A stretch of 57,752 nt of DNA from Clostridiales bacterium GWD2_32_19 (GTDB taxonomy: Bacteria; Bacillota; Clostridia; Lachnospirales; UBA12420). The position numbers were made by a program, and so were the translations under genes. Positions 1 through 57,752 of the stretch are shown here, one piece after another. The DNA lies in contig MGOU01000033.1 in NCBI GenBank assembly GCA_001795385.1, positions 1 through 57,752 of the forward strand, written 5' to 3'. The notes below the pieces were generated by a model, which did not search any database, was not told where the DNA came from, and saw only the letters and a list, made by a program, of their open reading frames with translations. How positions within the stretch are numbered: position 1 is the first letter of the stretch; every line of letters begins with the position of its first letter.

Positions 1-100
1 TTTTATCTTCGTCGTTTTTAAGTATATTATCACCATTATTTCCTCTGGCCATTACATGGTACAATGCACCGTCATAATGTATTCTTTGCTTTCTTGGCAT
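1..100 (-). CDS. REP-associated tyrosine transposase (Y1/IS200-like), N-terminal part, cut by window edge
   Basis: Read on the minus strand from the ATG at 98-100, the frame gives MPRKQRIHYDGALYHVMARG and continues off the left edge, so only 33 residues are visible. The pattern basic start, then A-x-Y-H-V-x-x-R-G-N, is the first strand of the Y1 (HUH) transposase fold of REP-associated (RAYT) transposases, which nick single-stranded DNA at hairpin repeats. A good promoter (119-147) and an AGGTG ribosome site lie just upstream. The catalytic HxH and Tyr would be outside the window, so activity cannot be judged. Confidence 0.75.
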   Translation of the reverse strand, partial: MPRKQRIHYDGALYHVMARGNNGDNILKNDEDK

Positions 101-118
101 TTTTATCACCTATGAAAT

Positions 119-147
119 ATTTTAGCATATATTTTATGATATTTCAA
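119..147 (-). promoter_or_regulatory. Promoter of the edge transposase copy
   Basis: On the minus strand TTGAAA (142-147) and TAAAAT (119-124) are 17 bp apart, directly upstream of the AGGTG site and ATG at 98-100. The same arrangement recurs exactly 173 bp away at 292-320 in front of the truncated second copy. Confidence 0.55.
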
Positions 148-174
148 TAGATTTCAGAAAGATAAGTGAATAAA

Positions 175-273
175 TCAAACCTGACCCTGAACACTTCCTA
201 AATATTCATTATTTCCTCTGGTTATTACATGGTACAATGCACTGACATAATATATCCTTAGCTCTCTTGGCAT
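175..273 (-). pseudogene. Truncated second copy of the transposase start
   Basis: From the ATG at 271-273 the frame reads MPRELRIYYVSALYHVITRG, clearly homologous to the edge copy. It runs into the duplicated flank after about 23 codons and stops at 175-177. It keeps a promoter (292-320) and ribosome site but lacks the whole catalytic domain, so at most a 32-residue peptide would be made. Confidence 0.75.
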
Positions 274-359
274 TTTTATCACCTATGAAATATTTTAGCA
301 TATATTTTGTGATATTTCAATAGACTTTAGTAGAATAAGTGAATAAAGCAAACCTGACC

Positions 360-596
360 CTAAACACTTCCTTTTTTTAATATCTCATATTCTAAAATGA
401 TACCTAGTATTTCACATAATTCAAGTATATATATTTTTATATCTGCAAATTTCTCACCTAAATCATCCTTCTTCTTTCTAGAAGCCTCATAAGCTCCTGC
501 AACTTCACCATATACAAAGTAAAATTCCTTATTTACATCAGTAATGTTAAATCCTTTGTCAACTTTATATGGCTGACAGAAATTAAATATATAAAG
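360..596 (-). pseudogene. MazG-like pyrophosphohydrolase remnant, 5' end missing
   Basis: An open frame on the minus strand from 596 to the TAG at 360-362 has no usable start codon. It contains KEFYFVYGEVAGAYEA, then RKKKDDLGEKFADIKIYILE and LCEILGI. This is the EExxE(D)...ExxD helix pattern of small MazG-like nucleotide pyrophosphohydrolases, although here the usual acidic pairs are partly replaced (GEVAGAYEA). A stop precedes the frame at 597, and the 3' end runs into the duplicated IS flank (KKGSV, stop). I read it as a gene broken at its 5' end, probably by the IS-related rearrangement next to it. Activity is unlikely. Confidence 0.6.
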
Positions 597-626
597 TTAG
601 TATAACATATTTATAACTAATATCAT

Positions 627-1667
627 TTATTTTAAAGCATGCGATTCTATTATCTCATTAATATGTGTAAATTTAACCATAGATTCTGTCTTCTCATCTA
701 TTGTATTCCCTCTAACTTCGCATAATAAATTAGGAGTTATAACATTTTTTTTATAATCCATAGACGTAGTCTTTATAAGTTGTGTTTCATCACATTCTAA
801 TGGCATAATTGAAAAACATCGTGTCGACCATAAATATCTAAATTCTTGAAAAACAAGTGTATTTAATGAACTTGTATAGACAATTATTCCTGAAATTTTT
901 TCATAGGCGTCTTCTAAAATCCCCATTTTGATTCCTAACTCTTTATATTTCAATAACCCATTAAACTCATTATATAAAAGAGAGTATGCTTCCAAATAAC
1001 TTTTTGATGGAAACTCGCTATATGTCCAATTAATATATAATAAATTCAAATGTTTATTTGATGTAGGTTTCTCAAATTTTGATGCAGCATTATTAATAAA
1101 TTCAATTAATTTTAAAACTCTTGGCATAATAATTTTCAAATTATTATCTTCACTATATTTTATTAATTTGTCCCTTCCTTGTTTATCTAATAATATACAT
1201 GGTATAACCATTTCACCATCATATTGAAAATTTGTAAACCCAGGAGTTTTTACTTCAATATCCAAAATGGTACCATCTTCATAATAAAAACGAGCCTCAG
1301 GGTTTCTTCCATTAGAGCCTATTGAAGGCTCATATACTGCTTGAGAAAGTTGGTGTGGTCCATAACTTCCAAAATAATTTAAAATTTCTATTTCACTGAG
1401 AGCTCTGAAGAATTGGGCTTCATCATAATTTTCTTTACCTGCAGACAATTGATTTTCTACAAACTTTCTAATATCGGCTTCCGTGAAACATTTACATAGT
1501 CTGCCAATACTTCGAGATAAGTTAACACAAAAATTTAATGAAAAATTATCTGTATAATTAAAAATATTAAAATTATTTTCTTTTAACTGATTATAACCCC
1601 CAAAATCACCAATTTCACCCTTCATAGATTTTATCAAGAAATGATTTTCATCAAAGCATCTAGCCAT
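627..1667 (-). CDS. Defence-cassette protein with PD-(D/E)XK-like nuclease motif
   Basis: This 346-aa protein matches no family I can name from sequence alone. Residues about 84-140 carry a restriction-nuclease-like pattern: a helix with E92/E94 (SEIEIL), then NPEARFYYEDG and LDIEVK with D136, E138 and K140, i.e. the (E)...(P)E/D...ExK arrangement of PD-(D/E)XK enzymes. It is the third gene after an OLD/TOPRIM nuclease and a UvrD-like helicase on the same strand, 95 bp downstream of the helicase. That placement suggests it belongs to the same anti-phage cassette, as an extra effector or regulator. No signal peptide or membrane segment is seen. The ATG start is preceded by TGAGGG, and a 35-codon frame with a better ribosome site (1634-1741) overlaps it, so the N-terminus may be coupled or frameshifted. 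The nuclease assignment is inference from a short motif. Confidence 0.6.
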   Translation of the reverse strand: MARCFDENHFLIKSMKGEIGDFGGYNQLKENNFNIFNYTDNFSLNFCVNLSRSIGRLCKCFTEADIRKFVENQLSAGKENYDEAQFFRALSEIEILNYFGSYGPHQLSQAVYEPSIGSNGRNPEARFYYEDGTILDIEVKTPGFTNFQYDGEMVIPCILLDKQGRDKLIKYSEDNNLKIIMPRVLKLIEFINNAASKFEKPTSNKHLNLLYINWTYSEFPSKSYLEAYSLLYNEFNGLLKYKELGIKMGILEDAYEKISGIIVYTSSLNTLVFQEFRYLWSTRCFSIMPLECDETQLIKTTSMDYKKNVITPNLLCEVRGNTIDEKTESMVKFTHINEIIESHALK

Positions 1668-1741
1668 CCCTCACACCACATTCTATTTAAATATTCACAA
1701 AAGAAATTGTTTTTTAAAAGAAACATTTGCGAACTTCTCAT
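1634..1741 (-). CDS. Short upstream ORF overlapping the PD-(D/E)XK-like gene
   Basis: A 35-codon frame starts at ATG 1739-1741 behind a GGGGTG ribosome site with about 6 nt spacing, which is better than that of the next gene. It overlaps the first 12 codons of that gene in another frame and stops at 1634. It could drive translational coupling, or be the true N-terminus of the downstream gene separated by a frameshift. No similarity recognised. Confidence 0.3.
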   Translation of the reverse strand: MRSSQMFLLKNNFFCEYLNRMWCEGWLDALMKIIS

Positions 1742-1762
1742 TATTTCACCCCACATAAATAA

Positions 1763-2794
1763 TTATATTTTATATTCCTTTACTTTTTCTTCAGATATAA
1801 AAATCAAATTTCTTCTCGCTCTCGTACAAGCTACATATAGCTTATTTAATGTTTGCGGATTTATCTTATCAAAAGTTAGTTCGTCAAAATTTTTATAGGT
1901 TGATTTATTTAGGACTATACATACATCTTCATATTTATCTATTCCCTTTGATTCTCCCCAGTTCTGAGAGTAGATTGGGTACTTATTCGATCCTTGATAA
2001 AAAAGTTTTATAATAGAATCATCCTCTATAATTTCTTTTATACTTTTAGTATCCGTTATAATTTTAATTTCTCCATTATCACTGCAATTTGATAACATGT
2101 CAATTCCTAATTTTGTAGAAACAAAGTTACATATATTAGGAGTGCATCTCCAACTTTTACATAATGTTTTAGTATCAACATTCACCCCACTATCTTCAAA
2201 TCTTTTTATGTACTTATCATAATCACAATACAAATTTTTATTAACATTACCATCTCTGCTAGTATCAAATGTATGCTGAAAAAAATCTCCAACGAATAAA
2301 ACATGCTTTTCTATCTTAGCTATGTTCATCAAAAAATTGAAGTCGTGTCCCCCAAAATCCTGCACTTCATCTACATAAAAATCATCAAAATATTTTTCTA
2401 TTCTTTGATTAATTTTAGGATATACGCCACATACATCTAACATTTTAGCCAATCTGTTATGATAAATGTGACTGCTATCATCTAAAAAATATTTAGGGGT
2501 TTTTCTAGGTAGTTTCATAGTCCACGAGGGTGGAGTATTCCAATTATATCCTTTTGCTCTTACTTTCATATGTAAGAATGGCTTATAACAAAAAGAATAT
2601 AGGAAATTGAAGTATGTATATATTGATATATTGTCTGGTAAATATTCGAATTTCTTAATAATTCTTTCTCTTAAGTTTAAATAATTATTTTCTGTGTACG
2701 TAATAATTAGACTACGCTTATCTAATTCTAAATTATCAAGTATATAGCTTGTTTTCCCCGATCCAGCAATTGCAAATATTACTCTCTTATCCAT
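1763..2794 (-). CDS. Compact UvrD/GajB-like helicase of a Gabija-like system
   Basis: This is a superfamily 1 helicase of 343 aa. Visible motifs are Walker A AIAGSGKT (8-15), Walker B VDEVQD (141-146, catalytic E-Q-D), the VGDFFQ motif III, KSWR (motif IV) and YVACTRARRNL near the C-terminus (motif VI arginine finger). UvrD/PcrA is about 700 aa and GajB about 500 aa, so this version lacks most accessory 1B/2B sequence. Its start overlaps the end of the upstream OLD/TOPRIM gene by 16 bp, which is typical of a co-translated pair. In Gabija, GajB senses DNA ends or nucleotides and activates the GajA nuclease; that role is inferred here from family and context. It lacks the long N-terminal region expected of a repair helicase, so a defence role is more likely than housekeeping. 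Confidence 0.8.
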   Translation of the reverse strand: MDKRVIFAIAGSGKTSYILDNLELDKRSLIITYTENNYLNLRERIIKKFEYLPDNISIYTYFNFLYSFCYKPFLHMKVRAKGYNWNTPPSWTMKLPRKTPKYFLDDSSHIYHNRLAKMLDVCGVYPKINQRIEKYFDDFYVDEVQDFGGHDFNFLMNIAKIEKHVLFVGDFFQHTFDTSRDGNVNKNLYCDYDKYIKRFEDSGVNVDTKTLCKSWRCTPNICNFVSTKLGIDMLSNCSDNGEIKIITDTKSIKEIIEDDSIIKLFYQGSNKYPIYSQNWGESKGIDKYEDVCIVLNKSTYKNFDELTFDKINPQTLNKLYVACTRARRNLIFISEEKVKEYKI

Positions 2795-4344
2795 TCAATT
2801 GCCTCCTTGATATATGTAGGCACAACCAAATCATTAGACTTTTTATCAAGTAATTCAAAAGCTGCATCTGCTTTATTCTTTAGCATATACTCTTGAACCG
2901 TTAGCGTCTTTCTCCCTTCTAAAAAAAGCCCTTCGCATATATCTTGATTAATATTATACATACATACTTCAAATGTATTTTTACCATTATCTTGGTCAGC
3001 AAAAACTTTTATATGATCTATTACATAATCAGTATAATTATCAATACAATTATTTTGATAATCTCCGTCGTTATCTCTTATAACAGCTGTTTTTATATTT
3101 AATAATTTTCCTATATCCATATATCTCTTAAATGATGTGCCACCTACTGAGATTATATGAATGCCCGATTTACTAAGTTCTTCCCCTGTTACTTTTTCAA
3201 ATAGCGCTTCCATTAATATGTACTCAGCATCCCCTTCTACAAGTATTACTTTTTTAGATAAGACATATTCCAAAATATTATTATTCGGTGCTTTTATAAA
3301 AAATTCAGCAGTATCTTCAGATAAATCTTCTAACTTCATAACTACATCGTTAGAACTATTAATCATTATAGCTTTTCTTAAATCTAACCTTGAAGAAACC
3401 ATACTACTGTGAGTAGTAATAAATTTTTGTTTAGTTTGTGATTTAAGAACTTCTTTAATAAGTTTATTTACATTAACATGGCTCAAATGATTTTCAGGTT
3501 CTTCTAGAAGCAATATATCTACATCATTTTCTTGTCGATCATTATTTAAAGCGACTTCCATTTTAATAAAGCATTGTCTTCCTTTACCCATACTTTCTAT
3601 TGCTATATTATCTTCATATATTGATAAGTCATTGTACAGATTAGATTTAGTATCTGTTTTTAAACCAAATGAATATTTACCAATCTTTTCATTTAAATCA
3701 TTAAGCACATTATTGGAAAATTCTGATTTAGATTTTCGATATTCATTCTTATTCTTCATATCTTCCTCAGGAGTAACATTTTTCGAATAAACATCTTTAA
3801 TATATTCCCTTGCTGCATATTCAGTGTTCATTATGGTGCTATCTATGAATATTTTTCTCATAAATCTATTATATCCCGTATACCCCTGTCCTGCAAATGT
3901 AAAAAAACTTATCTTATAATATTCAAATGGAAAAACAACATCGTCTTCACTTAGAATTTCTGTTATCACTTGACTCAGCTCATCATTTGGCTCACATATC
4001 ATTCTTAACCCATCGAAAGCTAATCCATCTATATTATTTTCTCCATTTAATCTTGGGTCTGATTGTTCGTTTAAATATAACTCAATAATCATAATAGGCA
4101 TATTATTATAGTCTCTATTACCATTCATAAAATCTTCAACCGTTTTCTTGTTAAATAACTGTTCAATTCCAGAATTTTCAACCTTTATCTTATTTCCACT
4201 CAAGACAAAATCAATCGCTTCTAGTATAGAACTTTTTCCAGCCTCATTGTCACCAATAATCAGATTCATATCATTTTTAAACTTAACTTCTGTGTTAGTA
4301 AATCTTTTAAAATTAATCATTTTTAGCTTTTCTATATATCTCAT
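2779..4344 (-). CDS. OLD-family ATPase/TOPRIM endonuclease (GajA-like)
   Basis: This 521-aa protein begins with an ABC-type ATPase: Walker A GDNEAGKSS (31-39), a signature-like ESMGKGRQ segment, and Walker B ILLLEEPENHLS around 275-285 followed by TTHSS. A TOPRIM domain follows with VILVEGDAE (catalytic Glu about 370) and the acidic RDNDGD segment (about 423). This order is that of OLD-family nucleases, including GajA (about 578 aa), which nicks DNA when nucleotides are depleted by phage replication. The ATG is preceded by AAGGAGAG. The gene overlaps the UvrD-like helicase, so the pair matches Gabija. A plain class 1 OLD nuclease is the alternative, but the coupled helicase argues against it. 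Confidence 0.82.
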   Translation of the reverse strand: MRYIEKLKMINFKRFTNTEVKFKNDMNLIIGDNEAGKSSILEAIDFVLSGNKIKVENSGIEQLFNKKTVEDFMNGNRDYNNMPIMIIELYLNEQSDPRLNGENNIDGLAFDGLRMICEPNDELSQVITEILSEDDVVFPFEYYKISFFTFAGQGYTGYNRFMRKIFIDSTIMNTEYAAREYIKDVYSKNVTPEEDMKNKNEYRKSKSEFSNNVLNDLNEKIGKYSFGLKTDTKSNLYNDLSIYEDNIAIESMGKGRQCFIKMEVALNNDRQENDVDILLLEEPENHLSHVNVNKLIKEVLKSQTKQKFITTHSSMVSSRLDLRKAIMINSSNDVVMKLEDLSEDTAEFFIKAPNNNILEYVLSKKVILVEGDAEYILMEALFEKVTGEELSKSGIHIISVGGTSFKRYMDIGKLLNIKTAVIRDNDGDYQNNCIDNYTDYVIDHIKVFADQDNGKNTFEVCMYNINQDICEGLFLEGRKTLTVQEYMLKNKADAAFELLDKKSNDLVVPTYIKEAIEWIRE

Positions 4345-4507
4345 CCTTCGCCACTCTCCTTATTATCCTTTTAGTCTCCACATTCAATATAATCAGAACC
4401 CATTTATCATATCGTATCACACAATATCTCATCATCATTTCTACCATTTGTAATATTTTAACTTTACGCTCAACAATCCTATATCTACGCCATTTACAGC
4501 CATTATT

Positions 4508-4551
4508 GATAACCACTTTTGCATTGGTTATCCAATGCAAAAGTGGTTATC
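4508..4551. repeat. Perfect 20-bp inverted repeat with TTAT loop
   Basis: GATAACCACTTTTGCATTGG (4508-4527) is followed by TTAT and its exact reverse complement (4532-4551). No T-tract follows on either strand, so it is not a standard intrinsic terminator. It sits between the two rlmD-like words and upstream of the defence operon. Possibilities are an integrase or relaxase site, a transposon end, or a strong RNA hairpin. Confidence 0.85.
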
Positions 4552-4645
4552 AAATAGGTGATTTTAACTCCGCATACCGAAACAGTTTTATATATCCAAA
4601 ACCTCGCATCCCTTATCCACTAAGTCTTCTGTCATTTTCAAATTT

Positions 4646-4696
4646 CTACTTCCTCACTAACCTCACCACAGTCTCCACATGCATCGTATCACACCA
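4646..4696 (-). pseudogene. Possible rlmD 3'-end remnant
   Basis: Seventeen codons on the minus strand read WCDTMHVETVVRLVRK and stop. RlmD (23S rRNA m5U1939 methyltransferase) proteins end in a similar segment (MFPHT-x-HVETV). Nothing upstream continues the gene, so this is at most a fragment left by recombination. The match is short and the call is tentative. Confidence 0.35.
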
Positions 4697-4750
4697 TCGT
4701 TTATTTCCCTAACAATGATTTATTACCTTTCCATTATTATAAAAATAACT

Positions 4751-5425
4751 TTAAACTACTACAATTCTTTTCTTTTGTTTGTATTCCTCTTCTAATTCGA
4801 ATGCGATGTTTTTATTAATATGGGGTTCTATAATACTCTTATCACAAATATCTTTAGGTCTAGTTAAAAAGTTTTTTACATTGTAGAGTAGTTCAAAGCA
4901 ACAAGTTCTAAACTTAAAGTTATTAAATGTTTCAAATTTCTCCGGATATCTTAATTTTGTTGTTTCTATTGTAGAATAATTTTCCTCGACTGCAAAAACA
5001 TTATCCTTAGTAAAATACGTTCTTGTGGTTATTGAATTATCAATCTCTCTTTTAAACAAGAAAAAACCTATTTTAAACTTATACTTTGTATATGTCGCTT
5101 CCCACTCATGTCCACCTTTGGGTTTGTTTTTTTGTTCTTGCCAAATTTTATTTTTATCATGTGTCTTATCCTCCAGAATATAGTCTTTATTACTCAAAAC
5201 TAATTTTAATTTGTCTATGTCATTTTCATTAATTAAAATATCTATGTCATCATGATATCTCGATAACTTTCCATTAATTAATAATATCGCTGGAATTGCC
5301 CCTATAAGATAATAATCAATTTCATGTTTATTTAGAATACCACATAAATTTGGCAAGATTTCCATTATAATCTTATGATTTTCTTTTATATCTATATTTT
5401 CTACTTCTATTTTATCATTATTCAT
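4751..5425 (-). CDS. Nucleotidyltransferase-fold protein (AbiEii/ANT-like)
   Basis: From the chosen start the protein has 224 aa. Residues 38-63 (YYLIGAIPAILLI, then RYHDDIDILI) show the nucleotidyltransferase pattern: a G-containing strand and helix followed by the metal-binding D60-x-D62. Such proteins include AbiEii-type toxins and aminoglycoside nucleotidyltransferases; substrate and partner are unknown here. I prefer the ATG at 5423-5425 because AAGGAG lies 7 nt before it. An in-frame ATG 21 nt upstream has no ribosome site. It lies 0.4 kb upstream of the Gabija-like cassette on the same strand and may be part of the same accessory island. No antitoxin-like partner is visible. The C-terminus is lysine-rich (EEEYKQKKR). 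Confidence 0.6.
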   Translation of the reverse strand: MNNDKIEVENIDIKENHKIIMEILPNLCGILNKHEIDYYLIGAIPAILLINGKLSRYHDDIDILINENDIDKLKLVLSNKDYILEDKTHDKNKIWQEQKNKPKGGHEWEATYTKYKFKIGFFLFKREIDNSITTRTYFTKDNVFAVEENYSTIETTKLRYPEKFETFNNFKFRTCCFELLYNVKNFLTRPKDICDKSIIEPHINKNIAFELEEEYKQKKRIVVV

Positions 5426-5506
5426 TTTTCCACTCCTTGATATCATTGGTACAGCCCCGCGGTGTGAGCCTTCGACTTTGCATTCTGGGTTTTACAATAC
5501 CAAATA

Positions 5507-5526
5507 AGGCGTGATAACTCACGCCT
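5507..5526 (-). terminator. Terminator of the dehydratase-activase gene
   Basis: An 8-bp perfect stem AGGCGTGA / TCACGCCT with a 4-nt loop starts 7 nt after the stop codon at 5534. It is followed on the minus strand by TTATTTGG, a weak T-tract. Confidence 0.6.
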
Positions 5527-5533
5527 CTTCAGT

Positions 5534-8500
5534 TTACTTTTTATGCATCTTCTTATGAGTCCTACTCGCCTGCAACAAAAACGCTTCTAACCTCGCCTCT
5601 AGCAGCTGGGGATACGGATTTCCATCTGATTCTATTGTTAAAAATGGAATCTTATCATTTTTATCGAAATTAACGAATTGCACATCTGTATTCGCTTTTT
5701 TATTTACTCTTTTAACCGCACCAATCTTACATTCTACATTATTTTCAGGAACCAAAAGTGCCTCAGTATACCTTAGTGGCATACATCCAAACGGTCCTAT
5801 ATTTATAACCCCTGCATACTCGCTTAATGCATCTTTTAGTACAGATCCTATTATTAGTGCTGGCTCACCTTTAAGTTCAGTAGGTAATATATGTGTCGAG
5901 TGTTCTATTATCTCGGCGATATCAATCATCTCTGATTTATATAATCCTGACTTGGCTAATGTACTTTTTATCCTCGACTCTATCATCTTTTGGCTCATAT
6001 CTGATACTGCAAACTCTAGTTTTCCTAGCATTGTATGACTTGGCTCTTGCAATTTTGTTTTTATCATATAGTTTACATAATATAACCATTCAGCAACTGG
6101 CGATATTTTAACAGCAAAGCCTTTTTCAGTGAGCTTTTCAACGATATTTAAATTTGAACCACTATCCCATCTTACGAAGAACTCTCCTGTCAAATTTATC
6201 TTTGGTATATCTTCATATGGCTTAGATAGTTTAATAGTTGCTAATCTTTTTGCAGTTTCTTTAAGGACTGTATTTACACTTTTCCCACCTAATCCCTGCA
6301 TAGCGTTCTCAATTTTCTTTAGTTCCTCTTCGAATAGTTGCTTTGCCTGTTCTTTATCTTGTGCAGCAGCGCATATCAAGTTATAAATCTCATCGAGCGC
6401 ATCACTCATTATAACTGACTCCCATGCCTTCAGCGCAAATACTGGCCCTAGTCCTGCGTATCCGTCTTCACTTGCAAGAGAGATTAATGCTATATCCTTT
6501 AGTTTTTTATCTTTTATTAGTTTGTTTGTAAACACATGATATTGTCCTAGTCTACAATATCCATTAGCCTTCGGCAAGAACATCACTAGCTTCTCGTCTG
6601 TTTCTCCCCTTGTTTTTAAATATTTTAGAAGTGAACCTATGCACACTAGCATAGGCAAGCATTCTTTACATGTTGACACGCTTCTGCCGAGCTGAAATAC
6701 TTCTTTATCTGCAATAGGTAGTTCCTCTGCATTTATGCCGAGTTTTTTAAATACAGCGCCTAGTATTCTCGACTGTATCTTACCCATGCCTGGAAATATC
6801 AATTTAACTTTTTTATCTTTTAAGCTAAACTTTTTACCCTCTGAATCTATGTATGTAGCACCTTTGCTTGTTAAATCTATAGTTGCTTGTCTAAAGTCTG
6901 TCACTTCATCTTCCGTTATATCTTTTTGCGTTTCCATGTAGTTTTTAATTACATCTACAAATGCTTCTATTCTAGTGTCTATTCCTGCATCAGCTGTATG
7001 TGTATCAAACTCCAGTGTAAGTGATGGTTTCGTACCCATTATACTTCTAAAATATGTTACTAAGAATGAGTCTATCGCACATAAGAAATTCGTTACATAT
7101 AACGCAAACAAGCGTGGGTTCTTCTTTATATATTTAGCACCTCTTAGTATTTTATGTCCTGACTCCCAGTGCATATAATCTTTGTATTCCTCATCTAATT
7201 CTTCGTCCTGATATGGTAGCATGTCGTAAGGTATGGTTAAATATCCACGCGATGTCAATTTCTTTTCTATCCCTTTATTTGCCTCAAAAGCAAACGCATT
7301 ATACGGCCTGCCTACTATAACTATCCCTATCTTGCCTGGGTTCTCCTCCAGATAATCAAGTGCTTTTTTACCTAGAGATTTATATTCTTTCTCATATTCT
7401 TTAAAAACCTCTAGTGCTTCTTTATATACCTTTTTAGCTTTCGACTTATCAAATCCAATTTTTACCGCTACTTCTACAAATCCATCTTCTCCCTCATGCC
7501 AACCATTAATAAAGTTTATACTTGGCGCAAGTATCTTATCCTTTACATCCTTAAATGCCTGTTTAATTAGGAATGCCTCTCCCTGTTCAAATAAACACAC
7601 AGACGAAAACTCTTTTCTTTTATTTCCTCCTTGCACATACATCTCTGTTATGTGTGGCATGAAATAATAATCTGGTTTTCTGCTAACCAAATTTGCAAAG
7701 TATCCTAAAGAAAGCCTAGCTGGGAAACAAATCGCTGTATTAACCTTTTTTGTCCCTTTGTCATCTATCTCATCTGGTAGTACAATATTGCACCCAAGTC
7801 TCGTAAAGAAGTTATAATATAACGGAAATAAGCTATATGTTAAGAAAGATTTGTTTATTCCTATTGTCAATTTATTTTCATCTTGAGGAATAGCAGGTGC
7901 GTATTTCTCGAACATCAAGTCTTCTCTTACCTTTAAAAAACTAAGGGCTTCGATATCATGTTCTACTTCATATTTTGTATTATAGTATTTGTTGCATGCC
8001 CCTCCAAAAGGATATACTTTCTTGTCTATTTCTATTCTATTTACTTTACACTTTCTATCACATTTTTCCTTTCCACCCGGACATACAAATGGATCCTTAT
8101 ATGCTATTTCTCTTTCTATTATTTTATCTAAGCTATACTCTTCCTCATGCATTAACCCTAGATGCAAACGCTTCTTTACCTCAAGTGCAACTCCAAAAGC
8201 CCCCATAAGTCCTGGCTCTGGTGGTACAATTATAGGCTTTTTCATAATAGCGGCCATAGCAAGAGGTATCGCTTTATTGTAGCATACTCCACCTTGCATA
8301 AATATTTTCTTGCCAACTGGTCTATTCCCTTTTACACGATTAACATAATTTAGGCAGATAGAATAAACTAGTCCTGCTAGTATGTTTTCTTGAGAAACCT
8401 TTTCATGAGCTGCATTCTTTATATCAGAAGATATAAACGCCGCACATTGATCGCTAAAATTAGCAGGTTTATCAGCCTTAAGTGCCATTTCCGCGATACT

Positions 8501-9838
8501 ATAAACATCTACTCCTAAAGATTCAAGAGCGGACTCTTCTATAAAAGAACCCGTTCCAGCAGAACAAGCCTCATTCATTGCATAATCTGAAGCAACAGAG
8601 TTTGTCAAATATGTATATTTTGCATCTTGTCCACCTATTTCAAAAATCGTATCAACATCTTTGTCAAAATGCACTGCCCCAGCTGCATGGGCTATTATTT
8701 CATTTATAACCCCTTCTGTCCCTGTATAAAGTCCGGCTATTTGCCTGCCCGAACCCGTAACCCCAACAGCAACAATATTTACACTAACCCCATTTAATTT
8801 TTCTCTTATACTTTTATAGCAATTTCTAGATGCTTCTATCGGATTTCCATTAGTCCTTAAATACTCAGAGCAAATCATCTTATCATCGCTTTTTCGTAGG
8901 AGTACCGCCTTTGTAGTGGTAGAACCAACATCCAGCCCCAGTATGCATTTATCCCCTTCACTTGGGGTCACAAACTCTATCGTATTAAACTTAACCAAAT
9001 CCTTGTAATCACTAATAGGTTCGAGGAAACTAAAACTTCCTTCCTCTTCTTTAAATAAATTTGTGGATAGCTTTTCGCCTCTATCCTCTGCTAGCAAAGC
9101 TGCACCAAGTGCTTCAAAATAACTTGATTCTTCTTTTACCTCTATATTAGAACTGAGTTTCTCTCGAAGTTTACTTATTATCGCAGTATTTAAAGTTACT
9201 CCACCTACCGCTAAAATGTTTTCGTGTGGCACATTAGATATAAGCTCCACTATTTTCTCTGACATCATTTCACACAAGCCAGCAGTTACATTTTCAGTTG
9301 GTATGCCTTTATTTAAAGCATGAGTACAATCTGACTTACAAAAAACTGAGCATCGTCCGCTCACAGCATAAGCTGTTCCTTTTTCTCCTAGCTCTATAGC
9401 TTCTTCTAAACTTAGATTCATTCTTCGTATTTGTTGCATGAAAAACTCACCTGTACCCGAAGCGCATTTATTACCCGTTAGAACATCAGATATTTTATTA
9501 TTATTGTCGAGTATATATACTATAAATGTTTCTCCGCCCATAGATATTAGTATATCATATTTCTTATTTTCCCTATTTACATAATCTAGAGCAACCTCAA
9601 TAGCCTCCGGCTCTGTAACACCAGGAAGCGTCACGAAATTTCTAAATTTCCTACCAGTAACTAATATTTTTGCATCTTTCGAACTGAAGTCTTTAATTAA
9701 CTCAGTAAGCACGCCTTTTGGGTTACCTTCATGAGCCTTCTTTATACTCTTTGTAACACTAAATTTATCTTTCTTTCCCTTTACGAGCTCTACAAGTGTT
9801 ATTGTAGAAGCCCCCAAGCATATCCCAACTAATTTCAT
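5534..9838 (-). CDS. Giant 2-hydroxyacyl-CoA dehydratase activase-related protein
   Basis: About 1,434 aa. Two BadF/BcrA-type ASKHA ATPase units lie in tandem. The first (1-260) has GICLGAST, where the usual nucleotide-binding Asp is Cys, plus CASGTGEFF and a Cys cluster SGRCSVFCKSDC. The second (about 300-570) has canonical GLDVGSTTTKA, EIGGQDAKY and NEACSAGTGSF, which in HgdC-type activases holds the [4Fe-4S] cluster. A DUF2229-like region (about 650-1000) and a C-terminal segment resembling the HgdB dehydratase subunit follow. This is a known clostridial fusion family; its substrate is undefined, and an ATP-driven electron-transfer role is inferred. GGAGGG lies 5 nt before the ATG at 9838, whereas the ATG at 9850 lies inside that ribosome site, so I use 9838. 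Transcription is monocistronic, from a consensus promoter to a hairpin terminator. Confidence 0.85.
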   Translation of the reverse strand: MKLVGICLGASTITLVELVKGKKDKFSVTKSIKKAHEGNPKGVLTELIKDFSSKDAKILVTGRKFRNFVTLPGVTEPEAIEVALDYVNRENKKYDILISMGGETFIVYILDNNNKISDVLTGNKCASGTGEFFMQQIRRMNLSLEEAIELGEKGTAYAVSGRCSVFCKSDCTHALNKGIPTENVTAGLCEMMSEKIVELISNVPHENILAVGGVTLNTAIISKLREKLSSNIEVKEESSYFEALGAALLAEDRGEKLSTNLFKEEEGSFSFLEPISDYKDLVKFNTIEFVTPSEGDKCILGLDVGSTTTKAVLLRKSDDKMICSEYLRTNGNPIEASRNCYKSIREKLNGVSVNIVAVGVTGSGRQIAGLYTGTEGVINEIIAHAAGAVHFDKDVDTIFEIGGQDAKYTYLTNSVASDYAMNEACSAGTGSFIEESALESLGVDVYSIAEMALKADKPANFSDQCAAFISSDIKNAAHEKVSQENILAGLVYSICLNYVNRVKGNRPVGKKIFMQGGVCYNKAIPLAMAAIMKKPIIVPPEPGLMGAFGVALEVKKRLHLGLMHEEEYSLDKIIEREIAYKDPFVCPGGKEKCDRKCKVNRIEIDKKVYPFGGACNKYYNTKYEVEHDIEALSFLKVREDLMFEKYAPAIPQDENKLTIGINKSFLTYSLFPLYYNFFTRLGCNIVLPDEIDDKGTKKVNTAICFPARLSLGYFANLVSRKPDYYFMPHITEMYVQGGNKRKEFSSVCLFEQGEAFLIKQAFKDVKDKILAPSINFINGWHEGEDGFVEVAVKIGFDKSKAKKVYKEALEVFKEYEKEYKSLGKKALDYLEENPGKIGIVIVGRPYNAFAFEANKGIEKKLTSRGYLTIPYDMLPYQDEELDEEYKDYMHWESGHKILRGAKYIKKNPRLFALYVTNFLCAIDSFLVTYFRSIMGTKPSLTLEFDTHTADAGIDTRIEAFVDVIKNYMETQKDITEDEVTDFRQATIDLTSKGATYIDSEGKKFSLKDKKVKLIFPGMGKIQSRILGAVFKKLGINAEELPIADKEVFQLGRSVSTCKECLPMLVCIGSLLKYLKTRGETDEKLVMFLPKANGYCRLGQYHVFTNKLIKDKKLKDIALISLASEDGYAGLGPVFALKAWESVIMSDALDEIYNLICAAAQDKEQAKQLFEEELKKIENAMQGLGGKSVNTVLKETAKRLATIKLSKPYEDIPKINLTGEFFVRWDSGSNLNIVEKLTEKGFAVKISPVAEWLYYVNYMIKTKLQEPSHTMLGKLEFAVSDMSQKMIESRIKSTLAKSGLYKSEMIDIAEIIEHSTHILPTELKGEPALIIGSVLKDALSEYAGVINIGPFGCMPLRYTEALLVPENNVECKIGAVKRVNKKANTDVQFVNFDKNDKIPFLTIESDGNPYPQLLEARLEAFLLQASRTHKKMHKK

Positions 9839-9878
9839 ATTGCCCTCCATTATATTTTATTTAATGTAATATATTAAG

Positions 9879-9907
9879 ATATTATGCTTTTTTGATAAAT
9901 TTGTCAA
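9879..9907 (-). promoter_or_regulatory. Sigma-A promoter of the activase gene
   Basis: TTGACA (9902-9907) and TAATAT (9879-9884) are separated by exactly 17 bp on the minus strand, about 40 bp upstream of the start codon. This is a near-consensus housekeeping promoter. Confidence 0.8.
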
Positions 9908-9946
9908 GAGATTGTTATACTATCAGGACATATTGTATATAAATGA

Positions 9947-9973
9947 GGACACCGGGGACGGTTCTCACTGTCC
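9947..9973 (+). repeat. REP-like 27-bp element at the 3' end of the transposase
   Basis: GGACA...GGGGACGGTTCT...TGTCC spans 27 bp and overlaps the last codons of the transposase gene. It matches the two elements at 10693-10763 at most positions and is likewise followed by ACTTTTT. It is probably a recognition hairpin of the neighbouring RAYT. Confidence 0.75.
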
Positions 9974-10675
9974 ACTTTTTAATACTCTTTGAATCGTTTT
10001 ACTACTAACTCCTGTTTGCATTGCTATGTCTTTTTTCTTCATTTTATTATCTATATACATTTTTCTTATATTCTCATCTCTTGTTTTTTTAATTTGAGCA
10101 GTATCTTCTTCATCATAATCCATAATATAATCGTCCTTTGCATCTTTACTAAACCTTATAAATTCTTTTTTCGCCAACGCCTTATCTTTATGTATACTAC
10201 TAAATATATCTTCTATATTTACAAATGTATTTTCGCCTATATATTCACTTACACTACTCCATTTATATTCATCTGCCTTATGTACTATTTTTGCCTTTAC
10301 TGGATTATTGTGTACATATCTAATTACAGTTAATAGATATCTATCATCTTCAATAGCTTCGCTTTTGAACCTGTCTTGAAACAAATGTCCCACTCTTCTA
10401 TATCTTCTATTGAAATAATAAGCATAACTTACGCATATCCTTTTCAAAAAATCTGAAACCCCATATTCACTCTCTTTTAGAACAATATGTACATGATTTT
10501 TCATTAAACAATATGAGTATATTATAGTATTAGTTTGTATTGTTTTTTCTTTAAAAACTTTTAAAAATTTATATTTATCTTGATCATCAATAAATATATC
10601 CTTCTTCTCATTTCCCCTCATCATTATATGATAAATCCCTGTACTGCTCTGCTTTCTCTCCATCCTAGCCAACAA
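9965..10675 (-). CDS. REP-associated tyrosine transposase (RAYT, Y1 family)
   Basis: The protein is 236 aa with a complete Y1_Tnp domain. It has the N-terminal strand GIYHIMMRGNEKK, the HUH metal motif MKNHVHIVL, the helix with the nucleophilic tyrosine region SYAYYFNRRYRRVGHLFQ, and VIRYVHNNPVKA. The C-terminus (about 205-236, KMKKKDIAMQTGVSSKTIQR) is a helix-turn-helix. RAYTs cut and move REP hairpins; here 27-bp REP-like repeats flank the gene on both sides. Translation starts at TTG (10675 or 10672) behind AGGAGGG. No truncation or stop is seen, so it may be active. Confidence 0.88.
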   Translation of the reverse strand: MLARMERKQSSTGIYHIMMRGNEKKDIFIDDQDKYKFLKVFKEKTIQTNTIIYSYCLMKNHVHIVLKESEYGVSDFLKRICVSYAYYFNRRYRRVGHLFQDRFKSEAIEDDRYLLTVIRYVHNNPVKAKIVHKADEYKWSSVSEYIGENTFVNIEDIFSSIHKDKALAKKEFIRFSKDAKDDYIMDYDEEDTAQIKKTRDENIRKMYIDNKMKKKDIAMQTGVSSKTIQRVLKSGQ

Positions 10676-10692
10676 TTTTCCCTCCTATTTTA

Positions 10693-10763
10693 GGACATTA
10701 GGGACGGTTCTTAATGTCCACTTTTTTCTTGTAACTGGACATTAAGAACCGTCCCCAATGTCC
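10693..10763. repeat. Inverted pair of 27-bp REP-like elements (BIME-like)
   Basis: 10693-10719 and 10737-10763 are inverted copies differing at one position, separated by 17 bp. Each arm also has its own GGACATTA...TAATGTCC palindrome. The pair sits between the transposase and the end of the pilus operon (stop at 10771), where the hairpin could also terminate or protect the long pilus mRNA. Confidence 0.85.
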
Positions 10764-10770
10764 ACCTAAC

Positions 10771-11910
10771 CTACATATCTATCTTAAAATTCGTTATTAT
10801 CTCAGTAAGTCCATACATTACATAATCAAAACATAGCATGAGTATCAAAAGTAAAAGTGGAATGAGTATTAGGTATTTCTTGTTTCTCTTGTTTATTTGC
10901 TTTATTTTTTGCCATTCTATCGCATTTTCTGCGAGTGACTCCATGTTTTGTACGGTTGACTCGACCCCTGTAGTTATCGTTAGCTTTATGGTTTCAAGTA
11001 ATTCTAGCATCTCATCCTCTAGCCTATTGTCACGGATCATTTCATTTATGGTTTCTTCGCCTTTTCCGTTTTTTATGCTGTAGCTTATCTTTTCGAATGT
11101 TTTCTTATATACATCTGATACTTCTATTATATTATCTACTATTATACTTGTTCTATATGGTGGTATTTTTGCAAATATACAATATGTAAATATACTTATT
11201 ATTACTTCCCATTGTTTTTTATCTTCTATTAAATATTGCCTTAAAAAACAAAGAATATCCGGGATAAAATACATGAGAATAGCTATCAATATGCTTAACA
11301 TATATTCATCCATGCCACTCTCTATGGTTTTGATATCTATTAGTTTTTGAAGCATCCTTCTGGCTATGATCTCGCTTCCTTCACTTCCTGTGTAACTGCT
11401 TTCTTCTATATACCTTCTACTATCTACAATGTATTTATTCATGTTTTTTTCATTTATTTTGTTCGCATCTATCGTGGCACTCAGTTCATGATATACTTCT
11501 TTTTCTTTTGTTTTTTCTTCTTCGGTTGGTTTTAGCCTAATATCAGTAGAAAGTTTGCCATAATTTATATTGCCTATTATTTCACTTATTCTACTTATTT
11601 TATCTGTTAATGCTACATTTACAAAGAATATCAAACCCAGCGTTAGCAGTGCATATTTAATAAACATGTATTTATAAACTGAAATATCCCAGCCTGATTC
11701 AAATAGTTTCTTTTTTATTTTCTTATATTGTTTGCCTTTTTCTGCAGGCAAACAATATACAAACTTCTTTTGTATTTCTTTTGTAAATAAGTTTTTATGG
11801 TGCTTGCCATAAAGTGTTTTGTAATTTCTATATTTCAGATATATTATGATTGCATTTATGATGATTGTAGTAATGATTACTATATTTAAAATGTTGATTA
11901 TCGTTAACAT
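10771..11910 (-). CDS. tadC: TadC-like pilus platform protein, second Tad set
   Basis: A 379-aa integral membrane protein with hydrophobic segments near residues 5-25, 75-95, 205-235 and 345-370, and a type II secretion F (T2SSF) region in the C-terminal half (EVSDVYKKTFEKI and TTGVESTVQNMESL). TadC-type proteins anchor the CpaF motor in the membrane during Flp pilus assembly. It is the last gene of a chain running from the FHA gene through kinase, CpaB, TadZ, CpaF and TadB. The pair TadB/TadC also occurs at 22644-24803 with clearly different sequences, so this is a second machinery. Family assignment is confident; the TadC rather than TadB label rests on position. Confidence 0.7.
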   Translation of the reverse strand: MLTIINILNIVIITTIIINAIIIYLKYRNYKTLYGKHHKNLFTKEIQKKFVYCLPAEKGKQYKKIKKKLFESGWDISVYKYMFIKYALLTLGLIFFVNVALTDKISRISEIIGNINYGKLSTDIRLKPTEEEKTKEKEVYHELSATIDANKINEKNMNKYIVDSRRYIEESSYTGSEGSEIIARRMLQKLIDIKTIESGMDEYMLSILIAILMYFIPDILCFLRQYLIEDKKQWEVIISIFTYCIFAKIPPYRTSIIVDNIIEVSDVYKKTFEKISYSIKNGKGEETINEMIRDNRLEDEMLELLETIKLTITTGVESTVQNMESLAENAIEWQKIKQINKRNKKYLILIPLLLLILMLCFDYVMYGLTEIITNFKIDM

Positions 11911-11922
11911 AAGAACATCTCC

Positions 11923-12738
11923 CTATTTCACCTTTCTAATCCAATTGACTACCATGGCAGATAGCACTGATACTAGAAGTATCGCAGAGGCTTTTGTTTG
12001 TGCTTCTAATCCTTTATATATATTCTCATACTCCATTGCTTCTAATATTATACCGTTGTACATTTGGGTAAATGGTATTACTATAAGTGGCAAAATTAGT
12101 AGTCCTACTTCTATCCATAAAAATTCAACATTGTTTTGTCCTTGTGATAAATTAACAAAATTTATTATGTATGTTAGGCGATTAAGGTTTGGTGCTATCG
12201 CATCTTTGTCTCCATCTCTTTTTGCAAACACAACCAGGTTGCATAACAATTTAAGCCATACTGATGGCATATTTTTCTTTAGGTAATCAATCTCTTGAAT
12301 ATAGTTTTCTTTGTTTATTGCTGTTTTTATCTTTTGCAAGTATATTTTATTTTCATCTCTTGTTCTATCTATAGAAGCATCTAAAGCTTTGTTTAAATTA
12401 CCATTATAGTGCTGATAGTAATATCCAAATACCCTTATCATTTGAGGCAACTTCTTTTTGAATCTATTTTCTATTACCTCTAGTATAAGTTCTAACGTAG
12501 TCTTTATAATTATTAAAGACGCAGCTAATGCAATTAGTTTATGGTACCATAGCTCATTAAATATGCATATGCAAAAAACAAAATATACAAGCCCCACACT
12601 AAGTGAAACTAATGCAATTTTTAGTGACAGTTGCATATTTTCACTTTCTGTTCTCTGATTTATTCTAGATAATCTTTTAGCTATTGTACCTATTAGTTTA
12701 TAATTTTTTGTTTTCTTATAACTAGTACTCCCTAGCAT
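11923..12738 (-). CDS. tadB: TadB-like pilus platform protein, second Tad set
   Basis: 271 aa, with membrane segments near 45-65, 70-95, 200-225 and 245-265, and a cytoplasmic helical domain between them (RFKKKLPQMIRVFGYYYQHY), typical of T2SSF platform proteins. It lies 12 bp upstream of the TadC-like gene and about 80 bp downstream of the CpaF motor. It is expected to form the inner platform with its TadC neighbour and transmit ATPase motion to pilin subunits (family knowledge). Confidence 0.7.
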   Translation of the reverse strand: MLGSTSYKKTKNYKLIGTIAKRLSRINQRTESENMQLSLKIALVSLSVGLVYFVFCICIFNELWYHKLIALAASLIIIKTTLELILEVIENRFKKKLPQMIRVFGYYYQHYNGNLNKALDASIDRTRDENKIYLQKIKTAINKENYIQEIDYLKKNMPSVWLKLLCNLVVFAKRDGDKDAIAPNLNRLTYIINFVNLSQGQNNVEFLWIEVGLLILPLIVIPFTQMYNGIILEAMEYENIYKGLEAQTKASAILLVSVLSAMVVNWIRKVK

Positions 12739-12817
12739 TCTATCACCTGCTTTTTTCGATTACATTCAAAAACTATATGATACTTATTCATCTAGTTTTT
12801 CATACTTTATTTCGCTC

Positions 12818-14500
12818 CTACCCAATCTCTTTTTGCATCATATCTATAAGTTTGTTCATATACTCCTGTCCATCTCTTGTTTTATTGGCATTTTCTATCA
12901 TCTTTTTTGATGGGTAGTTTACAAATTTAAGCTTTCCATCTATGTCTGCTTCCATTATATAATTTAGCCTGTACATATTATTCAAGTTGGATTTTATTTG
13001 CTCTATGAGCACTATCTTTTCAAGTTTTTCTTTATCCATATTCATATCAAAGTCTATATCGCTTGTAGCACTTACTAGTGGGATTATTTCTACTATTTTT
13101 GTTATCATTCTCTTGCCGTTTATTATTTCATGCTGAAATATACAGTTTATGTAGCTTATAATGTCCATTACCGCGCTTTGCTCTGTCGAATATTTTCCTG
13201 TACCCATCAACATGTTTTTGAGCCTTGGGACTGTTGTTTCTGGATTGACTACATGTGTTGTACACCATGCTCCAACACTTACTGATTGCAATAATTGTAT
13301 GAATGCAAATAGTGCCTCTCCATCCCTTATTTCACCTACATCTGCAACATCTATCGACATTCTAAGTAATGTTTTCACTCCATCAAGCAATGTCTTGTCT
13401 TCAGTTTTTTGAAGTTCTACCATTCTTTTACCTTCATATTTCTTTCTGTTGTGTTGTTCAAAATAATCCTCTATCGTTCCTATATGCAAAGTATCGTCTA
13501 AACCACCTATCAGGGTAGACATAGTAGTGGTTTTGCCTGTTCCTAAGCCACCTTGAAAAACTATGCTTTGTCCTGTTTTTACAAGTGTCATCATCAGTGT
13601 TTTTTGTCTTACATCGTCATATAGGTCATCCAGTCCAGCTTGCTTTTGATTGAATATCCTTATAGCTATATGCCTTTCAGTAGAGTAAGGTTTTTGCACT
13701 ACCGTTACTCTCGAATCATCAATTCTATGTGTCAGCACCTCTGGGTTACTATAATCAAGCTGCTTAGCACTTTTATCAAACAAAATTGCTTTGTTTTGTA
13801 TAAGTTCTAGTTTGTTCTCCGATATGTCAAAAAAGTTAAGCCTAATCTTGTCCTTATCCCAGCAGTAAACATAGTTATCTGATATACCTACTTCATTTAT
13901 GTTTTGGTATGTAAGTGAATCTATTTCTGATAACCCATAAACTTCTGCATATATGCGTGTCACTATTATCTCTAATTTATCCTCATAACTCAACTCGATT
14001 TTTTCCGAACTATATATTTTATGTATGTCATCACATGTATATTCGTAGCCTATATTTGTATGTGTTCCCTCTTTCTTTTCTTTGATGTAATTATACTTTT
14101 TCCTTATCTCTGAAAATGCATTTCTACCATATGTTTTATCAAATTTATGTAAAATTATTTCAAATTTATCTCTATCTGTTAACTCACTCTCTTCAAAATT
14201 TATAATATGCTCAATATTATTTTTGTCGACCTTACCTTCATCTAGGACTATATCAGTTGCTTTCAAATCCTCATCTAATCTATAAATCTCAAATGTGTTC
14301 GTTATCATATTTTTTATGTATTCTATCACTATTTTTCTAGATTTTGCATCACCACTAAGGGCAGCATTTATCGTATTAAGAAGTCCTTTTATTTTTTTTC
14401 GCTCTTGCTTGCCTTCAGGTATTTTATGAAGGTATTCCTGTATATTTTTCTCAACTTGCCTCGTCAGGTTTTCTATATTTAAAATATTTTTAAATTCCAT
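12818..14500 (-). CDS. cpaF: CpaF/TadA-type pilus motor ATPase, second Tad set
   Basis: A 560-aa secretion ATPase. Walker A FQGGLGTGKTT lies at 316-325, followed by IGTIEDYFEQH (Asp box), LRMSIDVADVGEIRDGEA (Walker B) and WCTTHVVNPET (His box). The N-terminal 310 residues, about 150 longer than in the other CpaF of this window, are helical and charged with no recognised domain. Its start overlaps the TadZ-like gene by 22 bp. It should power subunit extrusion through the TadB/TadC platform. The usual GExRGxEA Walker B is GEIRDGEA here, and the THAN of the other CpaF is THVV, so it is a divergent branch. Confidence 0.85.
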   Translation of the reverse strand: MEFKNILNIENLTRQVEKNIQEYLHKIPEGKQERKKIKGLLNTINAALSGDAKSRKIVIEYIKNMITNTFEIYRLDEDLKATDIVLDEGKVDKNNIEHIINFEESELTDRDKFEIILHKFDKTYGRNAFSEIRKKYNYIKEKKEGTHTNIGYEYTCDDIHKIYSSEKIELSYEDKLEIIVTRIYAEVYGLSEIDSLTYQNINEVGISDNYVYCWDKDKIRLNFFDISENKLELIQNKAILFDKSAKQLDYSNPEVLTHRIDDSRVTVVQKPYSTERHIAIRIFNQKQAGLDDLYDDVRQKTLMMTLVKTGQSIVFQGGLGTGKTTTMSTLIGGLDDTLHIGTIEDYFEQHNRKKYEGKRMVELQKTEDKTLLDGVKTLLRMSIDVADVGEIRDGEALFAFIQLLQSVSVGAWCTTHVVNPETTVPRLKNMLMGTGKYSTEQSAVMDIISYINCIFQHEIINGKRMITKIVEIIPLVSATSDIDFDMNMDKEKLEKIVLIEQIKSNLNNMYRLNYIMEADIDGKLKFVNYPSKKMIENANKTRDGQEYMNKLIDMMQKEIG

Positions 14501-15270
14501 CCGCCAATCAATCCTCTTTTTTCATAATTTTTTTGTACTTTTACTTTCGAATGTTCTGCTGCATGTACCGTTATTTTAAAAATATCATTAATAAATATGT
14601 TTTTACTGTTTAAATTTTTTATTAAAAAGGAATATATGTTCCTTTTTTCACATGCTTCTGTAAAGACACTTTCATCATAATTCACAGTAAACACTTGATT
14701 TTTTATATTATGATTTTTCTTGAAATTTATTGTAGTTAAATTTGAGCTATACTCATTAGGAAACTTGTTAAATACTATTACTGTTTTATCGTCTTTTATA
14801 GTTTTGACTGTGTTATCTAAAGTCAACTCATTATACTCTGAAACATATATACTTATATCTGCATTCCTTAACAGATTATCATCTGGGTTATTTCCTGTAT
14901 CTATAATTATAAAGTCAAACTTTTTCTTAGCTATATCTATCAACTTATCCACAAATTTTAGAGATGTTTTACCTGTTTTGCTTTTGGAAATAAGGAATAA
15001 ATTATCGTTTATCATATCAACATGATTTTCTATTACCTCTGGTTTAAGCTTTTCTTCATAAATCCTTATGTCATCTATGGAATGTTTTATCTCTACATCT
15101 CTTTCAATAAATTTTTCTAAAAGGCTTCTTTCATTATCTAGATTAATAACTAACACCTTTTTATCCGTAATTTGTTGCATAACTATTGCAAGTGACAGTG
15201 CCATAGTACTAACTCCTGCCCCATGCAGATAACTGCCATATACTGATATAACTTTTGCGTGTTTATTCAT
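14479..15270 (-). CDS. TadZ/CpaE-like ParA-fold protein with degenerate Walker A
   Basis: 263 aa of the MinD/ParA fold. The P-loop reads GSYLHGAGVST, so the lysine of the usual GVGKT is Val, while KVLVINLDNE and FDFIIIDTGNN retain the Walker A' and B strands. Atypical Walker boxes are a known trait of TadZ, which marks the pole and recruits the CpaF motor. An AGGAGG ribosome site precedes the ATG, and the gene overlaps cpaF downstream. There is no N-terminal receiver-like domain, unlike the TadZ-like protein at 26021-26971. Confidence 0.7.
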   Translation of the reverse strand: MNKHAKVISVYGSYLHGAGVSTMALSLAIVMQQITDKKVLVINLDNERSLLEKFIERDVEIKHSIDDIRIYEEKLKPEVIENHVDMINDNLFLISKSKTGKTSLKFVDKLIDIAKKKFDFIIIDTGNNPDDNLLRNADISIYVSEYNELTLDNTVKTIKDDKTVIVFNKFPNEYSSNLTTINFKKNHNIKNQVFTVNYDESVFTEACEKRNIYSFLIKNLNSKNIFINDIFKITVHAAEHSKVKVQKNYEKRGLIGGWNLKIF

Positions 15271-15316
15271 ATGTATGACCTCCTGTCTTCTTTAGGTAGG
15301 GTTTAGTTTATCAGTA

Positions 15317-15829
15317 CTACCTCAAATACCCTATTTCTGGCTGTGGTTGTTTTTCAGGGTTTATGTATGTTGTCGTATAGATGACACTCTTTACATCATT
15401 AACCTCAACAATTGCCTTATTCATTAGGTTACGTTCTGATTCGTTTATTTTAAACCATACCGATCCAGAATTTAATTCTAATACTTCTTTTTTTGCCAAA
15501 ACTATTTTGTCTATACTGGTCATGTTTTTTATCCTTACATCCACATAATCACCTACTTTTAGATTTGCTGGCAATTTTATTAAACTATAGTCTTGTATTC
15601 TCTCATCATCTTTCAATTCTTTATTTGCTAGCACTACTGGTTCCTCCACAGGCACCTTTCCAGTAACTTTCGTTTGTTTGGTTACTGGTGGTTGGGCGTT
15701 TACTACTTTCTTATCTGCCAATTTATTTGAGTATACAAAAAACACAATAATCCCTGCTGTGATTATTGTACCTATCAATATTCCTAATACGATATTCATT
15801 GTTTTTTCTTTTCTTCTGGTGTAAGCCAT
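15317..15829 (-). CDS. CpaB/RcpC-like pilus assembly protein (SAF domain)
   Basis: 170 aa: a short basic start, one membrane anchor at about 12-34 (NIVLGILIGTIITAGIIVFF), then an extracytoplasmic part with LKDDERIQDYSLIKLPANLK followed by VGDYVDVRIKN. This resembles the SAF-like region of CpaB/RcpC. In Gram-negatives CpaB works with the secretin; in Firmicutes it is thought to help pilus passage through the wall. AAAGGAGAGAG precedes the ATG, which lies inside the 3' end of the kinase gene (34-bp overlap). Confidence 0.6.
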   Translation of the reverse strand: MAYTRRKEKTMNIVLGILIGTIITAGIIVFFVYSNKLADKKVVNAQPPVTKQTKVTGKVPVEEPVVLANKELKDDERIQDYSLIKLPANLKVGDYVDVRIKNMTSIDKIVLAKKEVLELNSGSVWFKINESERNLMNKAIVEVNDVKSVIYTTTYINPEKQPQPEIGYLR

Positions 15830-17403
15830 GTTATTACTCTCTCCTTTATATTATCTAATACACTAGTCTTTTTATGTGTTTGATATAAGGTCTCCGCTAA
15901 CCTTAAAAAACCATTATGTGCACTATCATCATTTGTATATATAGGTTGACCTTTTTGCAACGCATCTATAAAGTTTTTTCGTTTTATATTAGGTATCTTG
16001 TCTATATTTTTGTGTACTTTTCCACCTGATACCTTTAGCTTAGTATTTATATGTTTTATCAGATACTCTTCTTCTCCTGCTATATCAATATAGTCATTCA
16101 TTATAATCTTAATATTTTCTATATATACTTTAGATTTTATATATTTATTTAATATTTGTATCGTTCCAAACATATATTTTTCTTCTTGTTTTCCTACAAG
16201 TAATATTTGATGAGCATAGTCATAAAGCTTTTTAGTACAGTTTTTTCCGCACTCTATAAATACTATATCCGAAAACTTTAAGACCTTATTAATAAACTGT
16301 ATTATATTTTCTTCTGATATCCTACTCATTTTATATACAAATAGGTGTCTATTTGGTTTTATGGCTACCTTTTTTATGGCATTATAATCATTGGAATCTA
16401 CAACATATTGCATCATTTGTGTCTTAGACTCATCCCAAAAAAGCGTTATTCCGAACTTGTTTGACATGTCGAGTATTGTTGTATTTATCTTGTTTTTACT
16501 ATATATATTGGCTAGTCCGCTCAAAACTGTAGACTTTCCAGCTCCTGTCACTCCATCTACCAAAAATATCTTTTTACCAGAAGGCATACTCGCCTTCTTA
16601 TTTTTTATTTCTTCAAGTTCTATAATTATTTCTTCGACAGATTGATAGCGTTTTTCTGTATCTTCATTCAAACATTTATTTATTATACTTTTCAGTTCAT
16701 CTGAGATATTTATATTTGTATCCATATTCTCAGAATTTTTCCTATAAACTTTGCTTTCCACAATCCTGTACATCAGGGCTCCTAAGCTATATATATCTGT
16801 TCTCTCGTCTGTGTTCTTATTTGGATTCCATTGTTCAGGTGCTGCATAATTTTCCGTGCCTGCTATATACTTATCATTATTACTTAAAACATCATATATT
16901 TTTGATATGCCAAAATCTATGAGATATAACTTATCATTTTTATTTACAATAATATTTGAAGGCTTTATGTCTTTATATATTATTGGGTTTGGAGACAAAC
17001 TATGGAGATATTTTATTATATCTAGCAATTGCTCAAAATACGCTATGGTTGTAGCTTCATTAACTATAATATCCGTTTTTAGTTTTTCTTCTAATGTGAT
17101 TCCATCAATATAAGTTTCTACTATATAAACATACTTTTCATCTTTGAGAAAATCAATTATATATGGCATGTTTGGGTGATGTATCTTGGCTAAAATATCT
17201 ATTTCCTGTGAAAAATCGAACTGTTTATTCGCCTCTACAGCTAGTATTTTCACCACTGCCTTATTTCCTATCTTTAGATTTTCACACAAATAAACATCAC
17301 TACTGGCTCCAGTGTTTATTAGACTTATAATTTTATACTTATCATTTATTACTTTCCCCACCCATATGTTTGCTGGATTATTTATAAGTATTGTTTTCTC
17401 CAA
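15796..17403 (-). CDS. Ser/Thr protein kinase fused to a P-loop NTPase domain
   Basis: About 535 aa. The Hanks-type kinase domain (residues 20-275) has the glycine loop NTGASSDVYL, Lys52 (VVKIL), the catalytic loop YKDIKPSN, LIDFG, and GTENYAAPEQ. After a linker, KKIFLVDGVTGAGKST opens a second domain of about 240 aa with the strand IVFIECG, resembling a ParA-like or ABC-like P-loop ATPase. No PASTA repeats or membrane anchor are present. I start at TTG 17401-17403, 6 nt after AAGGAGG; a TTG 21 nt upstream lies before that site. The gene follows the FHA-protein gene directly, suggesting a phosphorylation switch that controls the second Tad machine (inference). Confidence 0.85.
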   Translation of the reverse strand: MEKTILINNPANIWVGKVINDKYKIISLINTGASSDVYLCENLKIGNKAVVKILAVEANKQFDFSQEIDILAKIHHPNMPYIIDFLKDEKYVYIVETYIDGITLEEKLKTDIIVNEATTIAYFEQLLDIIKYLHSLSPNPIIYKDIKPSNIIVNKNDKLYLIDFGISKIYDVLSNNDKYIAGTENYAAPEQWNPNKNTDERTDIYSLGALMYRIVESKVYRKNSENMDTNINISDELKSIINKCLNEDTEKRYQSVEEIIIELEEIKNKKASMPSGKKIFLVDGVTGAGKSTVLSGLANIYSKNKINTTILDMSNKFGITLFWDESKTQMMQYVVDSNDYNAIKKVAIKPNRHLFVYKMSRISEENIIQFINKVLKFSDIVFIECGKNCTKKLYDYAHQILLVGKQEEKYMFGTIQILNKYIKSKVYIENIKIIMNDYIDIAGEEEYLIKHINTKLKVSGGKVHKNIDKIPNIKRKNFIDALQKGQPIYTNDDSAHNGFLRLAETLYQTHKKTSVLDNIKERVITWLTPEEKKKQ

Positions 17404-17404
17404 T

Positions 17405-18634
17405 TCATGCCTCCTTGCACACAAATTTAAAACTTTGATTTGACAAAGTTATTGTGTCCCCGTTTGCAAGCTTTCGTGTCTGACCGCTTATAATTTCTTC
17501 GTCATTTACATATGTACCATTGCTTGAGTTTAAATCCCTAATTCCATAAACGCCATTTGTTTCTACCATTTCTGCATGTTCCCTACTTATAGTTGCGTTA
17601 TCTATATAAAAATCCACTTCTTCTTTGTTTTTACCTATAACAAATCTAGGTTTGTTTATGATTATATCCTGACATACCCCATCAATGCTTTTCAAACATG
17701 CAAAGCTTTCTAGTACTATTGTTTTATCTTCTTCACACATATTCGTTCCGTCTACTGTGTACTCTATCTCTTCATTTATGTTACTCACATTCTTTTCTTT
17801 ATCAATCTGTATTTTATCTACTAATAAGTAATTTAAAACCAAAGCTATTACTATTCCACCTATGAATTTGTCTATGTTTTCAAGTAATATACCTTTTTGC
17901 ATTAACCACATTCCTGCAACACTCATCGCTACAATAAAGATAATTTGAACTGTAACTCCTTGTGCTGTTTTTAATTTTTCTATGAAATTATAATTTGTTG
18001 AAACTTCAAATGTTTCTATTTCTTCATTAACTACTTTTTCATTATATACTAGACTCTTTGGAGGTTCTGTTTTATCTTCAAACACTTTTATTATCTGTTC
18101 AAATTCAAATATGTTAAAACTATCATTATTCACATACATAACTACCTTTGAAATCATTTCCGCAACATCGTTTTCTGATTTGTTAATATTGCTTACCAGT
18201 CTATTTATTATATTTACAAGCATTTCTTTATTGTTTTTATAGGTGTCGTTTAGTGGTAAATAAATCATACTCAGTTCTTTTCCATCTTGACTTATATATA
18301 TCTTGTCCATGTCGAGTAGTAAATTGTGATAATCTAAAAGTAATTCTTTACACTCTTTAAAACTCTTAATAATCTGACTCATTATATTCAGAAAATCTTG
18401 TTTACTTAGAAGATTCTTCGACATATACTTTTCTATACTCATTTTGTTTGTAATCTCATATTGAAGGGTTTTCATACCGTCTTCTTCCTTTATAATTATA
18501 GGTGTTAGGTATACACTTTTATTATTTATTAACATCTTGATTTGATACTCTACTATTTCGTATGTTTTTTCAACTTTCAAAATTAGTTGCACTCTTGTCA
18601 TGTCGTTTTTGTGCTCAAAATCGAGCTTATTCAT
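17405..18634 (-). CDS. Membrane protein with DUF6382-like N-terminus and C-terminal FHA domain
   Basis: 409 aa. The N-terminal 200 residues resemble the DUF6382 region found on clostridial FHA proteins. Two membrane segments (about 228-270) follow, then an FHA domain (about 325-405) with FVIGKNKEEVDF, ISREHAEM and SSNGTYVND, i.e. the conserved phosphothreonine-binding G, R/S-H and N residues. It is adjacent to the kinase gene and likely binds phosphorylated Tad or kinase partners at the membrane. It begins the second Tad gene chain, about 70 bp after the TadE-like gene. Confidence 0.8.
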   Translation of the reverse strand: MNKLDFEHKNDMTRVQLILKVEKTYEIVEYQIKMLINNKSVYLTPIIIKEEDGMKTLQYEITNKMSIEKYMSKNLLSKQDFLNIMSQIIKSFKECKELLLDYHNLLLDMDKIYISQDGKELSMIYLPLNDTYKNNKEMLVNIINRLVSNINKSENDVAEMISKVVMYVNNDSFNIFEFEQIIKVFEDKTEPPKSLVYNEKVVNEEIETFEVSTNYNFIEKLKTAQGVTVQIIFIVAMSVAGMWLMQKGILLENIDKFIGGIVIALVLNYLLVDKIQIDKEKNVSNINEEIEYTVDGTNMCEEDKTIVLESFACLKSIDGVCQDIIINKPRFVIGKNKEEVDFYIDNATISREHAEMVETNGVYGIRDLNSSNGTYVNDEEIISGQTRKLANGDTITLSNQSFKFVCKEA

Positions 18635-18703
18635 GTGTCTTCATTCCTTTCGTTGTGGATTGTTTTATAATAATTAATTTTGAAATTTATTTTTGGTAGA
18701 GCA

Positions 18704-19705
18704 TTACTTCCTTTTTTCAATAATTGTTATCTTAAATATTATGTTTTTATGTTTTGCGTACCTTCTAACCTTTTCTAGCTGTTCCTGTTGAGATTCTGTT
18801 AGATTTTCAGATGGCAAGGCTAGATTCATAAGTTTTTTATTGTAATCTAATCTGTTCACAACTACTCCATTTTTATTCTCTTCTTCAAATATATATAGTT
18901 CATCTAGTTTTTCTTTTACCCTATCGTATAAATTTTCTTCGTCAAAATAAGTTTTTTTTCTTGTATCAACACTCACTATACTCTCAAGTGTATTGTTTTC
19001 TAGCTTATCTATCCCATAATACATAGTTCCTAGATTATTACCTAGTATTTCAGCAATTTTCTTGCCTCTCTCGAAATTATTTAATTCCCAAACATCAAAA
19101 TCTATCTCAACTTTCTCCATATTATCTGAAAGTGCGTAAAGACTTTGCCCTTCTGCAAATGTTTTTAAATTTACTCCTTGTGATACTTTTATACTCCCTA
19201 TAAAGTCTATTGGTATCACATTTATTATTTCATATGTTACATTTATGTATAGTTCATCTTTTGACATTCTTGAGTTTGAGAAGTCTATATTATATATACC
19301 TTTGCTTTCTAAATACTCATGTTTATTTTCCTTTGTACTTATATAATCGTTAAAATAATTTTTATAGACCTCTATTCCAATATTATTATACGATTCATCA
19401 ATCCTCTCGCCTATAAAACCTTTTGCCACTTGACCCATGTCCTTACTAAATTTATCAATAAAACTCACCATGTTTTGCAACTTGTCAGATAATCTATCTC
19501 CTGTTTCATATACTTCTATTTTATTATAAAAATATGCATCCCTTGCAAACTGAGTTCCACTCTCATACATTACATCTTTCACAATTTGTTCTATATACAA
19601 TATCTTTATAAAGTATGAAAAGCTTAAAATAATGCAAATCACAAAAGGAATTATTATACTAGCCTCCACTGTTATATAACCACTTTTCAAGTTAATGCCC
19701 ATCAT
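18704..19705 (-). CDS. TadE-like pseudopilin
   Basis: About 333 aa from the preferred start. A short leader is followed by KSGYITVEASIIIPFVICII, the TadE-type N-terminus in which a Gly precedes a hydrophobic helix containing VEA. The remainder is an extracytoplasmic domain with YEIINVIPIDFIGSIKV. An in-frame ATG at 19783 would add 26 charged residues and overlap the upstream gene by 44 bp without a matching ribosome site. I use the ATG at 19703-19705 behind GGGGTG. TadE-like pseudopilins are processed by a Flp-type prepilin peptidase and help initiate or tune the pilus. Confidence 0.75.
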   Translation of the reverse strand: MMGINLKSGYITVEASIIIPFVICIILSFSYFIKILYIEQIVKDVMYESGTQFARDAYFYNKIEVYETGDRLSDKLQNMVSFIDKFSKDMGQVAKGFIGERIDESYNNIGIEVYKNYFNDYISTKENKHEYLESKGIYNIDFSNSRMSKDELYINVTYEIINVIPIDFIGSIKVSQGVNLKTFAEGQSLYALSDNMEKVEIDFDVWELNNFERGKKIAEILGNNLGTMYYGIDKLENNTLESIVSVDTRKKTYFDEENLYDRVKEKLDELYIFEEENKNGVVVNRLDYNKKLMNLALPSENLTESQQEQLEKVRRYAKHKNIIFKITIIEKRK

Positions 19706-19739
19706 CTCACACCCCGAAGCCTTTTCCTTTAACTTTTCT

Positions 19740-21752
19740 CTAGTATCCCAGATATGTCTCAACCGTACAAACATGCCTTCCATCTTTTTTATACTCAGAT
19801 GGCATAAAGCTTTCAGTCATAAACATGTAGTTTATTGAAAAGTCTACTTTCACCTTATATATTACAGTGCAATCCTCTAGTTTGAAATCTTTCATTATTG
19901 TTTGTAAATTAAGTTGTAACAAGTTTTTTATCCTATCTATCTTAGTTGTACTATCACTTGCCAGTAGCAATAACCTCATATAATCATCATATGACATATT
20001 TATATTTGCTTCTTTCTCCTCTATTACTTTACTTTTTGGCAGCCCCACTATGTTAGTTGACCAGCTTTTTCCGGTCTTAAATAATGATATTGTATTCCCG
20101 TCAAGCAAGATTTTAAGATCATTTATACTTTCAGTGGCTGCCCAACTGCATAATATCATATTCTGAATGATAGGTATACCTAGTCCACCTGATACGCTAC
20201 CTACTGCTGTCGCTATTCCTAAAGAAAGCTTTTGTTTTTCTTCGCTCGTGTAAACATGCATTGCATTTATCGCAAATCGCATCATAAATATTTTAGCATT
20301 TGCGTATGTAACATTATCACTTTGCTTTTTACATCCATTTAATATATACTCAACCTCATAATCAAAAAACTGATCTTTCTTCCCAATTCTTTCTTTATGG
20401 TTTACTTGATTATCAAAAATACTAATTATGTACTCATTAATATATATTTCATTAATTAAATCACTTGTAATTTCAAAAACTAAATTAGACGCAAAATCAA
20501 AAGCATTATCACTTATGTTTTCCCCTGTATCTTCATTAAAATCTACCTTGTTTGATGCTTCGTATGGACTACTGTTTGACGGCAAGTTTCTATATAAATC
20601 ATCTGTTATTACTTTTTCAATTGTTTCTGATTTTTTTAGTGACTCTTCCGTATTCTTAGCTCTAGTGTTTCTATCATCTAAATCCTTATAAGACATATCA
20701 ACTTCCTCGGTGTCATCAAAATTAATCAAACTTAAATCACATTTTTCTAAACTTGTAGCTATCTGTCTTAATTCAGATTCTGCTTTACTTTTAGTGTTGT
20801 TTATGAACCTTGTTTTTCCAGCTTTAATTATGTCTAAATTATTCTTAAGCCTGCTTTTGAGTTCTGCTTTACCACCTTTGTTAATTACTTCTTCTATACT
20901 ATTTATTTCACTTTCTGCTTTTTCTACATAACTATCTAACATCTTTTCCTTAGAACTTTTTATTAGATCATTTATTTCAGATATACTATCCTTCACACCT
21001 ATTGTCAAATTCTTTACTTCACCAAGTTCTATCATTATCTTTTGTGCTATGTCAGCCATATCTTCAAAGTTTCCTATTATTTTTTTATGCATTTTATTTT
21101 TTTTATTCAAAAGCCTTACTTTCTCTTCGTCGCTTGATGCATATATTATTTCTTTCAAACAACCCCCATAATTATTAAGACTTTCCTTGGTATTCTCTCG
21201 AATATCGTTAATTTCTTTTAACTTCATATTTATATCTGCATATTTCTTAGATATATTCCCAATCTTTCTGTCTAGGTTAAGTTTCGACTTAGAGAGCTTC
21301 GCAGTGTTTCCATATTTACTTACTTCTGTAAGCTTAGATAAAAATTCAGCGATATTTACAGGTCCTCGATATTTCATATATTTATAAATTTGTTGTCTCT
21401 GTACCTCGTTGTTATTTAGTGTATATACTTTTGTTACTTCTATATTCTCAACCCTTATATCATATAGGTTTAAAAATCCTTCTTTCTGCTCTTCATCTAT
21501 GTTTTTTTCTAGATATTCACTAAACAATTCTTCTGTATTCTCGTCCTCATAGTTTGAAAACAGACCATACTGCTCCATCATTTCTTTCGTATAATTTGCT
21601 AAAACACTTGTAAATGATGCCTCTACCACCTTTTTTCCACTAGACTCGAATATCTTTATCCTTGTCAAATCTACCAACACACATGCGAAGATGATGAAAA
21701 CCATAAGGACAATCAGCATAAAAATAGTTATTACACCTTGCTCTTTTCTCAA
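19740..21752 (-). CDS. DUF5702/TadG-like large pilus-locus protein
   Basis: 670 aa. The N-terminus MRKEQGVITIFMLIVLMVFI is a TadG-like single membrane helix, and an extracytoplasmic part of about 630 aa follows. Residues 150-350 are rich in charged heptads (KEINDIRENTKESL, KAESEINSIEEVI), predicting a long coiled coil. The C-terminal section fits DUF5702 in clostridial Tad loci. Its start overlaps the stop of the upstream TadE gene by 4 bp, so the two are coupled. It may form a minor tip or wall-spanning component (inference). Confidence 0.7.
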   Translation of the reverse strand: MRKEQGVITIFMLIVLMVFIIFACVLVDLTRIKIFESSGKKVVEASFTSVLANYTKEMMEQYGLFSNYEDENTEELFSEYLEKNIDEEQKEGFLNLYDIRVENIEVTKVYTLNNNEVQRQQIYKYMKYRGPVNIAEFLSKLTEVSKYGNTAKLSKSKLNLDRKIGNISKKYADINMKLKEINDIRENTKESLNNYGGCLKEIIYASSDEEKVRLLNKKNKMHKKIIGNFEDMADIAQKIMIELGEVKNLTIGVKDSISEINDLIKSSKEKMLDSYVEKAESEINSIEEVINKGGKAELKSRLKNNLDIIKAGKTRFINNTKSKAESELRQIATSLEKCDLSLINFDDTEEVDMSYKDLDDRNTRAKNTEESLKKSETIEKVITDDLYRNLPSNSSPYEASNKVDFNEDTGENISDNAFDFASNLVFEITSDLINEIYINEYIISIFDNQVNHKERIGKKDQFFDYEVEYILNGCKKQSDNVTYANAKIFMMRFAINAMHVYTSEEKQKLSLGIATAVGSVSGGLGIPIIQNMILCSWAATESINDLKILLDGNTISLFKTGKSWSTNIVGLPKSKVIEEKEANINMSYDDYMRLLLLASDSTTKIDRIKNLLQLNLQTIMKDFKLEDCTVIYKVKVDFSINYMFMTESFMPSEYKKDGRHVCTVETYLGY

Positions 21753-22378
21753 TAAAACACCTTCTTTTTTATAGTGTCTAGTGCGTCATGTATTTTTCTA
21801 ACCAAATCAACTTTATCTTTTGCCTCATCATAAGCATAAAACATAAAGTTGATGTCATTTATATATCCTGCATAATCTTTTATTAATATGCAGCTTTCTA
21901 TTTCAAATGTATAGTCACTTTTTATATTAAAAATCTTAATAAGCTTTGGAACTGGTAGCTCGTATGTTATGTTCGTATTCAAATACAGTTTTTTATAAAT
22001 AATAGAATTTGCCACTCTTATATCTATATCTTTAGCCAAATCAAACTTGCTAGGTTTTAGTATTGTGTCCCTATTTAGCCTGTTGTATATGTATTCTCTT
22101 AGTATTTGTATTTTAGAATCTTCATCCATATCATACAGATTTGCATACACATTTTCGTGAGAAATGTCATTAGTTGATACATTTCCCGTTTCAAAATCTT
22201 TGTATGTATTTGTCCACCAGTTCCCAGCTTTATTTATTGCATCATCGCATACATTCTTTGCATATGCCTGCTGATACATTAGAATTATAATATATATCAA
22301 TATAAATAATATATATATCATTATTGGAAATATTATTGCCATCTCAACGGTAACAGAACCTCTATTTTTAGGCATCAA
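21749..22378 (-). CDS. TadE-like pseudopilin
   Basis: 209 aa. MMPKNRGSVTVEMAIIFPIM is a textbook TadE start: a short basic leader, Gly, then a hydrophobic helix with Glu at position 5 of the mature part. An extracytoplasmic region of about 170 aa follows. The start overlaps the Flp pilin stop by 4 bp. It is likely a minor pilin of the first Tad set. Confidence 0.78.
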   Translation of the reverse strand: MMPKNRGSVTVEMAIIFPIMIYILFILIYIIILMYQQAYAKNVCDDAINKAGNWWTNTYKDFETGNVSTNDISHENVYANLYDMDEDSKIQILREYIYNRLNRDTILKPSKFDLAKDIDIRVANSIIYKKLYLNTNITYELPVPKLIKIFNIKSDYTFEIESCILIKDYAGYINDINFMFYAYDEAKDKVDLVRKIHDALDTIKKKVFY

Positions 22379-22584
22379 TCTATCTTCAGGTTGCCTGCAT
22401 CTCTTATGTTTTCTGACGATATATCTGCCTCTCCGCCTGTTACACTACCAATTAAGTTTGTTACAAAATCAAACATTTGATCTCTAAATATTAATGCCAA
22501 TCCCATAACTATAGCGAGTATTACCACTATTTCCACTGTATTTATACCTCTTTCGTCTTTGTAAAATCTCTTTAATCTCTCCAT
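22375..22584 (-). CDS. flp: Flp-type major pilin
   Basis: 69 aa. A basic leader (MERLKRFYKDERG) precedes INTVEIVVILAIVMGLALIF. The Flp prepilin peptidase would cut after the Gly, leaving Glu at position 5, and the C-terminal tail is short and polar. It has one of the strongest ribosome sites here (AGGAGGAG), as expected for a major structural subunit. It is followed directly by two pseudopilin-type genes and preceded by the platform genes. No prepilin peptidase gene is in the window. Confidence 0.85.
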   Translation of the reverse strand: MERLKRFYKDERGINTVEIVVILAIVMGLALIFRDQMFDFVTNLIGSVTGGEADISSENIRDAGNLKID

Positions 22585-22643
22585 AATTACTCCTCCTTTT
22601 ATTTTGAGTTCCTCCCCTAAAGTAGAGTAGAACCTTTTAACTT

Positions 22644-24017
22644 CTACATCTTTATACTTACTACTGCGGGATATATAATCAGTAAAATTATTGCTACAAA
22701 TACCATTACAAGTGGAAATATAAGCTTTGTTGAGGCTTCTTCTCCCTTTCTTTTTGCCATATTCTTTCTATTTTCAAAGCTTTCTTTTAAGATATCTCTT
22801 AGAGAGTCTTTTAATCCATCATTTCCCCTCTTTATGTTTTGAGTCAGATTAGAGACAAATTTATTTATATATTTACTGTTACATCTTTTAGCAAATTCAT
22901 TATACGCATCTACTTCGTATACTCCTGTATTTATATCATTATTGAGCCTGTGTAATTCTATATACAAATAACCCTCATTTGTGTTTTGCTCAACTATTTT
23001 ATTCATTGCTCTTCTTATATTTAATCCTGCTTCTATAAGAAGTGTAAACTTATTTAAAAACTCACAGAACTCTATTTCAATTTCTTGTTTTCGCTTTATA
23101 ATTTTCTCGTCTAACTGTGCGTAGTTACGATAACTCAGATAAAATATACCAAGTACTCCTATAATTAATATACTCAGTCTATCATCTTTCGACTTTTCTT
23201 TTGTGACATACGAGTTCCACCCAACACCCAATCCATTCACTATATCTGGTAGTTCTATATATTTCTCCTCATTGCTTTTGTTGATATATTTCATGCTTTT
23301 ATCCAAGTTTATATATGCATTATTTATATCTATTTGTTCCTTTGTCTTAGTGTCTTCTAAAATACATATATCAAAAGCTTTTTTCTTCTTAATATCACCT
23401 TTTTTTACCCCTACTGTAATTTTTACATTTACATTACCTTTGCCTTTTGGATTGCGTTTGACCTCTCCTGTATCCACATTTATACTATTTGAGTCCTCAA
23501 CCCATGTTACAATTGCACCGTAATCATTTTCTGTCAATAAATTTAATCTACTACTAACCTTACTCAAAGACTTGTTATTACCTTTTATAAAGTCTTCATT
23601 TAACTTACTTATAATTCTATTTACAATCTGCTCATCTGTTGGAGTCTTCTCACCTACATTTATTTTGTATATTCCTTTCTCCTCATAATTTTCGTTTTTT
23701 ATTGTTGCCTCTAAGTAGCCTGATTTACTACCTTCTTTAAATTCTTGTTTCTCTATTTTGTTGTCTTTTATTATAATATTGGTTTTACCCACCTTTGTAG
23801 TTGGTGTGCTCATCAATAATATAATAACTAAACATAAACACCCAATGTATGTATTTGCAACAGTCTTTTCTACTAACTTATTTGTGTAGTCTTTCGCCTC
23901 TTTTTCAGTATATAATTTAGTATACTTTACGCTTATTTTTTTATATATGGCACTCTTGTATTTGTTGTCTATCTTATTTAATGTTTTTCGCGCTAAATTT
24001 ATAAACATTTGGTACAT
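22644..24017 (-). CDS. tadC: TadC-like platform protein with large extracytoplasmic insertion, first Tad set
   Basis: 457 aa. A cytoplasmic start of about 55 aa, a membrane helix (NTYIGCLCLVIILLM), then about 220 residues of soluble sequence with charged repeats (KVGKTNIIIKDNKIEK, NPKGKGNVNVKITVG). A second helix (LSILIIGVLGIFYL) is followed by the T2SSF domain (FLNKFTLLIEAGLNIRRAM) and a C-terminal helix ending IIYPAVVSIKM. Typical TadC is about 300 aa; the outside-facing insertion is the unusual part. Together with TadB and CpaF upstream it forms the motor platform for the Flp pilin encoded next. Confidence 0.75.
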   Translation of the reverse strand: MYQMFINLARKTLNKIDNKYKSAIYKKISVKYTKLYTEKEAKDYTNKLVEKTVANTYIGCLCLVIILLMSTPTTKVGKTNIIIKDNKIEKQEFKEGSKSGYLEATIKNENYEEKGIYKINVGEKTPTDEQIVNRIISKLNEDFIKGNNKSLSKVSSRLNLLTENDYGAIVTWVEDSNSINVDTGEVKRNPKGKGNVNVKITVGVKKGDIKKKKAFDICILEDTKTKEQIDINNAYINLDKSMKYINKSNEEKYIELPDIVNGLGVGWNSYVTKEKSKDDRLSILIIGVLGIFYLSYRNYAQLDEKIIKRKQEIEIEFCEFLNKFTLLIEAGLNIRRAMNKIVEQNTNEGYLYIELHRLNNDINTGVYEVDAYNEFAKRCNSKYINKFVSNLTQNIKRGNDGLKDSLRDILKESFENRKNMAKRKGEEASTKLIFPLVMVFVAIILLIIYPAVVSIKM

Positions 24018-24059
24018 AGTGCTCCCCCTTTATTCAATTCACAATGCACAATGATTTTT

Positions 24060-24803
24060 CTAAACTTTTATGTCCATAATCTTTCTTGCAACTATGCTTG
24101 CAGTAAAAATCATGATTAGCGCAATCGTTACAACAACATATCCTTCAAAACTATTATGTAACGGTTCTAAATAATCACTTGCTGTTAGAGATAAAATAAA
24201 CATTATGCAAATGGGTATTATACTGATGACCTTTTGCTCAATCTTTTTTTGGGTAACTAATACTCCAATTTCCTCTTCAATTTCAATTTTTTCATTTATT
24301 ATCGTGCTTGTAGTTTTTATTACTTCGTTTAGATTCCCACCAGTATTTTCACAAGTTATAAAAACATCTACAAAATTTGTTATATCATCTATTCCTGCCC
24401 TTTTTGAGAAACTTAGTAAAAGTGCATTAGTACTTTTGTTTAAACCTATTTGCTGTACTATTGTCTCTAACTCTTTTACTATCAGTGATTCTTGTCCCTG
24501 ATATAAATCTATGAGTGCTTCTAATGTTTTCTTAAATGCATTTTCTACAGAATAGCCTGACGAAAACGAAGTGGAAAGTAAATATATTGCATCCTTAAAT
24601 TCTAACAATAGCTGTCTTTTTCTCTTGAGGATTATTTGTTTTTTCTTGATTTCTAAGTAAAAGTATGCCGAACAAGAAAACAATAGAGATATTGCTATAT
24701 TTGCATAAAATAAATATGATATTAAAAAAATGAAAACATATGCAATCGTGAAGTGTTTTACTTTCTCTACCTTAGTCATACTGTATGTATCATAGTTAGG
24801 CAT
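24060..24803 (-). CDS. tadB: TadB-like platform protein, first Tad set
   Basis: 247 aa with an N-terminal membrane pair (IAYVFIFLISYLFYANIAIS), a cytoplasmic T2SSF domain (FKDAIYLLSTSFSSGYSVEN, CENTGGNLNEVIKTTSTIIN) and C-terminal helices (VISIIPICIMFILSLTAS and GYVVVTIALIMIF). The order CpaF-TadB-TadC-Flp is the standard Tad layout, and the GGNLNEV motif is well conserved. It starts 27 bp after the cpaF stop. Confidence 0.82.
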   Translation of the reverse strand: MPNYDTYSMTKVEKVKHFTIAYVFIFLISYLFYANIAISLLFSCSAYFYLEIKKKQIILKRKRQLLLEFKDAIYLLSTSFSSGYSVENAFKKTLEALIDLYQGQESLIVKELETIVQQIGLNKSTNALLLSFSKRAGIDDITNFVDVFITCENTGGNLNEVIKTTSTIINEKIEIEEEIGVLVTQKKIEQKVISIIPICIMFILSLTASDYLEPLHNSFEGYVVVTIALIMIFTASIVARKIMDIKV

Positions 24804-24830
24804 AATCTTATTCTCCTTTTATGTGTTTAT

Positions 24831-26024
24831 TTATTCTCCATTCATCCTCATCTTAAAATCATTTATAAGATCTCCTTCTTTTACTAATTTACCCATGCCA
24901 TTTTTATCAAAATTATATACATACAATTTATTTAACGCTATTTCTCCATTTTCAAATCCTTTTATTTCTGATATTTCTAGGACTCGCCTTGATTTATCTT
25001 TTAACTTCGCAATATGAATTATTATATCTATAGCCGATGTTATTTGTTGTTTTATGGCTACGCTGGGCATCTCTACACCCATAAGAACCATGGTTTCTAA
25101 TCTTGTTAGTGCGTCCCGTGTGGAGTTTGCGTGCCCTGTTGAAAGTGAGCCGTCATGACCAGTATTCATAGCTTGCAACATATCAAGTGTTTCCGACCCT
25201 CTTACTTCACCTACTATTATCCTATCAGGTCTCATTCTAAGGCTCGTCTTTATCAAATCTTTTATTGTTATTTCACCTTTTCCTTCTATGTTTTTGTTCC
25301 TCGTTTCTAGCCTTACAAGATTATCTATCCCATTTATTCTAAGTTCTGCAGAATCTTCTATCGTTATTATTCTTTCATCCTTAGGTATAAAATCAGATAG
25401 TGTATTTAAAAATGTAGTTTTACCACTGCTCGTACCACCTGATATAAATATATTGTACCTTGCCTTTACTAGTTTTTCTAAAAAACTTGCAGATTCCTCA
25501 GTAATTGTGTTCATCTTAATAAGATTTTCTACTGTAATCCCTTTTTTTGCAAATTTCCTTATCGTTAATATTGGACCATTTAGAGTTATAGGTGGCATTA
25601 CTACACTCACTCTCGAACCATCTTCTAGTCTTGCATCAACGATAGGATTTGCTTCGTTTACTACCCTATTTACATTTGACACAATTTTTTGTATGATGTG
25701 CTCTAGTTTCTCTTCATCTTCAAAATTAATGTCCACCTTTTTAATAATCATGTCCTTTTCTATAAAACAACTTTCAATTCCATTTATCATTATTTCTGAT
25801 ATTTCTGGATCTTCTATATAGGGTTGTAAAACATCAAGTTTTTTTAAAGAATTATATATCTGCTCTACAATCTTTGATTTTTCTTCAGCTTTTATATAAA
25901 CTACCTTGCTTTTTTCAAAAACCCTATCTTTTATTATTTCGATTATTTGCACTTCATCTAGACTCATGTTATTATCAAGCATTTGTGATACTTCGTATTT
26001 TATATTACTTACTATCTCTGTCAT
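24831..26024 (-). CDS. cpaF: CpaF/TadA-type pilus motor ATPase, first Tad set
   Basis: 397 aa, a normal length for the family. Motifs: Walker A ISGGTSSGKTT (194-204), IEDSAELRI (Asp box), RPDRIIVGEVRGSETLD (Walker B) and STGHANSTRDAL (His box with THAN-like GHAN). An N-terminal helical domain (30-95) precedes a substrate-binding segment (DARLEDGSRVSVVMPPI). The stop of tadZ overlaps its ATG (ATGA). This is the canonical motor for Flp pilus assembly at the inner face of the membrane. Confidence 0.92.
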   Translation of the reverse strand: MTEIVSNIKYEVSQMLDNNMSLDEVQIIEIIKDRVFEKSKVVYIKAEEKSKIVEQIYNSLKKLDVLQPYIEDPEISEIMINGIESCFIEKDMIIKKVDINFEDEEKLEHIIQKIVSNVNRVVNEANPIVDARLEDGSRVSVVMPPITLNGPILTIRKFAKKGITVENLIKMNTITEESASFLEKLVKARYNIFISGGTSSGKTTFLNTLSDFIPKDERIITIEDSAELRINGIDNLVRLETRNKNIEGKGEITIKDLIKTSLRMRPDRIIVGEVRGSETLDMLQAMNTGHDGSLSTGHANSTRDALTRLETMVLMGVEMPSVAIKQQITSAIDIIIHIAKLKDKSRRVLEISEIKGFENGEIALNKLYVYNFDKNGMGKLVKEGDLINDFKMRMNGE

Positions 26025-26971
26025 ACTTTGCTACCTTCATTTTCAAATAGCTCAGCAAGCTGTGCCTTTTCGGAAAAAAACGCCATCCCTTTCAGCAATT
26101 CCCTAGTTATATGATCCTGTTCTAAGTTTTTCTTAAACTTATCCACTTTTTCTTGATTAATCGCGTTATAAATCATAACACTTTTATCAACTTGTCCCAG
26201 CACTTTGCGAGTCACTAATCCAAAATCTAGTGCAAGTTCAAGTACGATACAATCATATTCTATCAATTCACACAAACTACTTACAATTTTATTTACTTCC
26301 TCCGAAGTTAAGTCATAATATTCTAAAAAGTTTTGAAACGGCGCGATGAAATCTATATTACTTTGCTTATCTTTAGTTATATATTGTCTAATTTTTTCAA
26401 TGCTTTCTTTGTCTTTTAATTCGAACAATATATTTGACAATCCCTTATTACTAGATTGATTGTATAATTCAACTAATGCAAAAGAATCCAATGATACATA
26501 TAACACCTTTTTACCTTTTTGCACATAACTCTTGCATATGTTCATAGCTGCTTCTGTCTTTAATTGATTATCACATACAGAACATACTGCATATATATTA
26601 TTTTTTTTACTATCACTTTGCATAATATTATTAGGATTTGTGTAATAACATTCAAATATCATATCTATAATTGTTTTTCCTGACTGATACTTGAAGATAC
26701 AATCATAATTTATTAATTCATCCTTCATAACTTTTTCAGATAATATCACATAATTCTTAACTCTCATTAAAACTTTTTCGCTAATAAAACTCACATCTAC
26801 AACAAGTATGTCTATTTTGCTACCATTGCTTACTACATAATTTTCGAGTAACTCTTTATTGCTAAAGGATGCCACCTGAATTCGTTCATTTTCATTTTCC
26901 ATTATGTATTCTACAAGTGCTTCTCTATATTCTTTGTCTATATCTGCAACAACTATATTCAATCTATTCAT
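26021..26971 (-). CDS. TadZ/CpaE-like protein: receiver-like domain plus degenerate ParA fold
   Basis: 316 aa. Residues 1-110 look like a receiver domain (NIVVADIDKEYREALVEYI, DILVVDVSF), and 125-300 like a ParA fold. The P-loop is reduced to YAVCSVCDNQLKTEAA, with no GKGG...GKT, although KKVLYVSLDS and YDCIVLELAL keep the fold strands. This matches TadZ proteins with atypical Walker boxes that localise the pilus apparatus. A TAGGAGG ribosome site precedes the ATG. It is the first gene of the Tad chain. Confidence 0.7.
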   Translation of the reverse strand: MNRLNIVVADIDKEYREALVEYIMENENERIQVASFSNKELLENYVVSNGSKIDILVVDVSFISEKVLMRVKNYVILSEKVMKDELINYDCIFKYQSGKTIIDMIFECYYTNPNNIMQSDSKKNNIYAVCSVCDNQLKTEAAMNICKSYVQKGKKVLYVSLDSFALVELYNQSSNKGLSNILFELKDKESIEKIRQYITKDKQSNIDFIAPFQNFLEYYDLTSEEVNKIVSSLCELIEYDCIVLELALDFGLVTRKVLGQVDKSVMIYNAINQEKVDKFKKNLEQDHITRELLKGMAFFSEKAQLAELFENEGSKV

Positions 26972-27354
26972 ATTATACCTCCTATAATAAGTTTACTCAT
27001 AAAAGTCGTAATTGTTCATGCCACTTTATCACAAAATATTACACAATTCTATAAAGTTCGAATTAAGTGTATGTTTTCGTAAGTAAACAGTATATCCTTT
27101 CCTATATATTACCGTTCGTTATGAAAATGATGCATTTAACTCCATCTTCTAATTTTTACTTATACCAATGTACTCTTAAACAAAATATGATGTCTTTGCC
27201 AACATTATGTCTTTTTTTTGTATATTATGTAATACATTAGGGACACTTTCATAATCCAAAATGTATTTTATTTTTTTCCTCAAATATACTTTATTTTGAT
27301 GTGAATATTTGATATAATAGATACCAACAGCTATAAAATAGGAGGATGTAAAAT
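26972..27354. other. Divergent intergenic region between tadZ and PBP1A
   Basis: This 383-bp gap separates the minus-strand Tad operon from the plus-strand PBP1A gene. On the plus side I see an extended -10 promoter and ribosome site. On the minus side I find a good ribosome site but no convincing -35/-10 pair for the long Tad transcript. I see no RNA gene or repeat in it. Confidence 0.6.
27310..27318 (+). promoter_or_regulatory. Extended -10 promoter of PBP1A
   Basis: TGATATAAT (TG at 27310-27311, TATAAT at 27313-27318) lies 36 bp upstream of the ATG. The -35 region is poor, fitting an extended -10 promoter. AGGAGG (27340-27345) follows at good spacing. Confidence 0.6.
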
Positions 27355-29961
27355 ATGGTTAATAATGAGTATTCCAATAGAAAAATTAAACGTGTTAAAA
27401 AGGGAAAACTATTCTTTTCTATCACTATTGTACTTTTGTTTCTTGTCTTTTTTGCTATCTTAGGAGGAGTGGGAGGTTATATAGTTTATGTTATAAATAC
27501 TTCGCCTAACATAGATTCTATTATGGTTGCACCAAAAGGTTATACCACTATATTATATGATAACAATAAAGGTAATGAGGTTTATCGCCTTCATGGTGAC
27601 CAAAATAGAATCTATGCTGGGTTGGATAAAATACCCGTATACTTGCAGAACGCTTTTATTTCTATAGAAGATGAACGATTCTATGACCATCACGGCATAG
27701 ACTATAAAGGTATAGTAAGAGCAGTCTGGACCAATATAACAAAAGTATCTTTATCAGAGGGTGCTAGTACCATTACCCAACAGTTAATTCGTAACAACAT
27801 GCTTACTCTGGATAAGAAATTTGATCGTAAAATAAGAGAGCAATATTTGGCTCTTACATTAGAAAAAGAGTTGGAAAAAGATGTGATTTTAGAATTGTAC
27901 CTAAATACAATAAATCTTGGCAGTAGCAATTGTTATGGTGTTCAAGCTGCTGCTAACAGATATTTCAATAAAGATGTATCTGCCCTTTCTCTTTCAGAAT
28001 CTACAGTCATAGCAGGTATAACCAAAAATCCTACATATTATGACCCTACTCGTAATCCTGAAAATACTAAGAAAAGGCAACATATTATCCTTAAGAAAAT
28101 GCTTGACCTGAAAAAGATTTCAAAAGAGGAATATGACAAAGCATTAGCAGATGATGTATTTTCACGAATCGCAAACTATGCTCAAGTTAATAAACAAAAA
28201 AACGCCTATACGAGTTACTTTGTTGACGAGGTTATTCGCGAAGTAAAGAAAGACTTAGTTGCTGAAAAAGGATTAAATGAAAATCAAGCAATAAATTTAA
28301 TTTATGGTGGCGGACTTAGTATATACACAACAGTAGACCAAAATATGCAAACAATTCTTGAAGAAGAATATGTAAATGAAAAGAACTTCCCAAAATCAGG
28401 TACTAAATATGAGCTAGTTTACGCCCTTTCTACTAAGAATAAATCAACTAAAAAAGTTAGTCATTACGAAAAACGTGTTATTATAAAAAGCACTAGCGTA
28501 GTAGACAAAACTATAGAAGACTTCAAATCTGAATTAATGAAAGATGATGATGAGATTGTTAAAGATAGCCACTATCTTGTACCACAGCCTCAATCAGCTA
28601 TGGTTATTACAGAACAAAGTACCGGACATGTAAAAGCCATAGTTGGTGGTAGAGGTGAAAAAAATATGAGTAGAGATTTAGACAGAGCAACACAAAGCTT
28701 ACGTCAGCCTGGCTCTACATTTAAGGTTCTTGCTTCATTCGCTCCTGCTCTTGACTCTGGCAAATATACCCTTGCTTCTATTGTAGATGATATACCATAT
28801 CATCTGGGGCAGGCTTATCAATACAAGGAATATAAAAACTGGTATAGCAATCAAGATTTTGCATACAGAGGACTATCAACTATTCGTGAAGGAATAAGAG
28901 ATTCAATGAATATAGTTGCAGTAAAGACCTTGATGGATATAGGTATAACAAAATCATTTAACTATCTTAAAGTCTTTGGCTTTACAACATTAGTGGATAA
29001 AGAAATAATAAATAAGAAAACTTACACGGATAAGTCGCCTGGTGTTGCATTAGGTGGACTCACAAAAGGTGTCTCACTTCTTGAATTAACAACAGGATAT
29101 GCTACCATAGCAAACGGAGGCACATACATTGAACCCATCTTTTACACCAAGGTTCTAGATCATAACGGTAATGTTCTTCTTGAAGAACATCAAGTAAAAA
29201 GAAAAGTTTTAAAACCATCTACTTGTTATTTATTAACAAGTGCCATGAAAGATGTTATGACTTCCGGTACAGGAACTGCTGCAAATTTCAGAAGTAATAA
29301 TATTCCTGTTGCAGGTAAAACAGGTACTACATCTGATAACAAAGACATATTATTTGTAGGCTACACGCCTTACTATACTGCAGGTATATGGGCTGGATAC
29401 GATAAACCCGAAACATTACCAAGTGGTGCAACTAGTTTTCATAAGACACTTTGGTCTAAAGTAATGGGACGTATTCATGCAAAACTCCGTACTAAAGATT
29501 TTAAGCAGCCTTCAAATATAGTGACCGCGAGTATATGTACTGAATCAGGAAAACTAGCTGTCTCTGGCTTATGTACTCATGATCCTCGTGGTTCTACAGT
29601 GAGAAATGAATATTTCGTACAAGGAACACAACCTACAACGAAATGTAATGTTCATCAAAAAGTTCTAATAAACTCATCAAATGGGAAACTTGCGACTTCC
29701 GATACACCATCAGAACTAAGTGTTGAAAAAGTATTTATAAAAAGACCAGCTACATCTACTTATTCTGCTAGTGCTAGAGGTAGGATTAAAGACTCAAAAT
29801 ATGAAATTCCAAAACTTGTATCTGATATTCCAATCACGCCCGATACAGTGGAACAAACTAACACTCAAACTAAACCTGTATCCACAGCTCCAGAAGATAC
29901 AACAGATTCTGATTTAGATACTATCCCGCATGAAACCGAAACTACTGCGGCTGAGGAATAA
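27355..29961 (+). CDS. Class A penicillin-binding protein (PBP1A family)
   Basis: 868 aa bifunctional peptidoglycan synthase. One membrane helix (about 19-48) anchors it. The GT51 glycosyltransferase domain has IEDERFYDHHG (about residue 103) and EGASTITQQLIRN. The transpeptidase has the catalytic S454-T-F-K457, the S517-M-N motif and K655-T-G. The C-terminal 60 residues are Thr/Pro/Glu-rich and disordered, as in many clostridial PBP1A proteins. It is monocistronic, with its own promoter and a strong terminator directly after the stop. Nothing is missing from the active sites. Confidence 0.95.
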   Translation: MVNNEYSNRKIKRVKKGKLFFSITIVLLFLVFFAILGGVGGYIVYVINTSPNIDSIMVAPKGYTTILYDNNKGNEVYRLHGDQNRIYAGLDKIPVYLQNAFISIEDERFYDHHGIDYKGIVRAVWTNITKVSLSEGASTITQQLIRNNMLTLDKKFDRKIREQYLALTLEKELEKDVILELYLNTINLGSSNCYGVQAAANRYFNKDVSALSLSESTVIAGITKNPTYYDPTRNPENTKKRQHIILKKMLDLKKISKEEYDKALADDVFSRIANYAQVNKQKNAYTSYFVDEVIREVKKDLVAEKGLNENQAINLIYGGGLSIYTTVDQNMQTILEEEYVNEKNFPKSGTKYELVYALSTKNKSTKKVSHYEKRVIIKSTSVVDKTIEDFKSELMKDDDEIVKDSHYLVPQPQSAMVITEQSTGHVKAIVGGRGEKNMSRDLDRATQSLRQPGSTFKVLASFAPALDSGKYTLASIVDDIPYHLGQAYQYKEYKNWYSNQDFAYRGLSTIREGIRDSMNIVAVKTLMDIGITKSFNYLKVFGFTTLVDKEIINKKTYTDKSPGVALGGLTKGVSLLELTTGYATIANGGTYIEPIFYTKVLDHNGNVLLEEHQVKRKVLKPSTCYLLTSAMKDVMTSGTGTAANFRSNNIPVAGKTGTTSDNKDILFVGYTPYYTAGIWAGYDKPETLPSGATSFHKTLWSKVMGRIHAKLRTKDFKQPSNIVTASICTESGKLAVSGLCTHDPRGSTVRNEYFVQGTQPTTKCNVHQKVLINSSNGKLATSDTPSELSVEKVFIKRPATSTYSASARGRIKDSKYEIPKLVSDIPITPDTVEQTNTQTKPVSTAPEDTTDSDLDTIPHETETTAAEE

Positions 29962-30005
29962 ACGACAAAAAAGATACTTCGAGTGAAGTATCTTTTTTGT
30001 CGTTT
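29960..30005 (+). terminator. Strong terminator after PBP1A
   Basis: A 21-bp perfect stem with a GAGT loop begins at the stop codon; the descending arm contains TCTTTTTTGTCGTTT. The long A/T stretches on both arms would let it act in both directions, towards the converging sensor gene as well. Confidence 0.85.
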
Positions 30006-30046
30006 AAAGTTGTTGACATATATCAATCTATCCTATAATAAATAAT

Positions 30047-30210
30047 GAATCTCCCCGCGGCAAGCCGACGGGGTATCATGTTGTCATTGCGAGCGTTTTT
30101 TGCGAAGCAATCTCATCTTTCAAAAACGAGATTGCTTCGTCGAAAGAACCTCCTCGCAATGACAAGAACGCGGCAAGCCGACGGGGAATTAAACCCAAAG
30201 AAATTAAAAT
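30047..30210. repeat. Dispersed hairpin repeat, copy A
   Basis: The core runs from TTGTCATTGCGAG to CTCGCAATGACAAG with a further stem AATCTC...GAGATT inside. It is flanked on both sides by CGGCAAGCCGACGGGG and ends with AATTAAACCCA. Near-identical copies are at 31961-32090, 38167-38392 and 54070-54233, all in this orientation. A TTGACA/TATAAT pair with 15-bp spacing lies just upstream (30013-30039). Small open frames here are by-products of the repeat. Confidence 0.9.
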
Positions 30211-30296
30211 GTTTATACAATGGGTGACTCTCGAATAGCTAAGTTTGCGAGTAAATCTCCACTCCCCTTCTAGGTCCAGGATTTTCAAAACATAAA

Positions 30297-30325
30297 TAAA
30301 AAAGCTTCGTTACCGAAGTTTTTTA
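30297..30325 (-). terminator. Terminator of the GAF/PAS gene
   Basis: On the minus strand ACTTCGGTAACGAAG is followed by CTTTTTTATTTATG, immediately after the stop codon at 30323. It is a compact hairpin with a clear T-tract. Confidence 0.8.
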
Positions 30326-31858
30326 TTCCCTTATAAAGACAACTACCCCTTTTACAAACCCTTCATTATCTTTTATCGTTTCTGCCTCTATATCTATATA
30401 TCTAGTCCCTTGGTCTTTTATATTTATATTTGTTTTCCAGTTTATTTTTATATCTTCTTTCATTATTACTTTTATTTTTTCTTCTATCTCAAATTCATTT
30501 TCAAATATCTTTGCTACATATTTTCCTGAATAATCAAATCTTTGATAATTTGTTATTTGTAACAACTTATCATTCATATCTTGTATGATACCTGCAGTAT
30601 CTATAAGTATTATAGCTCTATCAAATGATTCCATCATCTTGTTTTTAAATAATTTTTCGTTCATTAATGCTTGTTCCATTGATTTTATTGATGTTATGTC
30701 TTTTATGATATTTGTAAACCCAATTACTTGTTTACTATTATCATATATTGGTGTAATTATTGTATCAGCAAAATATCTTTCCCCACTTTTTTTATTTCTC
30801 CATCCGTACTCTAGATATTCTCCATCTTTCTCTGCTATCTTGAAATCTCTTACTGCTTTTCCATTTTCTCTATCTTTCTCCGAATAATTTATAGCAATAT
30901 TTCTCCCAATCATTTCATCTGCCGAGTAGCCGTTTATTATCTCTGCTCCCCTATTCCACGTGGTTATTATTCCGTTTTTAGTAGTAGATATTATAGAATA
31001 ATCTTTTATACTATTTATTACATTGTTCAAAAACTCTGTTCTTTCAATTACTTTATTTTCTAAGTCATTGTTCATGTTTTGAATTATATCATTTTGAAAT
31101 TTAAGTTCCTTTGACAACATCTGAGTACGCTCATATGCCATTGCATTCGTTATCCCTATTCCTAGATAGCTCCTTATCCCTTTTAAAATGATAATATGAT
31201 CCTCACTATATCCATAAATACTTGCAAGTACCAATATCCCATCAAGTCTTTCTCCAGTAATTACAGGCACCAATATCAGATTTTTAGGTTTTATTTTACC
31301 TATAAATGTTCTGGATAAATAAATCGAATCATCAGGTATGTCAGAAATTATTTTTATCTTTTTCGTTTGTGCAACTTGCCCAACTAATCCTTCTCCAATA
31401 TCTATGTCAAACTCATTATATATATTTTTTGAAAATCCAATTGATGATTTTATTTCTAGCTTGTTTGTAACATCATTGTGTATATAAAATGCTCCCCATT
31501 GGCTTGATGATGCTTCCATAACTTTATTTAAAAATTCATTTAAAAGATTTTTAAGCTCAATATTTACCGCAAGCGTTTGGGCCATCTCGAATATCATTTC
31601 TTTTGTTTTATTTTTCTCGTTTATTGTTATCTCAAGCTTCCTTAACGCATTGTATACAGGATTTAAATTCTTATTAGTGTCTTTTGTACTTACTTGTTTA
31701 TCATCAGTAATCTTATCTATTTCTCTTGAAATTCTAATTAATCCTCTTTTAATTTCCTTCTTGAATCTATACGAAACATACAAATAAACCAGCGCCGCTA
31801 TAAGCAAGCACAAAGCAAGTATATCTAACATATTTACACTTATCGCTATTGGTCTCAT
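30323..31858 (-). CDS. Membrane-anchored GAF-PAS-PAS sensor without output domain
   Basis: 511 aa. One N-terminal membrane helix (10-29) is followed by a coiled segment, a GAF domain (about 90-240; LLNEFLNKVMEASSSQWGAF and GEGLVGQVAQTKKIKIISDI), a coiled linker (about 245-275) and a PAS domain (about 278-395; IITTWNRGAEIINGYSADEM) with a PAC tail. A second PAS follows (about 400-510; ILIDTAGIIQDMNDKLLQIT). No histidine kinase, GGDEF, EAL or methyl-accepting region follows, so it must signal through a partner or act as a scaffold. AGGGGTGG precedes the ATG. It sits where minD/minE would be expected after minC, but is not obviously part of that operon. Confidence 0.8.
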   Translation of the reverse strand: MRPIAISVNMLDILALCLLIAALVYLYVSYRFKKEIKRGLIRISREIDKITDDKQVSTKDTNKNLNPVYNALRKLEITINEKNKTKEMIFEMAQTLAVNIELKNLLNEFLNKVMEASSSQWGAFYIHNDVTNKLEIKSSIGFSKNIYNEFDIDIGEGLVGQVAQTKKIKIISDIPDDSIYLSRTFIGKIKPKNLILVPVITGERLDGILVLASIYGYSEDHIIILKGIRSYLGIGITNAMAYERTQMLSKELKFQNDIIQNMNNDLENKVIERTEFLNNVINSIKDYSIISTTKNGIITTWNRGAEIINGYSADEMIGRNIAINYSEKDRENGKAVRDFKIAEKDGEYLEYGWRNKKSGERYFADTIITPIYDNSKQVIGFTNIIKDITSIKSMEQALMNEKLFKNKMMESFDRAIILIDTAGIIQDMNDKLLQITNYQRFDYSGKYVAKIFENEFEIEEKIKVIMKEDIKINWKTNINIKDQGTRYIDIEAETIKDNEGFVKGVVVFIRE

Positions 31859-31960
31859 AAGATTCCACCCCTGTTATAATGGTAGTGTAAAATATTCATA
31901 GTACTAAATAATACACTATCCCTTTTTATTCAATATATTTTATCAGTATTATCTTCCCCT

Positions 31961-32090
31961 CCCTGTCATTGCGAGCGTTTTTTGCGAAGCAATCTCATCT
32001 TTCAAAAACGAGATTGCTTCGTCGAAAGAACCTCCTCGCAATGACAAGAACGCGGCAAGCCGACAGGGAACTAAACCCAAAAAGATTAAT
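31961..32090. repeat. Dispersed hairpin repeat, copy B (shorter left flank)
   Basis: It has the same core as copy A with the left CGGCAAGCCGACGGGG flank missing; the right flank reads CGGCAAGCCGACAGGG followed by AACTAAACCCA. It fills the gap between minC and the GAF/PAS gene. Confidence 0.88.
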
Positions 32091-32113
32091 GGTTACGCTC
32101 CGCTCCCGATTTA

Positions 32114-32773
32114 TCATAAGTTGTTGAGCACTTTTCCATCTATCGGTTCGATGTATATTGTATCTTCATCTATATACGCTAGTTCTGCAACTACTTCAGT
32201 TTTTTTATCCTTTTTATCTGCCGCTCTACCTATTATGTCACCTATCCTTAGTTGTACTGGATTCATTTTTAGTGCCGCTACAAAAGCTTTGTCACCTTTA
32301 CAACCAGCATGCACTATCCCTTTAAGAGCTCCTAATATTATTATGTTTCCTGTTGCTGTTACCTCAGATCCTGGATTTACATCTCCTAGTATTACTATAC
32401 TGCCGTCATATACTACCTTTTGACCAGAACGCAAGGTTCCTTTGTGAAATTTTGTATTTATTTCTCCAAATCCATTTTCAAAATTCAATAAATTATTATT
32501 TTTTATCTTTTCTTCTTTATTTAATTTCTTTATATATTCAATATTAAGATTTATTTTACTAGATATTATGGCAATCAATTCTTTTTCCTCACTATTACTT
32601 AATTCCCTTCCATCTAAAAATATGCTGCTTTTTACCCCTCCAAAGAAATCTTTTGCATCAGAAATCTTTTTTTCAAGTTGTTCCTTTATTATATCAAAAC
32701 TTACTGTATTGTCAAGCAAAACAATTATACCATCCTTCGTTCCTTTAAATAATACACTATTCTCTTTTTTCAT
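32114..32773 (-). CDS. minC: Septum site-determining protein MinC
   Basis: 219 aa from the preferred start. The N-terminal domain (FKGTKDGIIVLLDN) inhibits FtsZ assembly. The C-terminal right-handed beta-helix (about 115-215) has GTLRSGQKVVYDGSIVILGD, VNPGSEVTATGNIIILG and GIVHAGCKGD, the MinD-binding and dimerising part. The ATG at 32773 is 9 nt after AAGGA; an ATG 18 nt upstream has no such site. It follows PBP2 by about 70 bp in the mre operon. minD and minE, which normally come next in Clostridia, are absent here; a repeat element and an unrelated gene follow. Confidence 0.92.
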   Translation of the reverse strand: MKKENSVLFKGTKDGIIVLLDNTVSFDIIKEQLEKKISDAKDFFGGVKSSIFLDGRELSNSEEKELIAIISSKINLNIEYIKKLNKEEKIKNNNLLNFENGFGEINTKFHKGTLRSGQKVVYDGSIVILGDVNPGSEVTATGNIIILGALKGIVHAGCKGDKAFVAALKMNPVQLRIGDIIGRAADKKDKKTEVVAELAYIDEDTIYIEPIDGKVLNNL

Positions 32774-32842
32774 CAGTTTTATTCCTTTCATTTAAGATGT
32801 GTGATTCTTTGCAATAAAAATACTTAACAAACTCCATTTTAT

Positions 32843-35338
32843 TTATTCAACCAACACATTTTCCATTTCTATATATTCATTTTTTTCTTTATATAAGTTA
32901 AAGTATTCTGCTATTACATCTCTACCCACCGAAACGGCATTACTTGATGCATACCCATACGGTATCATAACTACTACTGCAATTTGTGGTTTTTCGTACG
33001 GAGCAAAAGCAACTAGCCATGCATGGGCAGGCTTAGTACCTTCTTGAGCAGTACCAGTCTTTGCCGCTACTTTCATAGGAAAATCAGCGAAAAACTTTCT
33101 TGTTGTACCTTGTTTGCCACTTGTAACTGCTAGCATGCCTTCTTTTACAATTTTTATATTATTAGGATCAATATCTAACTTTGCTTCTAACACTGGAGAT
33201 TTACTCATAATTTCTTCACCAGTTCTAGTCTGTGCGCTTTTTACTATATATGTTTTATATTTGTTTCCACCATTTGCGAGTGTAGACATATATTTTGCTA
33301 TGTGTATGGGTGCGAAGTTACTCCATCCTTGTCCTATTGCACTTCTTATCGTATCTCCGTCATACCAATTAGTCTGACTTTTTGTCGCCTTTTTATTGTA
33401 TCTTAAAATAGATTTTTCTTTATTTTCAGGACTCGATAGTTGTGGAAGGGACTCAAGTTCTTCAAGTTCTATTCCTGTCTTCTCGTTTAAACCAAACATT
33501 GAGGCATATTTGTTTAGTGTATTTATCCCTTTTACTGCTACTCTTGAAGTACCACTTCCTGTAAATCCTAGTCTATAAGATAATTCATAATAAAAATAGT
33601 TGCATGATACTTCTAGTGATTTCCTTATGTCTACTTTTGCATGAGTTATTGCCCCAACTGACTCTGTAAATGACCAACACTTTGCATATGGTTTCCCTGC
33701 TTTTGTATACTCTCCTTCATCAATAATATAATCGTTTAGCCCTATTGCATTTTCCTCTAACCCAGCAATCGCCGTTATCATTTTAAAAATAGACCCTGGG
33801 GCTTTTCTTTGAGAAAGCGCTCTATTTATAAGTGGTGTAGTTGTGTCACTTAAAAGTTTTTTATAATATTCATAATCAAAATGATTTGCTAATTTATTAT
33901 TATCATAACTCGGATAATTTACAAGTGATAATATTTCACCTGTGTTTACATCTTGAACTATTACTGCACCTGTAGATGGATTGAAGGCTAAATCTTGCGG
34001 TGTTATTTCGCCTTTTCCCATTCTATCTACTATAAATCCTAAATACGAAATGTTACCTGCTTTTATGTTGTTTATTTCGGCATCAGTAGCATTTATCTTT
34101 CCTTGTTCTATCAGTAACATTATTATATCTAAATAATATAACTTCTTTTCATTATATAATTCATATAAAATCTCTGTGTTATCCAGTCCTTTCGTATTTT
34201 CATACTCTTTGACTCTACTTGCTATTTTCTTTTGATAATCTTTCTTCTCACTTAAAACTTTATTAACATCAATGACATTGTTTTTCACTAATGCTGTAAA
34301 TATCTGTTCAACCGAAATTTGTTCAGATGGCTTTTTGCTAAAAATTCTTGCTATAATTATATCTGTCATTTTCTTTTTTAATATTTCTTCAGCCTTCATT
34401 TGAAGCCTAACATCTATTGTTAAAAAAACATCATTACCTGCTTTTGATTCAGTCATGTTTGTTGTTTCGAGTACTCTTCCAAAATTGTCTACCTCAACAT
34501 ATTTCTCCCCATCTATACCTCTTAACTCTGATTCCATTTCTTTTTCTATACCAAGTTTTCCTAATATATTAGACTCAGTATATCCCTTATCTTTTAGCAA
34601 TGTAAGTTCTTCATTATTTATATTCCCTACATATCCAACAATATGAGCAAATGTCTCTCCATTGGGATAATATCTAATTGGTTCTGCTTGTACATACACA
34701 CCAGGATACTTTACATTGTTTTCTTCTATTATTGTGATTACTTTTTTAGATACATCTGTCGCTATGTCTATTGGATTGTATTTTCTATATCTCATTTTAT
34801 TTATTTCAGTTCTAAGACCTACTAGTAGTCTAATATCTCGGTCCATGTATCCTTCTGTCTTTATATCAAATTTCTTTATATATTCAGCAATTACTTCGTC
34901 AGAGGTCAGATTTTCACTTAATCCATTGTCCTTTTTCCACTTTTTTTCTTTGTCCTCTGATGTGTATAAAAATTTATATGGTTTTTCTATTGTTATTGGC
35001 ATAGTATCATCTATTGCATGCTCGTTTTCTTCTAAAACTCTTATCAGACTTAGAAGTTCTTCATTAATTTTCTTTGATATATTACTGCTATCAAACTTAA
35101 CATTATAAACTATCCTATTATCTGCTATAGGTACACCGTTCCTATCATATATAGAACCTCTGGCAGATTTTATTGGTATCTCTCTTGTAATACTAACTTC
35201 AAATTTTTTTGCATTTTCTTCACCTTTTACAATTTGTAATGTGAATAATCTTGCAGTTATAATTAAAAAACCTAAAAATACTACAAGTAAAAAGGTATAT
35301 ATCCTATTAGATAGTATTTTTTTTATATTCTGCTCCAT
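32843..35338 (-). CDS. mrdA: Penicillin-binding protein 2 (class B transpeptidase of the elongasome)
   Basis: 831 aa from the ATG at 35338, which follows GGAGTGG; an upstream in-frame ATG adds 14 residues without better support. One membrane helix (about 10-33), then the dimerisation domain (KSARGSIYDRNGVPIADNR). The transpeptidase has S516-I-F-K519, S578-C-N and K760-T-G, so the active site is intact. At about 830 aa it is longer than a typical 600-700 aa PBP2, owing to a charged insert of roughly 150 residues around 330-460. It cross-links side-wall peptidoglycan with MreBCD. Confidence 0.92.
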   Translation of the reverse strand: MEQNIKKILSNRIYTFLLVVFLGFLIITARLFTLQIVKGEENAKKFEVSITREIPIKSARGSIYDRNGVPIADNRIVYNVKFDSSNISKKINEELLSLIRVLEENEHAIDDTMPITIEKPYKFLYTSEDKEKKWKKDNGLSENLTSDEVIAEYIKKFDIKTEGYMDRDIRLLVGLRTEINKMRYRKYNPIDIATDVSKKVITIIEENNVKYPGVYVQAEPIRYYPNGETFAHIVGYVGNINNEELTLLKDKGYTESNILGKLGIEKEMESELRGIDGEKYVEVDNFGRVLETTNMTESKAGNDVFLTIDVRLQMKAEEILKKKMTDIIIARIFSKKPSEQISVEQIFTALVKNNVIDVNKVLSEKKDYQKKIASRVKEYENTKGLDNTEILYELYNEKKLYYLDIIMLLIEQGKINATDAEINNIKAGNISYLGFIVDRMGKGEITPQDLAFNPSTGAVIVQDVNTGEILSLVNYPSYDNNKLANHFDYEYYKKLLSDTTTPLINRALSQRKAPGSIFKMITAIAGLEENAIGLNDYIIDEGEYTKAGKPYAKCWSFTESVGAITHAKVDIRKSLEVSCNYFYYELSYRLGFTGSGTSRVAVKGINTLNKYASMFGLNEKTGIELEELESLPQLSSPENKEKSILRYNKKATKSQTNWYDGDTIRSAIGQGWSNFAPIHIAKYMSTLANGGNKYKTYIVKSAQTRTGEEIMSKSPVLEAKLDIDPNNIKIVKEGMLAVTSGKQGTTRKFFADFPMKVAAKTGTAQEGTKPAHAWLVAFAPYEKPQIAVVVMIPYGYASSNAVSVGRDVIAEYFNLYKEKNEYIEMENVLVE

Positions 35339-35365
35339 ATGCTTTCCACTCCGTTCGCGTATGTA

Positions 35366-35513
35366 AAGTACAAAGAACAAATAACAAAGTACAAGTTTTG
35401 TTCTTCGTTTTTCCCGCTCTATACTCTTCTCTTTGTCGTTTTTGCTTTTTGCTTTATTATCTATTATTTATTACCTACACTTTGTTCTTTGTACTTTGTT
35501 CTTTGTTCTTTGC
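35366..35513. repeat. 7-bp-period repeats between mreD and PBP2
   Basis: CAAAGAA/CAAATAA/CAAAGTA heptads at 35366-35395 and CTTTGTT/CTTTGTA heptads at 35480-35513 are inverted relative to each other and flank a T-rich stretch. The 175-bp gap is large for this operon. A similar 7-bp periodicity recurs at 57617-57752. Confidence 0.7.
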
Positions 35514-36005
35514 TTAGAATCCTCGATTCATTTGTCTTCTAATTAAAATCATTAATGCATTAATAATTAAAAATAATCCTAAGGTGTATATTGCTTCCGG
35601 TAATAAAATTCTCATACAATATTTTATAAATTCATATTCTTTAGGTAAATAGTGCGTACAGTATATTATTACATTATAAAAAATATCTGCTAGCATTACT
35701 GCAAGTGTAGATATAAATATGTTTTCATTATACATTTTTTTTGCGAGTGCACCTGAAATATAACCAATATACATGTAAATAAGAGCACTAAGCCCTAAGC
35801 TTATTCCTATAAGCAAGTCATTTAAAAGTCCCAAATATAGACCGTAATAAGCTCCCTTTTCCATGCCCATATTCAGTCCAATAAATACAACAACTATAGC
35901 GCTTATATTTGGCATAATGCCCATTATACTAAAATATCTTATATAAATTGTATTTATTATTGCAAATATAAATAACCCTATTATTATTTTTATTGTATTA
36001 TTCAA
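35514..36005 (-). CDS. mreD: Rod shape-determining protein MreD
   Basis: 163 aa, almost entirely hydrophobic with about five membrane helices (IIIGLFIFAIINTIYIRYF near the start, IYTLGLFLIINALMILI near the end) and GLYLGLLNDLLIGISLGLSA, the typical MreD central segment. It lies between mreC and the PBP2 gene. Identification relies on length, topology and position, as MreD is poorly conserved. Confidence 0.85.
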   Translation of the reverse strand: MNNTIKIIIGLFIFAIINTIYIRYFSIMGIMPNISAIVVVFIGLNMGMEKGAYYGLYLGLLNDLLIGISLGLSALIYMYIGYISGALAKKMYNENIFISTLAVMLADIFYNVIIYCTHYLPKEYEFIKYCMRILLPEAIYTLGLFLIINALMILIRRQMNRGF

Positions 36006-36064
36006 GAAATCAACTCCAAACTAGTTAACAGTATATTTTAAATCCCCATCCGCTATTATCCGTA

Positions 36065-36895
36065 TTATTCTTTATTCTTTATAAGCAACACATCATTTAT
36101 CCTTTTAAAATTAACATTTGGCTTAACATATACTTGTCTTACTAGATTTGATGAATCCGTTTGTATATTTGTCACTTTTCCCACCGGTATTCCTTCTGGA
36201 TAAATATCACTAATATTGGAAGTAACTATATCTTCACCTTCAATAATATCTGTATCAGTCGTTATGTAATCAAGCTTGCACACTTCCCCATTATCCTGCA
36301 AATTAGCACCTTTAAGTATGACCTGCTCTTTACTTCTTTGTAACATGCAACTAACTGCGATTTTTTCATCAGCAATAGTCATAACTTTTGAAGAAAGGTC
36401 ATTTACTTCTATTACCTTTCCTACAAGCCCATCATAATTTATTACTACCATATTTTCATTAACTCCATTATTCCTACCTTTATCTATAATAAAAATCTTA
36501 CTATAGCTACTTGAATCGACCCCGACAACTTCTGCTCCAGTTACGACAGAATAAAGATTCCTTTCTGACATTTCCATGAGATTTCTAAGTTCTTTGTTTT
36601 CTTCTTTAAATTCATTTAGTATAAAATTATCATATTTAAGTTTTTCATTTTCTTTTAATAATCTTTCATTATCAACTTCAAGTGTTCCTATCCTTACTAT
36701 ATAGTTAAATGAACCACCAATAAGACTATTTATGCCATTAAATAGTCCGTATACTGGTGTTGTTATATAAGAAGTAATGTTTGTTGCAAAATTTGCTTTT
36801 TCAGCCGTTATCACTATCGTTATTATTAATATAATTGTTACCCCTACTATATATTTTCCAGTATGACTCTTTTTATTTTTATACACCTTCATCAT
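36065..36895 (-). CDS. mreC: Rod shape-determining protein MreC
   Basis: 276 aa. One membrane helix (15-32), a coiled coil (about 75-110; NERLLKENEKLKYDNFILNE), then the beta-rich MreC domain (GVDSSSYSKIFIIDKGRNNG, VVINYDGLVGKVIEV, SNISDIYPEGIPVGKV). It links MreB filaments to PBP2 in the cell envelope. Two adjacent ATG codons follow AAAGG; either could be used. It lies 31 bp after mreB. Confidence 0.92.
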   Translation of the reverse strand: MMKVYKNKKSHTGKYIVGVTIILIITIVITAEKANFATNITSYITTPVYGLFNGINSLIGGSFNYIVRIGTLEVDNERLLKENEKLKYDNFILNEFKEENKELRNLMEMSERNLYSVVTGAEVVGVDSSSYSKIFIIDKGRNNGVNENMVVINYDGLVGKVIEVNDLSSKVMTIADEKIAVSCMLQRSKEQVILKGANLQDNGEVCKLDYITTDTDIIEGEDIVTSNISDIYPEGIPVGKVTNIQTDSSNLVRQVYVKPNVNFKRINDVLLIKNKE

Positions 36896-36926
36896 CCTTT
36901 GCGTTATGTCATGAAGTGCTGCCCCA

Positions 36927-37967
36927 CTATCTCCTAGGAGAAATAAGTACCGTCTTTAGATTTTCAATATGTTCGAGTGTCATTCCTGTACCCCTCGCAA
37001 CACATGTCAATGGATCATTTGCCACATACACTGGCATGTCAGTTTCTTTGCTTATAAGTTTATCTAAATTTCTAAGCAGAGCCCCTCCACCTGCAAGCGT
37101 AATTCCATTTACCATTACATCTGCTGATAGTTCTGGTGGTGTTTTTTCTAATGTTGCCTTTATACAGTCCACTATTGCATTCACAGAATCTTTTAACGCT
37201 CTACTTACTTCTGCTGACGATATCGTTATCGTTTTTGGAAGTCCAGTGATAAGATCTCTACCCTTTATCGTTTTAGTATAATTTTCATCATCAGATTCAA
37301 TGTATGCTGCCCCTATTTCTAACTTTATTTCCTCTGCTGTTCTATAACCAATCATTAGGTTGTGTTCTTTTTTAATATGATTTATTATGTTCTCGTCAAG
37401 AGCATCTCCAGCTATTCTAAGTGATTTACTTGTTACTATGCCACCTAACGATATAACTGCAACTTCACAAGTACCTCCACCTATATCAACAATCATACTA
37501 CCTATTGGAAGTGCTACTGGGAGTCCTGCCCCTATTGCTGCTGCCATTGGTTCTTCAATAAGATAAGTAGATCTTTCATTTCCACCTGCTTGTATTGTAG
37601 CTTCTATAACAGCTCTTTTTTCTACCTCAGTTACCCCATAAGGTATACATACTATTACTCTCGGCTTTGCCGTGAAAATATTTCTCTTATATGCTTTATT
37701 TATAAAATATTGTAGCATTGCTTGCGTCGTATCAAAATCAGCAATAACCCCATCTTTCATTGGTCTTATCGCAACTATATTACCTGGTGTTCTACCAATC
37801 ATGTTTTTAGCCTCAAGTCCTACTGCCTTTACCTCTTTTGTGTTTAAATCCATTGCTACAACTGACGGTTCGTTTATAACAATTCCTTTCCCGTCTAAAT
37901 ATACAAGTGTATTTGCTGTTCCCAAATCTATCCCAATATTCTTAGTGAAAAACATATATTTATCCAT
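36927..37967 (-). CDS. mreB: Actin-like rod-shape protein MreB
   Basis: 346 aa. Actin-fold nucleotide motifs: [12 protein letters not shown] (phosphate 1), [18 protein letters not shown] (phosphate 2) and the adenosine segment [11 protein letters not shown]. It polymerises beneath the membrane and directs cell elongation. The ATG at 37967 lies directly against AAAGG; the fifth codon is an ATG (37955) with 11-nt spacing, which may be the real start. A TTGAGA/TATAAT promoter precedes it. It is the first gene of mreB-mreC-mreD-PBP2-minC. Confidence 0.95.
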
Positions 37968-37998
37968 CCTTTCGCTGTGCAGATGAGCACCGAGATCT

Positions 37999-38028
37999 AT
38001 TATAACTTTACTTGACCCGTTATCTCAA
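37999..38028 (-). promoter_or_regulatory. Promoter of the mreBCD operon
   Basis: TTGAGA (38023-38028) and TATAAT (37999-38004) are 18 bp apart on the minus strand, about 32 bp upstream of the mreB start. Confidence 0.65.
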
Positions 38029-38166
38029 TTATTGCACTCAAGTCTTATCTTTATTATAAACTAACATCCTGTTTTTATCAATATAAAAATAAAAAATAAA
38101 AAATAAATTGGTTACAGTTCAGAGGTCATTGTCTTTCTTTTCTCCCTACAACAAAGGGAGAAGGGA

Positions 38167-38392
38167 CAAATACTAGAGCCGACGGGGTTGTAAACCCAAA
38201 GAGAATGAACCTCCCCGTAGCAAGCTGACGGGGTATCATGTTGTCATTGCGAGGAACGAAGCAATCTCTCTTTTGTCTTTTTAATAATGGGATTGCTTCG
38301 TTCCTCGCAATGACAAATTTAGCACGCAGCAGAGTTGCTGGAAATTGACCCTGAGAGATTACCCTGTGGCGAGTCGACAGGGTTGTAAACAC
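38167..38392. repeat. Dispersed hairpin repeat, copy C (variant core, extended flanks)
   Basis: The core TTGTCATTGCGAGGAACGAA pairs with TTCGTTCCTCGCAATGACAA (38241-38324). CCGACGGGG-type boxes followed by TTGTAAACCCA or TTGTAAACACC appear on both sides. The inner loop differs from copies A, B and D. The 500-bp gap between mreB and the lipoprotein gene holds this repeat, the mreB promoter, an A-rich AAAAAAT heptad run (about 38085-38105) and a long hairpin. The 99-aa frame across it is not a gene. Confidence 0.85.
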
Positions 38393-38394
38393 CA

Positions 38395-38464
38395 ATATAT
38401 AGTATACTAAATTTAAAGGAATCAAGCAAATGCTTAATTCCTTTAAATTTAGTATACTATATAT
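38395..38464. terminator. 33-bp near-perfect hairpin downstream of the lipoprotein gene
   Basis: Arms 38395-38427 and 38432-38464 pair with one mismatch around an AAAT loop, starting 3 bp after the lipoprotein stop codon. It is AT-rich without a separate T-tract, so it is either an unusual terminator or an mRNA-stabilising 3' hairpin. Confidence 0.6.
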
Positions 38465-38467
38465 TTA

Positions 38468-39016
38468 TTATTCAGTTTTAGCTTTATCTTCTGTTGTTTT
38501 TTCAGTTGTCTTTTCATTTGTTTCTTCTGTTGTATCTTCAGTAGTTCCAGATGTTTCATCTATTACATCTTTAAACTTTTCTCCTTTTGTATCTATTACT
38601 TCAAAAGTATCCATAGTTGTGCTTACCTTTAATATAATATAAGGATATGTCTTGCCTGTAGTAACTTTTGCATCAGCAGCAGGTTTTATTTCATCTATTT
38701 CTATAACAACCTTGTCATCTGACTCCAAAACAGATTTCACATCTACGCTATACCCATCTGTTGGTTTTTCTCCAAGTCCTATAAAAATATTCTTTTCCTC
38801 GCCATCAGACTTTATTACTCCATAGCCTTTCATCTTTTGTACATCTACTATTGATGATTTTAATTCTGTTGGAACAGTTTCAAGCTTTTCGAAAATAACT
38901 TGTGTAGTTTCTCCACCATCGTCCTGCCCTGTTTGATCCTCAGTAGCCTTAGTACACGCTACTGTTAAAAAAACTAAACCTGTTAAAATTCCTAAAAGTA
39001 ATATTTTTTTATTCAT
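38468..39016 (-). CDS. Lipoprotein with PrcB-like domain
   Basis: 182 aa. MNKKILLLGILTGLVFLTVAC is a lipoprotein signal with lipobox LTVAC. Residues 60-135 (GYGVIKSDGEEKNIFIGLGE, GYSVDVKSV, GKTYPYIILKV) fit the PrcB_C fold seen in secreted clostridial proteins. The C-terminal 35 residues are a Thr/Glu/Lys repeat (TTEDTTEETNEKTTEKTTED), probably a flexible linker. Function is unknown; it is anchored on the outer face of the membrane. Confidence 0.7.
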   Translation of the reverse strand: MNKKILLLGILTGLVFLTVACTKATEDQTGQDDGGETTQVIFEKLETVPTELKSSIVDVQKMKGYGVIKSDGEEKNIFIGLGEKPTDGYSVDVKSVLESDDKVVIEIDEIKPAADAKVTTGKTYPYIILKVSTTMDTFEVIDTKGEKFKDVIDETSGTTEDTTEETNEKTTEKTTEDKAKTE

Positions 39017-39096
39017 ATGCCCCTCCTAAAAATATGATATCTATGTATATAATTATCTCACATATCTTCAGGATTATACATTAATTTGCAGTATTA

Positions 39097-40809
39097 TTAT
39101 TTTTTATTTGTCCATCTTCTGCTATCTTCTCTTCTTGGTCCCCTACTTTCACTGCCACTTTTACTTCTGCTATCATAAGTACGGTTACCTCTTTTTTTGC
39201 CTTGATCTTTCCCATTTGACTTTTCAATATTTATCATAGCACCTTTTATTGTATTTCCTTGCATTATTTCAATTACTTGATCTGCATATTTTCCAGGTAC
39301 TTCAATAAATGTATAGTTTTCATGTATATCAATCGCTCCAATAAACTTTCCTTGTATTTTTGCTTTATCAGCTATTGCACCTACAACATCTTTTGGAGTA
39401 ATGCCTTTATTTCTTCCTATGTTTACAAACAGTCTTGCCATGTCTCTTGAATCTCTAGAGTCTCTTGCACCTGACATTTCATTAAAAGTCGATAGCGTTT
39501 CAATGTCTTTATTTGTTATCGGAAGTTCTAATTTCATAGATAATAATGCAGCAGCTATTTCAGTTGCAGCGTAATTATCTTCTATAAGACCTTCAATAAT
39601 TTTGATATATTTTTCTAAATTTTCAGTGTCTACTTTTTCTTTTAATTCAATTAAGAAAGCTTCAGTTTTCAAGTTTTCAACATCACCTGCAGTAGGGATT
39701 TTGTGACTTTCTATTTTCTTATTTGTATATTTCATAATACTTCTAAGTGAGTTAAACTCGCTTGATGTTACTAAAGAAAATGATTTCCCTTCTCTACCTG
39801 CACGACCCGTTCTACCTATTCTATGAACATAAAATTCTTCATGTGTAGGCATGTCAAAATTGAAAACCGCCTCAACTTCATCTATATCAAGTCCCCGTGC
39901 TGCAACATCCGTAGCAACTAGTATTTCAATCGTACCTCTCTTAAACTTCTTTAATATATTGCTTCTTAATTCTTGTTTCATATCTCCATGAATTTTATCA
40001 GCCATATATCCTCTTGATTGAATTTGCTCAGTAACATCATCAACTTTTCTTTTTGTATTACAGAAAACCATAGAAAGTTTAGGATTGTACATGTCTATAA
40101 GTCTAGTAAGTACTTCTACTTTATCTCTTTCCTTTACTTCTACATATCTTTGTTCTGTATTTGGCGCTGTAAGTTCCTTATGTTCTATTCTAACGATTTG
40201 TGGATTTTTTTGATATTTGTGTATTATATCCATTATCATCTTTGGCATAGTAGCAGAGAAAAGCATAGTTTGTCTTTCAGGTTTTGCACCCTTTAATATT
40301 TCTTCTATATCTTCTCTAAATCCCATTTTCAACATTTCATCTGCTTCATCAAGTACAAACATAGACAGATTATCAAATTTAAGTGTTTTTCTTCTTAAAT
40401 GATCCATTATTCTTCCTGGAGTACCTATAACTATTTGTACACCTTTTTTTAACCCCTTAATTTGTCTATCTATTGGTTGCCCACCAAATATAGGTAAAAC
40501 ATTCACACCCTCTTTGTATTTTGCAATTCTAATTATTTCTTCTGCAACTTGTACTGCTAACTCTCTAGTAGGGCATAACACTAATGCTTGTGTTTTGTCC
40601 AATTTTACATCTATCTTTTCTATAATAGGTATACCAAATGCTGCTGTCTTTCCAGTTCCTGTTTGTGCTTGTCCTACAACATCTTTACCTTCCATTCCTA
40701 ACGGTATTGCAAGAGATTGTATTGGAGTCATTGCTTCAAACCCCATCTCCTTTATTGCTCTCATTATTTCTTCCGAACATCCTAATTCTTCAATTCTTTT
40801 TGATTCCAT
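39097..40809 (-). CDS. DEAD-box RNA helicase (DeaD/CshA type with DbpA-like RNA-binding domain)
   Basis: 570 aa. Motifs: AQTGTGKT (48-55), PTRELA, VLDEADEM, SAT, and HRIGRTGRAGREG. After the helicase core comes a dimerisation-like segment, then a DbpA-type RNA-binding domain (about 455-535; MARLFVNIGRNKGITPKDVV) and a basic Arg/Ser/Gly tail (KKRGNRTYDSRSKSGSESRG). Such helicases unwind rRNA or mRNA structure, often at low temperature. TGAGGAGA precedes the ATG. A promoter about 260 nt upstream and a leader with a small upstream ORF suggest post-transcriptional control. Confidence 0.92.
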   Translation of the reverse strand: MESKRIEELGCSEEIMRAIKEMGFEAMTPIQSLAIPLGMEGKDVVGQAQTGTGKTAAFGIPIIEKIDVKLDKTQALVLCPTRELAVQVAEEIIRIAKYKEGVNVLPIFGGQPIDRQIKGLKKGVQIVIGTPGRIMDHLRRKTLKFDNLSMFVLDEADEMLKMGFREDIEEILKGAKPERQTMLFSATMPKMIMDIIHKYQKNPQIVRIEHKELTAPNTEQRYVEVKERDKVEVLTRLIDMYNPKLSMVFCNTKRKVDDVTEQIQSRGYMADKIHGDMKQELRSNILKKFKRGTIEILVATDVAARGLDIDEVEAVFNFDMPTHEEFYVHRIGRTGRAGREGKSFSLVTSSEFNSLRSIMKYTNKKIESHKIPTAGDVENLKTEAFLIELKEKVDTENLEKYIKIIEGLIEDNYAATEIAAALLSMKLELPITNKDIETLSTFNEMSGARDSRDSRDMARLFVNIGRNKGITPKDVVGAIADKAKIQGKFIGAIDIHENYTFIEVPGKYADQVIEIMQGNTIKGAMINIEKSNGKDQGKKRGNRTYDSRSKSGSESRGPRREDSRRWTNKK

Positions 40810-41076
40810 TTTTCTATCTCCTCAGATTCATTAAGTTTGATAATGAGTATATATCTCATATCGTTTTATTTTTCGCCACGATCGGAATATTAGCTAATTT
40901 ATTTTCTTAACAAATTTTGTTTCAGAAAACTAGCGTTGTTCATAGCATTATTACATAATACTGTGAACCTACCATAACCGGTATCATCCATGGGGCTTCT
41001 AAATAAAACCCCTAACTCCTCCAAAATCACACTATACTTGTGACCACTTTCTATCCGATTCACGCACGATTTTTTT
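40810..41076 (-). promoter_or_regulatory. Long structured 5' leader of the DEAD-box helicase
   Basis: About 260 nt separate the promoter from the helicase ATG. The leader contains GGAGGAG (41016-41022), then a hairpin with arms GGGGTTTT / GAAGCCCC (40992-41012), directly followed by an ATG that opens a 30-codon ORF. No known riboswitch class is recognised. Confidence 0.55.
40899..40991 (-). CDS. 30-codon leader ORF upstream of the DEAD-box helicase
   Basis: ATG at 40989-40991 to TAA at 40899-40901; the peptide begins MDDTGYGRFTVLCNN. Its ribosome site GGAGGAG is separated from the ATG by an 8-bp hairpin. If folded, this would bring the site to within a few bases of the start codon. It may be a leader peptide sensing translation. 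Conservation in relatives would decide. Confidence 0.4.
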   Translation of the reverse strand: MDDTGYGRFTVLCNNAMNNASFLKQNLLRK

Positions 41077-41105
41077 ATTATAACATTATTTTACAATTTT
41101 TGCAA
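41077..41105 (-). promoter_or_regulatory. Sigma-A promoter of the helicase leader
   Basis: TTGCAA (41100-41105), a 17-bp spacer and TATAAT (41077-41082) on the minus strand. Confidence 0.75.
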
Positions 41106-41135
41106 GTGAATATGGAAAAATAATTTTACTTATTA

Positions 41136-43088
41136 TTAATAGTTTAACCATTCTAGCATTAAATCATCTAACTGAATTTTAATTTTTTCTTTCAACTCAA
41201 ATAATTCTTTCACTTTTTCATATTCATTTCCATCTTTATGAGCTTCTTTATCAATATCTTCTATTTGTTTTTCTAGTCCATATATTTTCACTTCAAGGGT
41301 CTGTTTTTTTGTTGCTTTCGTCCGTTCTTCTATCGCAGCATTATAAGATTTCTTATCTTTCTGCTCCTTCTGATTTTTGGACACCTGCAATGGTTCTATT
41401 TTTTTAAGTTTTGCCTTCTCTACTTTATAGTAATCATAATTCCCATTATAGCAATTTATCTCTTTATCCTTTACTTCAAATATTTTATTTGCTATTTTAT
41501 TTATAAAATATCGATCATGAGATATAAAGAATATGGTCCCCTCAAATTCTGTAAGTGTTTCCTCTAAAACTTGTTTTGAATCAATATCTAGGTGATTTGT
41601 TGGCTCATCGAGCACTAAAAAATTTATATCTTGCTGTATAAGTTGACCAAGTCTTAGCCTTGTCTTTTCTCCTCCCGAAAGGCTCTTGACCTTTTTAAAT
41701 ACATCGTCACCACAAAACAGAAATTTGGCCAGTGTATTTCTGGCTTCTTTTTCACCTATGTATATATTTTCCCTAAACTCTTCGAGTACAGTATGTTCTT
41801 CGCAGGCAAAATTTATACTTTGATCCAAATACGCAAGTTTTATATTGGAGCCAAGTTTTATTGTCCCAAAGTCTTTTTTATATAAATCTAAATCCTGTAT
41901 ATATGGAAAATCTCTTCTTTTTGTATCGTCCAATTTTTCTATATATTCATTTAGTATACTTTTTACTATTGTCGATTTTCCACAACCATTTCCACCTATT
42001 ATAACCGCACTATCTAAATACATCAGTTTTAAGTTTGCATTTTTAAATAACTGCTTATCGTAAAAACTCTTTCCATAATCCTTTATCTCTAATACTTCAT
42101 TACCCGTCCTTGTAGCTTCATTAAGTACTAGTTTCATCTTTTTTTGTACAAGCATAGGTTTTTCTGTTTTATCCATTCTTTCAATTCGTTTTTCCATGTT
42201 ACGCATTTTCTTAAACATCGCATCTCCGCCAGTTCTTGCGCCCCAATCTTTAAACCTATGTACCGCATCTTCCATTTGACCTATTTCTTTTTGTTGATTA
42301 GTATACATCGTAATCTGTGCAAGTAGTCTTCTTTCCTTTTCTTCTGTATAATAAGTATAGTTACCATAATATGTATCAGCCTTTCCTTGGTCAACCTCTA
42401 TTACTTTTTCTATAACTCTATCTAAAAAATATCTATCATGCGAAATAATTAAAACCGTACCTCTGTACTCTTTCATAAAATCTTCTAGCCATTCAACAGC
42501 TTCTATATCAAGGTGATTAGTCGGCTCATCGAGTAGTAATATATCTGGAGCCTCCAGTAATATCTTCGCTAAAATTACTTTCGTCTTTTCACCTCCACTT
42601 AAAGTATGAAAATTTTTATTTATAAATACCTCATCAAAACCCAAGCCATTACACACTCGTGCTATGCTTTCTTCTGTTTTATACCCATCCTTAGCTTCAA
42701 AGTTATTTTGAATATCTGCATATTTTTTGATTGCTATTTCTAGTTCTTTATCTTTAAGTACAGACATTTCATGCTCAATTTGCTTCATCTGTTTATTAAG
42801 TTTATGAACATATAAAAAAGCCATGTTTAAAACATCTATCACTTTATAATTCTCATCATAATTTGGAATCTGATCTAAATACCCAACTGTTAGTCCTTTC
42901 TTTATAATTAAATTTCCATCTTTATAATCTTCAATCCCCGTTATCATCTTAAACAGCGTTGTTTTTCCGCAACCATTTTGTCCTACAAACCCTACCTTTT
43001 CCTTCTCATTAATTTGAAATGATACATCACTTAAAATTTTATTTACACCATAATACTTTTGTAAGTTTTTTGTTTCTATTGCTAACAT
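41136..43088 (-). CDS. ABC-F ATPase (ribosome-associated, possible antibiotic resistance)
   Basis: 650 aa with two ABC domains and no membrane segment. First: GQNGCGKTT (36-43), LSGGEKTKVILAKILL, ILLLDEPTNHLD. Second: IGGNGCGKST, LSGGEKTRLRLGQLI, FLVLDEPTNHLD. The linker between them (about 235-320) is basic and helical, and a C-terminal coiled coil (about 560-645) is present as in Uup-like members. ABC-F proteins act on the ribosome E site; some give resistance to lincosamides, pleuromutilins or related drugs. A possible attenuator hairpin just upstream favours an inducible resistance role (inference). AGGAGG precedes the ATG. Confidence 0.9.
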   Translation of the reverse strand: MLAIETKNLQKYYGVNKILSDVSFQINEKEKVGFVGQNGCGKTTLFKMITGIEDYKDGNLIIKKGLTVGYLDQIPNYDENYKVIDVLNMAFLYVHKLNKQMKQIEHEMSVLKDKELEIAIKKYADIQNNFEAKDGYKTEESIARVCNGLGFDEVFINKNFHTLSGGEKTKVILAKILLEAPDILLLDEPTNHLDIEAVEWLEDFMKEYRGTVLIISHDRYFLDRVIEKVIEVDQGKADTYYGNYTYYTEEKERRLLAQITMYTNQQKEIGQMEDAVHRFKDWGARTGGDAMFKKMRNMEKRIERMDKTEKPMLVQKKMKLVLNEATRTGNEVLEIKDYGKSFYDKQLFKNANLKLMYLDSAVIIGGNGCGKSTIVKSILNEYIEKLDDTKRRDFPYIQDLDLYKKDFGTIKLGSNIKLAYLDQSINFACEEHTVLEEFRENIYIGEKEARNTLAKFLFCGDDVFKKVKSLSGGEKTRLRLGQLIQQDINFLVLDEPTNHLDIDSKQVLEETLTEFEGTIFFISHDRYFINKIANKIFEVKDKEINCYNGNYDYYKVEKAKLKKIEPLQVSKNQKEQKDKKSYNAAIEERTKATKKQTLEVKIYGLEKQIEDIDKEAHKDGNEYEKVKELFELKEKIKIQLDDLMLEWLNY

Positions 43089-43102
43089 AAATAGTTCCTC
43101 CT

Positions 43103-43152
43103 ATAAAAGCGCAAGCCCTTACATTCGCATATTGCTACTAGCAAGGACTTGC
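43103..43152 (-). promoter_or_regulatory. Attenuator-like hairpin before the ABC-F gene
   Basis: On the minus strand GCAAGTCCTT (43143-43152) pairs with AAGGGCTTGC (43111-43120) over a 22-nt loop. It is followed by GCTTTTATAGGAGG, i.e. a short T-run, then the ribosome site. Such 5'-UTR terminators are common for inducible ABC-F genes. The T-run is only four bases, so this is a candidate. Confidence 0.5.
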
Positions 43153-43261
43153 TGTTTATGTTTTCACCAATATGTTTCAAAAGGTAGGAATAAGGTTCCT
43201 TTGGTGCGATGTACTCGGTATTGTCCGTGAACAATAACCTCTCACTTGTTTATTGCACCAG

Positions 43262-43391
43262 AGCCCACACAGAACGGGCCGGAAAGATTTGTTACTGTTA
43301 GCATTGCCATTGTTGTTGTTACCCGCGAACGCCCCCGCATTAGTACCATTACTGTAGTTACCACCGCGAATGAAAAACGGATTCGTGCTTT
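43262..43391 (-). repeat. DGR template repeat (TR)
   Basis: The 130 bp align without gaps to 44799-44928. All 23 differences lie at positions that are A in this copy on the minus strand. In the frame of the variable gene it is rich in AAC/AAT codons (GGNYSNGTNAGAFAG, then NNNNGNANSNKS), the classic TR signature. It starts 41 bp after the reverse transcriptase stop codon and reads in the same frame. The ~110 bp beyond it (to 43153) contains ATTGTTCACGGACAAT and may be the structured RNA spacer needed for cDNA priming. Confidence 0.93.
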
Positions 43392-43431
43392 CAACCTTAT
43401 CCCTATATTTATGTTTTGTTGCATAAATACC

Positions 43432-44463
43432 TTATTTACTTCTACTAAACCTGTACTGATCAAATATTCTGCATATTAGCATATGACTATTACAATGGAT
43501 GACATGTCCCCACCAGCTCATTACGCTTTTTGTTATTTCTTCTATTGTTATTCTATTATCTCTGTATAATTTTTGAAATATTTTCATTCTTCTCTTCATT
43601 CTTTTTTTACTTTGGTCTCTGAGTAGCATATGTGTTGGCCATATTCGGTATCCGCAAAAGCTAGCACCTTGGTTCACCTGAAAATAGTTTGTTTTACTGT
43701 TTAGCTCTAGCTTCAGCTCTTCTCTTAAAAAGATTGTTATCTTCTGTAAAGCTTCTTTTGCTTCTTCTTTTGTCTTAAATAGTATGACCCAGTCATCCAT
43801 ATACCTCACGAAATATTTAAGCTTGAGCTCGTGTTTTACGTACTTATCTAGCTCATTTAAATATATATTGGCATAATATTGTGATGTATAGTTTCCTATA
43901 GGTACTCCTACACTATCTTCATTGTGATATATAAATTCTTTTGTAAGCTCTAGTACTTTTTTATCTTTTATTTTTCTGCTAATTAGTCTATATATTATAT
44001 CATTATTTATATTAAAAAAGTATTTTCTTACGTCACATTTCAAAATGTAATAGTCATTTCCCTAATTTTTGCCCGCTTCTCTCATATATTGTCCGACTTG
44101 TTTGACTGCTTTATACGTTCCTTTTCCTTCTATACAAGCGTATGTATCTTTTATTAGCACTGGCACAAGGTATGGTTTTATAAACTCTTCTATGTACCAT
44201 TGATGCACTACTCTATCCTTATATGGTAGCGTTTTTATCAGTCTCTCTTTTGGTTCGAAAACTTTAAATTGTTTGTATTCTCCTATTTTGTATATGCCTT
44301 TCTTTAATTCTCTGCCAATATTTAATATATTATTTTCCAAGTCTATTTCAAATTTTATGACTTCACGTTTAAATCTTTTCCCTTTTCTTGCTCTTTTATG
44401 TGCTTGTAGTAGCTTTGTAAAAGTTAGCTTATCGTCAAACATGCTTCCTACTCTTTTTGGCAT
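43432..44463 (-). pseudogene. DGR reverse transcriptase, one reading frame interrupted by an in-frame TAG
   Basis: The frame runs from ATG 44463 to TAA 43432 (343 codons) with a single TAG at 44062-44064 (codon 134), between MREAGKN and GNDYYILKCDVRKYF. RT motifs on the distal side are intact: CDVRKYF (catalytic Asp144), the DGR-type VPIGNYTSQYYAN in place of QGxxxSP, YFVRYMDD (221-224) and FCGYRIWPTH. The proximal part (FKVFEPKERLIKTLPYKDRV) is also normal. Without read-through the product lacks its catalytic core; a TTG at 44043 could restart an incomplete protein. A TGG-to-TAG change, a sequencing error, or amber decoding are all possible. It overlaps the avd remnant by 16 bp. Confidence 0.9.
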
Positions 44464-44703
44464 AATACTTTCTCTATTCCACCTATGATGTTTCCAATCT
44501 CAACAAGCCTTCTTGACCACTCCATATAATTACTTTGTGATATATACCGTTATTTTTATCCCCGTATGTATATTCCTTTTCATATCTTGGATTAGCCCTT
44601 GTTTTTCTGATTTGGGGTATTTTACAAATAAGTTGTATGCATACTCCTGTAGGTCTGCCTGTTTTTGATAAAGTACAAATGAGTCTATTTTGCTTCTTGC
44701 CAA
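44448..44703 (-). pseudogene. avd: Decayed avd (DGR accessory protein), internally deleted and frameshifted
   Basis: From TTG 44703 (GGAGG upstream) the first frame gives SFVLYQKQADLQEYAYNLF and KYPKSEKQGLIQDMKRN, then stops at 44530. The next frame continues YISQSNYMEWSRRLVEIGN, IIGG to the TAG at 44448. These are the first and last helices of Avd, the four-helix-bundle partner of DGR reverse transcriptases. About 85 of the expected 110-125 codons remain, so the middle helices were deleted at a junction near 44545. Avd is required for mutagenic homing in characterised DGRs. Confidence 0.8.
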
Positions 44704-44791
44704 CTATTATCGCACCTCCATCATCCCTTATATTTTTTACGCCGCTTATGTCACTACCCCACTCAAATCTGTCCGTCGCAAGTTAGCAGTT

Positions 44792-46354
44792 TTAATTAAG
44801 CCCACACAGAACGGGCCGGAAAGATACGAGACTGACAGCAGAGCCAACGATGTCGCTACCCGCGAACGCCCCCGCACCAGCACCATCACCGTAGCGACCA
44901 CCGCGAACGAAAAACGGATACGTGCTATATGGAAAATCTTGGTAATCTGCATATCCTTGGAATGTACTTGTCCCTAAGTAAGAACTCATTACTTCATGTA
45001 ATGCCATTCCATCTGTTTGTAATAACGTTGTTCCTGTATATGTATAGTTTCCTGATTGCCCTAAGTCTGTGTTTACTGGTGATAGTGTCAGAGCATCTTT
45101 GTATTTTACTGCCGCTGTTACTAAGCTATTTCCATATGTTGCTAGATTTCCATTTCCGTTTGCTACGTAACTTGCTACATACTCCCATGCTCCACCATTT
45201 AAGTCATATATTCCATATGCGTTTCCTGTTGTGCTCATTTCCTTATTTGTTACGCTTGTATATACTGTTGCTACTGTACTACTTCCGCCTGTATAATAAC
45301 TAACATTATCGTTGATTCCGATTTCATCTCTATCTCTTATTGCTTCTGTTAGGTATGCTACTGCTCCCCATTCGCTGTTTTTCATCATGTGTGTGTCCAC
45401 TACTGCTGTATCACTACTTATTCCATATGTCGCACTATTTGTTGTCTGCATTGCTCTACATGCTGTATGTATTGCATCTACACTTATAGTTCTCCAGCTT
45501 GCTATTCCTGGTTTTACTTGTACTAGCCCTCCGTTACTACTTGCCTCATATTTTGCTACCCAGATTCCTGTTAGCTGCGCTCCTCCGAAGTTAAACGCTG
45601 GATGTACTTTATATGGTGTATTTGCATTTGATGCGTTTAAACTTGTATCATCTGTTGTGCCATTGCTATATTTTATCCATATTTTACTCGTTCCACTATT
45701 TTCTAATATGTTATATGTGTATCTTGGAATCCATACAAATAGACTTCCATCTGCTAGCTTTGCATTTGCCCATTTTTCATTGGCTACTCTGTCTGCTATA
45801 CTTTGATCTAGGTCTGCTCTGTAGTTATACCATGTTTTGTCGGTTATTTCCTGTGCTGTGGCATTTATAAAATCTGTTCCATTGAAGTTTAATGCTGTCA
45901 TTCCTGCGACTAGTTTCGGTTTATTGCACCCCATTACAGCATCATATTCAGAGCTCCCTTCAGTTGAGACACCACTGACTACACCTGTTACTGCCTCCCT
46001 TATTGGAGTTACTGTTACTGTTCCGTTTGTTACATTATATATCACACTATAGTCCTTGTTACCTGTTAGTGGGTTTGTAGGTATTTCTTTTATGTACCCC
46101 TTTGTTTCTAAATCATCTATCAGCTCTTCTCCAGTCGCTGGCATTGTATCTAGTGACAATAAATAGGCATTTGCTTGTGATTGGAGTGTCCCTACATTTT
46201 CATTATGTGCTATTTGTTTTGATGTTCCACTTTTGTTTATGAATATCGGTATTGCTATTGTTGCTAGTGCCGCTAGAATTACTAAAACTGCTAGTAACTC
46301 AAGTAATGTAAAGCCTTTCTTAGTATTTCTTTTAGTATCGTACATTTTTCTCAT
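44792..46354 (-). CDS. DGR variable protein: type IV pseudopilin-like N-terminus, C-type lectin/FGE-like C-terminus
   Basis: 520 aa. The class III signal KKG14|FTLLELLAVLVILA has cleavage after Gly14 and Glu at mature position 5, followed by a GspG-like stalk (QSQANAYLLSLDTMPATGEE, GYIKEIPTNPLTGNKDYSV). The C-terminal half (about 205-520) shows FVWIPRYTYNI, GIWVAKYEAS, NAYGIYDLNGGAWEYVASY and SFRPVLCG, the FGE-sulfatase/C-type-lectin fold of DGR variable proteins. Residues 476-519 are encoded by the variable repeat; 15 residues differ from the template-encoded version. It probably sits in or at the tip of a pilus or on the membrane and binds variable ligands. No type IVa pilus motor is in this window. 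GGGGG precedes the ATG. Confidence 0.92.
   Translation of the reverse strand: MRKMYDTKRNTKKGFTLLELLAVLVILAALATIAIPIFINKSGTSKQIAHNENVGTLQSQANAYLLSLDTMPATGEELIDDLETKGYIKEIPTNPLTGNKDYSVIYNVTNGTVTVTPIREAVTGVVSGVSTEGSSEYDAVMGCNKPKLVAGMTALNFNGTDFINATAQEITDKTWYNYRADLDQSIADRVANEKWANAKLADGSLFVWIPRYTYNILENSGTSKIWIKYSNGTTDDTSLNASNANTPYKVHPAFNFGGAQLTGIWVAKYEASSNGGLVQVKPGIASWRTISVDAIHTACRAMQTTNSATYGISSDTAVVDTHMMKNSEWGAVAYLTEAIRDRDEIGINDNVSYYTGGSSTVATVYTSVTNKEMSTTGNAYGIYDLNGGAWEYVASYVANGNGNLATYGNSLVTAAVKYKDALTLSPVNTDLGQSGNYTYTGTTLLQTDGMALHEVMSSYLGTSTFQGYADYQDFPYSTYPFFVRGGRYGDGAGAGAFAGSDIVGSAVSLVSFRPVLCGLN
44799..44928 (-). repeat. DGR variable repeat (VR)
   Basis: This is the 3' end of the variable gene, stopping 4 bp short of the stop codon's last base. 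The invariant 27-bp end (44799-44825), GC-rich with CGGCCCGTTCTGTGTGGGCT on the coding strand, is the likely initiation of mutagenic homing site. Variable codons cluster at residues 479-493 and 500-510. Confidence 0.93.
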
Positions 46355-46455
46355 AAGTAACCCCCATTAAATATATTTTTTTGTGTTGTATATGTACGAA
46401 ATCGTTTTGCGAAAACATGCCGCAAATATGCGGTTTTACGCCTATACCTATTTTG

Positions 46456-46484
46456 ATTTTAACAGATTTCTATATTTTCTGCAA
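46456..46484 (-). promoter_or_regulatory. Promoter of the variable-protein gene
   Basis: TTGCAG (46479-46484), 17 bp, TAAAAT (46456-46461) on the minus strand. It gives a leader of about 95 nt with a hairpin CCGCATATTTGCGG before the GGGGG ribosome site. Confidence 0.6.
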
Positions 46485-46608
46485 TAGATTTTCGAAAAAA
46501 TCTTTTGCGAGATGCTTAGGGACAGCAGACTGTGCGAAAACAAACCTCATGAATTTTTCACAAATTCCTCCAAAAAAGCAGGGAACCCTTTTAAATATAG
46601 GTGTTGTA

Positions 46609-46617
46609 TGGTATAAT
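46609..46617 (+). promoter_or_regulatory. Extended -10 promoter, divergent to the variable gene
   Basis: TGGTATAAT on the plus strand, 35 bp before a small ORF with a GGGGG ribosome site. No good -35 is present. Confidence 0.45.
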
Positions 46618-46651
46618 TATCATATAAAATAAACCATCTGGGGGAATTGTA

Positions 46652-46765
46652 ATGTCACGATATGTTGAAAGTAAAATAGACCATAATCAAATGGATTTTA
46701 TTTTTATAATTGCCAAGTTAGAAGTATTTTACACACTTTATTTTACAGTCCCTTTTGCGATATAA
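46652..46765 (+). CDS. Small 37-aa ORF of unknown function
   Basis: It begins MSRYVESKIDHNQMDF and ends in a hydrophobic stretch (FIFIIAKLEVFYTLYFTVPF), so it could be a small membrane peptide. It has its own extended -10 promoter and a ribosome site at 7-nt spacing. It could also be the broken start of a larger gene. The rest of the 450-bp gap 46355-46804 holds only the two promoters and the variable-gene leader. Confidence 0.35.
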   Translation: MSRYVESKIDHNQMDFIFIIAKLEVFYTLYFTVPFAI

Positions 46766-46804
46766 TAATTTATAATTTCGCACTGTCTGCCGGTTCTTGA
46801 TGTC

Positions 46805-49021
46805 CTATCTCCCCAATCTCTCACACAATCCCGAGTTTCTATTCTCTATTTTATTGTTATCTATCATTCTATTCATTGCTTCAATACTACCCACTATAAC
46901 CAACATTCTTTTTGCCCTCGTAATCGCTGTGTATAATAAATTTCTAGTGAACAAAACATCCGGTCCTGATAAAAGTGGTATTATAACGACTGGATACTCA
47001 CTTCCTTGTGATTTATGTATTGTCATGGCATATGATAACTCTATCTCATCCATACTCATTCCTGAGTAATCCGCTATTTTATTGTCATCAAATAGTATCT
47101 TTACGCTTCCATCTTCGTTTATGTCTAGTATTTCACCCTGCTCCCCGTTAAATACACCTTCTCCTTTTATCACTTTACCCTCATTGCCAAATTTCTCCCA
47201 TTCTAGTTTATAATTATTCTTTATTTGCATTACTTCGTCTCCAGCACGGAACTTCTTTTTTAAAAACTCTTTTTCTTTTTTATCCTTATCCTTAGGATTT
47301 GCCACATCCTGAAATACCATGTTTAAATTTTCCGTACCTAAATATCCTTTTTTCATTGGAGTCAGTATTTGTATATCTTTTGTCTCACAACCCAAATGGG
47401 ATGGTAACCTCTTTTCTATAAGTTCCTTCATCATTTGAATTACCCCGTCACTTGTGTTTCTTTTTACAAAAAAGAAATCTGTAGATTTTTCAGTAATACA
47501 GAGATGATTGCCTTCGTTCACATCTCGTGCATAGATAGCGATATGGCTGTCTTGCGACTGTCTAAATATTTCTTTAAGCTCTACTACAGGTACCGCCCCA
47601 CTATTTATGAGATCCTTTAGAAAGTTCCCTGGACCCACTGGTGGAAGTTGATTGTGATCTCCGACAAATATTACTTTACTCCCACCCATGACTGCGCGAA
47701 GCAAACTACTCGCTATGTATATATCTAGCATAGACACTTCATCAACTATGACTACATCTGCCTCAATAGGATTAGTTTCACATCTTTGAAACTTTTGGTA
47801 TTCCCTATCTTCGTCTATTACTTTTACTTCAAGCAATCTATGTATTGTTTGCGAATCTATCCCCGTAGCTTCTGTCATCCTTTTTGCTGCCCTTCCAGTA
47901 GGTGCCGTAAGAACCACTACTTTATTTCCTTCATGTAATATATCTATTACGAAATTTATAAGAGTAGTTTTCCCTGTCCCTGGTCCTCCTGTTATTACAG
48001 TTACTTTATTTTTCACGACCTCATGTATCGCTTGTTTTTGCTTGTGTGCTAATTTTATGTTTTTGCTTTTTTCAAGCACCTCTATCTTTTTATCTATTGC
48101 CTTCTCATCTATCCCTTTTTCTTCACCTGATAATTCCTTTATTTTACTGGCAACTACACATTCTGCAGCATAAAGCCATTCAAGATACACTACTTTTTCA
48201 CCATAGATAGTGTCCGTATATATTTCTCTTTTTATATGTAAATTCATCAATGCATTGTCAATTAAATTACTATCTACCATCAAAGTATTGGTCACTATTT
48301 CAACTACATCTGCCCTTGGTAAAAATGTATGTCCACTCATTGTGACATCCGATAATGTATATATAATGCATGCCGCTACCCTATTTACATCATTACTTAC
48401 TATACCCATTTTCTGAGCTATACCATCTGCCTGCATAAATCCAATACCCCGTATATCCTTTATAAGAGAATATGGGTTTTTCTCTATGATTTTTATAGTG
48501 TTTTCTTTATATATTTCATGTATTTTTATAGCCATATTAGTACTAATATCATACCTTGACAAATACATTATTACCTCTCTAACCTCTTTTTGCTTTGCAA
48601 AAATAATACTTATCTCCTTAGCCTTCACAAGGCTAATACCTTTCACCGTTGATAATTTTAGATAATCAGACTCTATCACGAGGAATGTTTCATCTCCAAA
48701 CTTCTCAACTATCCTCTCCGCCAGCCTCTCTCCTATCCCAGTTATAATACCAGACCCCAGGTATTTAACCATACCTTGTTTCGAACTCGGAATCGTCTTT
48801 TTATAGTTTGATACCTTAAATTGACTGCCATATTTCCCATGTTCATCATAGCATCCCTCTACTTCTACTGTTTCTCCAAGCGTTACATCTGCTATATTTC
48901 CAACACAAATAATACTGTCTTTTACTCCATCACATAAAAGTCTGCATACAGCATATCCATTCTCATCATTTTTAAATATCACACTTTCAATTGTCCCTTG
49001 TATTATTTCTATGTTTTTCAT
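46805..49021 (-). CDS. recD2: RecD2-type DNA helicase
   Basis: 738 aa. The N-terminal OB-like and helix-hairpin-helix regions (GSGIITGIGERLAERIVEKF; IRGIGFMQADGIAQKMGI) are followed by the SF1B helicase with ITGGPGTGKTT (Walker A), VVIVDEVSMLD (Walker B), FVGDHNQLPPVGPG and the C-terminal LSYAMTIHKSQGSEYPVV and LYTAITRAKRM. RecD2 is a 5'-3' helicase of bacteria lacking RecBC, acting in repair and fork restart. Length and motif order fit. AAGGA precedes the ATG by 6 nt. Confidence 0.93.
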   Translation of the reverse strand: MKNIEIIQGTIESVIFKNDENGYAVCRLLCDGVKDSIICVGNIADVTLGETVEVEGCYDEHGKYGSQFKVSNYKKTIPSSKQGMVKYLGSGIITGIGERLAERIVEKFGDETFLVIESDYLKLSTVKGISLVKAKEISIIFAKQKEVREVIMYLSRYDISTNMAIKIHEIYKENTIKIIEKNPYSLIKDIRGIGFMQADGIAQKMGIVSNDVNRVAACIIYTLSDVTMSGHTFLPRADVVEIVTNTLMVDSNLIDNALMNLHIKREIYTDTIYGEKVVYLEWLYAAECVVASKIKELSGEEKGIDEKAIDKKIEVLEKSKNIKLAHKQKQAIHEVVKNKVTVITGGPGTGKTTLINFVIDILHEGNKVVVLTAPTGRAAKRMTEATGIDSQTIHRLLEVKVIDEDREYQKFQRCETNPIEADVVIVDEVSMLDIYIASSLLRAVMGGSKVIFVGDHNQLPPVGPGNFLKDLINSGAVPVVELKEIFRQSQDSHIAIYARDVNEGNHLCITEKSTDFFFVKRNTSDGVIQMMKELIEKRLPSHLGCETKDIQILTPMKKGYLGTENLNMVFQDVANPKDKDKKEKEFLKKKFRAGDEVMQIKNNYKLEWEKFGNEGKVIKGEGVFNGEQGEILDINEDGSVKILFDDNKIADYSGMSMDEIELSYAMTIHKSQGSEYPVVIIPLLSGPDVLFTRNLLYTAITRAKRMLVIVGSIEAMNRMIDNNKIENRNSGLCERLGR

Positions 49022-49161
49022 ATTATGTTCCTTATCTCATTTGCAAAGACTTATACATTAGTACCAGCCCTACAAAAAATTTTTATTCTTCGTCTATTAC
49101 ATAATTTAAATAATTATATCATTTTACTTATGTAATTGTAAACATTTTTTGTAAAAACAAT

Positions 49162-49186
49162 AAAGGATGTCTATTAAACACCCTTT
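49162..49186 (-). terminator. Terminator downstream of the lipoprotein gene at 49206
   Basis: On the minus strand AAAGGGTGT / ACATCCTTT form a 9-bp stem with a 7-nt loop, followed by ATTGTTTTTAC. Confidence 0.7.
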
Positions 49187-49205
49187 ATCCTCACTACCCT
49201 ATTAA

Positions 49206-50039
49206 TTATTCTATAACTAATTCTTTATCTATTCCAAAATTAGGTTCACTCCATATCAACACAAGCTTATTATCTTTATTTATATAAAGCCTTAATTTAT
49301 TAATATTTTCAATTATTATTTTTTGTTTGTCCTTTAACTCTAACTTCTCTATTTCTTCATACTTCTTTCCATTTATCATACCATTATTATCTCTTGTATC
49401 TATTAAAATATTGTTTATAAATTTTTCAGTTTCCTTTCCACTGGTATCTCCTCCATACAAGTACTCTTTCTCATAAGCTTGTATAGCCATAACAAGTCTA
49501 TCATAATCATAATCATATAGTTTTAATAAATCCTCATTTGTAGCTCTTCTATCGTTTTCAATATCATATATTGTAAGTAATACTCCACCATATTCAACTC
49601 CATCACATCTACGAAGCACAGTAATTATATCTTTATCTTCAAACCACTCTACTTTTACATCAGAGCGATAATTACCTTCGCTTACTAGTAATTCTTTTTT
49701 AAGTTCATCTGTAAATTTAGCAAACTCTGAATTAATTTCTTTTGCTCCATCCTTATCTACATTTATAACTGGAGTTTCTATTAAAACACTGTGATTTTCT
49801 CCACCAAAGTCTTTACAAACAACATCTTCTTTTTGCACACTTACTATTTCTTTCACTTTTTCATTATCACTAGATACCTTTTTATTTTCACTAGATATTT
49901 TTTCATTGTTTTGTTCTACAGAAGGAACATTTGTGGTGATTTTATCATTATTTGCACAACCTGTTGATATTGCTACAACTGCTAATCCCATTAACGCTAA
50001 TGTCATAATACTTTTGTTAATTTGTAACCCTTTACTCAT
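49206..50039 (-). CDS. Lipoprotein with DUF3298-like C-terminal domain
   Basis: 277 aa. The signal peptide ends in the lipobox AISTGC (Cys28). A Ser/Lys/Glu-rich linker (NEKISSENKKVSSDNEKVKE) follows. Residues 80-275 (VLIETPVINVDKDGAKEINS; VLLTIYDIENDRRATNEDLL; IWSEPNFGIDKELVIE) resemble DUF4163/DUF3298 extracellular domains. Role unknown; it is exposed at the outer face of the membrane. It follows rlmH by only 15 bp. Confidence 0.7.
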   Translation of the reverse strand: MSKGLQINKSIMTLALMGLAVVAISTGCANNDKITTNVPSVEQNNEKISSENKKVSSDNEKVKEIVSVQKEDVVCKDFGGENHSVLIETPVINVDKDGAKEINSEFAKFTDELKKELLVSEGNYRSDVKVEWFEDKDIITVLRRCDGVEYGGVLLTIYDIENDRRATNEDLLKLYDYDYDRLVMAIQAYEKEYLYGGDTSGKETEKFINNILIDTRDNNGMINGKKYEEIEKLELKDKQKIIIENINKLRLYINKDNKLVLIWSEPNFGIDKELVIE

Positions 50040-50054
50040 TTTGTCATCATCCTT

Positions 50055-50534
50055 TCACTTATGATACGGTTCACCTTTTATAATCCTAAAACTTCTATAA
50101 ATCTGCTCAACCAATATCAATTTCATCAGTTGATGTGGAAAAGTCATCCTCGAAAAGCTCAGATTATAGTCAGCCCTAGCTAGCACTTCTTTTGATATAC
50201 CTAGCGAACCACCTATTACAAATGCTAAATCACTTTTTCCCTGTACAGATAAATTTTCAACAAGTCCTGATAATTCTTCTGATGTTTTTTGTTGACCTTT
50301 TATTTCGAGTGCTATAACATACTGTTTATCTCTTATGTTTTTTAGTATTCTCTCGCCCTCTTTTTCTTTTACTCCTTCTTCTTCTTTTCCACTCATGCTC
50401 TCTGGCGCCTTCTCATCTGGTACTTCTACAAAATCAAGGCTACAGTATTTGCTCAGTCGCTTTGTATATTCACTTATTGCATCTTCAAAATATTTCTCTT
50501 TTATCCTACCAACTGATATTATTGTTATTTTCAT
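50055..50534 (-). CDS. rlmH: 23S rRNA pseudouridine-1915 N3-methyltransferase RlmH
   Basis: 159 aa SPOUT methyltransferase. It starts [20 protein letters not shown]; the C-terminal half has [10 protein letters not shown] (SAM knot) and [20 protein letters not shown], then [14 protein letters not shown], the conserved RlmH end. It modifies helix 69 of 23S rRNA. Its ATG overlaps the murA stop (ATGA). Confidence 0.96.
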
Positions 50535-51784
50535 TCATTTATCCTCTTTATATTCGCTCCAAGACCATTTAGTTTCTCTTCTATCTCTTCATACCCTCTA
50601 TCTATATGTTCTATTCCTGTTATTTCTGTTGTTCCTTCTGCTACAAGTCCGGCAAGTACAAGAGCTACTCCACCTCTTAAGTCAGGAGCAGTTACTTTTG
50701 CACCTGTAAGTTTATCTACTCCTTTTATAACTGCTACACTTCCTTCTGATTTTATATTCGCTCCCATTCTGTTTAACTCATCTGTATATCTAAATCGGTT
50801 TGCCCATATGGTTTCAGTTATCATACTAGTACCATTTGCTATAGATAAGAGTGCCCCCATCTGAGACTGCATGTCTGTTGGAAAACCTGGATATGGCAAG
50901 GTTTTTACGTTCATGCCTGTTAATTCACCGTTTCCCACTATCCTTATAGTATTTCCTATTTCTATTATTTCTACATTTGCCTCTTTTAGTTTCGCAGTTA
51001 TTGATTCCATATGTTTTGGATCTACATTTTTTATAGCTACATCACCTTTAGTTATAGCTGCCGCAATCATATATGTGCCTGCCTCGATTTGATCAGGTAT
51101 TACCACATGAGTACATCCACCTAGTTTTTCTACCCCTTCAATCACTATTACATCAGTTCCTGCTCCCTGTACTTTTGCACCCATTTTATTTAAAAAATCA
51201 GCTAAATCAACAACATGCGGTTCCTTTGCTGCATTCTCTATTATTGTTTCACCTTCAGCCAAAACTGCTGCGAGCATCGTATTTATAGTTGCACCTACAC
51301 TAACAACATCCAAATATATTTTAGTACCGACTAGCTTTTCTGCCTCAACTTTTATTATTCCATGTTCTATTTTTACCGTTGCACCCAATAATTCAAATGC
51401 TTTTATATGCTGATCTATAGGCCTACTCCCAAGATTACATCCACCAGGCAATGGTAACTCTGCTTTTTTATACTTTCCAAGCAATGCACCTATGAAATAA
51501 TATGATGCTCTCATTTTACTTACTTCATCAAAATCAAATTTATAATCATTTACTTGAGTATTGTTTACTCTTAAAACATCCCCTATAAATTCACACTTAA
51601 CACCCATCTTTTTTAATATATCCACAAGTAATCTAGTGTCACTTATATGAGGTAAATTTTTTATCTCAGTTTCATCACTCGCTAAAAGCACTGCAGGTAT
51701 TATAGCAACAGCTGCATTTTTACCACCATTTACATTTATTTCTCCTACAAGTCTTCTTCCACCCTCAATAATTAGTTTTTCCAA
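50531..51784 (-). CDS. murA: UDP-N-acetylglucosamine 1-carboxyvinyltransferase MurA
   Basis: 417 aa, normal length. [20 protein letters not shown] at the start carries the substrate Lys/Asn pair. [17 protein letters not shown] holds the catalytic Cys that fosfomycin alkylates. [16 protein letters not shown]-type sequence ([19 protein letters not shown]) and [16 protein letters not shown] also fit. It catalyses the first committed step of peptidoglycan precursor synthesis. The start codon is TTG with AAAGGA upstream. It is paired with rlmH. Confidence 0.96.
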
Positions 51785-51889
51785 TATTATTCATTCCTTT
51801 CTTATCGATATCTTATGCCCTGATATCTATTTTATTTTAATACAAATATATTATACATATTTTATATTAATTAGTAAAGTCAAACTACA

Positions 51890-51917
51890 ATAAAAAACGC
51901 AACATTTGTAAATTGCG
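51890..51917 (-). terminator. Terminator of murB
   Basis: On the minus strand CGCAA (51913-51917) and TTGCG (51898-51902) form a stem with extra A/T pairing inside, followed by TTTTTTATTG. It lies about 80 bp downstream of the murB stop. Confidence 0.65.
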
Positions 51918-51998
51918 GCTTTATTGTATGATATATTTGCCTGTTAATAAGATGTTCTAGTTATATTACGTTTTTCAATATTTGTCAACTACTTTATA

Positions 51999-52919
51999 TT
52001 ATTTTTCACATATGCCTAATTTTTTTATTTCTACTCCCAATCTCATTCCATATCCCTTTTGTAATTCATTATTCACATATTCAATAAGTTCTAATACATC
52101 AGTAGCCTTTGCATTACCAATATTAACAATAAAGTTAGCATGTTTTTCAGATACTTGTGCCCCTCCTATTGTATATCCTTTTAACCCTAAATCCTCTATC
52201 ATCTTCCCCGGATAGTAGCCATCAGGTCTTATAAATACGCTTCCCGCATTTGGCATATCAAGTGGTTGACCATTAATCCTATGAGTTTTTAGCCTTTCTC
52301 TTATTTCCTTTATCTCTTCTTTATTTCCTTTCATAAGTTTCATTTTAACTGACAACACAATATAATCTTTTTCCTGAACTATACTATGCCTATATGCAAA
52401 TTTCATTTCGTCATTATTTATTATACGGATTTCATTTTTCTCGTCTATTACCTCTACTTCTGTAACTACTTGCTTCATATCTCCACCATATGCCCCTGCA
52501 TTCATACATATAGCCCCACCAATAGTCCCAGGTATACCGCAAGCAAATTCAAGCCCTACCAAAGAGCTATCATAGGCTTTATATGACACGCTTATTAGTC
52601 CTGCACCTGCCTCTGCATATATTTCATCATCGTTTATTTCTATCTTTGATAAATTATCTCCTGTATTTATTACTACTCCTCTAAAACCATCATCTGCTAC
52701 TAGCACATTGCTTCCTTTACCTAAAATCACATGTTCCACATTATTTTCTCTACACACCTTAACACTATGAATCAATTCATCCTTATTTTGAGGTACTACA
52801 AATATATCTGCAGCTCCACCTATTTTGTATGTGGTATGTTTTGCTAATATCTCATCTATAAATATATTTCTTGTATCAATTCTTTCTTTTAATTGTTCTA
52901 TAATATCATTTTTATTCAT
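51999..52919 (-). CDS. murB: UDP-N-acetylenolpyruvoylglucosamine reductase MurB
   Basis: 306 aa flavoenzyme. FAD-binding: LGKGSNVLVADDGFRGVVI and FACGIPGTIGGAICMNAGAY; substrate and catalysis: FAYRHS and NAGSVFIRPDG (catalytic Ser). The C-terminal section has KHANFIVNIGNA. It reduces the MurA product to UDP-MurNAc. AAAGGA precedes the ATG. The gene is close to murA but has its own terminator. Confidence 0.96.
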   Translation of the reverse strand: MNKNDIIEQLKERIDTRNIFIDEILAKHTTYKIGGAADIFVVPQNKDELIHSVKVCRENNVEHVILGKGSNVLVADDGFRGVVINTGDNLSKIEINDDEIYAEAGAGLISVSYKAYDSSLVGLEFACGIPGTIGGAICMNAGAYGGDMKQVVTEVEVIDEKNEIRIINNDEMKFAYRHSIVQEKDYIVLSVKMKLMKGNKEEIKEIRERLKTHRINGQPLDMPNAGSVFIRPDGYYPGKMIEDLGLKGYTIGGAQVSEKHANFIVNIGNAKATDVLELIEYVNNELQKGYGMRLGVEIKKLGICEK

Positions 52920-53006
52920 GGTCTCTTCCTTTCTGCTACTGTTATAATTTTATATTTATTATATTAAAGCTTCCTTTTAAATATGAACAGATTAAGCATC
53001 AGATAT

Positions 53007-53948
53007 TTATTTAAATCTATATAATTCTGCTGCGCCTATTATCCCCGCATCATTTCCTAGTTCTGCTATCCTTATTTTCGTGTCACCTAGAGGAAATATA
53101 CACTTTTTCATTTGAAATTCTATTTCTTCTAAAAGTGGATTTAACAACTTTTCTTTTACAGCTGTTATTCCCCCACCTATCGATATTACATCTGGCTCTA
53201 GAATTTCAAATAAATTTATGATTCCAACAGCTATATAACTTAAATGTTCTTTAAAAGATTTCTGTGCAAAATCATCCCCCATATCTATCGCATTGAAAAT
53301 TACTTTTGCATTTAATTCATCTGGGTTACCATTAATCAGTTCATATATCTTAGAAGTTTTATTTTGCACCAGATTCTCTATTATTCTTTTTTCCCACGCA
53401 TGAGTTGAAGCATATGCTTCGTAGCAGCCACGTCTTCCACAGCCACATTGTTTTCCATCCATAACTATTACTTGATGCCCTAGCTCTCCAGCTCCACCAT
53501 TTATTCCTTTATACAGTTCGCCACCTATTATTATTCCACCACCCACTCCTGTCCCAAGTGTAATGAATACAGAATTTCTTGTGCCTTTTAGACTACCATG
53601 AACATACTCAGCAACTGCCGCACAATTCGCATCATTATCAACATATATTGGTATTTCCGTGTATTTATATAATTCTTTAGCCAAATCTATGTCTGAAAAA
53701 TATATGTTGGGAGCATTTAATATGACTCCTTTCATATTTACCTTTCCTGGAAATCCTATACCTATAGAATTAATCCCCTCGTAGTCATGTATTATCTTTT
53801 GCAACTCTTCTCCAATATTCTTTATCTGCTCTTCACTATTTATTTTAGCATTATTATATATCTGAGTTCTGTGAACTATATTTCCGTTTTCATCAACAAC
53901 ACCAAAGGCAATCTTACTCCCACCAATGTCAATACCTATGTTATACAT
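53007..53948 (-). CDS. ROK-family sugar kinase (glucokinase-like)
   Basis: 313 aa. MYNIGIDIGGSKIAFGVVDE (phosphate loop), VDNDANCAAVAEY (catalytic Asp), ITLGTGVGGGIIIGG, the GAGELGHQ His and the zinc motif CGCGRRGCYEAYAS. No N-terminal helix-turn-helix, so it is a kinase rather than a ROK repressor. It probably phosphorylates glucose or N-acetyl sugars; the substrate cannot be fixed from sequence. Confidence 0.9.
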   Translation of the reverse strand: MYNIGIDIGGSKIAFGVVDENGNIVHRTQIYNNAKINSEEQIKNIGEELQKIIHDYEGINSIGIGFPGKVNMKGVILNAPNIYFSDIDLAKELYKYTEIPIYVDNDANCAAVAEYVHGSLKGTRNSVFITLGTGVGGGIIIGGELYKGINGGAGELGHQVIVMDGKQCGCGRRGCYEAYASTHAWEKRIIENLVQNKTSKIYELINGNPDELNAKVIFNAIDMGDDFAQKSFKEHLSYIAVGIINLFEILEPDVISIGGGITAVKEKLLNPLLEEIEFQMKKCIFPLGDTKIRIAELGNDAGIIGAAELYRFK

Positions 53949-54031
53949 ATTTCCACTCTCCTATCTCTACTATTAATTACTTCCCTATTTTACACTTCTT
54001 TATTTTAAAAATCAAGAATAATTTTTCATTC

Positions 54032-54060
54032 TTGCATTTTGGGGATATTTTTGATATAAT
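54032..54060 (+). promoter_or_regulatory. Promoter of argS
   Basis: TTGCAT (54032-54037), 17-bp spacer, TATAAT (54055-54060) with the extended TG element two bases upstream. It lies immediately before repeat copy D, so the repeat would be transcribed as part of a 5' UTR of about 200 nt. Confidence 0.75.
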
Positions 54061-54069
54061 CATTTAAAT

Positions 54070-54233
54070 GAATCTCCCGTTACAAGCCGACTGGGTATCA
54101 CGTTGTCATTGCGAGCGTTTTTTTGCGAAGCAATCTCATCTTTCAAAAACGAGATTGCTCCGTCGAAAGAACCTCCTCGCAATGACAAGAACGCGACAAG
54201 CCTACGGGGAATTAAACCCATAGAGATTAAAAT
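54070..54233. repeat. Dispersed hairpin repeat, copy D, inside the argS 5' UTR
   Basis: It is nearly identical to copy A over its whole length, with a few substitutions (for example CTGGGTATCACG). The nested hairpin TTGTCATTGCGAG...CTCGCAATGACAAG lies between the argS promoter and its ribosome site (AAAGGA at about 54252). Confidence 0.9.
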
Positions 54234-54266
54234 ATAATTTTACTCATCACGAAAGGATTTGATACA

Positions 54267-55952
54267 ATGAATTTTAAAGAAAATATTGCAAACCTACTTG
54301 CTGAAAACATAAAGGATATATCTTATGAAGAAATACTATTAAGCATCGAAATACCTCCCGACTCAAGCAAAGGCGATTTTGCTTTTCCGTGTTTTAGACT
54401 TTCTAAAGCATTAAAAAAAGCTCCCAATATTATAGCCACGGAACTTTCTCAGAGCATGATAAAACCAGACTATATAGAAAAAATCGAGACTGTGGCGGGA
54501 TACTTGAATTTTTTTGTGGGCAGAGCTAATTATGTAAAGAATATATTAGAAGGCAACTACTTAGATATTACAAAAACTGGTAACAAACAAGTAATATTAA
54601 TAGATTATGCTTCTTTAAATATTGCCAAACCATTTCATATTGGACATATAAAAAATGTTGTTGTTGGCGATTCTTTATATAGAATATTTAAATTTTTAGG
54701 ATATAATTGTATCGGAATAAATCATTTAGGAGATTGGGGTACTCAGTTCGGTAAACTTATTGTTGCATATAGGAAATGGGGTAATAAAGAAGAAGTAGAA
54801 AACAAAGGAATAGTAGAACTTCTTAGATTATATATTAAATTCCATGACGAAGCAGAAAAAGATCCTACTTTAAATGATCAAGGACGAGAATGGTTCTCAA
54901 AAATTGAGAAAGGTGATAAAGAGGCAATAGACATATGGAATTGGTTTAAAGATATTAGCCTTGATTATTTTAATATGCTATGTGATAAACTAGATATACA
55001 TATGGACTATTTTATAGGTGAAAGTTTTTATATGGATAAGCTTTCTAGTTTAATTGATACTTTATCTTCTAAAGGAATTCTAACTGAAAGCGAAGGCGCG
55101 CAAATAATATCACTTGATGAATATAACCTTCCACCTTGTCTAGTTTTAAAGAAAGATGGTAGTAGTCTTTATGCAACACGTGACTTAGCAGCTGCAATAT
55201 ACAGGAAAAATGAATTTAACTTTGATAAATGTATATATATAACTGCTTCAGAGCAAAAACTCCATTTTAATCAGGTTTTCAAATCATTAGAGAAAGCCGG
55301 CTATACTTGGGCGAATAAACTTATTCACATTGCCCATGGATTAGTAAACTTAGAATCTGGCAAAATTTCTACTAGAAATGGAAATATAATTACTTTAGAA
55401 GAATGGATTGACGAAGCTACAGAAAAGACATTGAAAATCATAGAAGAAAAAAATCCAGCTCTTTCTAATAAGTTAAAAGTTGCAGAACAAGTTGGAATAG
55501 GTGCAATAATTTTCAGTAACTTATTTTATAATAGTGGAAAAGATGTTACATTCAGCTGGGAAACTGCTCTTCGCTTTGACGGTGAAACAGGCCCTTATGT
55601 ACAATATACTCATTCAAGATGCTGTAGCTTAATGCGAAAGAATGAAGCAGATATAGATGTATCCCATGTAGATTTCTCTCTTCTAATAGACGATACTTCA
55701 TTTGAGCTTGTAAAGCTAATATCAAGTTTTCCAGATTCAATAATATCTTCAGCAGAAAAGTACGAACCTATGTACATAGCAAGACACTTAATTGAAATAT
55801 GTAAAGCATTTAATAAATTTTATAATGAATATGCTATATTAGTAGACGATGCCAAAGTTAAAAACACTCGACTTTACTTAGTAAATGCAGTCAGAAATGT
55901 ACTTAGAGAAGGCTTAAACCTTCTATGTATAAAGGCACCAGAAGAGATGTAG
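54267..55952 (+). CDS. argS: Arginyl-tRNA synthetase
   Basis: 561 aa class Ia synthetase. An N-terminal Add-1 domain (1-100) is followed by the HIGH motif in LNIAKPFHIGHIKNVV and INHLGDWGTQFGKL. The KMSKS equivalent is KISTRNG, usual for ArgS. The C-terminal anticodon-binding DALR domain contains RFDGETGPYVQYTHSRCCSL. It charges tRNA-Arg. It has its own promoter and a bidirectional terminator before the converging cysS. Confidence 0.96.
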   Translation: MNFKENIANLLAENIKDISYEEILLSIEIPPDSSKGDFAFPCFRLSKALKKAPNIIATELSQSMIKPDYIEKIETVAGYLNFFVGRANYVKNILEGNYLDITKTGNKQVILIDYASLNIAKPFHIGHIKNVVVGDSLYRIFKFLGYNCIGINHLGDWGTQFGKLIVAYRKWGNKEEVENKGIVELLRLYIKFHDEAEKDPTLNDQGREWFSKIEKGDKEAIDIWNWFKDISLDYFNMLCDKLDIHMDYFIGESFYMDKLSSLIDTLSSKGILTESEGAQIISLDEYNLPPCLVLKKDGSSLYATRDLAAAIYRKNEFNFDKCIYITASEQKLHFNQVFKSLEKAGYTWANKLIHIAHGLVNLESGKISTRNGNIITLEEWIDEATEKTLKIIEEKNPALSNKLKVAEQVGIGAIIFSNLFYNSGKDVTFSWETALRFDGETGPYVQYTHSRCCSLMRKNEADIDVSHVDFSLLIDDTSFELVKLISSFPDSIISSAEKYEPMYIARHLIEICKAFNKFYNEYAILVDDAKVKNTRLYLVNAVRNVLREGLNLLCIKAPEEM

Positions 55953-55995
55953 TTTCAAAAACAGTCCCCTTACCCTATACAAAGGGAGGGGACAC

Positions 55996-56029
55996 AAAAA
56001 AAAGAAGTCCTTTCGGACTTCTTTTTTTT
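55996..56029. terminator. Bidirectional terminator between argS and cysS
   Basis: AAGAAGTCC / GGACTTCTT with a TTTC loop is flanked by eight A and eight T residues, giving a T-tract on both strands. argS (plus) and cysS (minus) converge on it. Confidence 0.92.
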
Positions 56030-56191
56030 GTGGTGATCGTTTACTATACACACACAATACTAAAGATAATAAGTTTGGCTTTTAAGTGGCATAATCATAA
56101 TATAACAATTTTCGACATTTGTCAACGGTATTTACATATTTTTTTATTTTTTTTATTATTTTTTATTGTTTTTAATAAATATTTTGTATTA

Positions 56192-57601
56192 CTACCTAAC
56201 CTTTTCCCACATACTTCCTTCTTTAGTATCTTTTATCTCTATATTCATATTAGATAGTTCTTCTCTTATATTATCTGCTAATACATAATCCTTATTTGCC
56301 TTTGCTTCATTTCTTTTCTCAATTAAACTTTCTATGACAATCCTCTCTTCATCAGAAACTTCTTTTTCCTCTAATATTAACAAGTCCAGAGATAATACCT
56401 TATCCATTTCATTTATCAAATAAATTTTTTCTGCGCTATTTAAAGTTTCATCTTTTATAACATCAAATACCAATGTAACTGTATTTGCGGTATTTAAATC
56501 ATCTGCTATGTAATTTTTAAATTTACCTATGTATTCTTTAATATTTTCACTTTTTACATTTTCAGTCAATGCATCTTCTAATATTTCTTGTATTTTTGTT
56601 TTTAGTTTTGTTAACGCAACTCTCGCTCCATCCAAAGCTTCGTATGAAAATACTAGCTGCTTTCTATAGTGAGATTGTAGTACTAAAAATCTATAATCTA
56701 GCCCGCTATAGCCTTTATTCTCTATTAGCTCTACAGTCAAGAATTCACCTTTTGATTTACTCATTTTACCTGTTTGGTCATTTAAGTGTCCCGAATGCAT
56801 CCAATAGTTAACCCATTTGTGTCCCCAGTAAGTCTCTGACTGTGCTATCTCATTCGTGTGGTGCGGAAAGATATTATCAACCCCTCCACAATGTATATCT
56901 ATATACTCACCCAAAAACTTATTTGCAATAGCTGAACACTCTATATGCCAACCTGGATAACCTACACCCCATGGTGAATCCCACTTTAACTCTTGGTTGT
57001 CAAACTTTGATTTTGTGAACCAAAGTCCAAAATCAAGTGGATTTTTCTTAAATTTGTCTTCTTCTATGTCATCTCTTACTGCCACTTGCAAGTCTTCCAC
57101 TTTTTGATTTGTTAATTTTGTATATTCTTCAAGCTTTGATATATCAAAATAAACATTCCCATTTGAGAAATATGTGTATCCCTTTTGCTCAAGAACTCCT
57201 ATCATCTCTATATATTCATCTACCATGTCCGTAGCCTTAGCTATGTTATCTGGTTTTCTTATGTTTAGTTTTTCACAATCTGCAAAAAAAGCTTGAGTAT
57301 ACATCTCAGCTATCTCTAGAATAGTTTTCTTTTCTCGCTTTGCACCCTTTAGCATCTTATCCTCACCCGTATCTGCATCTGAATCCATATGTCCTACATC
57401 AGTTATATTCATAGCTCTAGTCACTTCATATCCTAGATACTTTAGACTTTTCTCAAGTATATCCTCAAATATATAAGTACGCAAATTCCCTATATGAGCA
57501 TAATGATACACCGTAGGTCCGCAAGTATACAACTTCACCTTGCCCTCTTCTATCGGAACAAACTCCTCTATATTTCGTGTTAATGTATTATACAATCTCA
57601 T
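56192..57601 (-). CDS. cysS: Cysteinyl-tRNA synthetase
   Basis: 469 aa class Ia synthetase. The zinc ligand Cys and HIGH region are in YTCGPTVYHYAHIGNLR. WHIECSAIANKFLG and GGVDNIFPHHTNEIAQSE hold the other zinc ligands, and GKMSKSKGEF is the KMSKS loop. The C-terminal DALR-like domain is present (ADDLNTANTVTLVFDVI). It charges tRNA-Cys. AAGGAG precedes the ATG; a 7-bp tandem array lies directly upstream. Confidence 0.97.
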   Translation of the reverse strand: MRLYNTLTRNIEEFVPIEEGKVKLYTCGPTVYHYAHIGNLRTYIFEDILEKSLKYLGYEVTRAMNITDVGHMDSDADTGEDKMLKGAKREKKTILEIAEMYTQAFFADCEKLNIRKPDNIAKATDMVDEYIEMIGVLEQKGYTYFSNGNVYFDISKLEEYTKLTNQKVEDLQVAVRDDIEEDKFKKNPLDFGLWFTKSKFDNQELKWDSPWGVGYPGWHIECSAIANKFLGEYIDIHCGGVDNIFPHHTNEIAQSETYWGHKWVNYWMHSGHLNDQTGKMSKSKGEFLTVELIENKGYSGLDYRFLVLQSHYRKQLVFSYEALDGARVALTKLKTKIQEILEDALTENVKSENIKEYIGKFKNYIADDLNTANTVTLVFDVIKDETLNSAEKIYLINEMDKVLSLDLLILEEKEVSDEERIVIESLIEKRNEAKANKDYVLADNIREELSNMNIEIKDTKEGSMWEKVR

Positions 57602-57616
57602 ACTCTCACTCCTTCA

Positions 57617-57752
57617 TATCTTTCATCTTTCATCTTTCATCTTTCATCTTTTATCCTTTATCCTTTATCTTTTATCTTTTATCTTTTATCTTTTATCTTT
57701 TATCTTTTATCTTTTATCTTTTATCTTTTATCTTTTATCTTTTATCTTTTAT
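57617..57752. repeat. 7-bp tandem repeat array upstream of cysS, running off the window
   Basis: About 19 heptads on the plus strand: first CTTTCAT units, then CCTTTAT, then uniform CTTTTAT units to the end. The purest copies are farthest from cysS. It lies 16 bp upstream of the cysS start codon, within its expected 5' region. Confidence 0.93.

Follow-up and report, generated by a model that had tools for sequence, protein, structure and literature searches.

A recently active DGR with a nonsense-interrupted reverse transcriptase, probably in piecemeal decay, in a Clostridiales genome

The 57,752-nucleotide stretch of Clostridiales bacterium GWD2_32_19 that we analysed (the window) carries a diversity-generating retroelement (DGR) whose recent activity has very probably given way to piecemeal decay, with its reverse transcriptase (RT) disabled by a nonsense mutation. 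Among the observations that argue for decay are a TAG that is the sole stop in a conserved RT frame, an avd gene that is broken independently, and cassettes of a sister species that have decayed at different points. Set against it are the lack of other visible defects in the RT and a perfectly clean variable repeat (VR), which a low-level working RT would also give.

The RT gene, assigned by homology, profiles and predicted fold, occupies positions 43432 to 44463 of the minus strand and consists of 343 codons plus the final stop. An ATG at 44463 opens the frame and a TAA at 43434-43432 closes it; exactly one internal stop lies between them, the TAG at 44064-44062, which is codon 134 and falls in the loop before motif A as judged by frame reading, alignment and predicted fold. 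A TTG at 44043 shares the frame, 420 nt from the start, which bears out the first-pass annotation in its claim that both RT halves lie in the same frame with a single TAG between them. The TAG is known from one draft assembly (47 contigs) of one strain. Nine loci of its order and genus encode intact RTs with which it aligns across the TAG at 31-39% identity, over a span that begins at residues 5-15 and ends at residues 327-343. Because homology to intact RTs runs across the stop, the frame is, on sequence grounds, a real single gene interrupted once. In the protein read through the TAG, residues 1-341 hit the PHROG reverse-transcriptase family with 385 bits; Pfam RVT_1 is matched as well. The profile built from the RT and its relatives finds the BPP-1 DGR RT (8ub7) as its best solved sequence (hmmsearch E 7e-74), and the predicted fold (pLDDT 79) has the same DGR RT as its best PDB match (Foldseek TM 0.84/0.87), so that known DGR RTs are closest by both PDB sequence and fold. 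The protein also has IGNYTSQ and YMDD, which correspond to the (I/V/L)GxxxSQ and YxDD motifs expected of a DGR RT.

In the predicted fold, residue 134 ends a helix (116-134) right before the strand (139-145) that bears LKCDV, the first catalytic aspartate motif. The loop at the TAG can be regarded as variable because its length and sequence differ among the aligned relatives; the BPP-1 RT has a five-residue gap here. None of the nine intact relatives carries a stop at this position, and the column holds no conserved residue and no tryptophan in them, which lends no support to the change from TGG to TAG suggested earlier as an example. The earlier statement that all catalytic motifs are intact downstream holds for the palm motifs (LKCDVRKYF, IGNYTSQ, YMDD) but not for the fingers motifs; as these precede the TAG, a protein made from the downstream piece would be an incomplete RT. 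Conversely, a product ending at the TAG has, as read from the frame, 133 residues and lacks the active site. Besides the TAG, the RT shows no further visible defect. Neither the genus nor a set of 295 genomes from the order yielded a close intact orthologue; dN/dS is therefore not properly measurable, as just 36 codons of the RT start are comparable, 7 of them with synonymous and 4 with non-synonymous differences. Scans with the C-terminal half of the RT gave one distant match in genomes and none in viral contigs.

The template repeat (TR) lies at 43262 to 43389 and the VR at 44799 to 44926, both on the minus strand and both placed by the TR/VR alignment. When TR 43389-43262 is compared with VR 44926-44799, 22 of 128 columns are mismatched, and all 22 fall among the 32 TR adenines (hypergeometric P about 2e-17); at the 96 non-adenine positions there is no difference. 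A TR/VR pair with adenine-specific differences is expected of a DGR. Since none of the 96 non-adenine sites has changed, DGR activity was recent, and the adenine-only mismatches support the first-pass annotation in its view that the RT was active not long ago. If change is neutral, divergence since the last copying is at most about 3% (95% bound), a rough figure, as the VR is coding sequence. By way of comparison, the window shares 80-88% identity with the sister-species cassettes in the avd and non-coding sequence beside the VR.

The RT stop is accompanied by two further lesions of the cassette that had not been described with the TAG, a break in avd and a missing repeat after the VR. Between the target gene and the RT, avd is present as two out-of-frame pieces whose middle is missing. 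The N-terminal part (44530 to 44703, minus strand) encodes 57 aa and ends at an early TAA; Avd and bAvd profiles match the first half only. The C-terminal part (44448 to 44534, minus strand) lies in another frame, reads SNYMEWSRRLVEIGNIIGGIEKVLCQKE up to its stop and corresponds by alignment to the C-terminal end of intact Avds; none of 1000 shuffles scored as high. A search with Avd profiles found no match elsewhere in the genome. The window thus has no intact Avd. Many DGRs, though not all, have this protein; its lack here argues against present activity but leaves DGR ancestry unaffected.

Directly after the VR, alignment with three cassettes of the sister species (G001) shows that about 58 bp, including a 7-bp inverted repeat, are absent from the window at 44790 to 44792 (minus strand); all three sister-species cassettes keep them. 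Folding of this region gives a hairpin in the sister-species locus L090 (G001 C58) and in L032, and none in the window. Judged by position and shape, the missing repeat is likely the DGR target-site hairpin. A post-VR inverted repeat is common in DGRs, and its loss, too, speaks against present activity and not against DGR ancestry. In BPP-1, efficient retrohoming requires the inverted repeat after the VR (PMC3240598), and inactivation of Avd or RT reduces activity to background (PMC12875486). Carried over from BPP-1, these requirements suggest that the DGR of the window would likewise need both Avd and the hairpin.

On the other side of the RT, the base right after the TR end is the start of a full-length match to the Rfam model RT-14 (RF02921; 43261-43110, minus strand, 63.8 bits), which places a structured spacer beside the TR, as in DGRs. 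At nine further loci in the phylum (L152-L157, L159-L161), RT-14 starts no more than 7 nt from the TR end, TR/VR mismatches fall mostly or only at adenines, and an RT frame with SQ and YMDD motifs follows or overlaps the RNA. Because RT-14 starts at the TR end with an adjacent RT in these nine loci, it is probably the spacer scaffold of DGRs. This link would assign a function to an Rfam family and provide a handle for finding DGRs. The RT-14 region is still present in G001 C58, at 98% identity over 158 nt, despite the loss of the RT there. Over the 3' half of the TR together with RT-14 (L090 1894-2120 against window 43104-43330), identity is 97%, while it is about 78% for the target gene. Such conservation in a cassette that has no RT suggests either strong constraint until recently or recombination.

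The target gene (44792 to 46354, minus strand) encodes 520 aa, has a prepilin-type N-terminus (N_methyl PF07963; TIGR02532) and carries the VR at its 3' end. Its VR-bearing C-terminal part, the place of a C-type-lectin-like fold in a DGR target, has no Pfam or PDB match, and the structure model is unusable (mean pLDDT 32). The prepilin-type family to which it belongs is many-copied, with 23 matches in this genome (G000) and 25 in the sister species; besides the window gene, its loci include C9, C10, C20 and C47 of G000 and C14, C23, C40 and C58 of G001. In one member, a frame of 1744 residues, the C-terminal domain occurs as three tandem copies.

The sister species, a congener, has related targets in three cassettes, and these cassettes are decayed as well. 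C58 is the cassette orthologous to that of the window, with a target of 78% protein identity. Its avd remnant has an in-frame TAG, and a deletion fuses avd to the 3' half of the TR, so that the RT and the 5' half of the TR are gone. In C14, avd is reduced to a remnant and the RT to about 45 residues, and C40 keeps just the two ends of avd. As the break points differ among the cassettes, the losses look independent. A group II intron 3' end (RF00029; L090 28-102) abuts the start of the prepilin target at the end of contig C58.

This genome contains a second DGR RT remnant on C17, which is frameshifted and truncated and whose counterpart in the sister species (G001 C38) is intact. The C17 remnant (L035 2676-3009) adjoins another prepilin gene, and its frameshift lies in the same pre-motif-A loop as the window TAG. 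A DGR-like RT elsewhere in the order (G016 C20, L033 4224-4268) has a frameshift slightly upstream of this loop and is missing its N-terminal part. The intact RT of G001 C38 has as its neighbour an accessory protein (L034 2970-3650) that matches the Avd profile in its C-terminal part and by eye resembles MutS domain I in its N-terminal part. One further RT of this genome is of the group II intron type (QGGLISP motif) and is cut by a contig end. We therefore rejected an RT acting in trans, as the remaining RTs found are the eroded C17 remnant and the group II intron type; the searches of this genome yielded no further usable DGR RT.

Taken together, a chromosomal DGR comprising a target gene with its VR, avd, RT, TR and the RT-14 spacer RNA would have been functional until recently. 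Translation of the RT would now halt at codon 134, and because the resulting fragment has no active site, the TR could not be copied. Beside this stop, avd would have lost its middle and the VR its following inverted repeat. By analogy with BPP-1, these lesions would abolish retrohoming in this DGR, and we infer that the damage to the RT, avd and the post-VR region is recent and that the VR is now frozen.

The earlier annotation had offered three origins for the TAG: a recent nonsense mutation, which is best supported here; a sequencing error, which is possible; and a programmed or suppressed amber codon, which our data disfavour. A base-calling or consensus error in the draft assembly, with the RT actually intact, is the more serious of the alternatives but still unlikely. 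It would take one base only, in a draft genome of 47 contigs, and would agree with the well-kept remainder of the RT and the clean VR/TR pair, but it leaves unexplained the deletion in avd, the missing post-VR repeat and the parallel decay in the sister species. A split RT, in which the two halves cooperate after a restart of the downstream one at TTG 44043, is the least credible reading of all. The in-frame TTG lies 19 nt past the TAG, but by eye it has no well-spaced ribosome-binding site, translation from it would begin inside motif A (MKCDVRKYF), the product would be without the fingers motifs, and no working split RT was found among the relatives.

If the amber codon were programmed or suppressed, occasional read-through would yield a little full-length RT and keep mutagenesis throttled. 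The conserved sequence after the TAG and the position of the stop in a variable loop, which should accept most residues, would suit such a mechanism. However, TAG is an ordinary stop here, as it ends 11 of the 38 long non-overlapping ORFs in the window, and none of the nine intact relatives shares it at this site. For 30 of 33 tRNA matches in the genome, ARAGORN found no tRNA with a CUA anticodon in the surrounding locus; this set is incomplete, since tRNA-Ala, -Ile and -Gln were likewise not found. The only PylS match is below threshold (21 bits against a cut-off of 178). The check for a suppressor proposed with the first annotation therefore came out negative, within this incomplete tRNA set, for amber recoding by a tRNA-CUA, and for pyrrolysine by PylS. 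We found no literature on amber codons or read-through in DGRs. With avd and the post-VR repeat broken as well, we consider read-through highly improbable, and equally so a low-level hypermutation that would proceed through rare read-through without intact Avd or the usual hairpin, the stop serving as a throttle.

Recent piecemeal decay with a nonsense-disabled RT thus remains the preferred explanation. The window would then offer a snapshot of the death of a DGR, in which the record of mutagenesis in the VR is still clean while the RT, avd and the target site are already damaged, and the sister-species cassettes show later stages of the loss. It also advises caution: neighbouring parts should be checked before a single stop codon is read as regulation.

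A recently inactivated DGR with a nonsense-broken RT is already published as a kind. Schillinger et al. (2012; PMC3521204) described DGRs, for example in Ruminococcus gnavus ATCC 29149, whose RTs are broken by nonsense codons while VR and TR differ at adenines only, and put them down to very recent inactivation or to sequencing error. The window shows the same combination of a broken RT frame and a VR/TR pair free of non-adenine changes. Unlike those DGRs, it also has a damaged avd and post-VR inverted repeat, and related cassettes in the sister species decay in parallel. With the DGR of Bordetella phage BPP-1 (bRT in PDB 8ub7, Avd, TR and post-VR hairpin), the window shares the RT family and fold, the adenine-specific TR/VR differences and Avd, here as a remnant. 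In contrast to BPP-1, its target is chromosomal and prepilin-type, the TR and spacer lie downstream of the RT, and RT and Avd are broken. Treponema denticola isolates that are without RT and TR yet have target genes (PMC4891356) resemble the sister species, where the core machinery is lost and VR-bearing targets are left, whereas the window still has most of the DGR core.
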